From NCBI GenBank assembly GCA_018710945.1, contig DVIW01000038.1, positions 124,001-188,000 on the forward strand: DNA of 64,000 nt, in the 5' to 3' direction. The position numbers were made by a program, and so were the translations under genes. Source of the DNA: Candidatus Aphodovivens avistercoris (GTDB lineage Bacteria > Actinomycetota > Coriobacteriia > Coriobacteriales > Eggerthellaceae). A model generated the notes under the pieces. It saw only the letters and a list, made by a program, of their open reading frames with translations, searched no databases and was not told where the DNA came from. Positions 1 to 64,000 of this stretch are shown here, one piece after another; the stretch's first letter is position 1, and each line of letters starts with the position of its first letter.

Positions 1-920
1 AGCGTGCCGTAGCGACTCTCGTACTCTTCAAACACCGCAAGCGGGCTGGAGGCGCCCGCCACCAGCCCGGCGCGCAGGCAGCTCAGATCCCACTCGCCGT
101 CGCGGTTCTCGCGCAGCTCGCGCAGGTACATGGTGGACACGCCCAGATACACGTTGGCGTGAGTGGAGGTGATGAGGGTCAGCGCCTGCTCGGGACGGTA
201 CTTCACCAACGTCGCCACCGTCGCGTGCAGCGACAGCGCCGTGTGCAGCGCCACCACGCCGTAGACGTGGGCGAAGGGGACGGGAATGAAGAACACCTCG
301 CCCGGCTGCACCTTCAGAGCGGCCGTCAGCTCGCCGGCGTGCCGGCAGAACGACGAACCGCGCAGCTGCACGGCCTTCGGCGTGCCCGTGGAGCCGGACG
401 TGAACAGAATGAGCTTCGGATCTGCACTGGTCGCAGAGCCCTCCCACGGCTGCGCGCTGCGCCACGCCTCCTCGACGCTGGGCACGCCCGCCACAGGGCA
501 GCCCACCGTCATCACGTGGGTGTCTGGCGCGCAGTCGGCCGCCAGCGCGCAGTGCGCCTCAGTGGACACGATGGCCACGGCCGGGTTCACGCGCGCGTAG
601 ATGCCCGCGAACTCGCGGCGCTCCACCGTCGGCGACATCAGCGCCACGTTCGCGCCGGTCAGCTGGATGGCGCCCATCAGCGTGAAGTACGGCACGATGT
701 TGGGCGCCGCCACCATGACGGTGTCGCCCGCTCCCACGCCGTGCTCGCGCTGCAGGCAGCCGGCCAGCGCCATCATGCGGCGGTAGGCCTCGGCGTAGGT
801 GATGCCCTCGTTCATGCCCACCACCATCTGCTTGAACGGGTCGAGCGCGTACCCTTCGCAGATGAAGCGCGCCACGGAAAACGGCGGGGTGGGAACGCCT
901 GCGCCCAGCTGTACGTCCAT
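1..920 (-). CDS. AMP-forming acyl-CoA ligase, 5' part only (runs off window)
   Basis: The first 306 residues of an adenylate-forming acyl-CoA synthetase are visible; the C-terminal domain lies beyond the left edge. The diagnostic P-loop-like motif LFTSGSTGTPK sits at about residues 172-182. Such enzymes activate a carboxylic acid to acyl-AMP and then acyl-CoA in the cytoplasm. The ATG at 920 is preceded by a GGAGG site six to ten bases upstream. It is the last visible gene of a minus-strand run behind the dehydratase activator, with a 29-bp gap, so co-transcription is likely. The context (2-hydroxyacyl-CoA dehydratase genes upstream) suggests it primes the pathway with a CoA ester or acts on its acid product. 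Substrate unknown. Confidence 0.88.
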   Translation of the reverse strand, partial: MDVQLGAGVPTPPFSVARFICEGYALDPFKQMVVGMNEGITYAEAYRRMMALAGCLQREHGVGAGDTVMVAAPNIVPYFTLMGAIQLTGANVALMSPTVERREFAGIYARVNPAVAIVSTEAHCALAADCAPDTHVMTVGCPVAGVPSVEEAWRSAQPWEGSATSADPKLILFTSGSTGTPKAVQLRGSSFCRHAGELTAALKVQPGEVFFIPVPFAHVYGVVALHTALSLHATVATLVKYRPEQALTLITSTHANVYLGVSTMYLRELRENRDGEWDLSCLRAGLVAGASSPLAVFEEYESRYGT

Positions 921-949
921 CGCTTCCTCCCTCGGTCGTCGGCCCGCCG

Positions 950-1738
950 CTAGCGCGTCGCCGCCTCGCGGGCGTGCAGGGCCGCGCCCAAAGCGCCGAT
1001 GAGCTGCGAGTCCTCGTTGGTGGCGATGTCGCAGCCCAGCTTCTCGGCCAGCCGCTCGCGCAGGCGGCGGTTCAGCGCCACTCCGCCGGTCATCACCACG
1101 GGCGCCTTCACGCCCAAACGGCGCGCCAGGCCGGCGGTGCGCTCCACCACCGAGGTGTGGATGCCCGCCACGATGTCGGGGATGGGCTGCCCCTCGGACA
1201 GCTTCGAGATGACCTCGGACTCGGCGAACACCGTGCAGGTGGACGAGATGGTGGCCACGTGCTCGGACTGCTCGTCGAAGCCCGACAGATCCGACACCTC
1301 GCAGCCGAAGATGGAAGCCATCACGTCCAAAAAGCGCCCCGTGCCGGCAGCGCACTTGTCGTTCATCGCGAAGTTTTCCAGGTCGCCATCGGCGGAGATG
1401 CTCAGTACCTTGGCGTCTTGCCCGCCGATGTCGATGACGGTGCGCACGCCGGGGAACAGGCTGGCCGCCCCCTTCGCATGGCACGACAGCTCGGACATCT
1501 GCGAGGTGGCCCACTCCATCAGGTTGCGCCCGTAGCCGGTGGCGCAGGAGGCCGCCACGTCCTCGAAGGCGATGCCCGCATCGGCCAGTGCCTGGTCCAT
1601 GGCTTTCTGCGGGCCCGCGGTGCCCGCGCCCGACCGCGCCAAACCGCGCCCGACCAGCGCACCCTCAGCGTCCACCACCACGCACTTCGACGCGGTGGAC
1701 CCCACGTCGATCCCCAGATAATACGGTCCTTGGGCCAT
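950..1738 (-). CDS. 2-hydroxyacyl-CoA dehydratase activator ATPase (HgdC/FldI type)
   Basis: A 262-residue BadF/BadG/HgdC-family ATPase. The actin-like phosphate loop GIDVGSTASK lies at residues 9-18. Cys129 (NDKCAAGTG) and Cys168 (SSTCTVF) match the two cysteines per subunit that bind one [4Fe-4S] cluster between the subunits of the family homodimer. Family members use ATP to fire one low-potential electron into the dehydratase, starting its ketyl-radical catalysis. The ATG at 1738 follows an AGGAG site and begins exactly at the conserved N-terminus, although the frame is open further upstream. The gene sits between the acyl-CoA dehydrogenase and the CoA ligase; its dehydratase partners are at 5822-8181 on the same strand. 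Confidence 0.93.
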   Translation of the reverse strand: MAQGPYYLGIDVGSTASKCVVVDAEGALVGRGLARSGAGTAGPQKAMDQALADAGIAFEDVAASCATGYGRNLMEWATSQMSELSCHAKGAASLFPGVRTVIDIGGQDAKVLSISADGDLENFAMNDKCAAGTGRFLDVMASIFGCEVSDLSGFDEQSEHVATISSTCTVFAESEVISKLSEGQPIPDIVAGIHTSVVERTAGLARRLGVKAPVVMTGGVALNRRLRERLAEKLGCDIATNEDSQLIGALGAALHAREAATR

Positions 1739-1846
1739 GTCGTCAGCTCCTTGAATCACGCGGCGTCGCGCCGCCCTTCCCCGTCGCGGGGCTTCAACGG
1801 CCAATCTTGGCGCATCGAGGCGTTCGGAAACGCGCCGATGCGTCAA

Positions 1847-1874
1847 GGCCCGGCGGGCGCTGCGCCGCCGGGCC
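1847..1874 (-). other. GC-rich intercistronic hairpin
   Basis: Perfect 10-bp arms (GGCCCGGCGG and CCGCCGGGCC) around an 8-nt loop, between the acyl-CoA dehydrogenase stop (2010) and the activator start (1738). No T-run follows on the minus strand, so it is more likely an RNA-processing or attenuating hairpin than a full terminator. The rest of 1739-2009 shows no gene. Confidence 0.5.
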
Positions 1875-2009
1875 CTGCCGCCATCGAACAGCAAGCCCGG
1901 CAAGCATGCACTCGCCGGGCCTTCCCTTCATCACGCTTGCAGCGTCAGCAAGGGCGCCGGAAGCGGCCGCGGCAAGCGGCCGACTCCGGCAGCCGGCAGG
2001 CCGTCGGAA

Positions 2010-3164
2010 CTACTTGGCGTACTGCTTGGCCAGCTGACGGCCGGCGATGTAGACCATGATCTCATCGGTGCCGCCGGCGATCTGGTTGCCGCGCAGGTCC
2101 TGCCAGATGCGGCCGACGCGGGTCTCGGTGGTGTAGCCCAGGCCGCCGTAGATCTGCAGCGCCTCGGAGGCCACCTCTTCGCACGCCTGAGCGCCGTAGC
2201 GCTTCACCAGGGCGGAGTCGATGCGGACGGACTGGTCGTTGTCCATCTTCCACAGCGTCTTGTACAGCATGTTGCGGGTGTTCTGCAGGCGGATCTCCAT
2301 CTCGGTCAGCTTCTCCTGGATCAGCTGACGGGCGGCCAGCGGCTTGCCCATGGTCACGCGCTCGTTCACGTAGGCGGCGGCGTCGTCCATGGCGGCCTGC
2401 GCGCAGCCCAGGCTCTGCGCCACGATCAGGCAGCGCTCCATCTCGTAGTTCTTCATCAGGTTGTAGAAGCCCTCGCCGGCGTTGCCCACGCGCATGTCCT
2501 CGGTCAGCACCACGTCGTCGAAGTACATCTCGCAGAACGGGATGATCTGCTGGCCCAGCTTGTGCAGCGGCGCGGTGGACACGCCCTCAAGCTCGCGGGG
2601 CACCAGCCACATGGTCATGGAGCGGTTCTTCGGATCGGGATCCTCGTCCTTGGCGATGACCAGCACGTAGGGGAACACCTCGCCCTGGGTGACCCAGGTC
2701 TTCTGGCCGTTCAGGATGTAGGTGCCGTCGGCCTGCTTCTTGGTGACGGAGGTCATGGAAGCGTTGTCAGAGCCGGCGCCGGGCTCGGAGAAGCCCAAGG
2801 AGAAGATGGGCTTGCCGGTCTCCATGTAGGCGTTCATGGCCATCTCCACCTGCTCGGGCGAGCCGAAGTCGATCAGGTCGCGCATGGCCAGCGTGTTGTT
2901 GAGGAACGGGGTCAGGCAGCCGCAGTAGTGCGCGAACTCCTCGGTGAGCAGGCCCAGCGTCACGCGGTCGCAGGGCACGCCGCCCTGCTCCTCGGGGATG
3001 CCCATCAGGCCGAAGCCGCTCTCCAGGTACGCCTGAACCAGCTCGTCGGTGACGCCGCCGGCTGCGTACATGTCCTTGACCTTCTGCTCATCGAAGTAGC
3101 GCTCGCAGAACTCCTTGATGCTGTCGACAAGAAGCTCCTGCTCGTCGGTCAGATTGAAATCCAT
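2010..3164 (-). CDS. acyl-CoA dehydrogenase (enoyl-CoA reduction direction likely)
   Basis: A 384-residue protein of normal family length, opening with MDFNLTDEQELL and carrying the mid-domain FAD/substrate motifs around FSEPGAGSDNAS and WVTQGE. The family exchanges hydrogens between acyl-CoA and enoyl-CoA using FAD and an electron-transfer partner. In aryl-lactate and acrylate pathways a homologue (AcdA type) reduces the enoyl-CoA made by the dehydratase. The residue before the C-terminal GT motif, often the catalytic Glu (EGT), is Gly here (AGGTDEIM), so the base may sit elsewhere. The ATG at 3164 is preceded by AAGGAAAGG. It has its own promoter at 3249-3277, matching that of the CoA-transferase at 9663. 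A paralogue lies at 27395. Confidence 0.9.
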   Translation of the reverse strand: MDFNLTDEQELLVDSIKEFCERYFDEQKVKDMYAAGGVTDELVQAYLESGFGLMGIPEEQGGVPCDRVTLGLLTEEFAHYCGCLTPFLNNTLAMRDLIDFGSPEQVEMAMNAYMETGKPIFSLGFSEPGAGSDNASMTSVTKKQADGTYILNGQKTWVTQGEVFPYVLVIAKDEDPDPKNRSMTMWLVPRELEGVSTAPLHKLGQQIIPFCEMYFDDVVLTEDMRVGNAGEGFYNLMKNYEMERCLIVAQSLGCAQAAMDDAAAYVNERVTMGKPLAARQLIQEKLTEMEIRLQNTRNMLYKTLWKMDNDQSVRIDSALVKRYGAQACEEVASEALQIYGGLGYTTETRVGRIWQDLRGNQIAGGTDEIMVYIAGRQLAKQYAK

Positions 3165-3245
3165 GTCCCATCCTTTCCTTGTCCAGCGCCGCGCCGCTGC
3201 GGAAAACGCCGCCGCCTGCGACCGCTGCACCTTATACGGCTGTCT

Positions 3246-3308
3246 ATCATTGTGCGCAGCGGCAGCGAGGCTGTCATTGGGCAAAAATCAAAATCGCCTA
3301 TGGCGCCG
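3246..3308 (-). promoter_or_regulatory. promoter and upstream box of the acyl-CoA dehydrogenase gene
   Basis: On the minus strand: -35 ATGACA (3277-3272), 17-bp spacer, -10 CACAAT (3254-3249), about 80 nt before the ATG at 3164. Upstream of the -35 are TTTTGCCCA and GGCGCCATAG. The same elements at the same spacing occur at 9769-9831, upstream of the CoA-transferase gene, and the core recurs at 4899-4927. Confidence 0.7.
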
Positions 3309-3414
3309 CCAAAGCAGGGCGTCGCGCCCAACCTTGGCGGCCCGCAAGCGGCAGCGATGCCCAAGCTGGCAAGCAAGGCGGACGGCGATGGAGCGCGGCG
3401 GGGGCACGGGAGAG

Positions 3415-4701
3415 CTACGGCAGCAGGAACCCGTCCGCGTCGAAGCGCAGCGGCGCGGGGCCGGCCACGAACTCCACGTCGTCGCGGCCCCTAATCTGCT
3501 CGTAGAGAGCCTCCGACACCTGGATGTCGTGCAGCTCCATGGTGTTCTTGACGCGCGCCACCAGAGCGTTCGCGTAGTCGAGGCGGTAGCACGAGCGCAG
3601 GCACAGCTTGATGGCCTCAAGGTCGGTGTTGGCGTACAGCGGGATGGCGCATGCGCTCGTCACGCCCGTGGTGAGCGTGTTGGCCCAGGTGGTCTCCCAG
3701 TCCACGTCGTTGAGCACGCGGCGCGTGGTGCAGTCGGCCATGGCCAGGCCCGCGGCGTTGTGGTGCGACTCGGGCGTGAGCCCCAATACCACCATCTTCT
3801 TCGCGTCCAGCACGTCGTCGCACGAGTGCGTGATGGAGCGGCCCGTCACGTTGGGGTCGTGCCCGTTGCCGCTGAAGTTCTTGCCGATCTGCTCCACGAT
3901 CAACAGGTCGCACGCATCGAACTTGAACTTCGCCAGGCGCTCCTTCGCCAGCTCCAGCAGACGGCGGTCGGTCTCCATCATGTTCTCGGGCGTGCACGTC
4001 TCGATGCAGCAGATGTCGTCGTAGGCGTTCTGCACCACGCCCACGCCGAACGCCACGGGACACCTCTCCAGGAACAGCTCGGCCGCCGCCGGCACCATCT
4101 CGGTGAAGGTATGGAAGCCGAAGGAGTGCAGCGATGCAGCGCCCTTGTGCTTGGCTATGCCAATGGCCATCATCTTCGCCAGGCCGCTCTCGTGCGGGCC
4201 GCGGAAGTCGGTGTGCGGCTTCACCTTGTTGAACACGACGATGCCGTCGGATTCGTAGGCCGCCTTGTCGCAGTAGAGCGGCTCGCCGGAAAGCTCGCCG
4301 AACGACACCACGTCCATGCTCGACACGATGGGGCAACCGATGGCCACCTCCGTTACGCCGTAGCCCGCGAGCATCTCCAGCTGGCCTTCGGCCGTGGCGC
4401 CGCCGTGGCTGCCCATCGCAGGCACCACGAAGGGCTCGGCGCCCCACGCCCGCAGCGTGTCGGCCATCACGCGCACCATCTCGGGCAGATGCGGAATGCC
4501 GCGGCTGCCCACCGTGATGGCGATGCGTTTGCCCGCGTACGACGCATGGTCGGGCAGCGCGTCGAGCTGCGTGCGCAGCGCACTCTCCACGTCGTCGATC
4601 TTCGCGGCGTCGTAACGCTGCCGGATGGTGACCATCTGCGGCAGCTGCACCTCGTCGAGCCCCTGCACCTTCACGTGCACTTCGGGAAACTGAATGAACA
4701 T
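3415..4701 (-). CDS. LarA-like (DUF2088) 2-hydroxyacid racemase family protein
   Basis: 428 residues resembling the nickel-pincer-dependent lactate racemase family: an N-terminal DUF2088-type region with GSRGIPHLPEMV and PAMGSHGGATAEGQ, then FNKVKPHTDFRGPHESGL and IVEQIGKNFSGNGHDPNVTG. LarA homologues racemise or epimerise various 2-hydroxyacids. Here a racemase would supply the (R)-hydroxyacid expected by the 2-hydroxyacyl-CoA dehydratase encoded just upstream. The ATG at 4701 was chosen because homology starts there and GGGGTGAGAG precedes it. The nickel-cofactor genes larB, larC and larE are not in this window. The nearby promoter at 4899-4927 resembles those of the neighbouring pathway genes. 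Substrate unknown. Confidence 0.75.
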   Translation of the reverse strand: MFIQFPEVHVKVQGLDEVQLPQMVTIRQRYDAAKIDDVESALRTQLDALPDHASYAGKRIAITVGSRGIPHLPEMVRVMADTLRAWGAEPFVVPAMGSHGGATAEGQLEMLAGYGVTEVAIGCPIVSSMDVVSFGELSGEPLYCDKAAYESDGIVVFNKVKPHTDFRGPHESGLAKMMAIGIAKHKGAASLHSFGFHTFTEMVPAAAELFLERCPVAFGVGVVQNAYDDICCIETCTPENMMETDRRLLELAKERLAKFKFDACDLLIVEQIGKNFSGNGHDPNVTGRSITHSCDDVLDAKKMVVLGLTPESHHNAAGLAMADCTTRRVLNDVDWETTWANTLTTGVTSACAIPLYANTDLEAIKLCLRSCYRLDYANALVARVKNTMELHDIQVSEALYEQIRGRDDVEFVAGPAPLRFDADGFLLP

Positions 4702-5298
4702 CGCTCTCACCCCTGTCTCGATAGAGCCTTCGCTTGCCTCCCAGCGCGGCGGGCGTCGCACGGGGCGCGTCGCCCCCTCGATGCCCGCCGCGCTGACAGC
4801 CGGCACCTCCCCACGGCGCCCGTTCAAGCGCGTTGCAGCCCTATCGCATCCCCTTGTCGCGGAAAAGGCCTCGTTCCTGCCATTTTCCACTGCACTCCAT
4901 TGTGAAGCCCCGTAAGCCGAATGTCACGGGTTAAAAACGACGCAGCACCTGAAGCCCCATCCCTTCCCACGCGGCAGAAGGGGCGTAGCGCCGCGCCACT
5001 CCCGGCATCCCCCTCCATCAGCGCCCCCGGCAAATGCAAAGCGAATGCAACGCGAAAGCGATGCAGCGAAAATGCACCGGAAGCGGCTCTGCGCCCCACT
5101 TTGTCGATTGCTCTGCAAACCACTCTACAACTTCTCACCGTTTGGAGAGCAGGCAGCATCCCAGCAATGAGCTGCCAAGTGAAGAGAGGCGGCAACATCG
5201 TGCAAAAGGACCACGCATCCCCGCTGCCTCCGCACGCCAATCCGTTCGCAAAGCGGCTATACTGGCGGGACGATGTGCTGGGAAGGGAGGTGAGGCCC
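4702..5298. other. intergenic region with divergent promoters
   Basis: No gene recognised in these 597 bases. It holds the minus-strand promoter of the LarA-like gene (4899-4927), a block of GCAAATGC/GCGAATGC-like short repeats at about 5030-5070, and a plus-strand -10 TATACT at 5258-5263 in front of the small gene at 5299. Confidence 0.5.
4899..4927 (-). promoter_or_regulatory. promoter of the LarA-like gene
   Basis: On the minus strand: -35 GTGACA (4927-4922), 17-bp spacer, -10 CACAAT (4904-4899), with TTTTTAACCC immediately upstream. The core hexamers and spacing match the promoters at 3246-3308 and 9769-9831. The predicted leader is about 190 nt. Confidence 0.6.
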
Positions 5299-5904
5299 AT
5301 GCCGAAGAAGGCGAAGCGGTCGGGCAAAACGCGCGCGCAGCGGGCGGCCGCGGCGCGGCGGCGCACGGCGTTGCGCGAAGGGGCGGTGTGGCACCAGTCC
5401 GCCGAAGAGGCGGCGCTTGCCGTGAAGCCGCGTTACAACGGCTACGCCTGCGGGCACGGCGCGCACGGCAACGCCAAATACGACCGCACGCGCGAGAAGA
5501 GGGAATGGAAACGCCAGCTGAGACAGGAAGGGGCCTTGCGGGGCCCCTTCCCCGTTTTGGAAGACGCCCCGCCGCCAAACAGCGGAGCAGCAGGAACCAG
5601 AGCAGCAACCGAGCAACCGGAGACGCCGGCGAAGCGGCCAAGCCATCCTGCTATGGTGCCGCACGTGAGTCCGGCTGGCTTCGCCGCATCCCATCGCCCG
5701 CGGCCGTGCCGTCCTGCCACGCACGGGCACCCCTCCCTGAAACAATCCCCGCAGCGCTTTCGTGCTGCGGGGATCGCTTGGCTGCGCTCGCCGAACGGGC
5801 CGGCGAACAGGCAGCGGGCAGCTAGCCGATCAGCTCGGCCAGCGTCTCGACCTGCGTGCGGGCCTGCTCGTAACTCTCGGTGGACTGGTCGATCTCCACC
5901 GTGA
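5299..5904 (+). CDS. small basic protein of unknown function, apparently without its own stop
   Basis: The ATG at 5299 has a strong GGAGGTGA site and a TATACT box 36 bases upstream. The first 76 residues look genuine: a Lys/Arg-rich start (MPKKAKRSGKTRAQR), then KPRYNGYACGHGAHGN and YDRTREKREWKRQLRQEG. The frame then runs straight through a strong terminator hairpin (5526-5551) without a stop, continues as Pro/Arg-rich low-complexity sequence, and ends at 5904 inside the opposite-strand dehydratase gene. The natural end was probably just before the hairpin, with the stop lost by mutation or a frameshift; a TGA is present in another frame at about 5518. No function can be assigned. Confidence 0.4.
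   Translation: MPKKAKRSGKTRAQRAAAARRRTALREGAVWHQSAEEAALAVKPRYNGYACGHGAHGNAKYDRTREKREWKRQLRQEGALRGPFPVLEDAPPPNSGAAGTRAATEQPETPAKRPSHPAMVPHVSPAGFAASHRPRPCRPATHGHPSLKQSPQRFRAAGIAWLRSPNGPANRQRAASRSARPASRPACGPARNSRWTGRSPP
5526..5551 (+). terminator. rho-independent terminator after the small gene at 5299
   Basis: Perfect 10-bp arms GGAAGGGGCC and GGCCCCTTCC around a 6-nt loop, followed by CCGTTTT on the plus strand. It lies inside the open frame of the small protein, which argues that the frame originally stopped before it. Confidence 0.7.
5745..5774 (-). terminator. rho-independent terminator of the dehydratase operon
   Basis: Perfect 11-bp arms ATCCCCGCAGC and GCTGCGGGGAT around an 8-nt loop. 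On the minus strand it is followed by TGTTTC and lies about 50 nt after the stop of the dehydratase beta gene. Confidence 0.75.
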
Positions 5905-6952
5905 TGCACTTCAGGCCGGCTTCGCGCACCGCGCGCGTGGCCAGCGGCGCCTCGAACTCCTCGGGGTCGCAGAACTTCGCCAGCAGGATGACGACGGCGT
6001 CCGCGCCAGCGTCCTTCGCCTTCTGCACCAGAGCGCCGAGATGCTCCTTCTTCGGATCGTACAGCTCGGTGTCGGCGCGCAGCCCGCACCAACCGTCAGC
6101 CAGCGCCTCGATGGCGTCGCCCTCCTCGGGCACCTGGCGCGCGAACGCGCGGGATTCCTTCGCCAGATCGTCGGCGACCACGGCGATCTTGTTGTCGTCC
6201 AGGATGGAGGTGATGGCCGGGATGTCCTCGTAGATGCCCGACAGCACCACCTTGCGGTAGCCCTCCGTCGAAGCCGGCAGCTCGGCCAGGGCGGCGTTGA
6301 GCTGGCGCACCTGCTCAAGATGCTCGGCCTTGTCCATGTAGTAGCCGGCGTTGATCACGGCAACGCGAGCGGCGTTGCTCACCTCGGCCGGATGGTTGCC
6401 CGCCAGCGTCACGAACTCGCGCATCGCGGCGCGCCACTGGTTGTACAGCTTGATGGCAGACATCAGGTCGGCGTCGTCGATGATGGTGTCGCAGCATTCC
6501 TCCACGCGGCGCTTCACCTCGGTGTAGGCCTCCACCGTGTAGGTGCGGCCCGCGTCCAGGAAGCGGTTCTGCGCGTTGGTGACGTAGATCATGGGCACCT
6601 TGTTGCCCATGGCGGCCTTCCAGTTCTGGGACGACGCGCGCAGCGTGTCGCACAGGCCGGTGATCATCATGCCGGACAGCTTGTCCAGGATGCCCTTCAG
6701 GCCCATCTCCAGGGTCGTCTGGCAGATGGAGCAGTAGAACGGCGGGTAGTACTTCTTGGCGTTGTCGGCCGTGCCCACCATGCCCCACACGCCGAACGGA
6801 ACGGCGCCGGCGGCGTACACCAGCTCCTCGGGCACGTGGTAGGGGCCCACGCCGATGACGCGCTTGCCCGCAGCCAGATGCTTGTCCAGCTCCTTGCTCG
6901 GATGGGCCGCCACCTCGGAGAAGGCGTTCAGCAGAGATGCGATGTCAGCCAT
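5822..6952 (-). CDS. 2-hydroxyacyl-CoA dehydratase, small (beta) subunit
   Basis: 376 residues of the HgdB/FldC/LcdB family. Cysteines at 74, 77 (CSICQ) and 101 (TGLCDTLR) plus a C-terminal Cys in AKFCDPEEF are candidate [4Fe-4S] ligands. With the alpha subunit it forms the cytoplasmic dehydratase that removes water from (R)-2-hydroxyacyl-CoA through a ketyl radical. The ATG at 6952 lies 2 bp beyond the alpha-subunit stop and its GGAGG site is inside the end of that gene, so the two are translationally coupled. A terminator follows at 5745-5774. The substrate (lactyl-, phenyllactyl-, hydroxyisocaproyl-CoA or another) cannot be read from sequence alone. Confidence 0.93.
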   Translation of the reverse strand: MADIASLLNAFSEVAAHPSKELDKHLAAGKRVIGVGPYHVPEELVYAAGAVPFGVWGMVGTADNAKKYYPPFYCSICQTTLEMGLKGILDKLSGMMITGLCDTLRASSQNWKAAMGNKVPMIYVTNAQNRFLDAGRTYTVEAYTEVKRRVEECCDTIIDDADLMSAIKLYNQWRAAMREFVTLAGNHPAEVSNAARVAVINAGYYMDKAEHLEQVRQLNAALAELPASTEGYRKVVLSGIYEDIPAITSILDDNKIAVVADDLAKESRAFARQVPEEGDAIEALADGWCGLRADTELYDPKKEHLGALVQKAKDAGADAVVILLAKFCDPEEFEAPLATRAVREAGLKCITVEIDQSTESYEQARTQVETLAELIG

Positions 6953-6954
6953 GG

Positions 6955-8181
6955 TTACGCCTCCTTCTTGTTGGATTCCATGATCTCAACCAGGCCCTGG
7001 ACGCGCGTGACGTACTGGGCCTCGCTGAAGTTGCGCGGGTCGGACTGGTCGCCGTCGAAGGTGACCACGGGGATGTTCAGGTCGCTGGAAATGCGGCGCG
7101 CCATCTCGGGCGCGATGCCCGACCACATCTTGCAGGAGCGGTTCACGTGCACCAGGCCGCCGTCGACCTTGCCGTCCAGGCACAGCTGCTTGCGCAGCTC
7201 CACGGCGCGCTCCAGGTTGATGGCGTTGGGCACCTCGGCGTAGGCGCGCATCATCTCGTCGGTGTTGCTGTAGATGAACGCGAAGGAGGGGCCGTACACG
7301 CAGGCCGTCACGTTGGTGCCGGCGTTCTTCAGCGTGGAGTAGGTCACGCGCAGGTACGGCCAGGTGGCGATGCCCTCGAACATGATGCGGTTCTTCTCTT
7401 CCACCTTGAACGTGGAGGTGTGGTTCTTCACCGCCTCCTTGTACTCCTCAACCAGCGCGGTGAACGCATCGAGGCTCTCCTGCTTGCCGCGCGCCATCGT
7501 GGCCACAGCCATGTGGTTGAACAGGTCGTAGCCCTTCAGCGGCGAGGGCTTGTAGTTCATGTACGTGGTGGCCTCCAGCCACTTCTCGCCCACCGCGTTG
7601 GAGATCTCGCAGACCTTCAGGAACTTCTCCTCGTCCCAGGTCTTGCCCGTGATCTCGCACAGCTGCTCGATGGCGGCGTCGAACTGGCCGCGCATGTAGG
7701 CGATGCGCTTGGCGTCGGCGCTGTACTTGTCGTTGAACGGCACGTCGATCATGATCAGCGGGATGTTCAGCTCATGCGCCAGGTTCTCGTACCAGTTCAT
7801 CATGCAGTTGCAGATGTTGTTGCAGCACAGCACGAAGTCCGGCAGCGGCATCTCGCGCTCGCCGTTGGGGCACTTGCCCAAATCGGCGTAGGCCAGGCTG
7901 ATGCGCGCGTAGGCGCACAGGTCGTTGGAATAGCCCAGCTCGCCTTCCGCATGCTCGCACATGGCAAGGCCGGCGCCCTTCGCGGAGATGGCGGCCGCCT
8001 GGCTTTCGGGGTACACCACGTGCAGCCCCAGCGTCTCGGGAATCTCCTGCGGGAAGTTGGACGAGATCCAGCCCACCTTCTCGCCGCGCGCCTTGGCGGC
8101 AAGCGCGTCGTCGTACACGCTGCCAGCGATCTTGGCAAGCCACTTGCCCGCCGGCAGCTTCTCAGCAGTCTCTTCTGCCAT
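6955..8181 (-). CDS. 2-hydroxyacyl-CoA dehydratase, large (alpha) subunit
   Basis: 408 residues of the HgdA/FldB family. Candidate cluster ligands are Cys75, Cys89 (SNDLCAYAR), Cys119/120 (LCCNNIC) and the Cys of NRSCKMWSG near the C-terminus. It pairs with the downstream subunit, and is activated by the ATPase at 950-1738. The ATG at 8181 has a GAGGGGGAT site. It is separated from the upstream CoA-transferase gene by 237 bp that contain a perfect hairpin (8384-8411). The gene order CoA-transferase, alpha, beta is the one seen in fld- and had-type amino-acid-derived hydroxyacid pathways, which supports assignment to the same pathway. Confidence 0.93.
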   Translation of the reverse strand: MAEETAEKLPAGKWLAKIAGSVYDDALAAKARGEKVGWISSNFPQEIPETLGLHVVYPESQAAAISAKGAGLAMCEHAEGELGYSNDLCAYARISLAYADLGKCPNGEREMPLPDFVLCCNNICNCMMNWYENLAHELNIPLIMIDVPFNDKYSADAKRIAYMRGQFDAAIEQLCEITGKTWDEEKFLKVCEISNAVGEKWLEATTYMNYKPSPLKGYDLFNHMAVATMARGKQESLDAFTALVEEYKEAVKNHTSTFKVEEKNRIMFEGIATWPYLRVTYSTLKNAGTNVTACVYGPSFAFIYSNTDEMMRAYAEVPNAINLERAVELRKQLCLDGKVDGGLVHVNRSCKMWSGIAPEMARRISSDLNIPVVTFDGDQSDPRNFSEAQYVTRVQGLVEIMESNKKEA

Positions 8182-8383
8182 GTAATCCCCCTCTTGTGGA
8201 TTGATGGATACGGCTAGAAACAGTTGCTTCCAGGTTGAAGGAAGACCTCCGGGTCAAGCCAACGTCAGCGAGCGGGAGCGTGGCGAGCGCGGATGGCGTG
8301 AAAGGTGTCCGTTGCGGCCTTCGGGCCGTGAGGAAACCTTGGAGCGCCAGCCGTGCCGCCAGGGCCCCGCGCAGCGTCGGCCC

Positions 8384-8411
8384 GTTGCGCCGTTCGGCAG
8401 AACGGCGCAAC
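8384..8411 (-). other. perfect hairpin between CoA-transferase and dehydratase genes
   Basis: 12-bp perfect arms GTTGCGCCGTTC and GAACGGCGCAAC with a 4-nt loop, starting 7 nt after the CoA-transferase stop on the minus strand. There is no T-run, so it may be a partial terminator, mRNA stabiliser or processing site that sets the ratio of transferase to dehydratase. Confidence 0.6.
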
Positions 8412-8418
8412 CCACAAG

Positions 8419-9663
8419 CTACTTGCGCTCGCCCTGCGTGATGACGCCCTCGTCCTCCATGGCCTTGATCTCCTCGGCGGAGTAGCCCAGGGAGGCCAGC
8501 ACGTCCTCGGTGTCCTCGCCGATGAGCGGGGCCTTCTCGTAGGGCGGCAGCGGCGTCTCCTCGAAGGTGACGGGCACGCGCACGAGCGCCTTGGGGCCGC
8601 GCGGGTAGTCCATCTTGTAGAACACGTCGTTGGCCCAGGCCTGCTCGTCGTCGACGATCTCGGCGTAGGTCTTGCACAGCGCGTAGGGGATGTCCAGCTC
8701 GGTGAGGATGGGCTCCCACTCCTCCACGGTCTTCTGCTTGAAGCCGTCCTGGATGATGTCGTACAGCTCGCCCTGGCGATGCGCCTCGATCATGGCCTTC
8801 TGGTTGCTGAACACCGGGTCCTCGATGAGGTCCTCGCGGCCGATGGCCTGCATGATCTTCGGGAAGTAGATGGAGTAGTTCGGGCCCATGACCTGGAAGA
8901 AGCGGCCGTCCTTCGTCTCGACGGCGGGCTGGTAGGGCAGCTGGTTGTCGCGGCGGTCGAACGGGAACACCTGGCCACCGAACTCGGTGCCGTACTGGGC
9001 CGCCTGGATGGAGAAGCCCTGCACCCAGATGGCGGTGTGCAGCAGGTTGGTGGTCACCTTCTCGCCCTTGCCGGTGCGGGCCTGGCGGTACAGCGCGGCC
9101 AGCACGCCGGTGGTCAGCGCCAGCGCGCCCTGGTGGTCGCCGAGCGCCGGGATCAGGTTGGTGGGCACGGTGCCGCGCTGGAACAGCGAGCCCGCCCAGC
9201 CGGAACGCGCGAAGAACGCGGTGAAGTCGAAGCCGGGCAGATCCTTGTCGGGACCCTTCTCGCCGAAGCCGGTCAGGCTGGCGTACACCAGGCGCGGGAA
9301 CTTGTCCTTCAGGTCGTCATAGGTGAGATGCTTGCGCTCCAGCGCCTGCGGGCGCCAGTTGGTCAGCAGCACGTCGGCGTCCTCCAGCAGCTTGAACAGC
9401 ACCTCGACGCCCTTCTCGGTGCGCAGGTCCACCACGATGCCCTTCTTGTTGGCGTTCTCAAGGTCGATGGTGAGGTCCTCGTGCGGATCGCTCGGACGGC
9501 CCTCGTTGGCCGCCGTGTAGCGCAGGTTGTCGCCCTTGGCCGTCTCGATCTTGATCACCTCGGCGCCCATGTCGGCCAGGATGCGGCCGACGGCGGGCAC
9601 GGCGATGAACGTCGCCAGCTCGATGACCTTGACGCCCTCCAGGGGACGCGCGTTGTCTGCCAT
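8419..9663 (-). CDS. family III (CaiB/BaiF) CoA-transferase, FldA/HadA-like
   Basis: A 414-residue family III CoA-transferase. Family members move CoA between an acyl-CoA and a free acid through an aspartyl-CoA thioester. The catalytic Asp is visible as Asp146 in PGFDFTAFFARSG. In fld/had pathways the homologue loads CoA onto the (R)-2-hydroxyacid using the enoyl- or acyl-CoA product as donor. The ATG at 9663 has a strong GGAGG site. It is the first gene of the dehydratase transcription unit and has its own promoter at 9769-9831, shared in design with the acyl-CoA dehydrogenase gene. The four CoA-transferases at 31-41 kb differ at the Asp position. Confidence 0.92.
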   Translation of the reverse strand: MADNARPLEGVKVIELATFIAVPAVGRILADMGAEVIKIETAKGDNLRYTAANEGRPSDPHEDLTIDLENANKKGIVVDLRTEKGVEVLFKLLEDADVLLTNWRPQALERKHLTYDDLKDKFPRLVYASLTGFGEKGPDKDLPGFDFTAFFARSGWAGSLFQRGTVPTNLIPALGDHQGALALTTGVLAALYRQARTGKGEKVTTNLLHTAIWVQGFSIQAAQYGTEFGGQVFPFDRRDNQLPYQPAVETKDGRFFQVMGPNYSIYFPKIMQAIGREDLIEDPVFSNQKAMIEAHRQGELYDIIQDGFKQKTVEEWEPILTELDIPYALCKTYAEIVDDEQAWANDVFYKMDYPRGPKALVRVPVTFEETPLPPYEKAPLIGEDTEDVLASLGYSAEEIKAMEDEGVITQGERK

Positions 9664-9768
9664 GTTTCCTCCTTCTTGTACGTGCCGTTGCCGGACGGGT
9701 TCCGCGGGCGCGCCGCAGCGGGTTAAGCCGTTGCGTAACGCGTTATGGAATCCACAATCCGACCTAGG

Positions 9769-9831
9769 ATCATTGTGCGAACTTCACACGCTTTTGTCAT
9801 TGGACAAAAGCACAATACGTCTATAGCGCCG
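9769..9831 (-). promoter_or_regulatory. promoter and upstream box of the dehydratase operon
   Basis: On the minus strand: -35 ATGACA (9800-9795), 17-bp spacer, -10 CACAAT (9777-9772) within CGCACAATGAT. Upstream are TTTTGTCCA and GGCGCTATAG, 30 bp from the start of GGCGC to the -35, exactly as at 3246-3308. The matching blocks outside the core hexamers suggest a shared regulator site. Confidence 0.72.
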
Positions 9832-9900
9832 ACGCGATAATCCTTCAGAACGCCGCGCGGCGCATGCGGCGACAGGCGGACGCGCCCTCCGCCGGAAAAC

Positions 9901-9941
9901 GAGAAGGAGGGCCCGGCTGGGAGATTCGGACCCTCCTTCTC
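9901..9941 (-). terminator. terminator downstream of the decayed MFS gene
   Basis: 11-bp arms GAGAAGGAGGG and CCCTCCTTCTC around a 19-nt loop, followed by GTTTTCC on the minus strand, 40 nt after the stop at 9982. Confidence 0.65.
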
Positions 9942-9981
9942 TTATCTATGCGAGCATGCGCCGAGGCGCAGCACGCGCTCG

Positions 9982-10590
9982 TTACGCCTGCTTGCCGTTC
10001 TTGGCCTTCTGCACGCCAGCGGACACGAAGCCCACGGAGATGTTCGACAGGATGGCGCCCACGTTGTTCAGCGTCTGGAGCGTCACCGCGTCGGTGGCGG
10101 AATAGCCGATGCCGGTGAACCACGAAGGCAGCCACGTGTTCATGCCGAACACGCAGAACTGGCCGATGAAGTACGCCGTCCAAATGGCGGCGGTGGCCAC
10201 GATGTACTTGCTGGAGAACAGGATGGCCGGACCCACCTTCTCGGGCTTCGGAGGAACGATGAGCAGGTTCGGATCGTACGCATGCGAGGTGTGGCGCGTA
10301 GCCTGCTCGATCTGGGTCAGGCGCTCGCAAGCCTTGTCCAGCTGGCCGTTGTTGGCGTACCAGTGCGGCGTCTCATGCATCGCGAAGAAGATGATGACGC
10401 CGTAAATCACCGGGATGGCGCCGATCAGATAGCAGACGCGCCAGTTGGCGTACATGGTAGCCGTGGTGCCCGCCGTGTCGGCCACGTAGGTGATCTCTTC
10501 GCACAGGCCGGGAACGCACGCAGGCATGCTGCTGGTGGGCGACGGCAGCCCTCTGTCGACGGTGCCCCACAGCACCGAATGCGCTGCCAT
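9982..10590 (-). pseudogene. MFS transporter remnant (AAHS-like), both ends missing
   Basis: Only the middle of a 12-helix major facilitator is present: one helix (RVCYLIGAIPVIYGVIIFF), the hydrophilic central loop (ETPHWYANNGQLDKACERL) and about two more helices (WTAYFIGQFCVFGMNTWL). The N-terminal half is replaced from about 10510 upward by sequence that belongs to a LuxR gene on the other strand, and the last four helices are missing before the stop at 9982. The style recalls aromatic-acid/H+ symporters, so it may once have imported the acid for the neighbouring pathway. About 202 codons are open, but only about 170 show transporter character. Confidence 0.7.
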
Positions 10591-10888
10591 CGCCGCAGCA
10601 GCTCGGCCCGCCGTGGCGGCCTCCTACGACGGAGCCTGCCGGGCCATCGCGCGCCGCTACCTGCTGTCGAATCGCCAGGCGGAGGTGCTGGGGCTGCTCG
10701 CACGCGGGCACAACGCCGCCTACGTGCAAGAAAAGCTCTGCATCACGCGCAGCACCGCGAAATCGCACATGAACAAGATCTACCGCAAGCTGGACATCCA
10801 CACCCAGCAGGAGCTGCTGATGATGGTGGAGGACGAGCTGGCCGCCCTGGAGGCCGGAACCGAGCCGAGCGCGGCGCAGCTGCGCTGA
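10571..10888 (+). pseudogene. LuxR-type HTH remnant lacking its membrane domain
   Basis: Only the C-terminal DNA-binding domain survives: YLLSNRQAEVLGLLARGHNA followed by SHMNKIYRKLDIHTQQELL. It is nearly identical to the C-terminus of the full regulator ending at 12931, including a 91-bp stretch without a difference (10753-10843 against 12802-12892). No start codon with a ribosome-binding site precedes it; the frame begins inside antisense MFS sequence. It is probably the residue of a divergent regulator-transporter pair destroyed by a deletion through the shared promoter. Confidence 0.65.
10753..10843 (+). repeat. 91-bp perfect direct repeat, copy 1
   Basis: Identical to 12802-12892. Encodes the recognition and dimer helices of the LuxR HTH. 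The two copies start 2049 bp apart in direct orientation. Confidence 0.9.
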
Positions 10889-11092
10889 CCCGCCGCAGAA
10901 CGCGGCATGTGGCGATGCCTTCTCCGCCAAGGCGGCGTTTTGCGAAAACCTGCCGTTCGTCAACAAAAACCCGCCGCTCACGTGGAATTCGGCTCCTTGG
11001 TGCGCTACTCTTCCCCTAACGCTGCCGACGGCGGCGAGACGGAACGCCGAAAGGAGGGAGCCATCGCACGGTTGCCGCGCATACGCATCACG

Positions 11093-12931
11093 ATGAAACG
11101 CGATGACAGCGACCGCAAGGGTTCGGCATCGCTGACCGCGTGCGGTCTGGCGCTGCACCTTGCCTGGATCCTCTCGTCCAGCTTCGGCAGCCTGGGCATC
11201 ATCCCCGGCGGATCGGTGCCCGCTTTCTTCGAGCTCACCGGGCTGCGCGTCCCCCTTCCCTTCGTGGTTGCCCTGATCGCGCAGGCCCTCACGCTGCTGT
11301 GCGCCGGCGTCCTCGCCCAGCACCGCCCGGGCTTCCTCTCCAGCAAGCAGGCCGTGGCGGGCGCCGCCCTGGCCGTGGCGGCGGGCAGCGCCGTGGTTCT
11401 GGGAATCCAGCCCGACGGGCAGCAGGGGCTGGCCGCCTCCGTCGTGGCGGCCGTCGCCATCGGCGTTGGAGCAGCGGAGCTTCTGCTGTTCTGGGGCGTG
11501 GCGTTCTCGAAGATGGACGTATCCTCCATCGCGCTGAACGTCGGCTTGGCGCTGACGGGCGCAAGCGCGCTGTACGCCTGCCTCGCGTTCCTGGTGCCGG
11601 CGGGCGCGGGCCATTGGCTCGTGGCGCTGCTGCCCCTTCTGGAGCTTCCGTTCGCGCGGCTTTCCACGCCGGCCCGCTACGCGCGCGAACGCTCGCTGCC
11701 GCTGTTCGCCGAGCTCCCCGTCAAGCGCGGGAAGTTCGGCAGCATGATGGGCGCGGCGCTGTTCCTTTCCGGGCTGTCGCTGGGCATGCTGAAAGCGCTT
11801 TCGGCCGAAGAGATCCTCAGCTGCCAGGACGCCGCCGTGCCGGTGTTCGCCCTGCTTCTGGCCGGCATCCTGGTGACGCTGCTGCTCAGCTTGATCCTGC
11901 AGGGCGATGCGGACGACGATCCGCGCTGGGATCTGCTGCTGCGCCCGCTCATGGCGGTGATGGTGGCGGCGGCCTTCGCCAGCCCTCTGCTGTTCGGCAC
12001 CGCCCCCACCGCCGCGCTGCTGCTGCTGTTCGCAAGCTATCTATATGTAGAGGCCGTGATGTGGGTGTACCTCACAGGGCTTTCGCAAGAGTACCGCCTG
12101 TCGGCGGTGTTCCTGGTGGGCATCGGACGCGGCGCGTTCACGCTGGGCGCGCTGGGCGGCATATGGCTGGTGCTGGAATCGCCGCTGGTCGCGAGCCTCC
12201 CCGACGGCTATGCGGGTGCCGCTGTGCTGGCGGCGCTGGCCGTGGGCTACGTGCTGAACCCGCGCATCGCCATCGTGAAGCGCACCGCGCTGAAGGCGCG
12301 CGGTTCCGTGCGCGCGAACGCCGACGTTTTGGAGCGGACGCTGCCGAGCGGCAGTGCCGGCGTTGGCCGAGCGGGCGCTTTGGGGATGGCGGGGGCTGTG
12401 GGCGGCAGCGGGGCTGTGGGCGGCGGTGCGAGCGGTGGAGCAGCGGACGGCTTCGGTGCGAGCGGTGCTGAGGCGGTGGGCGGCTTCGGAAACGGCGGTT
12501 CGACGGCCGGAGTTGCAAACGGCGTTGGAGCTGCAGATGGCAGCAGGCGCGCAGGCGGCGCCTCCGGGCCTGCGGTTGGAACCGGCGAAGGCGGAGCCTC
12601 GACTGGCGCCGGCGTCGGCATCACCACCCCTGCGGCCTCACCCCGCCTCGACCCGCAAGCCGAGGCGAACGCGTTCAAGCGCGTCTGCGAAGAGATCGGC
12701 GGGCGCTACCTGCTGTCGCAGCGCCAGACCGAGGTGCTCTATCTGCTGGCGCGCGGCCACAACGCCGCCCACGTCCAGGAGAAGCTGGGCATCACGCGCA
12801 ACACCGCGAAATCGCACATGAACAAGATCTACCGCAAGCTGGACATCCACACCCAGCAGGAGCTGCTGATGATGGTGGAGGACGAGCTGGCCACCCTGGA
12901 GAACACAGCGGACGGCGCGCCCGAACGTTGA
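11093..12931 (+). CDS. membrane-bound LuxR-family regulator with Gly/Ala-rich linker
   Basis: 612 residues: about eleven to twelve hydrophobic segments in residues 15-400, a roughly 100-residue linker made almost only of Gly, Ala, Ser, Val and Glu (about 425-525), then a C-terminal LuxR HTH (YLLSQRQTEVLYLLARGHNA, SHMNKIYRKLDIHTQQELL). This membrane-plus-HTH layout is common among Eggerthellaceae regulators that control nearby catabolic genes. The ATG at 11093 begins the hydrophobic domain; the best ribosome-binding site (AAGGAGGG, 11050-11057) is about 35 bases upstream, so a non-ATG start closer to it is possible. The target is unknown; the dehydratase island and the decayed transporter lie to its left. 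Confidence 0.85.
   Translation: MKRDDSDRKGSASLTACGLALHLAWILSSSFGSLGIIPGGSVPAFFELTGLRVPLPFVVALIAQALTLLCAGVLAQHRPGFLSSKQAVAGAALAVAAGSAVVLGIQPDGQQGLAASVVAAVAIGVGAAELLLFWGVAFSKMDVSSIALNVGLALTGASALYACLAFLVPAGAGHWLVALLPLLELPFARLSTPARYARERSLPLFAELPVKRGKFGSMMGAALFLSGLSLGMLKALSAEEILSCQDAAVPVFALLLAGILVTLLLSLILQGDADDDPRWDLLLRPLMAVMVAAAFASPLLFGTAPTAALLLLFASYLYVEAVMWVYLTGLSQEYRLSAVFLVGIGRGAFTLGALGGIWLVLESPLVASLPDGYAGAAVLAALAVGYVLNPRIAIVKRTALKARGSVRANADVLERTLPSGSAGVGRAGALGMAGAVGGSGAVGGGASGGAADGFGASGAEAVGGFGNGGSTAGVANGVGAADGSRRAGGASGPAVGTGEGGASTGAGVGITTPAASPRLDPQAEANAFKRVCEEIGGRYLLSQRQTEVLYLLARGHNAAHVQEKLGITRNTAKSHMNKIYRKLDIHTQQELLMMVEDELATLENTADGAPER
12802..12892 (+). repeat. 91-bp perfect direct repeat, copy 2
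   Basis: Identical to 10753-10843; lies in the HTH of the full LuxR regulator. Confidence 0.9.
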
Positions 12932-13159
12932 GGCAGTAGCACGGGCGAGTGCGGCGGATCGCGGGCGGATGCGGCGGGCGGGCGCGGCGGATCGCGAGCG
13001 GGTGCAACGGGCGGATGCGACGGATGCGGGCGCCAACGTCGCAAAACAGGGAGAAAAGATCGTCCCCCGACGGATGCGGCCCGGAAAACTGCGGAGTATA
13101 GTACGTCCCAAGCAGCGCCGGCCTGCGGCGGCCGGCGGAAACCGATCAGAGGGGGAGCC

Positions 13160-13927
13160 ATGCACATCGGAAAAGCAACGATCCTGTACTTCTCCGGCAC
13201 GAAGACCACCGAGAAGTACGCGCAGGCGTTCACGAAAGGACTTCCGTTCGAGACGGAGGTGAAGGAGATCCGCCACGACGCGCAGCTGGCGCGCGAATTC
13301 GGGTCCGACGAGCTGCTGGTGCTGGCCTGCCCGGTGTTCGGCGGCTACGCGCCCGCGTTCGTGTGGGAGCAGCTCGAAGGCGTGCGCGGCGCGAACACGC
13401 CCGCCGTGGCGCTGGCCGTGTACGGTGCGCGCGACTACGACAACGCACTATTGGAAATGAGCGCGAAGCTGGACGAGGCGGGCTTCGTCACCGTGGGGGC
13501 CGCCGCGCTGGTGGCGCGCCACTCCATCGTGCAGTCCATCGCACCCGAACGCCCCACAAACGCCGACCTCGATGAAGCCGCCGCGTTCGCCGCGACGGTG
13601 GCCGAACGCCTGGCCGGCATGGGCTCCATCGCCGATGCGCCGTCGTTCGCGTTCAAGGGCGAGCTGGGCGGCACCGGCCCGAAGAACCCCGCGCCGCTCG
13701 TGTCCGACGACTGCGTCGAGTGCGGCACCTGCGCCCGCCAGTGCCCCGCTGGCGCCATCCCCGCCGACGAGCCCAACACCACGGACGCGGAAAAGTGCCT
13801 GACCTGCCTGCGCTGTGTGGCAGTGTGCCCGATGAGCGCACGCTCGCTTCCCCAGCCGATGCTGGAAGGCGCCGCCGCTATGCTGGCCCCGCTGGTAGAC
13901 CCCGAAAAAGCGAACGAGCTGTTCTAG
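13160..13927 (+). CDS. flavodoxin-like / two-cluster ferredoxin fusion (EFR1 type)
   Basis: 255 residues. The N-terminal half is a flavodoxin-like fold beginning ATILYFSGTKTTEKYA, with CPVFGGYAPAF in the place of a flavin-binding loop. The C-terminal part carries two [4Fe-4S] motifs, CVECGTCARQCP and CLTCLRCVAVCP. Such proteins shuttle electrons in the cytoplasm between flavin and iron-sulphur partners. The ATG at 13160 follows AGAGGGGGAGCC. It stands alone between a LuxR gene and a convergent gene. The 228 bases upstream are filled with imperfect GCGGCGGATCGCGGGCGG-type repeats (12950-13025). It could supply electrons to the activator or the Mo enzyme, but nothing in the sequence proves this. 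Confidence 0.85.
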   Translation: MHIGKATILYFSGTKTTEKYAQAFTKGLPFETEVKEIRHDAQLAREFGSDELLVLACPVFGGYAPAFVWEQLEGVRGANTPAVALAVYGARDYDNALLEMSAKLDEAGFVTVGAAALVARHSIVQSIAPERPTNADLDEAAAFAATVAERLAGMGSIADAPSFAFKGELGGTGPKNPAPLVSDDCVECGTCARQCPAGAIPADEPNTTDAEKCLTCLRCVAVCPMSARSLPQPMLEGAAAMLAPLVDPEKANELF

Positions 13928-13960
13928 CCGACGCCGGAGAATCCAGGCCCCAACGAAAAC

Positions 13961-13989
13961 GCCCTCCCCGCAGAGGAAGCGGGGAGGGC
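13961..13989 (-). terminator. terminator of the truncated membrane-protein gene
   Basis: 11-bp arms GCCCTCCCCGC and GCGGGGAGGGC with loop AGAGGAA, followed by GTTTTCG on the minus strand. The 29-bp stem-loop is identical to the one at 16412-16440. Confidence 0.7.
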
Positions 13990-14113
13990 TTGGAGGGGAC
14001 GGCTCCCCGACAGCTCGGGCAAATGCCGAAGCCGCCAAGGAGCCAGACAAGGGGCCTTCAGTCAGCGCCCCGGCCGTTGGGCCGCCGGAGCCGCCAGGCG
14101 GCCGAATCGCCGC

Positions 14114-15430
14114 CTACGCCACCAGCGTGAAGCTCATCAGGGTGACGAACGCCGCGAAGATGGCCGCAGGGAACACGCCCACCCAGATGTTGCCGTACTT
14201 GCGATACAGATAGGTGACCGCGCCGGTGGTGCCGCCCATCATGTAGCAGTAGCCGAAGGCGAAGTCCAGCGCGCCGACGCTGGTGTTCATGCCGTTGCCG
14301 TAGATGTCGATCTGCGGAATGATGGTCTGGCCGGTGCCGATGATCATGCTGCCACCGTACTGCATGACCAGCAGGATGAACAGCGGCAGAGCCGCCAGCA
14401 CGGTGTCCACCGCCACTGCGATCCACGTGTCGCGACGCTCGTCGCCCGTGGAGGGCAGGATGCGCTGGGCGCTGCAGCCGACCATCATCACGATGAAGAT
14501 GAGGATGGCGTAGGGGATGGCGCGCACCAGGCGCTCAGGGCTGGCTGCGCAGTAGTCCGCCAGGTTCCACACCTGGTAGTTGATGCCCAGGAAGCCCTCG
14601 ACGATCCACAGCCACACGAAGATGACGGTGATGACGATCATGCCCAGCAGGAACGCCTTCAGCGGCACGGAGGCGCGGACCTTCGTCTCGCCCTCGCCCG
14701 CCAGCGCCAGCTCGGCCAGCGTCAACTTGCCGCCGTTCTTCTTCTTGAGATGCGCCGTCACCGCGATGCGGATGACGCCCACCAGGCCAATGGCCACGAT
14801 CAGCCAGCCAACAATGCCGGAGAAGTTCGTGGACGTGAACACGCTCGCCAGCGGCGTGCCCGCGCCCGCCCACAGCATGACGTAGGCCGAAACCGGCGCG
14901 AACAGCACCGTGGGGATGAGGATGCCCAGGATCAGGTCGAGGATCCAGGGACCGGCGCCCTTGCGTGCCGGCAGGTTCGGCCGCGGGTTGCGGATGGGCG
15001 CGAAGAACGGCATCTCCATGAGCGTCTGGACCAGCGCCACGAACAGGAACATCATGGCGACGCAGGCGACGCCGGAGAAGATCTGCTGCGGCAGCCATTG
15101 CTGGTTGGAGAAAGCCAGGGCGTTCGGCGCGGGAGCGACCTCCTGCTCGAAGTCGATGATGGACGTGATGGCCTCGCCGCTGATGTTGCCGGTCTGATGC
15201 AGCGTGCCGCCGATCTCCTGGTAGAACAGCTTGTGGCCGGAATCGCTCGTCACGTACTCGCCCGACGAGATGCTCTCGACGCCGTACTCGTCAGCGACGG
15301 TTGCCGCGCAAGCCGCAGGATCGCCCACGAACGTGAAGTCGTACTGGTCGGCCGTGGACTTGATGATGCCGAAGTCGTAATCGACGTTGGCCAGATCAAA
15401 GTCGTTGTTGGCATGGGCCTTGCCCACCAT
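14114..15430 (-). pseudogene. large membrane protein, N-terminally truncated
   Basis: About 438 residues with eight or nine hydrophobic segments. The N-terminal 110 residues are soluble and look like the end of a larger domain, possibly an alpha/beta hydrolase judging by the segment around GTLHQTGNISGEAITSIIDF. Upstream of about 15430 the frame stays open only as antisense of the LuxR gene, so the true N-terminus is gone. The candidate Met at 15430 overlaps the LuxR ATG at 15429 and has no ribosome-binding site. Its 3' end is intact with a terminator at 13961-13989. I do not recognise the family with certainty. Confidence 0.55.
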
Positions 15431-16124
15431 GAACGGACCGAACACCGCCTTTTTCGACAAAAGCCGCTTTATCCGCCACCCGCTTGTGGGCATCTCGCCG
15501 GCATTCTTCGGATTCGCCTTCGTGAAAGCGTGGTCAAGCCTCGCCTTGCCCTACTTCTCGACGGAGGGAACCGAGACGCCGCTTCCTTTCGTTCTGTCGC
15601 TGCTGCCCTTCGACGGGCTGTTCGCCCTGTTCGCCTGCGCGCTGGCGGCAGCCTCCGTCTGTATCGTTCCCCAGAAGCTTCGCCGCATCCTCTTCCCTGC
15701 TGCAACCGGCGCGCTCGTCGCCTCGTCGCTACTCCTTCTCGTCATCGTTCCCGATCGGGAGGCCGCGCTTCTCCCCGCGGCCCTCGCCGTGGCGCTGGCC
15801 AGCATCGTGATGATCTCGGAGAAGAGCCTATTCTCGCAGTGGGGCTCGCACCAAGCCGATCCCGCCGCCGTGAAAAGCGAGTTCGGCGGCGTGCCGTTTC
15901 TGCAGCTGCGCATCGACTCGCTGGGCGACGCCTACGGCCTCACGCAGCGCGAGACCGACGTGCTGCGCCTGCTGGCCGAGCAGAAGCCCAACGCCGTCAT
16001 CGCTCAGGAGATGTACATCGCCGTCGGCACCGTGAAGGCGCACATCCAGCACATCTACCAGAAGCTGGGCATCCACACCCGCAAGGAGCTGATGGACCTG
16101 CTGGGAACGGAAAAGAAGCAGTAG
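15429..16124 (+). CDS. short membrane LuxR-family regulator, probably truncated
   Basis: 231 residues: five hydrophobic segments, then after a short linker (QWGSHQADPAAVKSEFGG) a complete LuxR HTH (YGLTQRETDVLRLLAEQKPN, VGTVKAHIQHIYQKLGIHT). Full regulators of this type here have 500-600 residues and about twelve helices, so roughly half of the membrane part is missing. The ATG at 15429 overlaps the antisense start of the truncated gene on the other strand and lacks a ribosome-binding site, so expression is doubtful. The HTH is divergent from that of the other LuxR genes in the window. Confidence 0.6.
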   Translation: MNGPNTAFFDKSRFIRHPLVGISPAFFGFAFVKAWSSLALPYFSTEGTETPLPFVLSLLPFDGLFALFACALAAASVCIVPQKLRRILFPAATGALVASSLLLLVIVPDREAALLPAALAVALASIVMISEKSLFSQWGSHQADPAAVKSEFGGVPFLQLRIDSLGDAYGLTQRETDVLRLLAEQKPNAVIAQEMYIAVGTVKAHIQHIYQKLGIHTRKELMDLLGTEKKQ

Positions 16125-16544
16125 CTTCCGGGCGCGGTTTGGGCGGGGCGCATCGAGGGCGGCAGCCTTTCGGGGGGCAAGCAGCTTGCGCGCCAGGGCT
16201 CACCGAACGCACCCTCCGCGCCTTTGCGCAACTGCACCCCATGCTAGAGCGCGATCCGCACGCCGAGCCCCTCTCGAAAGCAGCGGCCTCCGGAAGGCAA
16301 GCAGCCTGCGCCTCGGGCTCATCGGACGCGCATCCTGTGATCTTGTGAAGCGGTACCCCACCCCCCACGCTGCGGCGCCCTTCCGCAGCACCCCCCGGAC
16401 GAAAAAAAAACGCCCTCCCCGCAGAGGAAGCGGGGAGGGCCCAGAGGAGACGGCTCGGGAAAGGTAAGCGGAAACCGAGCCAGCGGATATGCGTTGTGCG
16501 ACTGGCTGCCGCATGGACAGCCAGCCAGCGGCAGCCGAATAGGC
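16125..16544. other. intergenic region with imperfect 55-bp direct repeats
   Basis: No gene seen. Two imperfect copies of a segment containing GGCAAGCAGC-TGCG and a following GGGCTCA-CG-ACGC lie 120 bp apart (from about 16161 and 16281). The strong minus-strand terminator at 16412-16440 ends the ACP/pta transcript. Confidence 0.45.
16412..16440 (-). terminator. strong rho-independent terminator of the acp-pta unit
   Basis: 11-bp arms with loop AGAGGAA, followed on the minus strand by G and nine T (A-run at 16402-16410). Same stem-loop as 13961-13989. Confidence 0.88.
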
Positions 16545-17543
16545 CTAGCGCGCCGACAGCACCAGCATTGCGATGTCGCCGACGATCTCCTGCACGGTAG
16601 CGCCGCGCGACGAGTCGGCCACGGGGCACTTGAAGCCCGACAGGTTGTGACCGTAGGCCGCGCCGCCCGCGAAGCGCTGGATCAGCTTCACGGCGATGTT
16701 CGCCGCGTTCAGATCGGGGAACACCAGCACGTTCGCCTTGCCGGCCACATCGCTTTCGCGCTTGACCTTCTTCGCGGCCACCTTCGGGTCGATGGCGGCG
16801 TCAAGCTGGAACTCGCCGTCCACCTTGATGTCGGCGCGGCGCTCGCGCACCAGCTCGATGGCCTGGTTCACCTTGTCCACGCTCTCGCCCGCACCCGAGC
16901 CGGTGGTGGAGAACGACAGGAAGCCCACGCGCGGCTCCCAACCCATCAGCGCGCGCACGCCGTCGGCGGCCGCGATGGCGATGGAGGCCAACTCCGGAGC
17001 CGTGGGCTCGGGGTTCAGGCCGCAGTCGGTGAAGGCAATGACGCTGCCTTCGGGACCCTCGAAGCCCGGCGTGTCCACCAGCGCCAGGATGCTGGGCACT
17101 TCCACGCCCTCCTGCAGGCCGATGATGGTCTGGGCGGCCATCAGCACGTCGCCGGTGGTGTTGGTGTGACCGCAGAAGGTGCAGTCCACATCGCCCAGCT
17201 CCTCCATCATCATGGCGTAGTACATGGGGTTCTTGATCTTGCGGCGGGCGCCCTTCGCGGAGATCAGGCGCATCGTGCCTGCGGACATGTAGCGCTCTGC
17301 CAGCACATCGGCGGCGGCATCGTCTGCGCTGTCGACTATCTCCATGCCCTCTAGCGAAACGCCCGCGCGCTCAGCCGTCTCCTCGATGACCCGGCGGGGG
17401 CTCACCAGCACCGGAGTTCCGATGCCGTCGTCGAGGACCTGGCGTGCCGCCAGCAGCGTGTTGTCCGCCTCGCACTCGGGCAGCGCGACGCGCTTGGGGC
17501 AGCCCTTCGCATCCTCGATGAGCTTTTCAACCAAACCTGCCAT
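16545..17543 (-). CDS. pta: phosphate acyltransferase (phosphotransacetylase family)
   Basis: 332 residues, the usual length of single-domain Pta, with the C-terminal signature around FPDLNAANIAVKLIQRFAG and YGHNLSGFKCPVADSSRG. The family interconverts acyl-CoA and phosphate with acyl phosphate and CoA. The ATG at 17543 lies 9 bp after the stop of an acyl carrier protein gene, so the two are coupled. That pairing is unusual: it raises the possibility that this copy works on an acyl-ACP (as the structurally related PlsX does) rather than on acetyl-CoA. Acetate kinase (62635) and a butyrate-type kinase (41360) are elsewhere in the window. Acyl specificity is unknown. Confidence 0.87.
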   Translation of the reverse strand: MAGLVEKLIEDAKGCPKRVALPECEADNTLLAARQVLDDGIGTPVLVSPRRVIEETAERAGVSLEGMEIVDSADDAAADVLAERYMSAGTMRLISAKGARRKIKNPMYYAMMMEELGDVDCTFCGHTNTTGDVLMAAQTIIGLQEGVEVPSILALVDTPGFEGPEGSVIAFTDCGLNPEPTAPELASIAIAAADGVRALMGWEPRVGFLSFSTTGSGAGESVDKVNQAIELVRERRADIKVDGEFQLDAAIDPKVAAKKVKRESDVAGKANVLVFPDLNAANIAVKLIQRFAGGAAYGHNLSGFKCPVADSSRGATVQEIVGDIAMLVLSAR

Positions 17544-17552
17544 GGCGCTTCC

Positions 17553-17804
17553 CTACATCGAGAGCTTCTCGTCGACCAGCTGGGCAGCCTCGCCGAAGGT
17601 CTTCTTCTTGTTCAGCTCCATGAAGGGAACCTCGACTTCGTACTCATCCTCCAGCACGCTGGCGAACTGAACGATGTTGACCGACTTGCAGTGCAGGTCG
17701 TCGACGAAGCTGGTGTCGGCTGACAGGCTGTCGCGATCGACTCCGAACAGCTCGACGGCCTTGTCCTTGAGGATCTCGATGACTTCTTCCTGGAACTCGT
17801 TCAT
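17553..17804 (-). CDS. acyl carrier protein with altered attachment motif
   Basis: 83 residues, acidic, four-helix ACP pattern. The phosphopantetheine serine is Ser41 in DDLHCKSVNIVQF. The usual DSLD motif reads K-S-V-N here, so the two acidic residues that help holo-ACP synthase docking in standard ACPs are replaced by Lys and Asn. This suggests a specialised carrier rather than the housekeeping fatty-acid ACP. The ATG at 17804 follows AAAGGA. It is coupled to pta downstream, and a holo-ACP synthase gene lies at 23790 in the divergent arm of the same region. A 28-bp palindrome and an operator-like motif lie in its 144-bp leader. Confidence 0.88.
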   Translation of the reverse strand: MNEFQEEVIEILKDKAVELFGVDRDSLSADTSFVDDLHCKSVNIVQFASVLEDEYEVEVPFMELNKKKTFGEAAQLVDEKLSM

Positions 17805-17847
17805 TATCTTGGTCCTTTCCGATGAGTTCTTCCGATGCGCATGCCTA

Positions 17848-17875
17848 CCTGGGAACTCTTCGAAGAGTTCCCAGG
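17848..17875. promoter_or_regulatory. perfect 28-bp palindrome in the acp leader
   Basis: Each half is CCTGGGAACTCTTC or its complement, without a mismatch. No T-run follows on either strand, so it is not a typical terminator. It sits 44 bp upstream of the ACP start, between VOC and ACP genes; it could be an operator or an RNA hairpin that uncouples acp-pta from the genes upstream. Confidence 0.6.
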
Positions 17876-17925
17876 AGAGTCGCCTGCGGGGCTTGAGGAA
17901 AGGTTAGTTGCCGCCTCTCCCCTCT

Positions 17926-17933
17926 CCACTGTG
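17926..17933 (-). promoter_or_regulatory. CACAGTGG motif upstream of acp
   Basis: The 8-mer CACAGTGG reads on the minus strand towards acp, next to an AT-rich stretch. The same 8-mer occurs twice in the CocE/PucR intergenic region (21757-21764 and 21821-21828). Confidence 0.4.
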
Positions 17934-17948
17934 CGGTAGTACAAATTA

Positions 17949-18380
17949 TTATCTCTGCCCAGCGACAAGATTGTTCGTATCGAACACTTCGATAACATTG
18001 CCGTCGGGATCGTTGATGAACGCCGCATAGCTCTCGATCCCACCCGGCTGGAATTCGAAAACAATCGTAGCGCCCTTGGACTTCAGCCACTCGATGTACT
18101 CAATATTACCGTCGGTGATGATGCAGAAATGCTTTACACCACAGGTAGCGTTATCTCCGTCAGGGTGACTCCTATCAGATGGAATTGGATTATGGCCAGG
18201 CACTTCCAAAATCTCAATCACAAACTGTTCGTTGCCAACGAAGGCAATCTTAGTACCATTGTGCTCGATGGTCATGCGCCGAATCTCCTGCAGCCCCAGC
18301 ATCTCCTTGTACCAAGACACTGAACGCTCCAAATCCTCCACGCTGATAGCAATATGGTGCAAGCGAACATGCGGCTCCAT
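17949..18380 (-). CDS. VOC-superfamily (glyoxalase/dioxygenase-fold) protein
   Basis: 143 residues forming the two paired beta-alpha-beta-beta-beta units of the VOC fold. The metal-binding pattern is visible: His in LHHIAIS near the start, His in VKHFCIIT in the middle and Glu in GNVIEVFD near the end. Members include glyoxalase I, epimerases and dioxygenases, so the reaction cannot be named. The ATG at 18380 has a clear AAGGAG. It lies 31 bp behind the MFS gene on the same strand and is read towards acp and pta. GC content is lower than in the flanks. Confidence 0.85.
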   Translation of the reverse strand: MEPHVRLHHIAISVEDLERSVSWYKEMLGLQEIRRMTIEHNGTKIAFVGNEQFVIEILEVPGHNPIPSDRSHPDGDNATCGVKHFCIITDGNIEYIEWLKSKGATIVFEFQPGGIESYAAFINDPDGNVIEVFDTNNLVAGQR

Positions 18381-18411
18381 GATGCGCTCCTTTCTTGCTT
18401 CTTCTCCAGGC

Positions 18412-19728
18412 TTATTCCACAGTGCCAGCCTCCGGCTGACTCTGCATTTGCGATCCTATCTGCTTCGCAGGAATCAGCAAAGTGGGAATCAATGCGGCGA
18501 AGCAAAGGACAGCCATTGCCAAGGGGATCATCGTGTAGCCGAAAGAGGAGGCGACGATCGCCATAACCGAAACGCCGGCGAAGCTCAGGATGTTAAAAAT
18601 CACTTGAATAGTAGGATAAGCCACCTCAAAGTCAGCTCGGCCATACACCATGGACGAAAGGGACATGCACATATTCGCGGACCCGGACAATCCGAAAAGG
18701 AACAGCGCAGTAGAAATGGCGCATGCTATTGTATTCCCTCCCAGGAAGAAGATGAGCACGCCGGCGCAGCCTGCGATGATGCACACGCACACCGTTGTTG
18801 GCTTTGTGCCCAGCTTTACGTCCATGACACCGATCAGATAATGGCCCAACAGACCAACCGGCCACATGGAGCTGAGCAGAACAACGCCAAACAGCGGATC
18901 CTGACCAAAGGCGGCAAGCGTGGGAACCAACAAGGCAAGCAAGCCGTTGCCTGCCAACAACGGCAAGCCCGTTGCCAGAGCGATGCACCACGTTTGAGGC
19001 GTAGCGAGAATCTTCCCAAGCGTCCATGGGCTGTTCTTCTTGTACTCCTGCAGTACTGCAAATTCAGCATCAAGCTGCTCTCGGGTGATGGACCGATCGT
19101 TGTCGGGATACGCTCCAGCTTCCTCAGGGTTGTTCTTAAAAAACACGGCAACGACAATGGCAAGGATCGCCAAAACGATGGCGCAAGCCCAGAACCAGCC
19201 AGAAACACCCAGCGGCGACCCCATAAATCCAAGGATGATGGGATTCAGCGCAGCCGAGGAAAGAGTCATGCCAATAGTGGCGATACCCATGAATGCGCCG
19301 CGCGTACGGGGGAACCACGCGGAACCAATCGAGCCGACACCGACCGTCGCATAAGCGACCATGAATACGTAGAATACGAGAACGCCGGCGAAGTACATTC
19401 CGAAGTTCCCATTCATGTTCGCCAGCAGAACAAAGCCCACAGCGCTGCCTATCAAGCCGACAGTGCAAATCAGCTTCGCACCGATCTTGCGAACCAGGCC
19501 TCCGAAGATAGCGATGGCAACAAGCGAAATCCATCCCGAAATGGTGATGACGAACGACATGTCGGTCTCCACCCAACCATATGCTTCGGAGAAATAGCCA
19601 AACAATACATTGGTGACCGAGTTCCAATACATATTAAAGATGAAAAAGAACAGGCAAATAATCGTGATGCCCCAGCCCTTGGCGCCGAAATTGGGCAACC
19701 AGGCGTTGAATTTCTTTCCCTTAGACAT
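18412..19728 (-). CDS. MFS transporter (OFA/MCT-like)
   Basis: 438 residues with about twelve transmembrane helices, starting AWLPNFGAKGWGITIICLFF and with a hydrophilic central loop around NNPEEAGAYPDNDRSITREQ. Members of this branch carry small organic acids or other anions across the inner membrane. The ATG at 19728 follows TTGGAGGG and discards 36 residues of open frame upstream. It is between the CocE-like hydrolase (129-bp gap with a hairpin at 19745-19769) and the VOC gene, so it probably moves the hydrolase substrate or product. Confidence 0.88.
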   Translation of the reverse strand: MSKGKKFNAWLPNFGAKGWGITIICLFFFIFNMYWNSVTNVLFGYFSEAYGWVETDMSFVITISGWISLVAIAIFGGLVRKIGAKLICTVGLIGSAVGFVLLANMNGNFGMYFAGVLVFYVFMVAYATVGVGSIGSAWFPRTRGAFMGIATIGMTLSSAALNPIILGFMGSPLGVSGWFWACAIVLAILAIVVAVFFKNNPEEAGAYPDNDRSITREQLDAEFAVLQEYKKNSPWTLGKILATPQTWCIALATGLPLLAGNGLLALLVPTLAAFGQDPLFGVVLLSSMWPVGLLGHYLIGVMDVKLGTKPTTVCVCIIAGCAGVLIFFLGGNTIACAISTALFLFGLSGSANMCMSLSSMVYGRADFEVAYPTIQVIFNILSFAGVSVMAIVASSFGYTMIPLAMAVLCFAALIPTLLIPAKQIGSQMQSQPEAGTVE

Positions 19729-19744
19729 AGATTCCCTCCAATAG

Positions 19745-19769
19745 GGGCGGCGGTTGAGGGTCGCCGCCC
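19745..19769 (-). other. hairpin just upstream of the MFS ribosome-binding site
   Basis: 8-bp arms GGGCGGCG and CGCCGCCC around a 9-nt loop, a few bases before the GGAGGG of the MFS gene. It may dampen transcription or translation between the CocE and MFS genes. Confidence 0.45.
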
Positions 19770-19857
19770 TTGGTTGCTCCCTACCGGCTGTCCCCACAGT
19801 CAGCAGGGTCGTTTCGTTACATGCGCCGCTCGACACGGCGTGGCGCGTTTAGCTCCC

Positions 19858-21657
19858 TTAGCCGTGCCAGACGTAGTCGCCCACCTTGTAGATAGGCGGA
19901 ACCACCGGGAGCTGCAGGTACGAGTCGTGCTCGCCACCCGTGTGAATCACGTGGATGCCGTCGCCATTGTCGGTCTCGTGGTTCATGTCGGCATCGTGGA
20001 ACCACTCGGTCTTGATGAAGCGGCCGGCAATGACCACCTGCAGTTTCTCGCCCTTGTGCCAGATGCGAGAGTGCGGGTAGAACTCGACGTCCACCGGCAC
20101 GATCTCGCCGGGCTGCATGCGTTCTTCTTTGGTGTGAGCGTGCACCGGCTGGAAGTCACTTGCGTACTTCGGGTCAAGCTCGCGGTGGCTACAGCGCAGG
20201 AAGCCCCAGGCACCGCGGAAAGGTGCACCCATTACACGGATCGGCACGTAGTTGCCCTCGGCGTCGAGCTTGATGACCCACGGGAACAGGTCCATGTTGT
20301 CGTAGCCTCGGCACTCCACGTTGAGGTGCAGCTTCATGAAGCCGGTGATTTCGGTGTCTTCCTCGAACGTGTAGGTGAACGCGGTGGTCTCGGTCTTGGG
20401 ATCGTAGGTGACCTCGGCCTCATCGGTGGGGTTCTCGAAGCTTGCCGAGCCATCGGATGCGTTCAGGTACAGCTTCTTGTACTCCGTGCGCTTCAGCGGG
20501 AAAGTCTCTTCAGCGCGCTCGCTAGCGTAATCGTAGTCGTAGGCGTCCATGACGTCGATGCGCACGCGCGGGGTCATCTCCCAGCCATTGTGGATGTCTT
20601 TGCAGTAACGGTCGAAGAAGCGCTTCACGTCCTCGAGGTTCTGAGGCTTGTAGCTATCGGGCCACTCGAATTCGCGGTGAGCGCGCATCCACTTCTTGGG
20701 GCTGCGGATGCGACGGAATCCCTCGAAGGCACCGCGCAGGTGATGGTGCACCCAACCGGCGGTGACGTAGGCGGGGATGCGGATCTTGTTCCAGTCGACG
20801 ATCTTGTCGCGGTAGTAGGCGTTCATCAGCGGGTACTTGCGAATCATCGCGGGGGTATCCTCGATGTAGTTGTTCACCGCCAGCGCGTCGATGATGTGCG
20901 TCTCATAGTCGGGGTTGGGAATGCCGCCGCAGAAGTAGCTCTCGCGGTACAGGTCGCCCTGGCCCTCCCACGCGGCGATGCACGCCAGATGCGGCGGCCG
21001 CGTGGCGGCGATGCGCCAGTGGCTCATGCACACGCCAGAGTTGCCCAGCATCGTGGCCTTGCCGTTGCACCAGTCCTGAGCGGTGACCCATTCGATGAAG
21101 TCGTAGCCGTCCTGAGCATCCTGGTGACCCCACAGATACACATCGCCCTGTGAGTTGCCTACGCCGCGCGGGTCGACGTTGGCGATGGCGTAGCCGTTAC
21201 GGCACCAGTAGCCCGGATCGGGAGACTCGAACTTGGCGTACTGCGAGACGGTCTTCGGCGGCACGCCCATCAGCTGCCACGAGTCCATGCCCTCAGACGG
21301 GTTCTTGCCAAACGGGCCGAACGCACAGATAACCGGCACTTTCTCGGTGGTGACGGGACGGTAGATGTCGGCGTAGATCACAGTGCCGTCGCGCAGAGTG
21401 CAGGCCTGGTCGCGCTCGCAGATTACGTTGGGCAGCTCGGTCATGTAGGTGTGCGGCTGGTACGGGGCGCAGTAGCCCATCGTCGCCACCATTTCGGCGT
21501 CGCTTGCCTGACCCGATTCGGCCGCCTTGCGCTTGATCTCTTCAAGCTCTTCACGCGTCTTGCCCGGGTTACCCTTGGCGAAAAAAACCTCGAACTCCTC
21601 GCCATCGAAGGTCATCGTCTTGGTGATCTCACCCGGCTTCAGCTGTTCGTCAGCCAT
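19858..21657 (-). CDS. CocE/NonD-family (X-Pro dipeptidyl-peptidase S15-like) hydrolase
   Basis: 599 residues: an alpha/beta-hydrolase domain (about 60-390) followed by a jelly-roll C-terminal domain (about 400-595). The likely nucleophile is Ser207 in GNSGVCMSHW. Where CocE has its catalytic Asp in GWYD, this protein has GWVHHHLRGAFEGFRR, followed by a conserved-looking REFEWPDSY; it thus belongs to a branch with an altered acid site. No signal peptide is seen, so it acts in the cytoplasm. The ATG at 21657 has GGTGGAGA. It heads the run hydrolase, MFS, VOC, ACP, Pta and is divergent from the PucR regulator. Substrate (ester or amide) unknown. Confidence 0.87.
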   Translation of the reverse strand: MADEQLKPGEITKTMTFDGEEFEVFFAKGNPGKTREELEEIKRKAAESGQASDAEMVATMGYCAPYQPHTYMTELPNVICERDQACTLRDGTVIYADIYRPVTTEKVPVICAFGPFGKNPSEGMDSWQLMGVPPKTVSQYAKFESPDPGYWCRNGYAIANVDPRGVGNSQGDVYLWGHQDAQDGYDFIEWVTAQDWCNGKATMLGNSGVCMSHWRIAATRPPHLACIAAWEGQGDLYRESYFCGGIPNPDYETHIIDALAVNNYIEDTPAMIRKYPLMNAYYRDKIVDWNKIRIPAYVTAGWVHHHLRGAFEGFRRIRSPKKWMRAHREFEWPDSYKPQNLEDVKRFFDRYCKDIHNGWEMTPRVRIDVMDAYDYDYASERAEETFPLKRTEYKKLYLNASDGSASFENPTDEAEVTYDPKTETTAFTYTFEEDTEITGFMKLHLNVECRGYDNMDLFPWVIKLDAEGNYVPIRVMGAPFRGAWGFLRCSHRELDPKYASDFQPVHAHTKEERMQPGEIVPVDVEFYPHSRIWHKGEKLQVVIAGRFIKTEWFHDADMNHETDNGDGIHVIHTGGEHDSYLQLPVVPPIYKVGDYVWHG

Positions 21658-22029
21658 TTTCTCCACCTTTCTGTTGATGACAATCTTTGTGAATTCCTTG
21701 CGCAAGCTGTGTGGAGAAGATACGATGAAGCGACGTAAGAGCGCACTGTGCTATGACACAGTGGTAACTAGTGTATTATTCTCTATTCAAATATATTTTT
21801 TCAGTTATATTAACGATTTTCACAGTGGAAATGTGATCCTTAACCTGAGTTCTTCTCTCGGTATCGGATTAGATAGCCCAATTATCTGCTGAAACGTTTC
21901 TAGACAATTAACTCCATATTTCCTGGTAGCCAATTGTTCTATGACCCAAATCTCCACTTGCATATCGCTAAGACAATCGCGTATTCTTTCGACAAGGCAT
22001 TGTCTGAAGACATCAATGAAGGAAACCCC
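21658..22029. other. AT-rich divergent regulatory region
   Basis: No gene. It separates the CocE-like operon (minus) from PucR (plus). It contains the inverted repeat CACTGTG (21744-21750) / CACAGTG (21757-21763), the motif CACAGTGG again at 21821-21828, and a strongly AT-rich core (about 21765-21820) that must carry promoters for both directions. Confidence 0.6.
21744..21763. promoter_or_regulatory. inverted repeat, candidate PucR operator
   Basis: 7-bp perfect arms CACTGTG and CACAGTG with 6 bp between. The right arm is part of CACAGTGG, which recurs at 21821-21828 and, reversed, upstream of acp at 17926-17933. Confidence 0.5.
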
Positions 22030-23793
22030 ATGGACTTTCCCGAGGCACTCTCACTTCTTGATCCAGCACTATTCAAGACAGTAAAGCTGCGTAAGCGAGA
22101 TTACGAATGCCTGGAACTAGTGTACTTGAGCGACCCGCTCTCCAGCGCGTCTATTATCTCGCCCGACTCGATATGCTTTGGCTCGGCATCTCAGTTCAAC
22201 AGCATCGCCGACCAGTACCTCACAAGCGGGTCGTTCATCCTATCTCTCGACGAACCGCTAAAGATCCTGCCCGCAGATATTGCCGTAGTAGTTTGTCCAA
22301 GCCGATCAGCAATGCGCGACTGCTACGAGCGCCTCGCTTCCGCATTCAGAGAGATGCGCCATATCAAAGAGGGTGTTCTGTCCCTAACCCTACTTGCCAG
22401 TAGAGGAGCAGGGCTCAAAGCCCTCATTGACAGGATTTCGAACATTTTTGGCATCCCCGCCAACATCCTAGACACTTCGCTCGCTATCGTCGCTCATTCC
22501 GAGAACTTCCCAGTGTGGGTTACCGATGGCAGCGAGCAAGGAAACGGTTTTCTTCCAGAACGGGCCCAAGTACGCATGAAAGAACAGGGTCTTGTCGGCG
22601 GAATGGAACCTTCGAAAGTCACCGTTTTCTCTTGGGACGACCTCAGGGGGAACATCTGCTTCAACCATTTCGTGCCCATCAGCATTGGCAACACCATCAT
22701 CGGGTCTCTCTCGGTGTTCACTCAAGGCAAACCCCTTCCCCGTAGCCGCACCGCTCTCTTGCCCACAATCGCCAACATCCTGAGCATCGAGATGCAGAAG
22801 GCCTCATCGTACACGTTGAACAAGTCGATGTACTACTCGCACCTGTTCGACGACCTGATGAGTGGCCAGATGAGCGAGTCGCCCGAGGCCATACGCTACC
22901 GGTTCTCGGTGTTCGGATACAACCTGCGGACGTACAAGCGCATCGTGTATGTCGACCTGTCGGGCGATTACTTCGACTCTTCGCAGACACAGGCGCTGGC
23001 CACGCGTTTCCATCGTGTGCTCGAGAACAACGTGTATGTGGTACGCGATCGCAACATCCTGCTGCTCACCAGCACCGATGTACGCACCGACGAGGGCATC
23101 ACCAGCAAGGGCCGCATGCTGGGCGAGATGGGCATGATTCACAGCAGCCTGCACGGTGATGACAGCGAGGACGCTGCGACCAGCAAGGCACTGGGCAGCT
23201 TGAAAGGCGTGTTGGAGATAGCGCAGGAGGTTGGCGTGCGCGTAGGCGTTTCTAGCGCTTTCACCAACGTGCTGCAGGCCCCATCGCACCTGATTCAGGC
23301 GCGACACGCCATCATCTCGGGTAGGCGGTATGACCCCGACGGATACGTCCACCTGTTCTCACGTTACCGCATGGCCGACATCCTCACGCATATCGACGAC
23401 CCACACGCGCTGTACTCGTTCCGCTACCCACCCCTCATGATGCTCATCGCCGAAGACTCCGAGCATGGCACGCACCTTGCCTGGACCCTGTACGTGCACC
23501 TGCAAGAGCCCGCCCAGCCCACGCTCACCTGCAAACGACTGTTCATCCATAAGAATACTCTGTATTACCGGCTCGACCGCATCCGCGATATCATGGGCGT
23601 AGACGTGAAGGACGGCTGGGTAATAACCCAGGTGATGATGACGTTCCTGGTACTGATGCACCAGGGCAAGTTCGAAGAGCTGGTGCTGCCGAAAGAGAAA
23701 GACCCTGCGGCCGCAAAGGACCGGCGGGGGCGCCGCAGCAGGAAGGATACTCCAGCCAAAGGCAGCGCATCCGCCGAGGGAGACGCACGATGA
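22030..23793 (+). CDS. PucR-family transcriptional regulator
   Basis: 587 residues. The C-terminal HTH typical of PucR/CdaR proteins is clear (LTCKRLFIHKNTLYYRLDRI). A GGDEF-like/sensor middle part precedes it and an N-terminal effector domain fills residues 1-270. The ATG at 22030 (MDFPEALSLLD) follows GAAGGAAA and is preferred to a TTG at 21934 that lacks a good site. It is divergent from the CocE-MFS-VOC-ACP-Pta unit and overlaps the holo-ACP synthase gene by 4 bp, so it is the probable regulator of the whole region. Its 5' half is much poorer in GC than the window average, which suggests acquisition by transfer. Confidence 0.87.
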   Translation: MDFPEALSLLDPALFKTVKLRKRDYECLELVYLSDPLSSASIISPDSICFGSASQFNSIADQYLTSGSFILSLDEPLKILPADIAVVVCPSRSAMRDCYERLASAFREMRHIKEGVLSLTLLASRGAGLKALIDRISNIFGIPANILDTSLAIVAHSENFPVWVTDGSEQGNGFLPERAQVRMKEQGLVGGMEPSKVTVFSWDDLRGNICFNHFVPISIGNTIIGSLSVFTQGKPLPRSRTALLPTIANILSIEMQKASSYTLNKSMYYSHLFDDLMSGQMSESPEAIRYRFSVFGYNLRTYKRIVYVDLSGDYFDSSQTQALATRFHRVLENNVYVVRDRNILLLTSTDVRTDEGITSKGRMLGEMGMIHSSLHGDDSEDAATSKALGSLKGVLEIAQEVGVRVGVSSAFTNVLQAPSHLIQARHAIISGRRYDPDGYVHLFSRYRMADILTHIDDPHALYSFRYPPLMMLIAEDSEHGTHLAWTLYVHLQEPAQPTLTCKRLFIHKNTLYYRLDRIRDIMGVDVKDGWVITQVMMTFLVLMHQGKFEELVLPKEKDPAAAKDRRGRRSRKDTPAKGSASAEGDAR

Positions 23794-24173
23794 TCCGAGG
23801 CGTGGGCGTTGACCTGGTGGCACCCGCACGCCTAGAGGCTCTAGAGGGCAAGTGGGACGACCCGTTTTTCCGCCGCATCTTCACCGAGGCAGAGCGCGCC
23901 GAGGCCGCCGCACGCGAGGCCGAAGCGGGCCCCCGCGCCGCGCTGCGTTACTTCACCGGCCGTTTCGCCGTCAAGGAAGCCGTGGTGAAGGCGCTGAACA
24001 CAGAGGATGTCGTGGTGGAGTTCCCTCAAATCGAAACGCTCACCGCGAAGACGGGCGCGCCGACGACGCGCCTTGTCGGGGACGCATCGCCGCTCGACGC
24101 GCGTTTCAAGCTGCACGTGTCGCTTTCCCACGAGGAGCAGCTTGCCATGGCTATCGCCGTGGCAGAAGGATAA
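23790..24173 (+). CDS. acpS: holo-[acyl-carrier-protein] synthase
   Basis: 127 residues, standard AcpS length. Asp8 in GVGVDLV and Glu63 in FTGRFAVKEAVVKAL are the Mg2+-binding residues; Lys67 follows in the conserved helix. The enzyme transfers 4'-phosphopantetheine from CoA to the ACP serine. The start overlaps the PucR stop as ATGA. Co-transcription with the regulator, and the presence of a divergent ACP in the opposite arm, suggest that it may serve that carrier; it could also be the only AcpS of the cell. Confidence 0.92.
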   Translation: MIRGVGVDLVAPARLEALEGKWDDPFFRRIFTEAERAEAAAREAEAGPRAALRYFTGRFAVKEAVVKALNTEDVVVEFPQIETLTAKTGAPTTRLVGDASPLDARFKLHVSLSHEEQLAMAIAVAEG

Positions 24174-24341
24174 CCCGGGGCAGGAACCTCTCGTCTAGGG
24201 GGATCGCAGCGGCGCGGGGAATGCGGTAACGCGGAAATGGTGAAGCGCATTCGGCAAGTTCGCACTCTTCTTATGATGCGGCGAAGCCCGTCAAACCGGA
24301 TAATTCTCATCAGCTGAAGCCGCCATCGTCAGGAGAGGTTC

Positions 24342-25346
24342 ATGCTTTCGACGCTGATCAACAGCAATCCCGAAATCCATGCGATTCGCGTTCCCTACAC
24401 GCTGCCGCATGTCACGCCCACGAACAGCTACGTGATCATCGATCGCGAAGATGCATTGGTCATCGACAACGCAACCTTCGTCGAAAAGGGCCGTCCCTAT
24501 TTCGAGGAGGCGCTTTGGGAGCTGGGAATCGATCCCTCTTCCGCGCGCTTCTTCCTCACGCATGCCCACAGGGACCATGCGGGGCTCACCGACGCGATAG
24601 CGGGCACGCACGCGACGGCGTATCTGAGCCCAGCGGAACGCGACCACCACTTCGCCCCCCATTCCGCCGCCTTCTCGGAATGGATCGCCAGACGATTGAT
24701 TGAAGAGGGGGTTCCCGCTGACGAAGCGAAGGACAGCCAGAGGGTGGTTTCCTGCAGAGAGTACACGGGGCGATTCCGGGGAACCGCCGTGCCTCTCGAT
24801 GACGGGGAGACGATCCGCGTCGGATCGCTCTCGCTGCGCGCCGTGGCAACTCCGGGGCACACCATCGGGCAGTTGGCGCTCCTTCATCCCAAGTCCGGGA
24901 TCCTGTTCAGCGGCGACGCGGTGCTTTTCGGAATCGCTCCGAGCGTCGGATTCTATCCCGATGACCGGGACGCCATCGCCGACACCCTTACCACCCTTGA
25001 AATGATTTCGGCATCTTCCGCGACCGAGCTGTACTTGGGACACGGCGACCCCACTGCGCAGTTCCGCATGCGCTGCACTCAGCTTGCACGCCATTACCGT
25101 ATGCGGTCATTGGAATTCGAACGCGTCATCGAGGAGAATCCGGGGATCACGGGGATCGAGGCTATGAAGCGCATCAGGTGGAGCCGACACGAAAATCGCA
25201 CTTGGGAGGACACAACCCTGCCCCAACGTTCCCATTGCATCTACGGCGAAGGGATGTCGTACCTGAACCATCTCGTTCTCGAAGGAAAGATCGAGAGGGG
25301 AAGAAACGCGAACGGAACAGCCTGCTACCGTCCCGTTCGCAACTGA
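24342..25346 (+). CDS. MBL-fold metallo-hydrolase
   Basis: 334 residues. The metal site HxHxDH is at residues 74-79 (THAHRDHAG); further ligands are in ATPGHTIGQL, FSGDAVLFG and LYLGHGDPT. A C-terminal winged-helix-like extension (about 250-334) is typical of the LACTB2/glyoxalase-II-like branch, which often hydrolyses thioesters. The ATG at 24342 has AGGAGAGG. It is convergent with the acyl-CoA ligase at 25424 and opens the second catabolic island; an acyl-CoA or other thioester hydrolase role would fit but is inferred. Confidence 0.85.
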   Translation: MLSTLINSNPEIHAIRVPYTLPHVTPTNSYVIIDREDALVIDNATFVEKGRPYFEEALWELGIDPSSARFFLTHAHRDHAGLTDAIAGTHATAYLSPAERDHHFAPHSAAFSEWIARRLIEEGVPADEAKDSQRVVSCREYTGRFRGTAVPLDDGETIRVGSLSLRAVATPGHTIGQLALLHPKSGILFSGDAVLFGIAPSVGFYPDDRDAIADTLTTLEMISASSATELYLGHGDPTAQFRMRCTQLARHYRMRSLEFERVIEENPGITGIEAMKRIRWSRHENRTWEDTTLPQRSHCIYGEGMSYLNHLVLEGKIERGRNANGTACYRPVRN

Positions 25347-25423
25347 TCGCTTCAGCAATCGATGAAGCTCCATATGATGGCAAGGCAGAGGGGGTTTCGC
25401 CCGCTATCTCGTCCGCTGTCGCC

Positions 25424-26962
25424 TTACCCGCCGATGAACATGCGGGCAACCTCTTTGCGCACCACTTTACCGTTGGCATTGCGAGGCAGATCCTCAACGA
25501 ACGCAACGCGGCGGGGCTTCTTGTAGGACGCAAGGGCCTCGGAGCACCAAGCGGCGATATCCGCCTCCTCCAGCGAGAAGCCTTTGCGCACCACCACCGC
25601 CGCAGCAACCATCTGCCCCCATCTTTCGTCAGGAATGCCCACCACGGCGACATCGGACACGGCATCCCCCATGCGTCGGATGCATTCCTCCACTTCGCTG
25701 GGGTAGATGTTCTCGCCACCGCTGACGATCATATCCCCCTTGCGCCCCACCAAATAGCAGTATCCCTCCTCGTCGCGATAGCACATGTCGCCGGTCCAAT
25801 ACCAGCCATCCCTCACAGCACGCTCGGTAAGATCATCTCGGGAATAGCCGAGCATCATCCCGTCACTGCGCACGACAAGCTCGCCTTCCCGCCCCTCGGG
25901 TAAAACGGTGCCGTCTTCTGCGCAAATCCGCAGGCGGGACCCCATTGACGGTCTGCCGATGGGCACTGGTGCGCTTTCGCTCTTCGCTCGAATCGCATCG
26001 TGATCCCGCGGTTTCAGAATGCCCACTACCGAGGACATCTCGGTCATGCCGTAGAACGCATATAGCCCGCAGTGCAGCCGATCGAGCGTCTTCTCAAGCA
26101 CGCTGCGAGGCATGGAACTGCCTGCGTAGATGATCGTGTTCACATCGGGGAAATGCCTGCTGTCGAATTCCTCGCAATCCAGCAGGGCTCCCAGCATGTT
26201 GGGCACCAGCCCCAGCCGCGTGACGCGATAGCGCCTCAGCGCATCGAAATACGCTTCGGGCGAAAAAGCCTCGTGGATGATGAGGGTGCCGCCCAGCATG
26301 AGCACGTTATAGGCCGCCTGCGCGGAAATATGGAAAAGCGGCAGCACCTGCAAGAACACGTCATCGCTAGTCCAACCCGTCTCGGCGATGCAGACGAGGG
26401 CGACGGAAACCACGCCTTTGTTCGAAAGCCGCACCGTCTTCGGCTTGCCTGTGGTGCCGCTGGTGAACAGATGCATGAGCGCTTCGTCATCGGAACGGGG
26501 CGCATCCCCTTCGAACGGCGCCGCCTGCGCCAGCACATCGTCAAGCGCGATGCCGGAAACCCCGTCAGCCGAACCCTCCACAACCACTTTCGCGAGCTCG
26601 CGGCCAACATCCAATCCGTCGATTTGCAAGGCTTCCCAGCAGGCACGGTCAGCGAACAGGACGCTGCTGCGCGACTCTCCTAACAGCTCCGCTGTCAACC
26701 CGGGGGCCATCCGCCAGTTGTACTGCTCGAGCGCCACACCGCGCTTCGCGCAGGCAAGCAGCATCTCAAGATAGCGTGCCGAGTTCCGAGCCAGCAATCC
26801 AACGACATCGCCTTGCCGAATGCCCAAATCGTCGAACGCTCCGGCAAGCAGATCGACCCGTCGGCGCAGCTGAGCGTAAGTTATCTCCTCGTCGCGAAAG
26901 ATGATGGCCGTCTTATCGGGAAACCGATCCGCCGCGCTCTCAAAGTAATCCGCGAAATTCAT
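25424..26962 (-). CDS. acyl-CoA synthetase (AMP-forming), complete
   Basis: 512 residues of the class I adenylate-forming family. Motifs in order: LFTSGTTGKPKTVRLS (about 181-196), YAFYGMTEMSS (about 305), WYWTGDMCYRDEEGYCYLVG (about 390-410), and PRNANGKVVRKEV near the end with the catalytic Lys. It forms acyl-AMP then acyl-CoA. The ATG at 26962 follows AAGGGAGGGG. It is divergent from the acyl-CoA dehydrogenase/flavoprotein pair and is the likely entry enzyme for the acid used in this island. Acyl chain unknown; it is a different subfamily member from the ligase at 1-920. Confidence 0.92.
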   Translation of the reverse strand: MNFADYFESAADRFPDKTAIIFRDEEITYAQLRRRVDLLAGAFDDLGIRQGDVVGLLARNSARYLEMLLACAKRGVALEQYNWRMAPGLTAELLGESRSSVLFADRACWEALQIDGLDVGRELAKVVVEGSADGVSGIALDDVLAQAAPFEGDAPRSDDEALMHLFTSGTTGKPKTVRLSNKGVVSVALVCIAETGWTSDDVFLQVLPLFHISAQAAYNVLMLGGTLIIHEAFSPEAYFDALRRYRVTRLGLVPNMLGALLDCEEFDSRHFPDVNTIIYAGSSMPRSVLEKTLDRLHCGLYAFYGMTEMSSVVGILKPRDHDAIRAKSESAPVPIGRPSMGSRLRICAEDGTVLPEGREGELVVRSDGMMLGYSRDDLTERAVRDGWYWTGDMCYRDEEGYCYLVGRKGDMIVSGGENIYPSEVEECIRRMGDAVSDVAVVGIPDERWGQMVAAAVVVRKGFSLEEADIAAWCSEALASYKKPRRVAFVEDLPRNANGKVVRKEVARMFIGG

Positions 26963-27394
26963 AACCCCTCCCTTTGCTTTGCCCTGGATCCTGCGCATCG
27001 CCCGCACCCGTCGCGAACGCCGATTTCGAACAGTATCCCCCTTGTCCATCCTTGTTTCGGCCATGCTATCGGAGACAACCGGGTCGCTTCTTCCCCCTAC
27101 GCATGTGAATCAGGCAAATCACGACACCGGCAGACCATCACCATCGGGACATGAGACGCCATCACCCCTCATACCCATGCCCTTTAGTAAGCCGCATACG
27201 ATGCGCAGGCCAAGACCGCTCAATACAATCGATCCAAGCGAACCCGCCCAGATAAAAGCAACATTGTCGACGGCGGTGCGGGGAACGGAGCCGTCAATGG
27301 TCCCGGCAGAATTCGGCATCGCCGCCAGGTTCGCGCATCGTGTTCCGCTTTGCGCCATCATGGCAGCGAGGCAACGCAGACGAAAGGAGACACC
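26963..27394. other. divergent intergenic region with CCTCATA motif
   Basis: No gene seen in these 432 bases. The motif CCTCATACC lies at 27167-27175 on the plus strand, facing the acyl-CoA dehydrogenase gene. The same CCTCATA core faces the CoA-transferase operon (34201-34193, minus) and the Mo-enzyme operon (35886-35894, plus). Confidence 0.45.
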
Positions 27395-28543
27395 ATGGAC
27401 TTCAATCTGACCGATGAGCAGGAACTGCTGCTGGAAAGCCTCGATGAATGGCTCGACCGCACCGTCACCGAGCAGAAGATCCAGGAGTGGTATGCCGCAC
27501 ATGGCATCCCCGACGAGGTGAGCAAATCCTTCCTAGACGCCGGATTCGGCATGATGGGATTGCCCGAAGAAGTTGGAGGAGTCCCCTTCGACATGATGAC
27601 GAAAGTCACATTCATCGAGGAAATGGGCCGCAAAACATGCGCCGCCCTGCCGCTTACCAACAATGTGCTGGGCGCCTACCTTGCCGTTCATTTCGGAAAC
27701 GAAGACCAACAGAAGATGGTCTTCGACGAATACCTCTCCAATGGCAAGAGCTGCGTGTCGCTTGCCACCTCCGAACCGGAAGCCGGCTCGGACAGCGCGA
27801 ACATGTCGACCGTCGTGACAGAGACAAGCGACGGACTCGTCCTTAACGGCCAGAAGACATGGGTCACCGATGCACTTGAAGCGTCGTTCATGCTTGTGGT
27901 GGCGAAAGATGAGGATCCCTCCCGCGAGAACCGCAACATCTCGATGTGGCTGATCCCCCGCGAAACCGAAGGTGTTTCCATCAACCCGCTCCACAAAATC
28001 GGCTCCCAAGTTCAATCGCTTTGCGAGGTCTACCTCGACAATGTCCACCTCGACGAAAGCAACCTGTTCGGTGTGCGCGGATCCGGCTTCAAACAGCTGA
28101 TGCACACGTTCGAAACCGACAGGCTCTCCGTTTCCGCGCAATGCCTTGGCCTTGCGCAGGGCGCGCTCGAGGATGCGGCGAAATACGCCGGACAGCGCGT
28201 GACCTTCGGAAAACCCATCTACAAACATCAGATGATCCAAGAAAAGCTTGCCGACATGGAGATCAAATGCCGTAACATGCGCAACATGCTCTACCGAACC
28301 GCATGGGAACGCGACAACGGCAAGTCGATCGCGCTGAGCGGGCCTCTTACCAAGCGCTACTGCGCGATGACCTCTCTGGAAGTGTGCAACGAAGCGATGC
28401 AGATCTTCGGCGGCATCGGATACACCACCGAATCGCGCACCGGACGCGCCTACCTCGATTGCCGCGCAGCAAGCTACGGCGCGGGGACGAACGAGATCAT
28501 GGCCTACATTGCCGGAAAGCAAATCGTTGGCCTGTATTCCTAG
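27395..28543 (+). CDS. acyl-CoA dehydrogenase
   Basis: 382 residues opening MDFNLTDEQELLLESL, clearly paralogous to the protein at 2010-3164. FAD and substrate motifs are seen at ATSEPEAGSDSANM and WVTDALE. The residue before the C-terminal GT is Ala (SYGAGTNEIM) instead of the frequent catalytic Glu. The ATG at 27395 has AAAGGAGA and drops 15 codons of open frame. The flavoprotein gene follows after 13 bp. In this island it would oxidise an acyl-CoA or reduce an enoyl-CoA produced after the ligase or CoA-transferases; direction is unknown. Confidence 0.9.
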   Translation: MDFNLTDEQELLLESLDEWLDRTVTEQKIQEWYAAHGIPDEVSKSFLDAGFGMMGLPEEVGGVPFDMMTKVTFIEEMGRKTCAALPLTNNVLGAYLAVHFGNEDQQKMVFDEYLSNGKSCVSLATSEPEAGSDSANMSTVVTETSDGLVLNGQKTWVTDALEASFMLVVAKDEDPSRENRNISMWLIPRETEGVSINPLHKIGSQVQSLCEVYLDNVHLDESNLFGVRGSGFKQLMHTFETDRLSVSAQCLGLAQGALEDAAKYAGQRVTFGKPIYKHQMIQEKLADMEIKCRNMRNMLYRTAWERDNGKSIALSGPLTKRYCAMTSLEVCNEAMQIFGGIGYTTESRTGRAYLDCRAASYGAGTNEIMAYIAGKQIVGLYS

Positions 28544-28556
28544 GGACGGAGCCATC

Positions 28557-29933
28557 ATGGACGAACGATACGATGCCATTGTCATCGGTTCGGGCGTCGG
28601 CGGGCTCGCCGCCGGCATCCTGCTTGCCGACCAAGGGAAAAAGACGCTTATCCTCGAGAAAAACAGGTTGATAGGAGGTCGCCTCACCTCTTACGAGCGT
28701 GACGGATTCAAGGTCGACTTGGGCGTTCACGTTATCTCGCGCACGGTGAAGGGGCCTTACGGCAAGCTGCTCGAACGCGTCGGGAAAAAAAGCGCCATCG
28801 ACTGGGTGCGTGTGCGTCCCCTTTCCAGCTACAACGGAAAAGTGTTCGTGTTCCCCCATGACTTGAAAGAGATGATCCCCCAAGAGGACTTCGATGCGCT
28901 CATGCGCTTCATGGGGGATATCTACTCCTTCAGAGAAGAAGAGGTGACGGGCTTCAACGGAATCACGATCAAGGAGTTCTTGGACCGCTACACCGGAAAC
29001 GACATGGTGCACGCCTGCATATCCAACATCTCCTCGATCTACACCTGCCTGCCCTCTTGGCATCTGAGCGCCGGCGAGTTCATGCGCTGCCTGCGGATGG
29101 AAAGCGAGGCGAAAGCTTCCGGTTATCCCGTGGGAGGATGCGCGGCGATAAGCGACGAGCTCGCCGAGGTCTTTCAATCGCTCGGCGGCGAACTCAGGCG
29201 AAACGCCGCCGTCGACCGCATTCTGATCGAAAACGGCAACGTGCGCGGGGTAGTATCCGACGGAAAAGAGATCGAATCTCCCTTGGTCGTGTCGAACGCC
29301 GACATCCAAGCCACCGTGCTGAAACTGGCCGGAGTGCAGCATTTCGACAGCGAGTACGTCGAGTACGTGAAGGGCTTGAAGTACTCTTGGTACGGCCCCG
29401 TCTGGCGCGTTGCCCTCGACGAGAAGCTCACCGATCTGAAGATGCTCACGCAATTCGGATCGCTTGACCAGGAGGGCTACTACAGGAAACTTCTGAAGGG
29501 CGAGGTGCCATCCGAGCTAAACATGTTCCTCGTATCCCCCTCAAACTTCTCCCCCGAGGTCGCACCCGAGGGGATGCAGCTCATCAACTTCGCAGCGCCC
29601 ATGCCAACCACGGTGCCCGACGAGGTCATGGGCGAGGTTGCCGAAGCCCTGTTGGACACGGCGGAGAAATACGTGCCCGGGCTTCGTGACCATATGGTGT
29701 GGTCGGAATTCGTCGACCGCCATAAGCTTTGCGGAATCGTCGGAGAAGGCGGCGTGGGAATCGGCGTGGGCCAGTACCCCGACCAAGTGGGAAGCAAGCG
29801 CCCAAACGTCAAGACCCCGGTTGACGGCCTCTACATCGTCGGCGGCGAAGCCGGCGGAACCGGCGTGGGCATCGAGCTGTGCATCAACAGTGCGCTCGAG
29901 TGCTTTGACAAGCACCTCTCGAAGCTCGCATAG
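28557..29933 (+). CDS. NAD(P)/FAD-dependent oxidoreductase, phytoene-desaturase-like
   Basis: 458 residues with the N-terminal FAD-binding fingerprint VIGSGVGGLAAGILL and EKNRLIGGRL, and the C-terminal flavin motif YIVGGEAGGTGVGIELCIN. The family (amine oxidase / carotenoid desaturase / saturase) performs desaturation or saturation of C-C bonds on lipophilic substrates. No signal peptide. The ATG at 28557 follows GGGACGGAG, 13 bp behind the acyl-CoA dehydrogenase gene, so both act together. A terminator follows at 29971-30000. A desaturase or reductase acting on a cyclic or polycyclic acyl-CoA is a reasonable guess, not more. Confidence 0.85.
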   Translation: MDERYDAIVIGSGVGGLAAGILLADQGKKTLILEKNRLIGGRLTSYERDGFKVDLGVHVISRTVKGPYGKLLERVGKKSAIDWVRVRPLSSYNGKVFVFPHDLKEMIPQEDFDALMRFMGDIYSFREEEVTGFNGITIKEFLDRYTGNDMVHACISNISSIYTCLPSWHLSAGEFMRCLRMESEAKASGYPVGGCAAISDELAEVFQSLGGELRRNAAVDRILIENGNVRGVVSDGKEIESPLVVSNADIQATVLKLAGVQHFDSEYVEYVKGLKYSWYGPVWRVALDEKLTDLKMLTQFGSLDQEGYYRKLLKGEVPSELNMFLVSPSNFSPEVAPEGMQLINFAAPMPTTVPDEVMGEVAEALLDTAEKYVPGLRDHMVWSEFVDRHKLCGIVGEGGVGIGVGQYPDQVGSKRPNVKTPVDGLYIVGGEAGGTGVGIELCINSALECFDKHLSKLA

Positions 29934-29970
29934 TAAGCCTGCAACGCCGCGAAGGCGGAGCAATCCAAAG

Positions 29971-30000
29971 AACCGCCCCGGTGCGACCGCCGGGGCGGTT
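29971..30000 (+). terminator. terminator after the flavoprotein gene
   Basis: Perfect 11-bp arms AACCGCCCCGG and CCGGGGCGGTT with an 8-nt loop, followed by CCTATTATT. Confidence 0.75.
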
Positions 30001-30025
30001 CCTATTATTCGGGGGTTTCCACCAC

Positions 30026-30053
30026 TCACGTTGCAACAATTCACGTTGCAACA
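30026..30053. repeat. tandem 13-bp direct repeat
   Basis: TCACGTTGCAACA occurs at 30026-30038 and 30041-30053, with a 15-bp period. Function unknown. Confidence 0.7.
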
Positions 30054-30160
30054 GCAGGATTGGAGCGGGGGCGGTTTCGCGTTCAGCCTACCGAGGGCGC
30101 GGAACCGCTCCATTCCAATCCGACCCCATTTCAAAGTCGCTACCCGATCGAAACGAAAAT

Positions 30161-30189
30161 GGGAGGATGTCCGGAAAGGACACCCTCCC
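30161..30189 (-). terminator. terminator of the MFS/CoA-transferase operon
   Basis: Stem of GGGAGG and TGTCC against GGACA and CCTCCC with one mismatched pair and a 5-nt loop, followed on the minus strand by ATTTTCGTTTCG; 60 nt after the MFS stop. Confidence 0.7.
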
Positions 30190-30251
30190 ATCGAAACGGG
30201 ATTCGGCTTTCAGAGCTCAGCTGCTCAAGCCCTACCGAAGCCTTCGGCCTT

Positions 30252-31526
30252 CTACGCCGCCCGCGCCTGCTCCTCCATATCGGCGTACGCCTGAGGCTTC
30301 TTGGAGATCAGAACGAACACCAAGGAGACGAGCAGCATCACGATGGCAACCCAGAATGCGATGTTGTAGCTGGAGAAGCCGGCGACAGCGGAGACTCCCG
30401 GCACGCCGATGATGTCGCCCACGGTGCGCAGACCGAACACGACGCCCCAGATAGCGCCGAAGTACGCCATGCCCATATAGCGGCCCAGCAGAACCGTGAC
30501 GCACGGAGTCCAGCAACCGACGCCCACGCCGAAGATGACTGCGTAGCCCATCAGCCACGGCAGCGTGGAGGTCTGCGTGGTGAAGTTGAGGATGAGGGTG
30601 CCGACTATCAGCATGATATTGCCGATGCAGAACACGATTTTGGCATCCATACGGTCGACCAGCCAGCCGAAGAACAGCTTGCCGATAACTCCGCACATGC
30701 CCACAACTCCCAGAGCGGTTGCTGCGGTCTGAGGATCGAATTGGATGTCGGTAAGATAGGCGGCGGCGTTTTGCATGACGCCAAGCTGGCCGAAGCCCAA
30801 GAACAGCAGCGCGATGGAGATAAGCCACAGAGCGGGAGTCTTCATCGCCTGTTCGCGGGTAAGGCCAACGGAAACAGGACGCTCTTTGGCGGGCAGGGCA
30901 TCGTATTCTTCTTTAGTCAGGCCGTCGGGCATCAAACCGATATCCTGCGGCTTGGTCTTGATGAGCAGCGCGGCGAGGATCATGAGCACCAACGCGATCA
31001 CGCCGATGGTGAGGAACGCCGTGGAGGTGCCGGAGCTTGCCAGAACGTTGCCGATAAGCGGAGTGGTGGTGATGGCCGCGATACCGCCGCCGCAGTTAAC
31101 GATGCCAACCGCAAGGCCCTTGCGCTTATCGAACCATGCAGCGGGAAGCGCCCCGCCGATAACCGGGCCTCCCAGAGCGCCGCCCAAACCGATAAGGGCG
31201 TAGACAATGTAGAAGGCGATGATGTTGTTCACGAACGACATCGCAATGAAACCACCGCCGAACAGGATGGCGCTGGCGAACAGCATCGGCTTCAAGCGGC
31301 CTTTGGCGATCTGCGCACCCGCGATGGGGCTTATGACCGCGAACATGATGGTGTAGATGGACGATGCCACGGTGATGGATGTGCGCGGCGCATCGAACAT
31401 GGTGGACATAGGCACCACGAACAGGCTGAACGTATAGATCAGCAGACCCGTCGTGACGAACTGGGTGATGAAGGTGGCGATAATGACCACCCAGCCGTAA
31501 TAAAAGCCTTTCTTATTCTCTGCCAT
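30252..31526 (-). CDS. MFS transporter, OFA (oxalate/formate antiporter) type
   Basis: 424 residues, about twelve helices, with the family start FYYGWVVIIATFITQF and the loop motif LPAAWFDKRKGLAVGI between helices 4 and 5. Members exchange or import organic anions. The ATG at 31526 has GGGGGA. It is the third gene of the minus-strand unit CoA-transferase (34073), CoA-transferase (32844), MFS (31526), and is closed by a terminator. It probably imports the acid that the two transferases charge with CoA. Confidence 0.88.
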   Translation of the reverse strand: MAENKKGFYYGWVVIIATFITQFVTTGLLIYTFSLFVVPMSTMFDAPRTSITVASSIYTIMFAVISPIAGAQIAKGRLKPMLFASAILFGGGFIAMSFVNNIIAFYIVYALIGLGGALGGPVIGGALPAAWFDKRKGLAVGIVNCGGGIAAITTTPLIGNVLASSGTSTAFLTIGVIALVLMILAALLIKTKPQDIGLMPDGLTKEEYDALPAKERPVSVGLTREQAMKTPALWLISIALLFLGFGQLGVMQNAAAYLTDIQFDPQTAATALGVVGMCGVIGKLFFGWLVDRMDAKIVFCIGNIMLIVGTLILNFTTQTSTLPWLMGYAVIFGVGVGCWTPCVTVLLGRYMGMAYFGAIWGVVFGLRTVGDIIGVPGVSAVAGFSSYNIAFWVAIVMLLVSLVFVLISKKPQAYADMEEQARAA

Positions 31527-31596
31527 GATTCCCCCTTCGGTAATCCTTTCCGGCGGGCCGCATCCCCACGAGCGGCCCGCTTCCGTCCTTTAGGAA

Positions 31597-32844
31597 CTAA
31601 AGATGCGAGTCGTAGTCCAGCAGGCGCCTCACCACGCGCTTCTCGACAAGCGCGGCGATTTCCTGATCGGTCATGCCAAGGCGATTCTTCAGGATCTGAA
31701 CCGAGTGCTCTCCCAGATACGGGGACGCAGTCGTCTCGGGCACGGGAGTCTTCTCGAAGCGCCAAGCCGGTCTCATCACGTATTCCTTGCCGAGATCACG
31801 GCTGTCGATCGCATACCAAGCCTCGCGTTCGCGACGATGGGGATCCTCATGCAGGCCCTTGCCGTTGTAGACCCAACCGGAAGGCACGCCGGCAGCCTGC
31901 AGCTTCTCCACCACTTCGGAAGCTTCCTTGTCCTTGGTCCATGCGGTGATGATCTCGTCGAGCTCGTCGGCATGGGAGAAACGATCTTCATAGGTGGCAA
32001 AACGTTCATCCGATGCAAGCTGCGGATTGCCGATCGCCCTGCAAAGCGATTCCCACTGCTCCTGCGTCTCCACGGAAACCGTTGCCCATTGATCGTCTCC
32101 CAGCACACGGTAGGCACCCTGCGGAGCATAGCCATGGCGACGGTTCGCCATGGGACCTTGGTTGTGCCCGTTGACCGAGTAATCGAGGTAGAACTCGCCC
32201 AGCTGCGCCGCGATGGCCTCCTGCGACGAGATCTCGATGTACTGCCCGAGACCTGTCTTCTTCCTGTGGTAGAGCGCCGCCAACAGCGCGATAGTCGCGA
32301 AACTTGCGCTGCGGATGTCAATGGAACCGACGAACGTGCTAGGCGGATACCCCTCGTAGCCCGTCAACGCGCCCAATCCCGCTTTCGCTGCGAAGGTGGC
32401 GGCGTACCCGATGAAATCGCGCTCGGGCCCGTCTTCGCCGCACGCCGATGATGACAGGTAGATGATATCGGGTTTGCGCTTACGCACTTCCTCGTACCCG
32501 AAGCCCAAGCGTTCCATGGTGCCTGCCGACATGTTCTGCGTGATGACGTCGGTATCCTCGATCAGCTTCCAGAGGATCTCCTTGCCCTCTTCCTGCTTGA
32601 AGTCGAGAGCGAGCGACTGCTTGCCATAGTTGTTGACGTCGTAGGTCTGAGATCCCGCAGTGCGCGGGTCGGGCGGCAGCTGCTTCGGGGAAGTGAGGAA
32701 GAAACGCGTGCCGTCTGGTCTGAGCGGGTGCTCCACCTTGATGACCTCTGCGCCGAGGAACCCCAAGAACTCCGCTGCAGCCGGCCCCGCCATGAAGGCG
32801 CCGAAATCGAGGATCTTCACCCCTTCGAGAATCTGCTTGCTCAT
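31597..32844 (-). CDS. family III CoA-transferase, subunit type B (copy 1)
   Basis: 415 residues, CaiB/BaiF fold, N-terminus GVKILDFGAFMAGPAAAEFL and GAEVIKVEHP. It is paralogous to the protein at 39943-41187 (both share RFFxTSPxxxPPDPR, SxCGxEGPxRxFxGYAATFA and the C-terminal RRVxDYD). Aligning by hand with the transferase at 8419, the catalytic Asp position (GFD) is Ala148 in GYAATFAAKAG. The ATG at 32844 has an excellent GGAGGTGA site and lies 17 bp after the type A gene. It therefore probably forms a heteromer with the type A protein, as BbsE and BbsF do. Confidence 0.88.
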   Translation of the reverse strand: MSKQILEGVKILDFGAFMAGPAAAEFLGFLGAEVIKVEHPLRPDGTRFFLTSPKQLPPDPRTAGSQTYDVNNYGKQSLALDFKQEEGKEILWKLIEDTDVITQNMSAGTMERLGFGYEEVRKRKPDIIYLSSSACGEDGPERDFIGYAATFAAKAGLGALTGYEGYPPSTFVGSIDIRSASFATIALLAALYHRKKTGLGQYIEISSQEAIAAQLGEFYLDYSVNGHNQGPMANRRHGYAPQGAYRVLGDDQWATVSVETQEQWESLCRAIGNPQLASDERFATYEDRFSHADELDEIITAWTKDKEASEVVEKLQAAGVPSGWVYNGKGLHEDPHRREREAWYAIDSRDLGKEYVMRPAWRFEKTPVPETTASPYLGEHSVQILKNRLGMTDQEIAALVEKRVVRRLLDYDSHL

Positions 32845-32861
32845 CTGCTTCACCTCCCTGT

Positions 32862-34073
32862 CTAGATAACGTTGTCGTTCCTGTAGGCGGCGATCTGCTC
32901 GTCGCTGCAGCCCAGCGTTTCCTTCAGCACGCTTTCCGTATCGGCGCCCAAAAGCGGGGCAGGAGCGAAGGAGAGCGGCGTTTCGGACATGTTGAACGCC
33001 TTGCCCGGATAGGAAACCTCCCCTATCGCCGGATGGGACATCGGCGTGAAGAACTTGCGGTAGGCGAACTGCTCCGACTCGACGACATCTTTCGGCGTGC
33101 TGACCGGCCCCATGGGGATATGGTTCGCCTGGAGGATCTCCACCGCCTCCGCCGTCGTGTACTGATCTGCCCATTCCTGGATCGCGTCAGCGATCTTCTG
33201 GTGGTTCTGACGGCGCTCGGCGATGTTGTTGAACCAAGGCTCGTCGATCCATTCCTCCTTGCCCATGACCCTTGCCATCGAAGCGAACTCATGGGTTTGG
33301 GTGAGGAACGGATTCAACCAGCCGTCTTTGGTCTTATACGAAAGACTCGCCTGCAGCTTTTGCACTGCGCCTTGCCTGTCGAAGGTCATGCCGAACACGG
33401 GGTACGGGGCGTTCTCGTTTTGCAGCAGCATCACGCGGGCTTCCTGCTCGGAAATCTCCAGATACTGCCCTTCTCCACCGGCCTCCCGCCAATACAGGGC
33501 GGCTATCGCCCCGATGGCGATGACGGTTCCCACATCGTATTCCTCGAAGTTGCCGCCCAGCATGCACGGAGCAAGGTGCTGGGCTCCGGAACCGTGGGGG
33601 TATAGCGCTGTGTTTCCGCACATATGCGTTACCGTGAAAGGCGTTGCCGCATAGTCCTTGTACGGGCCGCTCTCGCCGAACGGCGTCACCGAAACGCAGA
33701 TCAGGTCGGGATTCGCCGAAGAAACCGTCTCGTATGACAGGCCCCGCCCGTCCCACGCTTCCGGCTGTCCCTGGCGAATCCAGATATCGGCTCCCGCAAC
33801 CAGGCTCCTTAGGATGTCGCACCCGCCCGGCGAATCGATATCGACCGTCACGCTTTTTTTGCTCGAGTTCACATACAGAAACATCAAGCTTTTCTCCGGA
33901 TCGCTTTCGCCTTTGGCAAACGGAGCCACATGGCGAAGCTTGTCGCCGACTCCCGGCCGCTCGACCTTGATCACCTCGGCACCCAGATCAGCGAGCATCT
34001 TCCCTGCAAACGGAATGCCGATGCCCTCGGTCGTCTCGATGACGCGAACGCCGGAAAAAACACCTCCTGCCAT
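32862..34073 (-). CDS. family III CoA-transferase, subunit type A (copy 1)
   Basis: 403 residues, CaiB/BaiF fold, with GKMLADLGAEVIKVERPG near the start and FGESGPYKDYAATPFTVTHM in the active-site region. It is paralogous to the protein at 38716-39933 (shared APFxxGxxDxEKSL, CGNTALYPHG / TGNCALYPHG, GGNFEEYD). The position of the catalytic Asp is Pro145. It heads a three-gene unit with the type B transferase and the OFA transporter. The ATG at 34073 lies behind GGCAGGAGGTG-poor sequence with AGGAGAGG about 9 bases upstream. Substrate unknown. Confidence 0.88.
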   Translation of the reverse strand: MAGGVFSGVRVIETTEGIGIPFAGKMLADLGAEVIKVERPGVGDKLRHVAPFAKGESDPEKSLMFLYVNSSKKSVTVDIDSPGGCDILRSLVAGADIWIRQGQPEAWDGRGLSYETVSSANPDLICVSVTPFGESGPYKDYAATPFTVTHMCGNTALYPHGSGAQHLAPCMLGGNFEEYDVGTVIAIGAIAALYWREAGGEGQYLEISEQEARVMLLQNENAPYPVFGMTFDRQGAVQKLQASLSYKTKDGWLNPFLTQTHEFASMARVMGKEEWIDEPWFNNIAERRQNHQKIADAIQEWADQYTTAEAVEILQANHIPMGPVSTPKDVVESEQFAYRKFFTPMSHPAIGEVSYPGKAFNMSETPLSFAPAPLLGADTESVLKETLGCSDEQIAAYRNDNVI

Positions 34074-34192
34074 ACCTACTCCTCTCCTTGCCTGAATGAA
34101 ATCGGCCTTTTCGGAAGGCTTGGCCAGATGGTAGGCAATTCGGAGAGAAGCTTCGCCCCGCCCGCTTTATGAAAGTGCTATTTCGCGAGTAC

Positions 34193-34201
34193 GTTATGAG
34201 G
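34193..34201 (-). promoter_or_regulatory. CCTCATAAC motif upstream of the type A/B CoA-transferase operon
   Basis: The 9-mer CCTCATAAC reads on the minus strand 120-128 bp before the start at 34073. The identical 9-mer lies at 35886-35894 on the plus strand before the Mo-enzyme gene. Rest of 34074-34260: no gene; AT-rich, promoter-like. Confidence 0.5.
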
Positions 34202-34260
34202 TCATACCATCTGTATGCAGATAGGCGAAAGACCTGATGAAGGATAATGAGCGCCGCGCG

Positions 34261-35766
34261 CTACATCCTTTTCCTCTCGTAGCTGTCAATGAAGTCGAGG
34301 AGCTCCTGCTGCGAGTGGACACCCAGCTTCTGGTATACGGTGTAAATGTGGCTTTTGGCTGTGTTCGACGAGATCACCAGCTCCCGCTCGATCACCGATG
34401 CGTTTCTCCCCTTCGCCAGCATCGAAAGGACTTCCGTCTGTCGCGCCGAAAGCCCATGGTCCTCCGCGATGGACTTGATGAGGGCGCTGACAACGACTGC
34501 ATCGGAATACGACTGCCCCGATCCCCTCTTCTGGGTGGGAATGGTATAGGTCTCCGGCTTCTTCTCGAAATCGACGCTGCAGACCAATGTCACGAAAGCC
34601 AAGATGACAACAAATCCCCAGAACACGAGAGGCTTGCTTGCCTCGTCCAGCAAGCCGAACACCTCCAGTGCGGTCCAAAACCCCAACCCGCACGCCATTC
34701 CCACCACATTGGCCAAGCATTCTATGGAATACAGGAAGAAGAACCGCCCCTCGAAGGCGTTGGTGCATTTCAGAGTCTTCCTAACGCACTGATCGAGATG
34801 TAGCAGCAGGAAGGCGACCAGCAAAATGAGCGCCAGCACCAACAGCGGCTCGGAATCGAAGAAGAACACGACCCCTGCAGAAAGAAGCAGAAGGCACAGC
34901 AGGATCATCGCATTCGTGGGGATCGTGCGCCTGAAGACGAACAGGTTGGCGAAAAGCCACGCGCTAGCGATGAAGCACCCTCCTCCTAGGGCAAAAGCGA
35001 GGGCGCTTCCCGTCAGAGAATGCCCGGGAAGGTGGGCGAAGCATATGCCGTAGGCGATGCCGTACGCCCCCGTGAACACCACCAGCTTCACAAAGGACGT
35101 CCTCTTCTCGTACACGCGCTTCATGCTCACGAACGGAGGGAATTCATCTTCGAACATCAGCGACGCCTTCACGAAGCAGCCTGCAGACAGGAAGGGGAAC
35201 AAGGCTATCACGACGCGATCCGCCCCGACGGAGCTCAGGAACATGACGCAGAAGAACAGGAGGGATCCCGCAAACGACGCCACCATCGCGTGGAAGCCGA
35301 TGCGCCGCATGGGGAACACCGCCAACCGACAACCCCACACTAGGACGAGCCCGCCGTTCCCCGCTCCGGCGACCAGCCAAGATAGAAGAAGGATCCCATC
35401 GTCGGACAAGGGGATCACCAGCGGGACGAAATTCGAGAGGGACAGGACCGCCGAGGCGAAAGCCACACCTGCGTAGATCTTCCGACTGAAATGCACGAAT
35501 GTCCGGTTGAACACCAAAAGGAGCAGGAACACCAACGCGGCTCCGCCAAGGAACGCCATGACAAGGTAGTTCGCATCGAACGGACGATCGAACTGCGCAT
35601 AAGGCCGATAGATGACGTTCGCCAGCAAACCCGCCACGAACAAGGCGATGCCCGCTAGATCCGCAAACGAGAAGGCTGCCTGAAACTCGATTTTGGAGTT
35701 CTTGCTCGAATCCGAAAGCTCGACCGTCCTGCTCAAAGTGACGGAAATGCTTCTCCTGCCGTGCAT
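34261..35766 (-). CDS. membrane-bound LuxR-family regulator of the second island
   Basis: 501 residues: about twelve hydrophobic segments (residues 25-410), then a LuxR HTH (GLSARQTEVLSMLAKGRNAS, NTAKSHIYTVYQKLGVHS). The ATG at 35766 is preceded by GGGGAGG; an in-frame ATG at 35802 is less well supported. It lies between the two CoA-transferase pairs, read away from the Mo-enzyme operon. The shared CCTCATAAC motif on both sides (34193-34201 and 35886-35894) is a candidate binding site. By analogy with related Eggerthellaceae regulators it would sense the substrate in or near the membrane and activate the adjacent catabolic genes. Confidence 0.87.
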   Translation of the reverse strand: MHGRRSISVTLSRTVELSDSSKNSKIEFQAAFSFADLAGIALFVAGLLANVIYRPYAQFDRPFDANYLVMAFLGGAALVFLLLLVFNRTFVHFSRKIYAGVAFASAVLSLSNFVPLVIPLSDDGILLLSWLVAGAGNGGLVLVWGCRLAVFPMRRIGFHAMVASFAGSLLFFCVMFLSSVGADRVVIALFPFLSAGCFVKASLMFEDEFPPFVSMKRVYEKRTSFVKLVVFTGAYGIAYGICFAHLPGHSLTGSALAFALGGGCFIASAWLFANLFVFRRTIPTNAMILLCLLLLSAGVVFFFDSEPLLVLALILLVAFLLLHLDQCVRKTLKCTNAFEGRFFFLYSIECLANVVGMACGLGFWTALEVFGLLDEASKPLVFWGFVVILAFVTLVCSVDFEKKPETYTIPTQKRGSGQSYSDAVVVSALIKSIAEDHGLSARQTEVLSMLAKGRNASVIERELVISSNTAKSHIYTVYQKLGVHSQQELLDFIDSYERKRM

Positions 35767-35885
35767 GAGACCTCCCCTTCTCCGCTGCAACGTCACTTCC
35801 ATTCTTCCCATCGGCGATGCGGGAGACAACCTTCACGCATCATTATTGAGAACCGCGAACGCCTCTTCAGTACGAGAGCATGATC

Positions 35886-35914
35886 CCTCATAACCATCGC
35901 ATTATCCCCTCATG
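35886..35914 (+). promoter_or_regulatory. tandem CCTCAT motifs upstream of the Mo-enzyme operon
   Basis: CCTCATAAC (35886-35894) is followed 22 bp later, two helical turns, by CCTCATG (35908-35914), about 140-168 bp before the ATG at 36054. The surrounding 35767-36053 has no gene. Confidence 0.5.
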
Positions 35915-36053
35915 CTATCCGTTTTCCACGCCATCTCGCCAATGGATCCTAGTTAATGTGCCGCAGCGTCCAAAGTTAGCGAGTTCCGGAGGATGCCAAC
36001 GCGAAACGTCCCGCCTAGACTGCATCGCAACTCGACAAGTGAGAGGAGGACGC

Positions 36054-38246
36054 ATGACCGTCAAAAAGACGAGGACGATTTGCACCACCTGCCATACGCG
36101 GTGCGGCGCGATCGTCTACACGGAGGGGGACAAGATTATCAAGATCGAAGGCGATCCCGACAATCCCTTGTCCCGAGGATCGTTCTGCGGTAGCGGTATG
36201 TCGGAACGCGAGATCCACAACGACACCGAGCATCGCATCATCTACCCCATGAAACGCGTCGGAGAGCGCGGATCCGGGCAGTGGGAGCGCATCACCTGGG
36301 ACGAAGCGCTCACGACGATGACCGACAAAGTGCGCGAGATCCAAAAGGATTACGGGCCGGAATCCATCATCGTAGCCCAAGGAACAGGCAGAAGCTGGAA
36401 CCACTGGCATTGCCGCTTCGACTCAACCCTTGGCCAGGAGGGATGGGGCCTTATCCCCACGCACGTGTGCCTTATGCCGCACATTCTGCCGAATGCCCTG
36501 ACATTGGGCGTGTTCAGTCCAGGCGTCGGCCAGTACAACAAATCGAACATGAACGTCGTGTGGGGCCAGAGCCCTTGCAGCACGCTGCGATCCAGCATGA
36601 AGACGATTCTCGGCAGGAAGAAGGCAGGCGGTAAACTGCTGGTCATCGACATCCGCTACACCGATTTCGCCAAGAACGCCGACCTGTATATCCGCCCGCG
36701 CCCCGGCACCGACGGCGCGCTGGCGCTGGGGATCATGAACCAGATCATCGAGAAGGGCTATTACGACCGCGACTGGATCGACAAATGGACCTACGGTTTC
36801 GACGAGCTAGCCGAGCGCGTGAAGGAGTGGACCCCGGAGAAAACCTCCGAGATAACCTGGGTTCCCGCCGAGCAGATCGTCGAAGCGGCGGAGATGCTGG
36901 GGACGAACGGCCCCACTTCGTTCCTCATCTCGCTTGGGCCCGGCTGCATGCATACCAACGCGATCCAAAACGGTCGCGCTATCGCCTGCCTCCAAGGCTT
37001 GCTGGGCCATCTCGACGTGAAAGGCGGCCTGCCCATCAACATGGCATTCGATGTCATGCTGGACGACCGGATCACGCTGTGGGATCCCGAGAAGAACCCG
37101 GGGCGCGAAGACCTGTTCGTCTTCGGCGGCGACCGCAAGCCTTTGTTCAAGTTCTTCGGACGGGCCGCCGAGCCCCGTTCGGTGTGGAAGGCGATCATCA
37201 CAGAGGAACCGCGTCCGGTGAAGATGCTTGTCATGGTCGCGAACGATCCTTTGCTCTGCTATGAGGATTCGAACCTCGTTCACGAAGCGCTCACCAGCCC
37301 CAACGTCGATCTGATCGTGTCGAAGGACTTCTACATTTCCCCGTCTTCCAAATACGCCGACATCCTGCTCCCCTCTTCCGACTGGGCCGAGCGCGACACC
37401 ATCGACGAAGAATACTTCGGGAACAACGTCTTCGCAGCGCAGCGTGCGGTAGACCCGCCGGGAGAGTGCTGGGACGATTGGAAGTTCTTCCTAGAGTGGG
37501 GCAAGCGGCTGAACCCCGAGCAGTGGCCATGGAAGGACGAGAAGGAGATGGTGCTTTGGCGCCACAAGGAGTTCTACGGCTTCGACCACACCTGGGAGGA
37601 ATACGTGGAGGGCGCCTACTGGCCCACCATCGACCCCAGCCAGCGCGCTTGGAAGAAATACGAGAAAGGCATGCTGCGCCCCGACGGCCAGCCCGGTTTC
37701 AATACCGCGACGGGCCGCATAGAGTTCTGGTGCAACACCTTGGCCGCCTTCGGATACGATCCCCTGCCGGACTACACCGAGCCCATGGAAAGCCCTTATT
37801 CGCAACCGGAACTTGCCAAGGAATACCCGTTCATTCTCACCACGGGGCATCGGCTGTACTCCTTCTTCCACTCGGCATGGACGAACATCCCCGCGCAACG
37901 CGAGCTGTACCCCTACCCATTCGTGGTCATCAATCCCAAGGATGCCAAGAAGCTCGACATCTCCGAAGGCGAATGGGTCACCATCGAGACCCTGCGCGGC
38001 GCGGTTTCCGCCAAGGCGCGCGTCACCTACGAGATCGGCGAAGGCGTGATAGCCCTTCCCCGCCCCGGCTGGCGCGATCCATGTCCCGAGCTCGGACTCC
38101 CCGGATACAGCTGGGATGGCGCGAACCCCAACGTGCTCATCCCCTCGGAACCCTCGGAACCGGCATACGGCGCAACGGCGATGAGATCGTGCCTGTGCCG
38201 CGTGAAGAAGGGTATGAAGGAAGGGATGGTTGAGATCTATGACTAA
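36054..38246 (+). CDS. molybdopterin oxidoreductase (DMSO-reductase family), cytoplasmic
   Basis: 730 residues. An N-terminal [4Fe-4S] site is formed by Cys10, Cys13, Cys17 and Cys45 (TICTTCHTRC, GSFCGSG). The molybdopterin domains follow, and a C-terminal dinucleotide-binding domain has INPKDAKKLDISEGEWVTIE and PRPGWRD. A candidate Mo ligand is Cys139 in PTHVCLMPH. There is no Tat signal, so unlike many Eggerthella homologues it stays in the cytoplasm. The ATG at 36054 has GAGAGGAGGA. Its stop overlaps the ferredoxin gene, and two CoA-transferase genes follow. It could be a reductase, dehydroxylase or a non-redox hydratase/hydroxytransferase of the acetylene-hydratase kind; the substrate is unknown, perhaps a CoA ester. 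Confidence 0.9.
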   Translation: MTVKKTRTICTTCHTRCGAIVYTEGDKIIKIEGDPDNPLSRGSFCGSGMSEREIHNDTEHRIIYPMKRVGERGSGQWERITWDEALTTMTDKVREIQKDYGPESIIVAQGTGRSWNHWHCRFDSTLGQEGWGLIPTHVCLMPHILPNALTLGVFSPGVGQYNKSNMNVVWGQSPCSTLRSSMKTILGRKKAGGKLLVIDIRYTDFAKNADLYIRPRPGTDGALALGIMNQIIEKGYYDRDWIDKWTYGFDELAERVKEWTPEKTSEITWVPAEQIVEAAEMLGTNGPTSFLISLGPGCMHTNAIQNGRAIACLQGLLGHLDVKGGLPINMAFDVMLDDRITLWDPEKNPGREDLFVFGGDRKPLFKFFGRAAEPRSVWKAIITEEPRPVKMLVMVANDPLLCYEDSNLVHEALTSPNVDLIVSKDFYISPSSKYADILLPSSDWAERDTIDEEYFGNNVFAAQRAVDPPGECWDDWKFFLEWGKRLNPEQWPWKDEKEMVLWRHKEFYGFDHTWEEYVEGAYWPTIDPSQRAWKKYEKGMLRPDGQPGFNTATGRIEFWCNTLAAFGYDPLPDYTEPMESPYSQPELAKEYPFILTTGHRLYSFFHSAWTNIPAQRELYPYPFVVINPKDAKKLDISEGEWVTIETLRGAVSAKARVTYEIGEGVIALPRPGWRDPCPELGLPGYSWDGANPNVLIPSEPSEPAYGATAMRSCLCRVKKGMKEGMVEIYD

Positions 38247-38580
38247 CGAGGAGAAGAAGCCCATCGGGATGCTGCTCGATTACGAGATGTGCTCGGGCTG
38301 CTATACCTGCCAGACCGCCTGCAGGGAAACCAACCACTACGGCTACGACGAGCAGTGGATGCAGGTAATTCGCAGGGATCCCTATTTCGTCGACGGCAAA
38401 CTGCGCATGTACCATCTGGTAGCTCCCAGTTTGGACAAATGCGCCCAATGCTACGAGAACGATCCCGACACCCTCTGCACGAAAACCTGCTCTTCCGCCG
38501 CGCTGTTCGTCGGTCCTGTCGACGAGCTGCTCCCCGAGATGCAGGGACGCAACGCCGCGCTGTTCGTGGCGGCATCGTAA
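38239..38580 (+). CDS. ferredoxin-type small subunit of the Mo enzyme
   Basis: 113 residues. The clusters are indicated by CSGCYTCQTAC (about residues 22-32) and CAQCYENDPDTLC with a following CTKTC (about 71-87), enough for two [4Fe-4S] sites but shorter than the usual four-cluster DmsB-type subunits. It overlaps the Mo-enzyme stop by 8 bp, so production is coupled one to one. It probably passes electrons between the Mo subunit and a soluble donor or acceptor; no membrane anchor gene follows. 38581-38715 carries only weak hairpins. Confidence 0.88.
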   Translation: MTNEEKKPIGMLLDYEMCSGCYTCQTACRETNHYGYDEQWMQVIRRDPYFVDGKLRMYHLVAPSLDKCAQCYENDPDTLCTKTCSSAALFVGPVDELLPEMQGRNAALFVAAS

Positions 38581-38715
38581 AACGATTGGAGGAGGGCCGA
38601 AAAACGGACCCTCTTCCAATGCTTCGGGCATACCGCAAGAAGGCAGATCTTCGCGCGGCATGCCCGGATCCCGCGCGAAAGCGCGGATTCCATACTTCGA
38701 CAGAACGGAGGCACC

Positions 38716-39933
38716 ATGGCACACAAGGCATTCGAAGGCATCCGGGTCATCGAGCTGGCGGAGAGCGTGGGCGTTGCCTACGCCGGCAAGCTCCTTGCCG
38801 ATCTGGGTGCCGAAGTCATTAAAGTGGAGAAGCCCGGCGAGGGCGATCCCGCACGCCACCGCGAACCGTTCGCGGGAGGAACGCCGGACAAGGAGAAAAG
38901 CCTTCTGTTCGCCTACGCGAACACGAACAAGAAAAGCGTCGCCGTCGACACGTCCGTCGAAGAAGGCGCCGCGTTGGTGCGCAAGCTCGTCTGCACCGCC
39001 GACGTGTTCCTACGGGAGGGCTTGCCCGAGACCTTCGACGGCAACGGCCTTTCCTGGGAATCGCTTAGCAAGGACAACCCGAAGCTGATCCTGTCCTCCA
39101 ACACGCCGTTCGGCGAAAGCGGGCCGTACCGCAACTACGCATCGACGCCGTTCACCCTTGCTCACATGACCGGGAATTGCGCCCTTTACCCGCACGGAAC
39201 CGGAGACGAGGAGCGTGCGCCTGTCATCCTCGGCGGCAATTTCGAGGAATACGACACGGGAGTGGCAGTTGCCTCGGGCGTCGTCGGGTCGCTTATCTGG
39301 CGGCTGCGCAGCGGCAAGGGGCAATACATAGAGAACTCGTCGTACGAGGCGCGTCTGATGAGCCTGCCGTCCGAGAACTCCGCCTATCCGGTATTCGGCG
39401 TCAACTTCAACCGTTCGGGGGCCACGCAGCGCCTGCAGGCAAGCTTGTCCTTCCCCACCAAGGACGGATGGCTGTGCCCCTTCCTCACCACGCCGAAGGA
39501 CTTCGCCAATATGGCAGATATCATCGGAAAGCCCGAATGGAAAGACGAGGAGTGGTTCACCGACGTCCCGCAGCGCCAAGCGAATTGCGAGAAGATCATG
39601 GAAGCCATGCGTGAGTGGAGCAAGGATCTCACCACCGCCGAAGCCGTGGATATCTGCCAGTCGCGCCGTGTCCCCATCGGCCCGGTGGCAACACCCAAAG
39701 ACGTCGTCGAGTCCGAGCAGTACAACCAGCGCGGCTTCTTCACCGAGATCGATCACCCCGCCATAGGCAAAGCGAAATTCCCCGGCAGGCCAGCGGTGCT
39801 CTCCGAAACGCCTTTCTCTTACGACCATGCCGCACCTTTGCTGGGCGCCGACACCGAGGAGATCCTGAAGGAAGTCGCCGGCGTTTCAGACGATCAATTC
39901 AACAGCCTTGCCCAGAGCAAGGTCATCGGGTAA
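38716..39933 (+). CDS. family III CoA-transferase, subunit type A (copy 2)
   Basis: 405 residues, CaiB/BaiF fold, paralogue of 32862-34073 along its whole length. The active-site region reads FGESGPYRNYASTPFTLAHM, with Pro145 at the usual Asp position. The ATG at 38716 has ACGGAGG. It lies 135 bp behind the ferredoxin gene and 9 bp before the type B gene, so copy 2 of the A/B pair belongs to the Mo-enzyme operon while copy 1 belongs to the transporter operon. Confidence 0.88.
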   Translation: MAHKAFEGIRVIELAESVGVAYAGKLLADLGAEVIKVEKPGEGDPARHREPFAGGTPDKEKSLLFAYANTNKKSVAVDTSVEEGAALVRKLVCTADVFLREGLPETFDGNGLSWESLSKDNPKLILSSNTPFGESGPYRNYASTPFTLAHMTGNCALYPHGTGDEERAPVILGGNFEEYDTGVAVASGVVGSLIWRLRSGKGQYIENSSYEARLMSLPSENSAYPVFGVNFNRSGATQRLQASLSFPTKDGWLCPFLTTPKDFANMADIIGKPEWKDEEWFTDVPQRQANCEKIMEAMREWSKDLTTAEAVDICQSRRVPIGPVATPKDVVESEQYNQRGFFTEIDHPAIGKAKFPGRPAVLSETPFSYDHAAPLLGADTEEILKEVAGVSDDQFNSLAQSKVIG

Positions 39934-39942
39934 GGAGCTGAC

Positions 39943-41187
39943 ATGACCGACACCATCCTCAAAGGCATCCGCGTCCTGGACTTCGGCACCTACCTCGCCG
40001 GAGCCGCGACCACCATGCACCTCGCTCGCCTTGGCGCCGAGGTGATTAAGATCGAGCACCCAACCCGCCCGGACGGAGGGCGTTTCTTCTCCACCTCCCC
40101 CGGCGTGAAGCCGCCCGATCCGCGCGTGGGTTCCCAGCTTTTCGACACGGGGAACGTGGGCAAACTGGGAATGTCCATCGACCTATCCAAGCCTGAAGGC
40201 AAGGAAGTGCTGACGGAGCTGATCAAGCAGGCTGACGTGTTCTACGAGAACATGGTCCCGGGATCGATGGCGAAGCACGGCTTCGACTACGAGCACGTTC
40301 GCGAGATCAAACCCGACATCATCTACGTCTCTTCATCCTCTTGCGGACAGGAAGGGCCATTCCGCAATTTCGTGGGATACGCCGCCACGTTCGCGAACAT
40401 GTCCGGCTTGGGGGCGTTGACCGGATACGAAGGATCCCGCCCGAGCATCTTCGTGGGCTCCATCGACATGCGCAGCGCCAACATCGGCTTGGTGGCCATC
40501 TTGGCGGCAATCTACCATCACGAGATCACCGGCGAGGGGCAGTTCGTCGATATCGCCTCCGTCGAGGCGATCGCCTCCCATTTGGGCGATGTGTATCTCG
40601 ACTACACGGTGAACGGGCATGAGCAGGGCCGCATGGCGAACAAGCGCTCCGGTTTCGCCCCGCAGGACGCCTACCCGGCACTTGGAGACGACCGTTGGAT
40701 CGCCATATCCGTCCAGACCGAAGACCAGTGGCGCAACCTCTGCGAGGCGATGGGGCAACCCGAACTAGCGGATGATGCCCGCTTCTCCAGCTATGAAGCG
40801 CGCGTCGAGAATGCCGCTGCGCTGGATGCCATCATCTCCGCATGGACAAGCGGCATCGACCGCGATGAGATCGTGAAGCAATTGCAGGAGAGGAACGTCC
40901 CCTCGTCGCCGAGCCTGAACGGCGAGGGAGTATGGACCAACGAGCATTGCCGAGCGCGTGGGGTGCACGTCCCCATCGAGCACCGCGAGCTGGGCACCGA
41001 TTACACGATGTGCCCGCCGTGGCGCTTCAGCGAAACCCCGGCATCGTTCAGCCACCCGGCGCCGATGCTGGGCGAGCACACCACCATGCTCCTCAAGGAT
41101 CTTCTCCATATGACCGACGCCCAGCTTGACGAGCTGGCGGAGAAGCGCGCGATTCGCCGCGTGTTCGATTACGACAACCCGTTCTAG
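39943..41187 (+). CDS. family III CoA-transferase, subunit type B (copy 2)
   Basis: 414 residues, paralogue of 31597-32844, with GIRVLDFGTYLAGAATTMHL at the start and CGQEGPFRNFVGYAATFANM in the active-site region; Ala147 replaces the catalytic Asp. The ATG at 39943 follows AAGGAG. It is the last gene of the plus-strand unit Mo enzyme, ferredoxin, type A, type B, closed by the terminator at 41218-41249. A and B are in the same order in both operons, which supports an A-B complex with a fixed ratio. Confidence 0.88.
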   Translation: MTDTILKGIRVLDFGTYLAGAATTMHLARLGAEVIKIEHPTRPDGGRFFSTSPGVKPPDPRVGSQLFDTGNVGKLGMSIDLSKPEGKEVLTELIKQADVFYENMVPGSMAKHGFDYEHVREIKPDIIYVSSSSCGQEGPFRNFVGYAATFANMSGLGALTGYEGSRPSIFVGSIDMRSANIGLVAILAAIYHHEITGEGQFVDIASVEAIASHLGDVYLDYTVNGHEQGRMANKRSGFAPQDAYPALGDDRWIAISVQTEDQWRNLCEAMGQPELADDARFSSYEARVENAAALDAIISAWTSGIDRDEIVKQLQERNVPSSPSLNGEGVWTNEHCRARGVHVPIEHRELGTDYTMCPPWRFSETPASFSHPAPMLGEHTTMLLKDLLHMTDAQLDELAEKRAIRRVFDYDNPF

Positions 41188-41217
41188 GGATTCGAATCAC
41201 GCACTCGACGCTCAACC

Positions 41218-41249
41218 GGGGCGCAGCGGAACCATGTCCGCTGCGCCCC
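41218..41249 (+). terminator. terminator of the Mo-enzyme/CoA-transferase operon
   Basis: Perfect 13-bp arms GGGGCGCAGCGGA and TCCGCTGCGCCCC with a 6-nt loop; only a short TT follows. Confidence 0.7.
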
Positions 41250-41359
41250 TTCCGTCCGCAGCCGCCGCTAACTGCTTGGCGACCTTGCTCCAACTCCCTC
41301 AAAGCGAGAAAAGGGGCTGTCTATTTCTCGCTCTTCTTCTCGCGAAGCGCTTTGGCGCC

Positions 41360-42484
41360 CTACGCCTCGGGGATGGCGCCTTCGCAGGTGAAGCCCTTCC
41401 AGGACGGCTCGCCGGTGAAGGTCATGACCTCCTCGGCACCGGTCAGCGCGCGCACGGCGCCGGCCGCGCAGCCTTCCATCTCGAAGTCGCCGCCGTAGAT
41501 CTTGATGGGGGCGATCCAGCTCACGCGCTCGGAGATGTAGTCGGTGAAGTACTTGTCGTTGCTCACGCCGCCGGTCAGCACGATGCCGTCCACCTGGCCC
41601 TTCAGCGCTGCGGCGAAGCCGCCGATGGCCTTCGCCACCTGGTAGGCCATGGCCTCGTAGACGATCTTGGCCCACTCGTCGCCGGCCTCGATGCGCTTGT
41701 CGATCTCCATGGCGTCATCGGTGCCCAGAAGCCCCTTCAGGCCGCCGGTCTTGCCGATGACCCCGTCCACTTCCTTCTTGTCGTGCTCGCCGTTGAAGCA
41801 CAGCTTCACGACCGGCTTCAGCGGCACGTCGCCCGAGCGGTTCGGAGCGAAGGGGCCCGAGCCCTCCAGCACGTCGTTCGTGTCGATCATGCGCCCGTGG
41901 TTGTGTGCCGCCACGGACAGGCCGCCGCCCACGTGCGCCACGATGACGTTTACTTCCTCGTACTTCTTGCCCAGCTCGGCCGCGCAGCGCATCGCCGTCT
42001 CCTTCTGGTTCAGGCAGTGCACGTGGCTCTTGCGGTACACGCCCGGGTAGCCGGTGATGCGCGAGACGTCCTCGAGCTCGTCGGTGTCGGGCTGGTTCAC
42101 CGCATAGGCGGGCTTGCCCACCTGCTGCGCCAGGTCGAACAGGATGGGTGCGCCCAGGATGGCCGGGTGGTTGGGGCCGCACTCGATCACGAAGTCGCAC
42201 GCCTTCTCGTCGATCTTGAAGATGCCGCCCACCGTGGGGCCCATGCCGCCGCAGTAGCCGGAGAACGCGTCGATGTCGGACAGCTGCAGGCCGTGGGCCG
42301 CCAGCTCGTCCATCACGCACTGCGTGCGCCAGGCGCGCTGGTCCTTCGCCTGCGCGAACTTCCCCAGTTCTTCGGCGGTGTGCTTGATGTTCGCCTTGAA
42401 CACCTGCTCGTCGCCCTTGAACACGGCGACCTTCGTGGACGTGGACCCCGGCGAGAGGGTCAGGATGGTGTAAGCTTCTGCCAT
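41360..42484 (-). CDS. buk: butyrate kinase-type acyl kinase
   Basis: 374 residues of the acetate/butyrate kinase (ASKHA) family, with the N-terminal phosphate loop LTLSPGSTSTKVAVF, VIVAHVGGGLSVAAHNHGR in the middle and GIVLTGGVSNDKYF near the C-terminus. The VxGG-type motifs and length match Buk rather than AckA (compare 62635). It converts an acyl phosphate and ADP to the acid and ATP. The ATG at 42484 has GAAGGAG. It stands alone, transcribed against the preceding operon; with the phosphotransacylase at 16545 it could recover ATP from short or branched acyl-CoA made by the islands. Acyl specificity is not certain. Confidence 0.88.
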   Translation of the reverse strand: MAEAYTILTLSPGSTSTKVAVFKGDEQVFKANIKHTAEELGKFAQAKDQRAWRTQCVMDELAAHGLQLSDIDAFSGYCGGMGPTVGGIFKIDEKACDFVIECGPNHPAILGAPILFDLAQQVGKPAYAVNQPDTDELEDVSRITGYPGVYRKSHVHCLNQKETAMRCAAELGKKYEEVNVIVAHVGGGLSVAAHNHGRMIDTNDVLEGSGPFAPNRSGDVPLKPVVKLCFNGEHDKKEVDGVIGKTGGLKGLLGTDDAMEIDKRIEAGDEWAKIVYEAMAYQVAKAIGGFAAALKGQVDGIVLTGGVSNDKYFTDYISERVSWIAPIKIYGGDFEMEGCAAGAVRALTGAEEVMTFTGEPSWKGFTCEGAIPEA

Positions 42485-42705
42485 TGGTGCTCCACTCCTT
42501 CACTCGATTCGTGCTTCGATGAGCTTTTGGCTTGCGCAGGAGGCTCCGCCGAGGCGGGGCCGTCGCACCCGGCGAGCCGTGCCGGATGCGACTCCATTCT
42601 TATCGGTTTCCCGCGCGCCCCGCATTGGAGTGCAGCACAAAGCATGGAAGCGAAGCTCAGCCGAAACGCCGCACCGGCGATCCCGCGCCAGCGCCGCAGC
42701 TAACC

Positions 42706-43131
42706 CTACGCCGCCTCTGACCGCGCCCTCCGCTCGCTCGCGCTCACGATGCCGTAGAGCACCAGCGAGGTGACGTAGCCGATAATCACCAGGTACGCGT
42801 AGGTCTGCAGCCACACGTCCACCACGGGGCGGCCGGCCGCCTGGATGCAGGCCATGGTGAAGGAGATGCAGGTCACGTAGATGAAGTTCTCCACGAAGAT
42901 GGACCAGATGAAGCGCCCCTTGCGGCCCTCGAGCGGCTTCGACAGCGCGCGCCCGATGGTGGGCACGGGAACGATCAGCTGGATGACCACGTTGGTGGCG
43001 AACGCCGAGCACGTGCCCGGGTACCATGCGGGGAGGGTGATCTGCGCGCCGGTGAGCAGCATCGCCGAGGTGTTGATGACGATAGCCAGCACGATGTCCT
43101 GCAGGATGACGGTCCTCGTCCACGGGCTCAT
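42706..43131 (-). CDS. four-helix integral membrane protein of unknown function
   Basis: 141 residues, four predicted helices (around residues 8-28, 42-60, 75-100, 108-132) with a basic loop PLEGRKGR between the second and third. The ATG at 43131 overlaps the stop of the upstream esterase gene (ATGA) and its GGGAGG site lies inside that gene, so translation is coupled. No catalytic motif is seen; a transport or anchoring role for the esterase is possible. 42485-42705 shows no further gene. Confidence 0.75.
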   Translation of the reverse strand: MSPWTRTVILQDIVLAIVINTSAMLLTGAQITLPAWYPGTCSAFATNVVIQLIVPVPTIGRALSKPLEGRKGRFIWSIFVENFIYVTCISFTMACIQAAGRPVVDVWLQTYAYLVIIGYVTSLVLYGIVSASERRARSEAA

Positions 43132-44267
43132 CGGCGGCCTCCCATCTCCCCTGCGGCGCCCGGAGCGGCCCCATCGGCTGGCGCAGCGGGCGCGCCTGCC
43201 GCAGCCGACGCGTCGCCGCCTGCCGGATCGTCGGCGCCTCCGCCGCGCGCGAACCGGGCGGCGTCCTCGGCCGCCTGCTGGGGACGGAAGGGGATGTCCT
43301 CCTGCGGCGCGCCCAGAAGCTCGTCGAGGCTTTGGGCGTAAATGCGGGCGGCGGTCTGGTCGAAGAAGGCCGGGCGGGCCGCCACCGTCTCGGGCAGGCT
43401 GGTGTCCTGGTAAACCTGCAGGTTGGCAGCGTCCTCCAGGTAGCCGTGGTAGGCGCCTTCCACCAGATGGAGCGCGCAATCGGCCCCGACGGCGCCCAAG
43501 CGCTCGTGCAGCGTCTGGGCGCTGGGCGCCAGCGCATCGCCGTCCACGGGGTACTGGATCACGCGCGGCAGGGCGGCCAGCTGGGCATCGGAGGCGAACA
43601 CGGGCGAGATCAACGGATCCTTCGGGTCGCGCCCGTCAACGTACCAGCTGTTGAACGCCCCCATCATCTCCACCGGCAAATCCTCGCTGCGAACATCCAG
43701 GTCTTCGGGCTTGGTCGCCGCATCAAGGAAGGGGTAGTGCAGAAGAATGCCCCTGATGCGGAAGCGCAGCGACGTGCGCAATTGCAGGCGGAACGCGCAG
43801 GCAAGCGCCAGATTCGCCCCTGCGCTGCATCCCATCAGATAGAAGGCGTCGGGATCGACCCCGTAGCGCTCGGCATTCTCGGCAAAGTGGTCAAGGACGC
43901 CAATGACGTCGTCGATGGCCGCAGGAAAAGGATTCTCCGGCGTGAGGCGGTAGCCCACGCCCACCGCATGCACGCCCCAACGCCGCGCGATCCACGTGCG
44001 CAGGGCGTCGTTTTTGCGCGGGTCGCCCAACGCGAATCCTCCGCCGTGCAGCTCGAACAGCACCGGCGCACGACGCGCCCCCGCCTGCCGGCCGTCGGCA
44101 ACGACCCCCGACGCGTCCAGCGGCGCATGCCACCAGCTGGGAACGCCGCCCTCCACCAGCGGCGGGATCGCTGTGCCCGTGAGGGGGCGCTTCGCGAGGG
44201 ACTTCGCCACGCCTCGGCGCATCATCGGGATGATCTGCTTGAGCTGCTCGCTCTTGTCTTCCGCCAT
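43128..44267 (-). CDS. alpha/beta-hydrolase (HSL/acetyl-esterase type)
   Basis: 379 residues. The oxyanion-hole motif HGGGFALG is at 74-81 and the nucleophile Ser148 in GCSAGAN; a later Asp (VDGDALAP) and His (AYHGYLED) complete the triad. It hydrolyses small carboxylic esters in the cytoplasm. A 45-residue Ala/Gly/Pro-rich tail follows the fold. The ATG at 44267 has AAGGGAG, although the frame is open 150 codons further upstream. It is divergent from a TetR gene with a 14-bp-arm palindrome between them, so it is probably repressed by that TetR and induced by its substrate. Confidence 0.88.
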   Translation of the reverse strand: MAEDKSEQLKQIIPMMRRGVAKSLAKRPLTGTAIPPLVEGGVPSWWHAPLDASGVVADGRQAGARRAPVLFELHGGGFALGDPRKNDALRTWIARRWGVHAVGVGYRLTPENPFPAAIDDVIGVLDHFAENAERYGVDPDAFYLMGCSAGANLALACAFRLQLRTSLRFRIRGILLHYPFLDAATKPEDLDVRSEDLPVEMMGAFNSWYVDGRDPKDPLISPVFASDAQLAALPRVIQYPVDGDALAPSAQTLHERLGAVGADCALHLVEGAYHGYLEDAANLQVYQDTSLPETVAARPAFFDQTAARIYAQSLDELLGAPQEDIPFRPQQAAEDAARFARGGGADDPAGGDASAAAGAPAAPADGAAPGAAGEMGGRR

Positions 44268-44595
44268 GGGACTCCCTTCTTTCTTCGTCCCGTCCGCATG
44301 TCGCCACAGCGCGCATGCCTGCAGCGTTGCTTGCCGCAGCGCTGCAGGCATGCGGCGCGCTTCGACAGACTTCCTTGCACGGAGCCAAAGAATAGGCGCG
44401 ACGGTCGGCGCGCAACATGTTCGCAAGCACAAAACCAGCCGATTCGTCTCCCGTTGGCGCAATGAGGCCATTGTGCTGCAGCCCAACATGCAGCACAATG
44501 GCAAAGAAACATTGCCGAAGGCATCGACCTGCACGCTTCGCGCTTTTTTAGGTAAAATGCAAAAGTATCCCATTTCCGCAGGATCGGAGGCGCGC
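44268..44595. other. divergent control region of the esterase and TetR genes
   Basis: No gene. It holds the TetR-type operator palindrome at 44467-44502 and, just before the TetR gene, a T-rich stretch with the -10-like TAAAAT (44553-44558). Confidence 0.55.
44467..44502. promoter_or_regulatory. perfect palindromic operator between esterase and TetR genes
   Basis: 14-bp perfect arms GCCATTGTGCTGCA and TGCAGCACAATGGC separated by 8 bp. Position in a divergent regulator/target gap makes it the likely binding site of the TetR at 44596. Confidence 0.75.
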
Positions 44596-45261
44596 ATGGC
44601 CAAACGCGACACCCGGCAGCTCATCGCCGACGCGTTCGTGGCCGAGGTGCGCGAGACCTCGCTTTCGCGCGTGCGCATCGCCGACCTCATCGAGCAGCTG
44701 GGCATCAACCGCAACACCTATTACTACCACTTCTCCAGCAAGCACGAGACGGCGCTGTGGGTGTTCCGCCACGCGCTTGCGCAGCGCCTCTCCCAGGCCC
44801 TGCCCGCCGACCAGCTGGTCAGCGCCCCGTTCAGCAAGCGCATCTCGCAGCCGCTTCCCTACTACACGCACGTGGAGATCGGTGCGCGCACCCTGGACGC
44901 CAGCGTGTTCACGAAGATGCTTCTGGCCTGCGTGCGCGACGACGCCGACTTCTACCGCAAGCTGTTCACCATCCGCGAGCCGGAGTTTCTGGAAACGGTG
45001 GGGCGGCTGTACTATCCGCCGCTGGTGGAGGATGTCAAGTTCATCCTGGACGGACGCTACATGCCGCCCGAGACGCTGCACATGGTGGCGTCGCTGGGCG
45101 TGCGGCACCTGCTGTCCTCCATCGAGTTCTTCCTGCAGAACCTCCGCATGGCCGACGAGCTGCTGGACGAGCGCGTCAACCCGTTCGGCAACGCCTTGCA
45201 GGAATCGCTCTGCGAGCTGATCCAGGCGCATCCCATCAACCGCTACGTGAAGCGCGCTTAA
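44596..45261 (+). CDS. TetR/AcrR-family regulator
   Basis: 221 residues, with an N-terminal HTH (SLSRVRIADLIEQLGINRNT YYYHFSSKHE, residues about 20-50) and an alpha-helical ligand domain. The ATG at 44596 has CGGAGG; an in-frame ATG at 44557 lacks one. It is divergent from the esterase/membrane-protein pair and is the expected repressor acting at 44467-44502. Nothing shows its ligand. Confidence 0.87.
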   Translation: MAKRDTRQLIADAFVAEVRETSLSRVRIADLIEQLGINRNTYYYHFSSKHETALWVFRHALAQRLSQALPADQLVSAPFSKRISQPLPYYTHVEIGARTLDASVFTKMLLACVRDDADFYRKLFTIREPEFLETVGRLYYPPLVEDVKFILDGRYMPPETLHMVASLGVRHLLSSIEFFLQNLRMADELLDERVNPFGNALQESLCELIQAHPINRYVKRA

Positions 45262-45402
45262 CGGACGTTCCGACAGCCGCACCTGGCGCCCACCGGCGCA
45301 GACAGCCGCACCCGATGCCGCCCGCCCCGAACGCGAACCGGCCGTCGGCCGGCGCAGCACGCCCGTAACCGGCTGTCGCCCGCACCCAGCCGGGCCGCGC
45401 GC

Positions 45403-46023
45403 CTACAGCCCCGTGGACAGGTACCCCGCCAGCAAACGGCGCGTGTCCTCGGCCGTGGCGGCTTCCTCGTAGAACACGTGCAGCATCGAGCGCGTGCGCA
45501 CCAGCGCCATGACGGCCGAGGACGCCACCAGCGCCTCGTAGTGGATGTCGTGCTCGACCATGAGGCGCTTGTCGGCGTGCTTGCCCAAATAGTCGCGCAC
45601 CCCCTCGGTCACCGCGCGCTGCACGCCCAGCAGGTCGCGCTGCCCGCGGAAGAACAGCTGGGGCATCTCGCGCAGCACCCGCTGGCGCAAAAGGGCCAAC
45701 TCATCGCCCTCGCGCACCTCGTAGTCGGCGCTTATCATGCTCACCAGCACATCCAGGTAGCACATCTCGCCGTGGGCCTCCATCATGGCCGACAGCTCTT
45801 CGGCGGTGGGGAACGCATCAGCGCGCCCGGTGACCGCCGCGGCCTTCGACGGGAAGTAGTTGAAGAACGTCTTCTTCGACACCTCGGCGCGCGCGCAGAC
45901 CTCCTCGACGGTGGTTCCGTCGTAGCCGTGCTCCAGCACCAGCTCCAGCGCCGCCCGCTCGATGGCCTGGCGCGCCTTGATCTTCTTCCGCTCGCGCAGC
46001 CCGATGGTCTCCGCACCCTCCAC
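45403..46023 (-). CDS. TetR-family regulator of the adjacent MFS exporter
   Basis: 206 residues with a typical TetR HTH (YDGTTVEEVCARAEVSKKTF FNYFPSK, residues about 34-60). The start is GTG at 46023, six bases or so behind GGAGGAA. It is divergent from the MFS-CBS gene at 46301 with a 277-bp gap, the standard layout of a repressor that senses the compound exported by its target. The convergent TetR at 44596 is only distantly similar. Confidence 0.88.
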   Translation of the reverse strand: MEGAETIGLRERKKIKARQAIERAALELVLEHGYDGTTVEEVCARAEVSKKTFFNYFPSKAAAVTGRADAFPTAEELSAMMEAHGEMCYLDVLVSMISADYEVREGDELALLRQRVLREMPQLFFRGQRDLLGVQRAVTEGVRDYLGKHADKRLMVEHDIHYEALVASSAVMALVRTRSMLHVFYEEAATAEDTRRLLAGYLSTGL

Positions 46024-46155
46024 GATGGGGTTCCTCCTCCGTGTTCGCCCGGGCGGTCACCCGCCAGGCGCATCGCCTTTCCGCACGCCGCCTTGCCGCT
46101 CGCGTGCGGTATTGTGCCGTTTCCGTGACCTTAGCACATTTCGCTATACCCGGGG

Positions 46156-46184
46156 TTCACATTTACTAAATTGATATTTATACT
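46156..46184 (+). promoter_or_regulatory. promoter of the MFS-CBS gene
   Basis: -35 TTCACA (46156-46161), 17-bp spacer, -10 TATACT (46179-46184), in an AT-rich patch; leader of about 110 nt to the ATG at 46301. It is close enough to the TetR gene to be its control point. Confidence 0.72.
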
Positions 46185-46300
46185 CGGTGCAACAAAAGAA
46201 CGAAGAGCATAGAAGCGTTCGCGATGCGCCCGCCCCTCTCGCCACGGGAAGCCGGCGCGCCGCGAGCGCTTCCGTTCGCTTCGGCCAAAAGGGGGGATAC

Positions 46301-48274
46301 ATGGCATTCGGATTGAAGAAACATCAGATCGTGATGTTGGTCATCATGATCTTCGGCACGTTCGTGACCGTGCTGAACCAAACCGTCATCACGCCGGCCC
46401 AGCCGTCCATCATGACCGAGATGGGCGTGGACGCCGCCACGGTGCAGTGGCTCACCACCGGCTTCACGCTGGTGAACGCCATCATGATCCCTGTGACCGC
46501 GTACCTCACCGACAAGCACTCGATCAAGGCGCTCTACATCATCTCGATGGGCATCTTCGCCGTAGGCAGCCTCATGGCGGGCATCGCCCCCGACTTCACC
46601 GTGCTGCTGATCGGCCGCCTGCTGCAGGCCGCTGGCGCCGGCATCCTCATGCCGATGGTCATGACCGTGCTCATGCTCACCTTCCCCGTCGAGCGGCGCG
46701 GATCGGCCATGGGCATCTTCGGCATCGTCATCGCGTTCGCGCCGGCCATCGGCCCCAGCGTGTCGGGCCTGGTCATTGACGGATTCGGTTGGCGCATCCT
46801 GTTCTACGCCATCGCGATCCTCATTGCGGTCGTCATTCTGATCAGCGTGTTCGCGCTCAAGCGCAGCGAGCCGCTCAACCCCGCCGCCCATCTTGACAAG
46901 GCGTCGGTCGTCATGTCCACCGTCGGCTTCGGCGCGCTGCTGTACGGCTTCTCCACCATCGGCTCGGTGGGCCTGAACGTCTCCGACGGCATCATCACGC
47001 TGGTGGGCATCGTCGTGCTGGTGCTGTTCTTCTGCCGCCAGCTGAAGATGGAGCAGCCCATGCTGAACGTGCGCGTGCTGTCCAACCGGCGCTTCCTCAT
47101 CGGCACGGTCATCGGCATGATCGTGCAGGCGTCGCTGCTGGCTGCCGGCGTGCTGATGCCCATCTACCTGCAAAGCTACATGGGCTACTCCGCCACGGTG
47201 TCGGGCCTGTTCATCATGCCCGGCGCCATCCTCATGGGCGCGCTGAACCCGTTCGCCGGGCGCCTGTTCGACAAATACGGCCCGCGCGTGCTGAGCATCA
47301 TCGGCCTGTCGGTCCTCACGATCTCCACCGTCGGCTTCGCCACGCTCAGCAGCTCCACCGACGTGGTGTGGCTCACCATCCTCTACACCATTCGCATGGC
47401 CTCTCTGTCGCTGGTGAACATGCCCATCACCACCTGGGCGATGAACGCGCTGGACAACAAGATGCTCAACCACGGCACCTCGGTCAACAACACGCTGCGC
47501 CAGGTTGCCGGCTCGCTGGGCACGGCGCTTTTGGTGTCCATCGACATGTTCGCAACGAGCGCAGCATCGGGCTCGATGGATCCGGTCGAGGCCGGCATCC
47601 TGGGCGTGAACGCCGCGTTCTTCGCCGCCGTGGTGCTGTCGGCGCTGGCGCTTGCGCTCACCATCGCGTTCGTGAAGAACAAGCCCGGCGAGGCGAAGTC
47701 GTCCGATCCCAACAACGAGCAGCGCACGATGATCGAGAAGATCATGAAGCGCGACGTGTACAGCCTCTCGCCCGATGCCACCGTGGTGGACGCGATGAAG
47801 TTCTTCGTGGAGCACGGCATCAGCGGCGCGCCGGTGGTGGACACCGACGGCAAGGCGGTGGGCTTCGTGTCCGACGGCGACATCATGCGGCTTCTGTCCA
47901 CGCAGTCCAACAGCTACATGGACCCGGTGGTCATGATCATGCAGATTCGCGCCGACGAGGAGACCTACGACGAGAAGCTGGCCAACCTCATGTCCATGAA
48001 CATCCGCGACATCGGCACCAAGGGCGTCATCGGCGTGGATTTGTACACGACGCTGCCGCAGGTGTGCCGCATGCTCAGCAAGAACCACCTGAAGAAGGTC
48101 CCTGTGCTGCACGAGGGCCGCATCGTGGGCGTGATCAACCGCTCCGACATCACGCTGTACTCCATGAAGACCTACCTGGAGGGCGAAAAGGACGCCGACC
48201 TGGACCGCGAGGTGGCCATCGACGAGCGCAAGCGCGCGGCGGCCGAAGCGCGCGAGCAGGAAGCGGCTCAGTAG
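46301..48274 (+). CDS. DHA2-type (EmrB/QacA) MFS exporter fused to a CBS-domain pair
   Basis: 657 residues. Residues 1-465 form a 14-helix drug:H+ antiporter (start FLKKHQ-like GLKKHQIVMLVIMIFGTF, motif LTDKHSIKALY, motif C GIVIAFAPAIGPSVSG). Residues about 480-640 are two CBS domains (MKRDVYSLSPDATVVDAMKF, GAPVVDTDGKAVGFVSDGDI, KVPVLHEGRIVGVINRSDI), followed by a charged tail. CBS pairs usually bind adenine nucleotides, so transport may be gated by energy state. The ATG at 46301 has AAGGGGGG. The fusion is unusual for DHA2 exporters. It is controlled by the divergent TetR. Confidence 0.9.
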   Translation: MAFGLKKHQIVMLVIMIFGTFVTVLNQTVITPAQPSIMTEMGVDAATVQWLTTGFTLVNAIMIPVTAYLTDKHSIKALYIISMGIFAVGSLMAGIAPDFTVLLIGRLLQAAGAGILMPMVMTVLMLTFPVERRGSAMGIFGIVIAFAPAIGPSVSGLVIDGFGWRILFYAIAILIAVVILISVFALKRSEPLNPAAHLDKASVVMSTVGFGALLYGFSTIGSVGLNVSDGIITLVGIVVLVLFFCRQLKMEQPMLNVRVLSNRRFLIGTVIGMIVQASLLAAGVLMPIYLQSYMGYSATVSGLFIMPGAILMGALNPFAGRLFDKYGPRVLSIIGLSVLTISTVGFATLSSSTDVVWLTILYTIRMASLSLVNMPITTWAMNALDNKMLNHGTSVNNTLRQVAGSLGTALLVSIDMFATSAASGSMDPVEAGILGVNAAFFAAVVLSALALALTIAFVKNKPGEAKSSDPNNEQRTMIEKIMKRDVYSLSPDATVVDAMKFFVEHGISGAPVVDTDGKAVGFVSDGDIMRLLSTQSNSYMDPVVMIMQIRADEETYDEKLANLMSMNIRDIGTKGVIGVDLYTTLPQVCRMLSKNHLKKVPVLHEGRIVGVINRSDITLYSMKTYLEGEKDADLDREVAIDERKRAAAEAREQEAAQ

Positions 48275-48330
48275 CAAGGTCCTGCGGCGCGGCGGTCGGG
48301 CCTTGGGCTCGGCGGGGCGCGCAGACAGAA

Positions 48331-48375
48331 AAACGGCCTGGACGCGGCGTCGGCAGGCGCGCGTCCGGGCCGTTT
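48331..48375. terminator. bidirectional terminator between MFS-CBS and recN
   Basis: Arms AAACGGCC-GGACGCG against CGCGTCC-GGCCGTTT with one bulged pair, 13-nt loop. CGTTTTGG follows on the plus strand and T-rich GTTTTTCTG on the minus strand. Confidence 0.75.
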
Positions 48376-48453
48376 CGTTTTGGGAAAGGGTTGCACGCGC
48401 AGCGCTGCGCCGCGCTGCGGTGCGGCGCGCAGCGCGCGGGACGGCCGGGACCG

Positions 48454-50160
48454 TCAGCGGGCGGCAGCGGCCAGCATCTCGCGCGCGTGGGCCAGCGACG
48501 CCTCGGTGGCGTCGCCCGACAGCATGCGGGCGATCTCGGCCGGACGCTCGTCATCGAGCAGAAGCCGCAGGTCGGTCTCGGGCATGCCGCCCTCCCCTTC
48601 CCGCTTGCGCACCTGGTAGTGTGCCTCGGCGCGCACGGCCACCTGCGCCAGATGGGTAACCACCAGCACCTGGTGCGTGGCCGCCAGATCGGCCAGCACC
48701 TCTGCCAGCGCGTTGGCGGTGGAGCCGCCCACGCCGGCGTCCACCTCGTCGAACACGAGCGTTTCAACCTCGTCCGCCTGGCCCAGCACCACCTTGATGG
48801 CCAGCATCACGCGGCTGATCTCGCCGCCCGACGCGATGCGCGCCAGCGGACGCGCCTGCATGCCCGCGCCGGGGCGGAACAGGAACTCCACCGCCTGGGA
48901 CCCCGCCTGCGTCCACGCCGCGCGCGGCAGCGGCTCCAAGCGGCACTCCAGCTGGGCGCCGCCCATCTCCAAGCGCGCCATCTGGACCGACACCGCTTCA
49001 GCGAAGCGCGGCGCGGCCCCCTCGCGCGCCGCCGACAGCGCAGCGGCCGCCTCGGTCAGCGCTGCCTCGGCCTCGTCCACCGCGCGCTGCGCCGCGCGCT
49101 CGCGCTCGGCGGCGTCGTCCACCAGCGACACGAGGTCGGCCGCCTCGGCGCGGCGGGCCAGCACGTCGTCCATGCGCGGGCCGAAAGCGCGCAGCAGCCC
49201 TTGCAGCGCCGCCATGCGCTCCTGCTTGCGCGCCAGCTCTTCCGGGTCGAACTCCACGCCGTCGCGGTAGCCGCGCGCCTCGCGGGCCACGTCCTCCAGC
49301 ACGTAGCCCGCCTCGCGCAGCGAGGCGGCCAGATCGCCCAGCGCCGCATCGAACCGCGCAGCACCTTCCAGCGCCGACGCTGCCGCGCCCAACGCGTCCA
49401 GCGCCCCACCGTCGCCCGACAGCGCCGCGTGCGCCCCGTCGGCGGCCATCGCCAGCGCCTCGGCGTGCTCGGCGCGGTCGAGCTCCGCCGCCAGCTCGTC
49501 GTATTCGCCCTCGCGCGGGTCCACGGCGTCGATCTGGCGCAGCGTGAAGCGCGCTTCCTCCAGGCGCGCCGACGAAGCCGCACCCGCCTCGCGCACGTGC
49601 GCCAGCTCGGCCGCCGCCGCCCGCGCCGCCGCGAACACCGCTTCGTACGCGGCGCGCGGAGCGGCGACTTCCGCGCCCGCCCAGGCGTCCAGCATCCCCA
49701 AATGCTCGGCCGGCTTCATCAGGCGCTGATGCTCGTGCTGCCCGCACAGATCCACCAGCGGCGCGATGCGCGACGCCAGCTCGCCAACGCTGGCCATCCG
49801 GCCGTTCAGCGACACGCGCGAGCGTCCGTCGGCCGTCACGCGGCGCACCGCCACCAGCTCTTCCTCTGGCGAGTCCGCCGCGTCGGCCGCCGCAGCCGCG
49901 GTCGCGCCCGCCTCCGCATCCGCGTCAGCGTCCGAAGCCGCCACGGCCGCGCCGAAGAACCGGCCCGACACCTCCAGCCCAGCCGACCCTTCCCGCACGG
50001 CCGCCTTGTCGGCGCGCTCGCCCATCAGCAGCTTCAGCGCAGACAGCAGCGCCGTCTTGCCCGCGCCCGTCTCGCCAGTGAGCACGGTCAGCCCGCGCGC
50101 CGGGGCAAGCGACGCGCTGCGGATCAGCGCCAGGTTCTCCACTTGGATCTCGTCGATCAT
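48454..50160 (-). CDS. recN: DNA repair ATPase RecN
   Basis: 568 residues, normal RecN length. Walker A GETGAGKT at 29-36; signature and Walker B in ASGGEISRVMLAIK and FDEVDAGVGG (about 470); a long Ala/Glu-rich coiled coil lies between them. RecN is an SMC-like protein that helps to hold and repair double-strand breaks. The ATG at 50160 (MIDEIQVENLALI) matches the family start; a few upstream codons are discarded. It stands alone between terminator and the ArsC-family gene. The middle is unusually Ala-rich, consistent with the high GC. Confidence 0.94.
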   Translation of the reverse strand: MIDEIQVENLALIRSASLAPARGLTVLTGETGAGKTALLSALKLLMGERADKAAVREGSAGLEVSGRFFGAAVAASDADADAEAGATAAAAADAADSPEEELVAVRRVTADGRSRVSLNGRMASVGELASRIAPLVDLCGQHEHQRLMKPAEHLGMLDAWAGAEVAAPRAAYEAVFAAARAAAAELAHVREAGAASSARLEEARFTLRQIDAVDPREGEYDELAAELDRAEHAEALAMAADGAHAALSGDGGALDALGAAASALEGAARFDAALGDLAASLREAGYVLEDVAREARGYRDGVEFDPEELARKQERMAALQGLLRAFGPRMDDVLARRAEAADLVSLVDDAAERERAAQRAVDEAEAALTEAAAALSAAREGAAPRFAEAVSVQMARLEMGGAQLECRLEPLPRAAWTQAGSQAVEFLFRPGAGMQARPLARIASGGEISRVMLAIKVVLGQADEVETLVFDEVDAGVGGSTANALAEVLADLAATHQVLVVTHLAQVAVRAEAHYQVRKREGEGGMPETDLRLLLDDERPAEIARMLSGDATEASLAHAREMLAAAAR

Positions 50161-50240
50161 GCCGTGCTCCCGTCTTTCCAAATGCCGGGGCGGCGCCCCG
50201 TTCGTTTCCGCCTGGTTTTCCGCCTAGTATAGCAAGCGCC

Positions 50241-50603
50241 CTAGCCCAGCCGTGCCTCCCACTCGGCCTCTTTGAAGCCGACCAGCACGAACCCCTCGCC
50301 CACCACCAGCGGGCGCTTCACCAGCATGCCGTCGGTGGCCAGCAGCGCGAACGCGTCAGCGTCGGACAGGCCCGCGTCCAGCTGCGCCTTCACGCCCAGT
50401 GCGCGGTACTTTTGCCCGGACGTGTTGAAGAAGCGACGCACCGGCAGCCCGCTCATCTGCTGCCACGCGGCCAGCTCGTCAGCCGTGGGGTTGTCCTCCA
50501 CGATGTGCCGATCCTCGTAGTCCACGCCGTGCGAGTCGAGCCACGCCTTCGCCTTCTTGCACGTGGAGCACTTCGGGTATTCGATGAACAGCACCTTCGC
50601 CAT
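50241..50603 (-). CDS. ArsC/Spx-family thioredoxin-like protein
   Basis: 120 residues. The redox motif CSTCKKAK has Cys12 and Cys15; RRFFNTSG..YR and LVKRPLVV follow, as in the arsenate reductase/Spx family. It may be an arsenate reductase-like thiol enzyme or a Spx-type regulator. The ATG at 50603 has AAAGGA. It is 80 bp upstream of recN on the same strand without an obvious terminator between them. No arsenic genes are nearby, so arsenate reduction is not supported by context. Confidence 0.87.
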   Translation of the reverse strand: MAKVLFIEYPKCSTCKKAKAWLDSHGVDYEDRHIVEDNPTADELAAWQQMSGLPVRRFFNTSGQKYRALGVKAQLDAGLSDADAFALLATDGMLVKRPLVVGEGFVLVGFKEAEWEARLG

Positions 50604-50886
50604 GATGGCATCCTTTCTGTCGCGGGAACTTTCTCGTGCGGGAATCAGTGCATGCGGGAATGCCTGCACTGCGCATCATACGGCACCCGAGCGAGCGCGG
50701 CGGACGGAACGCCCGAAGAAAGCGGCAAACCTCGCTTGCCGGCCGCCGGAAACGGAAGGGCGACCGGCCCGCTGGTCCGCAGAATGCGGCAGCGGCATGC
50801 GACGTTGCCAAGCAGAGCACAGCTTCTGGCGCACAGCTCCTGGCGGCAGATGCCCCGAACGAGTCCCAACACAGACGCCCGAACGC

Positions 50887-51169
50887 ACCCTAACAAACAG
50901 CTTTTTGCTATTTCGGATAGGTTTTTACGAATCTTGGGGCTGGGGGAGGATCCTCGGTTTCAAACGGCTGCCGCCCCGGAATCGCGCCTCTTTCACAATA
51001 GCGTCTTGAACTGGAGTTTCTTGAGGCACGCAGTTTGCGGCGAAGCCTGCGAAGAGAACGCACTTGTCCGCGAGGCCCCTTCCGCCCCAACATTCGGCGT
51101 TTTTGATCCGCGCAACCCCAACATTCGCGTTTTTCTATCCCAAATAGCAGAAAAGCTGTTTGTTGGGGT
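50887..51169. repeat. 283-bp element with long imperfect inverted termini and internal direct repeats
   Basis: The left arm (50887-50939) and the reverse complement of the right arm (51116-51169) share AACAAACAGCTTTT, GCTATTT, GGATAG and GAAT-TTGGGG in the same order. Inside, CCCCAACATTCG-CGTTTTT occurs at 51085-51104 and 51116-51134. The element is AT-richer than its flanks and has no open frame of note: a MITE- or REP-like repeat or a structured RNA. Confidence 0.7.
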
Positions 51170-51368
51170 TGCCGGGGACCGAGCGCCAGGGTGCCCGACG
51201 CCGGGGCCCCGGCGCTGGAAGGACGCCAAGCGCTGGATCCCGACACCGGACTCCGAGCGTCGGCGCCGGAAGCTGAGCATCAGCGCCGGGCGCAAAGCCA
51301 CGCCCCTCGCTCGCTCCTTCGACCGGCCAAGTGCCGGTCCCGTTTTTCAACTGTGTCGGACAATCCGC

Positions 51369-51398
51369 TTGACAACTCTGTCGCCAGCCGTCTATAGT
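51369..51398 (+). promoter_or_regulatory. strong promoter of the GntR-ABC operon
   Basis: -35 TTGACA (51369-51374), 18-bp spacer, -10 TATAGT (51393-51398). It is the closest match to the consensus in the window. Confidence 0.8.
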
Positions 51399-51428
51399 GT
51401 GCATATCGGGTATATACACTCTGTACAG
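51396..51428. promoter_or_regulatory. operator-like palindromes over the GntR promoter
   Basis: An inverted repeat AGTGT (51396-51400) / ACACT (51416-51420) with ATA/TAT inner pairs overlaps the -10 and start site, followed by the perfect palindrome CTGTACAG (51421-51428). It fits autoregulation by the YtrA-type repressor at 51658. Confidence 0.6.
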
Positions 51429-51657
51429 TATGAACGGCAAAGGGAATCCAGCGCCGGGCGCTGCGCGAGGGGAAGGCCCGTGAGGGGAGCAGGTAGCGCG
51501 CCCGCATCCCCTCGGCGCGAAGCGGGACGCCGTGACGCGCCGGGGCCGCCCGGGACGCCGGGTGGGCCCGCACCGCCGCAGTCCGCAGCGCCCGCGCCCG
51601 CTGAAAGGACGCGAGGCCCGGCGCGGCGGAAGGAACCGCACGAAAGAAGGAGCCCGC

Positions 51658-52032
51658 TTGGACATCGTCATCTCCAACGCCAGCGACAAGCCCATCTACG
51701 AGCAGATCGTCGTGCAGATGAAGGACCTCATCCTCGCAGGCGAGCTGCAAGAGGGCCAGCAGCTGCCGTCCATCCGCGCGCTCGCCGGCGACCTGCGCAT
51801 CAGCGCCATCACCACCAAGCGCGCCTACGCGGAGCTGGAGGCCCAGGGCTTCATCGAGACCGTGCAGGGCAAGGGCAGCTTCGTGGCCGGCGGCAACACT
51901 GAGCTTCTGCGCGAAGAGCGCCTGCGCCACATCGAAGAGCTGCTGGGCGACGCGGTGCGCGAGGCGCGCGGCGCCGGCATCGGCATCCCGGAGCTGCACG
52001 ACATGCTGGACCTGGTGGCGGCCGACGACTAG
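51658..52032 (+). CDS. GntR-family regulator, YtrA subfamily
   Basis: 124 residues: the winged HTH of GntR proteins (PIYEQIVVQMKDLILAGELQ, LPSIRALAGDLRISAITTKR) plus a short C-terminal dimer helix, the compact size of the YtrA branch that controls ABC transporters. The start is TTG at 51658, behind AAAGAAGGAG; no ATG in this frame fits. The ABC ATPase and permease follow on the same strand, and palindromes cover the promoter 260 bp upstream. Confidence 0.9.
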   Translation: MDIVISNASDKPIYEQIVVQMKDLILAGELQEGQQLPSIRALAGDLRISAITTKRAYAELEAQGFIETVQGKGSFVAGGNTELLREERLRHIEELLGDAVREARGAGIGIPELHDMLDLVAADD

Positions 52033-52169
52033 GCCGCGCCGCCGGGCCGCACAGCCCGCACGGCGCGCACGGAGCCGCCGCAGCCGCCGCCTTCGCCCCG
52101 CCCACGCGGGGCGCCGAAGAACGCCCGCGCGCCGCGCCCGTCGCGGAGCGCTTCGAGAAAGAGACCGCC

Positions 52170-53057
<888 letters not shown>

Positions 53058-53147
53058 CGCATCGCCGCACGCTGCCGCAGCCTGACGCCGGGCGGCGCGC
53101 GACGCATCCTCGCACCCTTCCGACCCCCTTCCGAGAAAGGACCTCTC

Positions 53148-53858
53148 ATGAAAGCCGCGTTCCTCTGCGAGTTCGCCACGATACGCAACATCCTCCTGCA
53201 ATGGATCGTCCTCTACCTCATCGTGGGCGTGGTGGTAGGCATCGCCATGCAAAGCTCGGTGGCGATGGTCGCCTGCGTAACGGCCATGACGCCGTTCCTC
53301 ACCGTGTTCACGCTGGCCGGCTACGACGCCACCGGCTGGGAGCGCTTCCGCGCCTGCCTACCTATCTCGCGCGGCGCCGTGGCGTTCGGCCGCTACGCGA
53401 TGGTGCTGCTGGTCACCGTCATCATGGCCGTGCTGGCCATCGCCGTGGCGCTGGTCCTGGCGCAGGTGGCGCCCGCCCTGCCGCTGGAAGCGGGCGCAGC
53501 GGAGAGCCTGCGCGCTGAGAGCGACCCGCTGATGCTCGCAAGCGCCGCGCTGGCCGGAGCCAGCATCATCCTGGTCATCACCGCGGTGATCCTGCCCTTC
53601 ATCCTGCGCTTCGGCATGACGAAGGCCATGCGCATCATCCCCATCGTCATGGTGCTGCTGTTCGTGATGGCCGTCCCGGTGCTGGGCGACATCTTCTCCA
53701 ACATGCAGGGCCTCACCTGGGTGAACGACCTGCTTGCGCTGCTCGACGACGAAGAGGGCCTGGCCGCGGGGATGGCTGCTGTCGCCGCCGTCGTGCTGGC
53801 GCTGTACGCGGCAAGCTGCGCCGTGGCCGCGCGCCTCTACCGCGGCAAGGAGCTGTAA
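53148..53858 (+). CDS. ABC-2 type permease
   Basis: 236 residues with six hydrophobic segments, starting AAFLCEFATIRNILLQWIVL and ending in a short basic tail. The family start-stop pattern and its place 90 bp after the ATPase gene mark it as the membrane half of the transporter; one copy would have to dimerise. The ATG at 53148 has GAAAGGA. Region 53859-53989 carries a candidate -10 TATACT (53946-53951) for the next gene. Confidence 0.85.
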   Translation: MKAAFLCEFATIRNILLQWIVLYLIVGVVVGIAMQSSVAMVACVTAMTPFLTVFTLAGYDATGWERFRACLPISRGAVAFGRYAMVLLVTVIMAVLAIAVALVLAQVAPALPLEAGAAESLRAESDPLMLASAALAGASIILVITAVILPFILRFGMTKAMRIIPIVMVLLFVMAVPVLGDIFSNMQGLTWVNDLLALLDDEEGLAAGMAAVAAVVLALYAASCAVAARLYRGKEL

Positions 53859-53989
53859 CCGCTGCGGGGCGGGCCGCACGCCGCAGCGGCGGACGGCCCG
53901 CCCCAGGCTTTACCTCCGCTTGACCCTTCCGCCGCCGCGCCTGCCTATACTGATACAGCAGGAACCGAAAGAGCGGAAGGAGGGTGACC

Positions 53990-54529
53990 GTGGATTTCCC
54001 CAGCCATCCCACCGCGGACGAGACGCGCTACGCCAGCGACCTTCTGCACGGCAAGCGGAACAAGGACCTGATCGTCATCGCGGCGTCCGCCATCGTGGGC
54101 TTCGTCTGCGGCATCGTGATCGGCTTCGCGGGCAGCGCCGCCAACGAAGAGGCGCCCGACCTGGCGCTCATCCTCTCCTGCGCGGCCCTGTGCGCTTTCG
54201 CGTTCGCCATCATCACGGGGCTCATGCTGGCCAGCCTGCGCACCATCGTCGCCATCTGCACGGTGTGGATGCCGGCGCGCGTCATCGTCGGCGTCGTGTG
54301 CGCTCTGGAGCTTCTCAACGTCGGCCGCGCGCTGTCGTTCTGGCTGCTGGACCCGTCGCGCATCCTCATAGGCCTGATCACCGGCGCGCTTGGCCTCATG
54401 TTCGGCATCCTGTTCCTCACGCTTGGGCTGCGCATCCTGTTCGGCATCTACGGTATGGTGACCGGCAAGGATGACGAAGCGCTCACCGCCCAGGCCATCG
54501 CCGCCGACAAGCCCCGCAAGCAGCGCTGA
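53990..54529 (+). CDS. membrane protein of unknown function, about five helices
   Basis: 179 residues: a soluble start (DFPSHPTADETRYASDL) and then five hydrophobic segments, with a short polar tail. A GTG at 53990 is preferred because AAGGAGG ends six bases before it; a GTG at 53984 touches the same site. No family is recognised. The gene follows the ABC operon on the same strand but seems to have its own promoter. Confidence 0.7.
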   Translation: MDFPSHPTADETRYASDLLHGKRNKDLIVIAASAIVGFVCGIVIGFAGSAANEEAPDLALILSCAALCAFAFAIITGLMLASLRTIVAICTVWMPARVIVGVVCALELLNVGRALSFWLLDPSRILIGLITGALGLMFGILFLTLGLRILFGIYGMVTGKDDEALTAQAIAADKPRKQR

Positions 54530-54651
54530 CGGAGACGGAACGCTTCGCAGCCGGAGGGGGGGCACCCGCCCGCCGCTGCCGGCTTGTGGGGTTCTGAAAG
54601 CCTTCCCCGCCGCAACGCCTAAGCAGGCAGGGCTTTTGCTACGATGCCGTC

Positions 54652-55713
54652 ATGGACAGACGAGGAAACACCGGCAACCGGCCGCGCACGCGCACCGCCT
54701 CGGCGCAGCGACGCGGTGCGGCGCGCAGCGGAAGCCCCGCCCCCGCGCGTTCGCCGCAGCGCGCGGCCAGCCCGCGCGGCCGCTCCGCGTCGGCGCGTCC
54801 GCGCCCTGCCGATCCCCGGTGCCCGCGCACCGGCGGCGCATCCGCCTCACGCCGCACCGCCGCACCGCGCGCTGAACGCCGCGTGCCCGTCACCCTCATC
54901 GCGTTCGCCGCCACGCTGGCCGTGCTGGCGGCGGCCGCCTTCTTTGCCCTCTCCACCTGCACGAAACCCCTCGCCCAGCAGGAGCGCACGCCCTACCAGA
55001 GCCCCTACGCATGGGAGAACCTCGACTGGAGCAGCGGACGGCCCGTGTACTACCAGAACGGGCAAGCCGCCTCGCGCATCGGCGTGGACGTGTCCAGCCA
55101 CCAGGGATGGATCGACTGGAGCGCCGTCGCCGCCGACGGCATCGACTTCGCCATCGTGCGCGCCGGCAACCGCGGCTACACCGAGGGCGCGCTGTCGGCC
55201 GACGAGTACTTCGACTACAACCTGGACGGCGCATCCGCTGCCGGGCTCGACGTGGGCGTCTACTTCTTCTCCCAAGCGCTGAACGAAGACGAGGCGCGTG
55301 AAGAGGCGCGATTCGTGGTGGAGCTGCTTGCCGAGCGCGAGCTGCAGCTGCCCGTGGCGTTCGACCACGAGCCCATCACCTCCGGCGCCCAGGGGCGCGC
55401 CGACCACGTGACCGGCGACCAGCTGGCCGCCTGCGCCCGCGCGTTCTGCGAAACCGTGGAGGCTGCCGGCTACGACGCCCTGGTGTACGGGAACGCGTCG
55501 GATTTGGCGCGCTTCACCGCCCTGGACGGCAGCGCCCAGGCGGCAGGCGAGCTGTCCGACCTTCTGGGCGGCCGCCCCGTCTGGCTGGCGGAATACGACG
55601 TGGCGGCGCCCACCGCCGCGCTGGACTTCGCGCTGTGGCAGTACACGAGCACCGGGCAGGTGGCCGGCATCGACACCAACGTCGACCTGAACATCCTTCT
55701 GCCCGCAGCATAG
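54652..55713 (+). CDS. membrane-anchored GH25 lysozyme-like protein
   Basis: 353 residues: a cytoplasmic Arg/Ser/Pro/Ala-rich tail of about 76 residues, one membrane helix (79-101), then a GH25 muramidase domain (143-350). Catalytic candidates are Asp146 in IGVDVSSHQG and Asp238/Glu240 in AFDHEP. The enzyme would cleave peptidoglycan outside the membrane. The ATG at 54652 has no ribosome-binding site, but a TACGAT -10 box (54640-54645) ends six bases before it, which suggests a leaderless transcript. An internal start nearer the helix is possible. Confidence 0.85.
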   Translation: MDRRGNTGNRPRTRTASAQRRGAARSGSPAPARSPQRAASPRGRSASARPRPADPRCPRTGGASASRRTAAPRAERRVPVTLIAFAATLAVLAAAAFFALSTCTKPLAQQERTPYQSPYAWENLDWSSGRPVYYQNGQAASRIGVDVSSHQGWIDWSAVAADGIDFAIVRAGNRGYTEGALSADEYFDYNLDGASAAGLDVGVYFFSQALNEDEAREEARFVVELLAERELQLPVAFDHEPITSGAQGRADHVTGDQLAACARAFCETVEAAGYDALVYGNASDLARFTALDGSAQAAGELSDLLGGRPVWLAEYDVAAPTAALDFALWQYTSTGQVAGIDTNVDLNILLPAA

Positions 55714-55878
55714 CGGAAGCCGCACCCGGTTGCGCGCCCCGCGACCGCTTCCCCGCAACCGTCCCTGCGACCACCCCGCCACAACCGCGCGGCAGCCCCA
55801 GCCGCGCGGTTGCGCGCCCCAAGACGCTTTGGTAGCATAACGGCGTTTGACCTCATTCGACGCACCCAGGAGAACCCC

Positions 55879-57150
55879 GTGGCAGATTCCCCCTCCCCCG
55901 TTTCCGCGAACGCGGATGCGCCCGTAAGCGCCGCCGGCCGGCCGCTGGCGAAGAACTGGCTCGCCGTCATCGCCACCATCTGGACCGGGCAGGCCGTGTC
56001 CATGGTCACCAGCTACGCGGCGGGCTACGCCGCCATCTGGTACGTCACCGAAACCACCGGCAGCGCGCTGGCGCTTTCGCTCATGACCATCTTCGCCATG
56101 CTGCCCACGGGGCTTCTGTCCCCCTTCGGCGGCGTCATCGCCGACCGCTTCAACCGCAAGACGGTGATGATCGCCGCCGACCTGGGCGTGGGCGTCGTAT
56201 CGTTGGGCCTGGGCCTGCTCATCCTCGCGGGCGACGCGTCCTTCGCCCTCATCGCGCTGTTCGCCGCCGCGCGCAGCATCGGGCAGGCGTTCCACAGCCC
56301 CGCGATGATGGCGACACTGCCGCTGCTCGTGCCCGACAAGCACCTCATGCGCATCAACACGCTCGACCAGCTGCTCATGTCGGTCGTCTCCATCGGCGCG
56401 CCCGCGTTCGGCATCCTGCTGTACACGACCATCGGGTTCCATTCCGTCATGTTCCTCGACTTCGCCGGCGCGCTGGCCGCCGTGGCGGGGCTTGCCCTGG
56501 CGAAGATCCCCACCGTGCGCGACGAGGAAGCCGCCAACCAGCACGTGCTGGCGAACCTGCACGACGGCTGGCGCGCGCTTGCCGCCAAGCGCGGCCTTTT
56601 GATGGTGATGGCGGCGGTAACGCTGGGCACGATGGTCTTCTCGCCGCTGTCGGCGGTGTACCCGCTGATGACCTACAGCTACTTCGGCGGCGACGGATTC
56701 ATGGCGTCAATCACGGAGGCCGCCTGGGGCATCGGCATGATCGTGGGATCGGGCATCATCATGGCCTGGGGCGGCGGCAAGCGCCTCGCGCTGCTGATGG
56801 TCGTCGCGTGCGCCCTCACAGGGGTCATCACCGTCGCCTGCGGGCTTTTGCCGCCCGACGCGTTCCCTGTCTTCGCCGTGCTGTGCGGCCTGATGGCCAT
56901 CCCCTGCTCGTGGTTCAACGCGCCCACGATGACGCTGGCGCAGCGCAACATCCCCGAAGAGAAGCTCGGGCGCGTGATGGGGCTGATGACCGCCGGGTTC
57001 GGCCTGGCCTCGCCCATCGGCGTGGCGCTGGGCGGCGCGCTGGCCGAGGGCATCGGCGTGGCCCCGTTCTTCGTGGTGGACGGCGCGCTGTGCATCGTGC
57101 TGGCCGCCGTGATGTACCTGCCCCGCGATATCCGCGCACTGGACAAGTAG
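55879..57150 (+). CDS. MFS exporter (DHA3/EntS-like)
   Basis: 423 residues, about twelve helices. The loop between helices 2 and 3 reads GGVIADRFNRKTVMIAADLG, typical of macrolide-efflux/EntS-type exporters. The start is GTG at 55879 behind CAGGAGA; the 23 codons upstream lack a start with a ribosome-binding site. It stands alone, convergent with uvrB. The exported compound is unknown. Confidence 0.87.
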   Translation: MADSPSPVSANADAPVSAAGRPLAKNWLAVIATIWTGQAVSMVTSYAAGYAAIWYVTETTGSALALSLMTIFAMLPTGLLSPFGGVIADRFNRKTVMIAADLGVGVVSLGLGLLILAGDASFALIALFAAARSIGQAFHSPAMMATLPLLVPDKHLMRINTLDQLLMSVVSIGAPAFGILLYTTIGFHSVMFLDFAGALAAVAGLALAKIPTVRDEEAANQHVLANLHDGWRALAAKRGLLMVMAAVTLGTMVFSPLSAVYPLMTYSYFGGDGFMASITEAAWGIGMIVGSGIIMAWGGGKRLALLMVVACALTGVITVACGLLPPDAFPVFAVLCGLMAIPCSWFNAPTMTLAQRNIPEEKLGRVMGLMTAGFGLASPIGVALGGALAEGIGVAPFFVVDGALCIVLAAVMYLPRDIRALDK

Positions 57151-57192
57151 GCGAAAGAGAAGGCGACGGGGCTGCGCGGGACGAGCGAGCCA

Positions 57193-57203
57193 CCCCCCCC
57201 CCC
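57193..57203. repeat. run of eleven C
   Basis: Homopolymer in the 108-bp gap between the convergent MFS and uvrB genes. It lies outside both coding regions, so slippage would not change a protein. Confidence 0.9.
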
Positions 57204-57258
57204 GCTGCCCGCCGACTGCCGCAAGTCCGCCGCCTTCGCGAGCGGCCGCTTCCGCGCG

Positions 57259-59409
<2,151 letters not shown>

Positions 59410-59427
59410 AGGGCGCCTCCTTCTCCT

Positions 59428-60435
59428 TTAGTCCTCGGGCAGCCGGTCGCAGTTGATGACCTGGTAGAACAGCTGCGCCAGCCGACCCGGGTCGCTGGTT
59501 TGGCCCAGCGCCCACATGGTCTTGGCCACCAGCGCCTCGGTGGACATGTCGCCGCCGCGCAGGATGCCGGGGTGCTCCAGGTAGTCGCGCCCCACCTCGT
59601 ACACGCCCAGGTCAAGCCCCTCTTCGGGCACCTGCGTGGTCAGCACCAGCGTGCGGCCGGCGTCCACCCAGTCGAAGATGGCGCGCTTGTACGAGCCGTT
59701 GTCGTACTCCGGGATGCCGCCGATGCCGAACGTCTCCATGATCACGGCGTCGTAGCTGCCCGCCAGCACATCGAAGATGCCGGGGTCCATCTCCGGCGTG
59801 AGCTTCAGCACGAACACGCGCTCGTTCAGCGCGTCGGAGAAGCGCACGCCGCCCGAGCCCGCCGGGGCCGGCATGCCCGCGCGGACGATGCGCTTGTTGC
59901 GCACGAGCGCCACTGCAGGGAAGTTCAGGCTGATGAAGGCGTTGTCGCTCATGGTGCGCTGCTTGCGGGCGCGCGTGCCGGCAATCACCTGGCCGCCGAA
60001 CACCACGCACACGTCGCGCGAGGCGTCGTCGCAGGCGTACAGCATGCTCTGGTACAGGTTCACCTTCGCGTCGGTGAAGGGGTTGGCCATGGGCCGCTGC
60101 GAACCGGTGAGCACGATGGGCTTCGGGCTGCCTTGGATCAGGTACGACAGCGCGGCGGCCGTGTAGGCCATCGTGTCGGTGCCGTGCAGCACCACGAAAC
60201 CGTCGTAGGCGTCGTAGCGCTGGCGGATGGCCTCGGCGATGCGCAGCCAGTCGCGCGGGCGCATGTTGGTGCTGTCGATGTTCATGGGCTGCACGATGTC
60301 GAAGTCGCACAGCCCCGCGATCTCGGGAACGTAGCCGGTCAGCTCCTCGCCGGTCAGCGCCGGCGCCAACCCGCGGCCGTCCTCCATGGAAGCGATGGTG
60401 CCCCCCGTCGCCACGATGAGGATGTTCTTGCGCAC
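59428..60435 (-). CDS. L-asparaginase (type I-like, cytoplasmic)
   Basis: 335 residues. The two conserved threonine sites are VATGGTIAS (Thr13) and LHGTDTMAYT (Thr86-Asp87), with the Lys in FTDAKVNLYQSM. It hydrolyses asparagine to aspartate and ammonia. No signal peptide. The start is GTG at 60435; GGGGG lies about 10 bases upstream. It is 18 bp in front of uvrB, so the two may be co-transcribed, without a clear functional link. Confidence 0.92.
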   Translation of the reverse strand: MRKNILIVATGGTIASMEDGRGLAPALTGEELTGYVPEIAGLCDFDIVQPMNIDSTNMRPRDWLRIAEAIRQRYDAYDGFVVLHGTDTMAYTAAALSYLIQGSPKPIVLTGSQRPMANPFTDAKVNLYQSMLYACDDASRDVCVVFGGQVIAGTRARKQRTMSDNAFISLNFPAVALVRNKRIVRAGMPAPAGSGGVRFSDALNERVFVLKLTPEMDPGIFDVLAGSYDAVIMETFGIGGIPEYDNGSYKRAIFDWVDAGRTLVLTTQVPEEGLDLGVYEVGRDYLEHPGILRGGDMSTEALVAKTMWALGQTSDPGRLAQLFYQVINCDRLPED

Positions 60436-60903
60436 GTCCGTTCAACCCCCTTCGTTCGTCGGCTTCAAACGATAGCGCATGTTCGCCGAAGCAGAGCCAC
60501 CGGGACGAAATCGGGGGAAAGAAACACGTTGGGGGAGCGGGAGAGCGCGGGCGCTGCATGACGGGCGCTTGGAAGCGCGGAGACGCGAGCGCGACAGGAA
60601 AACGGAAGGCAAAGCGGACAGAAGGCTGAAGCGCAGCGGCAACGGGAGACAGACGGACGCACGCGGCAAAAGAGTGCGGCAGATGCGGCAGATGCGGCAC
60701 GGTGAACAAGCGCGCGAACATGGCAGCCATCGACTACACGCCTCCCCAAACGCGCTGCAGCGCCAACCCGCCGCCTCGCAGCGCAGCTGCCGCCCCTTCC
60801 CCAAACGCAAAAGAGCCGCCGGCAGCAGCCAGCGGCCCCATCCTCCTTGCCCAAGTCCCCGAACGCGCCGAGCACCTCCGACGCGTCAAGCGCCCGCAGC
60901 GCG
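60436..60903. other. intergenic region
   Basis: No gene seen in these 468 bases. It includes the coaE terminator (60815-60836) and GA-rich sequence (60490-60700) with CGGCAGATGCGGCAGATGCGG short repeats at about 60675. It should also contain the asparaginase promoter; none is clear. Confidence 0.4.
60815..60836 (-). terminator. terminator of the ackA-mnmA-coaE operon
   Basis: Stem GCCGC-GG / CC-GCGGC with one mismatched pair and a 6-nt loop, followed by CTCTTTTGCG on the minus strand, about 70 nt after the coaE stop. Confidence 0.65.
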
Positions 60904-61515
60904 CTACCCCAGCTTGAACTCGCGCGCCTTGTAGCCGCGCCACCACGAAACCACCTGGTTACGCAGCTCTTCGGGGGTGTCGTCGTTGTTGAACACCACG
61001 TCGGCTTCCTCGAGGCGCACCGCGTCGGTGATCTGACGGGCAATGCGGCGGCGCACGTCATCCTCGTCCCAGCCGGCCGCCACGGCGCGCGCCACACGCG
61101 TCTCCAGCTTCGCCAGAACGGCTATCACCACGTCGGCGCTGTTCATGAAGCCGATCTCGCGGTTCTTGAACACGGAGTACTCCACCACCACGGCCTCGTG
61201 GCCCTCGGCCTCCAGCTTGTCGACGATTTGCATGTAGGTGTCCTCGATGCGCGGCAACGTGATGCGGTTGAGCATGCGCGTGTCGTAAGGGGTAAGGAAG
61301 GCTTTCGCCGCCAGCGCGCGGCGGTTCACTTCGCCGTCTTCGCCGAACACGTCATCGCCGAACGCCTCGCGCAGCTCCTCCTTCACGATGCCCCACTTCA
61401 AAACGTCGTGCCCCACCACGTCCAGGTCGATGAAGGGCAGGCCCTCGTCCACGAGCGCTTTGCGCGCCGTCGATTTGCCGGCGCCCATGCCGCCGATGAT
61501 GAACAGCTTCTTCAT
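60904..61515 (-). CDS. coaE: dephospho-CoA kinase
   Basis: 203 residues. P-loop GGMGAGKS at 8-15, then DLDVVGHDVLKWG and the lid/C-terminal pattern with NADVVIAVLA-like NSADVVIAVLA. It phosphorylates dephospho-CoA to CoA, the last step of CoA synthesis. The ATG at 61515 overlaps the mnmA stop (ATGA) and has GGAGG within mnmA. Although the frame stays open far upstream, the P-loop fixes the start. A CoA-making gene fits a genome rich in CoA-dependent pathways. Confidence 0.93.
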   Translation of the reverse strand: MKKLFIIGGMGAGKSTARKALVDEGLPFIDLDVVGHDVLKWGIVKEELREAFGDDVFGEDGEVNRRALAAKAFLTPYDTRMLNRITLPRIEDTYMQIVDKLEAEGHEAVVVEYSVFKNREIGFMNSADVVIAVLAKLETRVARAVAAGWDEDDVRRRIARQITDAVRLEEADVVFNNDDTPEELRNQVVSWWRGYKAREFKLG

Positions 61516-62624
61516 GCCCGCATTACCTCCTCGATCATGCCGCCGCCCAAGACGGTGGCACCCTGGTAGAACACCGCGTACTGGCCAGGCGCCGTGGCTG
61601 GCTGCACGCCGACCAGCGCAACCTCCACGTCCTGCGCACCGCCTCCGTCCGCCTGCGGCGAGAAGGGGCGCTTCGGTGTAATGATACACGCAACCGGCTC
61701 GCTGCGGTACCGGAGTTTCACCGCAGCCTCCAACGGGCCGTCCAACTGCGCGAACGCCTGCCAGTTCACTGCCGCCACTCGCACCGCGCCGATGCGCGCC
61801 TGCGCGGCTGTCCCCACCACCAGCTCGCGCGTCCCGACGCGCTTCTCCACCACGTAGTACGGCTCGGGGCCCGCCACGCCGATGCCCTTGCGCTGCCCCA
61901 CCGTGAAGCCGGAAAGCCCCACGTGCCGACCCAGCACGCGCCCGTCCGCGTCCACGATGTCGCCCGGCTCGTCCGCCACCCCGCGCGCCGCCAGAAAGTC
62001 GCGGTAGTCGCCGTCGATGAAGCAGATGTCCTGGCTTTCGGGCTTGTCGGCCACCGCCAGACCCAGCTCGTGCGCCATCACGCGCGCCTCGGCCTTCGTC
62101 AGCCCGCCCAGCGGCAGCACGAGCCGCGCCAGCTGCTCCTGGGAAAGCAGCGCCAGCATGTAGCTTTGGTCCTTGCGCGCGTCCAGCCCCGTCTTCACCA
62201 CGAAGCGCCCGTTCGCGGAAAGCTGCGCAATGCGTGCGTAGTGCCCGGTGGCAACCCGGTCGCAGCCCATCTGCTCGGCCACTTCCATCAGAGCGGGCAG
62301 CTTGCAGGCAGCGTTGCAGCCCACGCACGGGCTGGGGGTCAGCCCGCACGCGTAGGAGCGCGCGAACGGCGCCATCACCTGCTGCTCGAACAGCACCGCG
62401 CAGTCCGCCTCCACATGGCAGATGCCCAGCTGCTCGCACACCGCCATCGCGTCGCGGGCCGCCGCATGCGACGCCTCGTCGTCGCAGAACAGGCAAGTGA
62501 CGCCCACCACCTCGTACCCCGCGCGCAGGAGCACCGCAGCAGCCACCGCACTGTCCACGCCGCCGCTCATCCCCAAGGCCACGCGGCCCAGCCCGCGCGC
62601 GGCGCCGTCCTCGAATCCCGCCAT
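61512..62624 (-). CDS. mnmA: tRNA-specific 2-thiouridylase MnmA
   Basis: 370 residues. The PP-loop SGGVDS is at 20-25; the two catalytic cysteines are Cys100 (PSPCVGCN) and Cys201 (ESQDICF). It thiolates U34 of Lys, Glu and Gln tRNAs using ATP and a sulphur relay. The ATG at 62624 has GGGGGC and lies 10 bp after the ackA stop; its own stop overlaps coaE. The operon ackA-mnmA-coaE mixes energy, tRNA and cofactor functions. Confidence 0.95.
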   Translation of the reverse strand: MAGFEDGAARGLGRVALGMSGGVDSAVAAAVLLRAGYEVVGVTCLFCDDEASHAAARDAMAVCEQLGICHVEADCAVLFEQQVMAPFARSYACGLTPSPCVGCNAACKLPALMEVAEQMGCDRVATGHYARIAQLSANGRFVVKTGLDARKDQSYMLALLSQEQLARLVLPLGGLTKAEARVMAHELGLAVADKPESQDICFIDGDYRDFLAARGVADEPGDIVDADGRVLGRHVGLSGFTVGQRKGIGVAGPEPYYVVEKRVGTRELVVGTAAQARIGAVRVAAVNWQAFAQLDGPLEAAVKLRYRSEPVACIITPKRPFSPQADGGGAQDVEVALVGVQPATAPGQYAVFYQGATVLGGGMIEEVMRA

Positions 62625-62634
62625 CCGACGCCCC

Positions 62635-63846
62635 CTACTGCGCGCCGACCAGGTTGGCCGTCTCGCGCGCGATGCGAATCTCCTCGTCGGCCGTCACCAC
62701 GCATATCTTGATGGGGCTGTCATCGATGCTGATGATGCGGTTCATGCCGATGGCGCCCTCCACCTGGTTGCGCTCCTTGTCCAGAATCATGCCCATGTGC
62801 GCCAGCCCGGCGAAGATGAGCTCACGCAGCTCGGCGGAGTTCTCGCCGATGCCCGCGGTCATCACCACGGCATCGGTGCGGGTCATGGCTGCGTAGAAGC
62901 CGCCGATGGCCTTCTGCACGCGGTACACGTACATGTCGATGGCCAGCTTCGCGCGCTCGTCGCCGTCGGCGGCCAGCGCCAGCACGTCGCGCATGTCGGC
63001 GCTCTCGCCCGTCACGCCCAGAATGCCGCTCTCGCGGTTCAGGATGGCGTCCATCTCGTCGAAGGTGCGCCCCTCGCGCCGCATGATGTAGGTGATGATG
63101 GCCGGGTCGATGCTGCCGGAGCGCGTGCCCATCATCAGCCCCTCCAGCGGCGTGAACCCCATCGTGGTGTCGATGGACTTGCCATGGTTCACCGCCGTGA
63201 TGGAGCCGCCGTTGCCCAAATGGCAGGTGATGAGTCCCAGGTCGCGCAGCGGTCGTCCCAGAAGGTTCGCCGCCTGCTGCGCCGCATAGCGGTGGCTTGT
63301 GCCGTGCGCCCCGTAGCGGCGGATGCGGTACTGCTCGTAGTAACGCATGGGCAGCGGGTAAAGGTAGGCCTTCGGCGGCATGGTGGCGTGGAAGGCGGTG
63401 TCAAACACGGCCACCTGCGGCGTGTTCGGAAGCAGCTCGTGCAGCATGTCGATGCAAGCGTCGGCCGCAGGGTTGTGCAACGGGGCCAGCTCCTCGCATT
63501 TCTGCAGGTTCTCGCGCGCTTCGGCGTCGATGATCACCGATTTCGAGAAGAACTCGCCGCCCGCCACGATGCGGTTGCCGATGGCTCCGATGCCCTCCAG
63601 CCCGTCGATGGGCGACGCCGGATCGTCCGCCAGCACCTCCAGCAGCCTGCGCAAACACTCCGCCACCGACTTCCCGGCCACATTGCAGCGCACCGCGTCG
63701 AAGTCGGGGGCGAACGACACCTTCATCGACGCGTCGGGCGCGCCCACCTTCTCGGCAAGGCAGCGCATGAGGGTCAGCTTGCCGTCGGTTTCTATCAGCT
63801 GGCTTTTCAGCGACGAGCTTCCCGCGTTCACCACCAGAACAAGCAT
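62635..63846 (-). CDS. ackA: acetate kinase
   Basis: 403 residues, standard AckA length. N-terminal VVNAGSSSLKSQL, central ITCHLGNGGSITAVNHGKS and C-terminal TAGIGENSAELRE are visible. It makes ATP and acetate from acetyl phosphate (or propionate from propionyl phosphate). The ATG at 63846 has GGGAGGGG. It is the first gene of the operon with mnmA and coaE. The matching phosphotransacylase candidate is far away at 16545. Confidence 0.96.
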   Translation of the reverse strand: MLVLVVNAGSSSLKSQLIETDGKLTLMRCLAEKVGAPDASMKVSFAPDFDAVRCNVAGKSVAECLRRLLEVLADDPASPIDGLEGIGAIGNRIVAGGEFFSKSVIIDAEARENLQKCEELAPLHNPAADACIDMLHELLPNTPQVAVFDTAFHATMPPKAYLYPLPMRYYEQYRIRRYGAHGTSHRYAAQQAANLLGRPLRDLGLITCHLGNGGSITAVNHGKSIDTTMGFTPLEGLMMGTRSGSIDPAIITYIMRREGRTFDEMDAILNRESGILGVTGESADMRDVLALAADGDERAKLAIDMYVYRVQKAIGGFYAAMTRTDAVVMTAGIGENSAELRELIFAGLAHMGMILDKERNQVEGAIGMNRIISIDDSPIKICVVTADEEIRIARETANLVGAQ

Positions 63847-63892
63847 GGCGCCCCTCCCTTTCCCCGCGCCGAGCGCGGTGTTCGAAGGCTTT

Positions 63893-63898
63893 ATTGTA
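63893..63898 (-). promoter_or_regulatory. -10 box of the ackA operon
   Basis: TACAAT on the minus strand, 47 bp before the ATG at 63846, in AAGCCTTCGAA-flanked sequence. The -35 is weak. Nothing else is recognisable up to the window end. Confidence 0.5.
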
Positions 63899-64000
63899 GC
63901 AGCAGCCGCGCAGGCGGCACAGCGTTGCGCGAAGGCGGGGCGCGCCGCTTCCTCCCAGCTTCCCCTTTCGTTTCAATCTATGCGCGCCACCTTGGGAAAC

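Follow-up and report, generated by a model that had tools for sequence, protein, structure and literature searches.

The locus considered here raises the question whether two mirrored pairs of family III CoA-transferase genes, flanking a LuxR-type regulator and a molybdenum enzyme, encode active enzymes and what they would contribute to the reaction of their neighbor. It lies within a window of 64,000 nucleotides, the whole stretch of DNA analyzed, from the genome of Candidatus Aphodovivens avistercoris (Eggerthellaceae), to which all positions refer. An earlier note on this DNA had claimed that none of the four subunits carries the catalytic aspartate of the family. It is likely instead that both pairs, A and B as well as A' and B', are copies of one heteromer of the BbsE/BbsF kind, in which B and B' provide the nucleophile and A and A' are the partner subunits, which may act in a CoA-cycling pathway together with the Mo enzyme.

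Gene content of the locus

On the reverse strand, the genes of the BbsE-type subunit A (32862..34073) and the BbsF-type subunit B (31597..32844) form an operon with a third gene (30252..31526). The latter encodes an MFS transporter of the oxalate-formate/monocarboxylate type (PF07690, 164 bits), and its top NCBIfam model, the L-lactate MFS transporter SfMCT, reaches 152.8 bits, which is under the cut-off of this model. The longest open reading frame of B (31597-33174) is over-long at its 5' end, and the gene starts at 32844. A gene for a LuxR-type multi-TM regulator (34261..35829), also on the reverse strand, is divergent from the Mo operon on the forward strand. This operon comprises the gene of a bis-MGD Mo/W enzyme without leader peptide (36054..38246), for which 36054 rather than 35880 is most likely the start, the overlapping gene of a small [4Fe-4S] electron-transfer partner with eight cysteines in two groups (38239..38580), and the paralogues A' (38716..39933) and B' (39943..41187).

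The four transferase frames lie where they had been reported, and each of them spans the full Pfam profile PF02515 (A 291.7, B 322, A' 281.6 and B' 332.8 bits; cut-off 23.3), so that comparison places all of them in family III. The order of A before B in both operons, with a spacing of 17 nt and 9 nt, respectively, and the split of the duplicated pair between the MFS operon and the Mo-enzyme operon were confirmed as well. In total, the genome contains six PF02515 genes including these four. The Buk and Pta genes flanking the low-G+C island of this region are absent from the two congeners compared, so that no empty site of the island could be recognized there.

The molybdenum enzyme and its link to the transferases

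Comparison assigns the Mo enzyme to the acetylene-hydratase/catechol-dehydroxylase group. Its best PDB match is acetylene hydratase (2e7z, 284 bits; next match 189 bits), which is the closest solved relative of the catechol dehydroxylases, too. A function as acetylene hydratase was rejected, since the catalytic Asp13 following the second cluster cysteine is replaced by His: the cluster motif is CQSCD in 2e7z versus CTTCH here, and His is also found in all 17 homologues for which the motif was printed. Homologues of the Mo enzyme (56-65% identical) are present in 15 other Eggerthellaceae genomes, and an Fe-S partner (49-57% identical) was called next to 15 of the 18 homologous genes. The small Fe-S protein matches DmsB-type ferredoxins weakly (34 bits). 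The regulator contains a C-terminal GerE HTH domain (PF00196, 46.6 bits, residues 460-512) and about 11 hydrophobic segments in a Kyte-Doolittle scan, which places it in the multi-TM LuxR class, whose members have been described as activators of such enzymes in E. lenta (PMC9734109).

For the Gordonibacter subtype of catechol dehydroxylases, the absence of a leader, a small Fe-S partner and an MFS transporter have been reported (PMC7028382; PMC11887054). Here, the acetylene-hydratase-related bis-MGD subunit, the lack of a Tat leader and the small [4Fe-4S] partner were all found, and the nearby MFS gene is a further likeness to Dodh and Cldh (PMC7028382). Judged from sequence, the Mo enzyme, its small Fe-S partner and the multi-TM LuxR regulator are laid out as in a catechol dehydroxylase of the Gordonibacter type. 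Mo enzymes of this kind remove hydroxyl groups from plant compounds. In contrast to that subtype, the Mo operon continues downstream with A' and B', whereas none of the 18 homologous loci read has an adjoining CoA-transferase. Since the other dehydroxylase loci examined contain no such gene, it is the co-location in one genome that suggests a functional tie of the pairs to the Mo enzyme.

The strongest competing explanation, which we consider unlikely although worth keeping in mind, is that the pairs are ordinary CoA-transferases serving the upstream acyl-CoA genes and that the adjacency of the Mo enzyme is fortuitous. In the low-G+C region, which spans about 18-41 kb, a FadD-like acyl-CoA ligase (25424) and an acyl-CoA dehydrogenase (27350) are indeed encoded as well, and E/F pairs elsewhere adjoin acyl-CoA dehydrogenases (loci L131 and L106). 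However, A' and B' lie downstream of the Mo and Fe-S genes on the same strand, and A and B share one operon with the MFS gene adjoining the divergent LuxR gene, which resembles substrate-specific dehydroxylase units. This operon argument is weakened by a 135-nt gap with strong hairpins, which parts the Fe-S gene from A'.

Subunit types and the catalytic residue

Profile scores support the idea that the genes encode family III heteromers of the BbsE/BbsF kind, and the enzyme class of the pairs is well supported. Here, A and A' score higher with the E-type than with the F-type profile (409 versus 288 and 416 versus 274 bits), while B and B' score higher with the F-type than with the E-type profile (460 versus 276 and 458 versus 286 bits). 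BbsF is the top PDB match of B' (190.8 bits), nearer than any other PDB protein. In the tree, A/A' group with the E-types (support 94) and B/B' with the F-types (99); a first, quicker tree had A/A' outside the E clade, beside a long-branched row. AlphaFold predictions for A' (pLDDT 85.5) and B' (pLDDT 80.0) show the characteristic fold of the family: their best structure matches (VIA) are without exception family III enzymes, with Z 37 for A' and Z 40 for B' (392 and 393 residues aligned, respectively; rmsd 3.3 in both cases).

The missing aspartate had been deduced from Pro145 in A and A', Ala148 in B and Ala147 in B', standing opposite Asp146 of the transferase at 8419. These residues were quoted correctly and do form one column, but it is not the catalytic one. 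Residues 140 and 169 of formyl-CoA transferase (FRC) and YfdW were placed through numbered PDB alignments, and the column turned out to be that of Glu140 in both proteins. The nucleophile Asp169 of FRC follows 29 residues after the Glu140 column, and the corresponding Asp169 is the catalytic residue of CaiB, conserved in FRC and YfdW (PMC9196870). An Asp169Glu variant of FRC has been crystallized (PDB 1vgr).

The Asp169 column is occupied by Asp176 in B, Asp175 in B', Asp176 in the protein at 8419 and Glu178 in A and A', identically in three MAFFT modes. It is also the column of Asp178 of BbsF, while residue 178 of BbsE is Ala. The title of PDB entry 9fol reads 'BbsEF, D178-CoA adduct', and residue 178 is Asp only in BbsF, not in BbsE. 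The claim of a missing Asp went wrong because the wrong alignment column had been picked; by alignment to the solved enzymes, B and B' are predicted to carry the active-site Asp where BbsF has D178, and with this, under the refutation criterion that the earlier note itself had set, the central oddity of the locus falls. A pairwise MAFFT alignment of B' and BbsF, with Ala179 opposite D178 and a five-residue gap, was set aside because all multiple alignments as well as the phmmer alignment put Asp175 there.

The same division of residues was observed in 48 adjacent E-F pairs, mostly from Chloroflexota, in which the second gene always has the nucleophile Asp (48/48) and the first gene lacks it in 36. 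The BbsEF pair of Aromatoleum (L131), which was recovered as well, shows this residue pattern and serves as a natural positive control, and the exact set of A plus B (Pro/Glu with Ala/Asp) occurs in four pairs (L058, L064, L066 and L096). Neither Pro nor Ala at the position of Glu140 is a sign of lost catalysis, and a false puzzle is removed: E-type subunits are often without the nucleophile, while the F-type partner in this sample always had the Asp.

It appears improbable that Glu178 of A and A' is a second nucleophile, which would give each heteromer one active site based on Asp and a different one based on Glu. This residue does occupy the nucleophile column, where a predicted helix (177-199) begins, Glu is found there likewise in the first gene of nine of the E-F pairs, and type I CoA-transferases use Glu (PMC9196870). 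However, other E-type subunits have Tyr, His, Gln, Ser, Gly, Pro or Phe in this column next to the constant Asp of the partner, which points to relaxed constraint. BbsE has no acid there, and residue 178, given as the site of the CoA adduct in the title of 9fol, is Asp only in BbsF. The Glu of A and A' might still take part in catalysis.

Even less credit is given to A and B as independent homodimeric enzymes with different substrates, which became neighbors by tandem duplication. Most solved family III CoA-transferases are encoded by one gene, but the E-F pairs keep a constant order across several phyla, their residues are complementary, and about 20 natural fusions have an E-type N-terminal half and an F-type C-terminal half. 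These fusions and the constant pairing argue for one two-subunit enzyme and suggest that A-B and A'-B' form physical complexes. Hardly tenable is the view, following from the earlier note, that the pairs, devoid of a catalytic Asp, rely on a new nucleophile or have a function other than CoA transfer, since the column it used does hold Pro and Ala, but is the one in which BbsF itself has Gly, and the true nucleophile column has Asp in B and B', whichever alignment mode is used, and invariantly in all 25 F-type rows.

A possible CoA cycle

In the duplicated BbsE/BbsF-type heteromer, Asp176 of B or Asp175 of B' would attack the donor acyl-CoA, and covalent aspartyl intermediates would form as in other family III enzymes, before CoA is passed to the acceptor acid. 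A and A', having lost the nucleophile, would complete the site and have a structural and substrate-shaping role, comparable to that of BbsE next to BbsF. The MFS protein may bring in a carboxylic acid, and one or both pairs could load it with CoA, the donor being either the reduced product or a central acyl-CoA. Reduction of the acid, probably as its CoA thioester, would then fall to the cytoplasmic Mo enzyme of the dehydroxylase type together with the small Fe-S protein, and CoA would be exchanged from the product onto the next acid, which would result in a cycle without ATP cost. The multi-TM LuxR regulator may sense the substrate and switch on both operons. Separate pairs for charging and unloading are not required, because one CoA-transferase exchange does both.

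More tentatively, and with less confidence than in the heteromer itself, a Mo dehydroxylase of the catechol-dehydroxylase group acting on CoA thioesters is proposed, for which two dedicated heteromeric CoA-transferases would cycle CoA between the product and the acid taken up, perhaps in two successive steps or for two acids. If the link to the Mo enzyme is true, dehydroxylation in Eggerthellaceae may reach from free catechols to CoA-activated acids. A similar logic is known from CaiB of the carnitine pathway, a family III CoA-transferase swapping CoA between product and substrate in a reductive, anaerobic pathway. This likeness is one of logic only, not of membership, as CaiB is a single-gene enzyme in contrast to the two heteromeric pairs and the Mo enzyme here.

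Duplication, distribution and relatives

A and A' are 57% identical, B and B' 53%, and both A+A' and B+B' are sisters with a support of 100 in the tree, which shows that one pair was duplicated as a unit. The identity to relatives is low (33-39% for A/A', 38-43% for B/B') and too distant to read off a substrate. Above the set limits, type A was found in its own genome only, among 137-138 Eggerthellaceae, 396 Actinomycetota and 398 class-level genomes (the samples overlap), and type B in its own genome only, among 137 Eggerthellaceae. Genome contigs scanned with the A/A' patterns GNFEEYD and EW[KI]DE[EP]W alone gave no relatives, and a scan of viral contigs gave only three, which are distant (26-30%). 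Three tblastn matches on plasmids (H1, H4 and H16, from Azospirillum, Tistrella and Rhodococcus) proved not to be A-like, having Asp in both columns. The combination of two BbsEF-type pairs with a dehydroxylase-type Mo enzyme was seen nowhere else in the sample.

With BbsEF, the pairs share two adjacent PF02515 subunits, the E-type first, and a nucleophilic Asp in the F-type subunit only. Nevertheless, the identity of about 30% is too low to infer benzylsuccinate and succinyl-CoA as substrates, BbsE has no acid in the nucleophile column where A and A' have Glu, and two copies stand beside a Mo enzyme here, whereas BbsEF belongs to a benzylsuccinate beta-oxidation operon. The nearest tree neighbors of B and B' are the E-F pairs and arrays of Chloroflexota (Dehalococcoidia and others; for example L058, L062, L064 and L066), which have the same order and complementary residues, four pairs even the identical residue set. 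They differ by an identity of 33-43%, and no dehydroxylase-type Mo enzyme adjoins them in the stretches read, although L106 and L120 contain weak matches to Mo families. Paired CoA-transferases of this kind appear to represent a widespread class in Chloroflexota, which deserves description.

Catalytic residue and subunit type

The genome of Candidatus Aphodovivens avistercoris encodes six family III CoA-transferases, namely A (32862-34073, - strand), B (31597-32844, -), A' (38716-39933, +), B' (39943-41187, +), the 8419 gene and a sixth located on a different contig. Profile searches place A, B, A' and B' in this family over their full length; A and A' are 57% and B and B' 53% identical. The positions reported in the earlier note for these four ORFs are correct, A lies ahead of B in both operons (intergenic gaps of 17 and 9 nt), and the genes and layout described there stand.

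It had further been claimed, from a by-eye alignment to Asp146 of the 8419 protein, that no subunit carries the catalytic Asp. Here, residue-numbered PDB alignments were used to locate positions 140 and 169 in YfdW of E. coli and in the formyl-CoA transferase (FRC) of O. formigenes. These revealed that Asp146 falls on Glu140 of YfdW/FRC instead, and that the nucleophile Asp169 lies 29 residues past this column. Asp169 acts as the catalytic residue in CaiB, and FRC and YfdW share it (PMC9196870). The missing Asp was thus an alignment-column error: the Asp169 column holds Asp176 in B, Asp175 in B' and Asp176 in the 8419 protein, and Glu178 in both A and A', a placement identical in three MAFFT modes (131 rows). 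In the heteromeric BbsEF, residue 178 is Asp in BbsF and Ala in BbsE, and PDB entry 9fol is titled 'BbsEF, D178-CoA adduct'. Therefore, the CoA adduct of the solved heteromer is located on the residue retained by B and B'.

Among PDB proteins, B' matches BbsF best (190.8 bits); for A and A', BbsE and the single-chain SUGCT give about equally strong matches. Since the fold predictions for A' and B' resemble all family III enzymes to about the same degree, the assignment to BbsE-like (E-type) or BbsF-like (F-type) subunits rests on sequence profiles and trees and not on folds. The E-type profile yielded 409 and 416 bits for A and A' versus 288 and 274 bits with the F-type profile; B and B' scored 460 and 458 bits with the F-type versus 276 and 286 bits with the E-type profile. 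Judged by these profiles, A and B are an E-F pair.

E-F pairs in other genomes

Scanning 84,980 species genomes for the E-type signature S[INV]TPFG[ERQ][ST]GP revealed at least 80 loci, mostly in Dehalococcoidia and other Chloroflexota, and recovered BbsEF of Aromatoleum toluvorans as a natural positive control. Among the matches listed, 48 adjacent pairs beginning with the signature-bearing gene were examined; these are mutually related and do not represent 48 separate events. At the nucleophile column, all 48 second genes encode Asp, which is an independent result because the scan selected by the E-type signature and not by the partner. The first gene is variable at this column (Asp 12, Glu 9, Tyr 8, His 7, Gln 5, Ser 3, Gly 2, Pro 1, Phe 1). 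The residues of the window pairs, Pro and Glu in the first and Ala and Asp in the second gene, recur at four loci (L058, L064, L066 and L096). Furthermore, about 20 loci among the matches listed (e.g., L059, L061, L127) encode E-F fusions of ~800 residues, with an E-type N-terminal and an F-type C-terminal half. The heteromer proposed in the earlier note appears, at the level of sequence, well supported.

A Dehalococcoidia MAG (L062, 1-12153) contains ten genes forming five E-F pairs in succession. In two Dehalococcoidales loci (L088, 3012-7511; L103, 544-4944) an E-F pair is followed by an MFS gene, the order found for A, B and the window MFS gene (30252-31526, -), with the MFS proteins being 25–28% identical to the latter. 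The E-F pair of a MAG labeled Bordetella parapertussis (L076) is nearly identical to pairs of unnamed betaproteobacteria in the tree, and this label may be wrong.

Descent of the pairs

A and A' as well as B and B' are sisters with support of 100 in two trees, which argues for a joint duplication of both genes of the pair. Under a site-mixture model, A/A' group with E-types (support 94, not starred) and B/B' with F-types of Chloroflexota (99); a quicker tree, which contained a long-branched row, places A/A' outside the E-types. None of the other genomes sampled at family, phylum or class level had type A above the set limits, and the G+C content is 54–61% over ~18 to 40 kb versus 63–74% elsewhere (2 kb steps). 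Together, this suggests that the region harboring the A/B pairs was acquired from outside. No tRNA genes are present in the 64-kb window. The low-G+C stretch (17949-41187) also encodes a VOC protein, an MFS protein, a CocE hydrolase, a PucR regulator, AcpS, an MBL-fold protein, a FadD-like ligase, an acyl-CoA dehydrogenase and a CrtI-like flavoprotein.

The Mo enzyme locus

The best PDB match of the Mo enzyme (36054-38246, +) is acetylene hydratase (284 bits versus 189 for the next). However, a His occupies the position of the catalytic Asp13 of acetylene hydratase. Homologues with 56–65% identity are present in 15 other Eggerthellaceae genomes of 137 searched, usually with the small Fe-S gene (here 38239-38580, +) alongside. 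ORF calls at 18 stretches around Mo homologues, two of them paralogues from the Candidatus Aphodovivens avistercoris genome itself, contain the Mo gene and no CoA-transferase, several of these contigs being short. One paralogue (G000:C40:3253-5424) is reported with one in-frame TAA.

Catechol dehydroxylases likewise have acetylene hydratase as their closest solved relative, and a leaderless Mo enzyme with a small Fe-S partner and a nearby MFS gene corresponds to the layout of the Gordonibacter subtype (PMC7028382, PMC11887054). In E. lenta, such enzymes are activated by multi-TM LuxR regulators (PMC9734109), and the regulator at 34261-35829 (-) displays ~11 hydrophobic segments and a C-terminal HTH. 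With these dehydroxylase-like neighbors, the locus is predicted to be a dehydroxylase-type unit to which two E-F pairs have been added. This pairing is what remains of interest.

Mechanistically, B and B' would attack the donor acyl-CoA via Asp176 and Asp175, respectively, and A and A' would complete the active site. A division into a charging and an unloading pair, as put forward earlier, is not needed, since a CoA-transferase moves CoA between two acids in a single exchange. The presence of two pairs would more likely reflect two acids or two consecutive reaction steps. The gene order would fit a Mo enzyme acting on a CoA thioester.

Between the Fe-S gene and A', a stretch present as a single copy in the genome (38581-38715) is predicted to form strong hairpins (-73.7 kcal/mol over 38570-38720, z -6.6). 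Attenuation or processing might occur here, between Mo-FeS and A'-B'. Elsewhere in the window, 5822-9663 encodes two 2-hydroxyacyl-CoA dehydratase subunits and the 8419 CoA-transferase with Asp in the nucleophile column, likely a separate acid-reducing unit.
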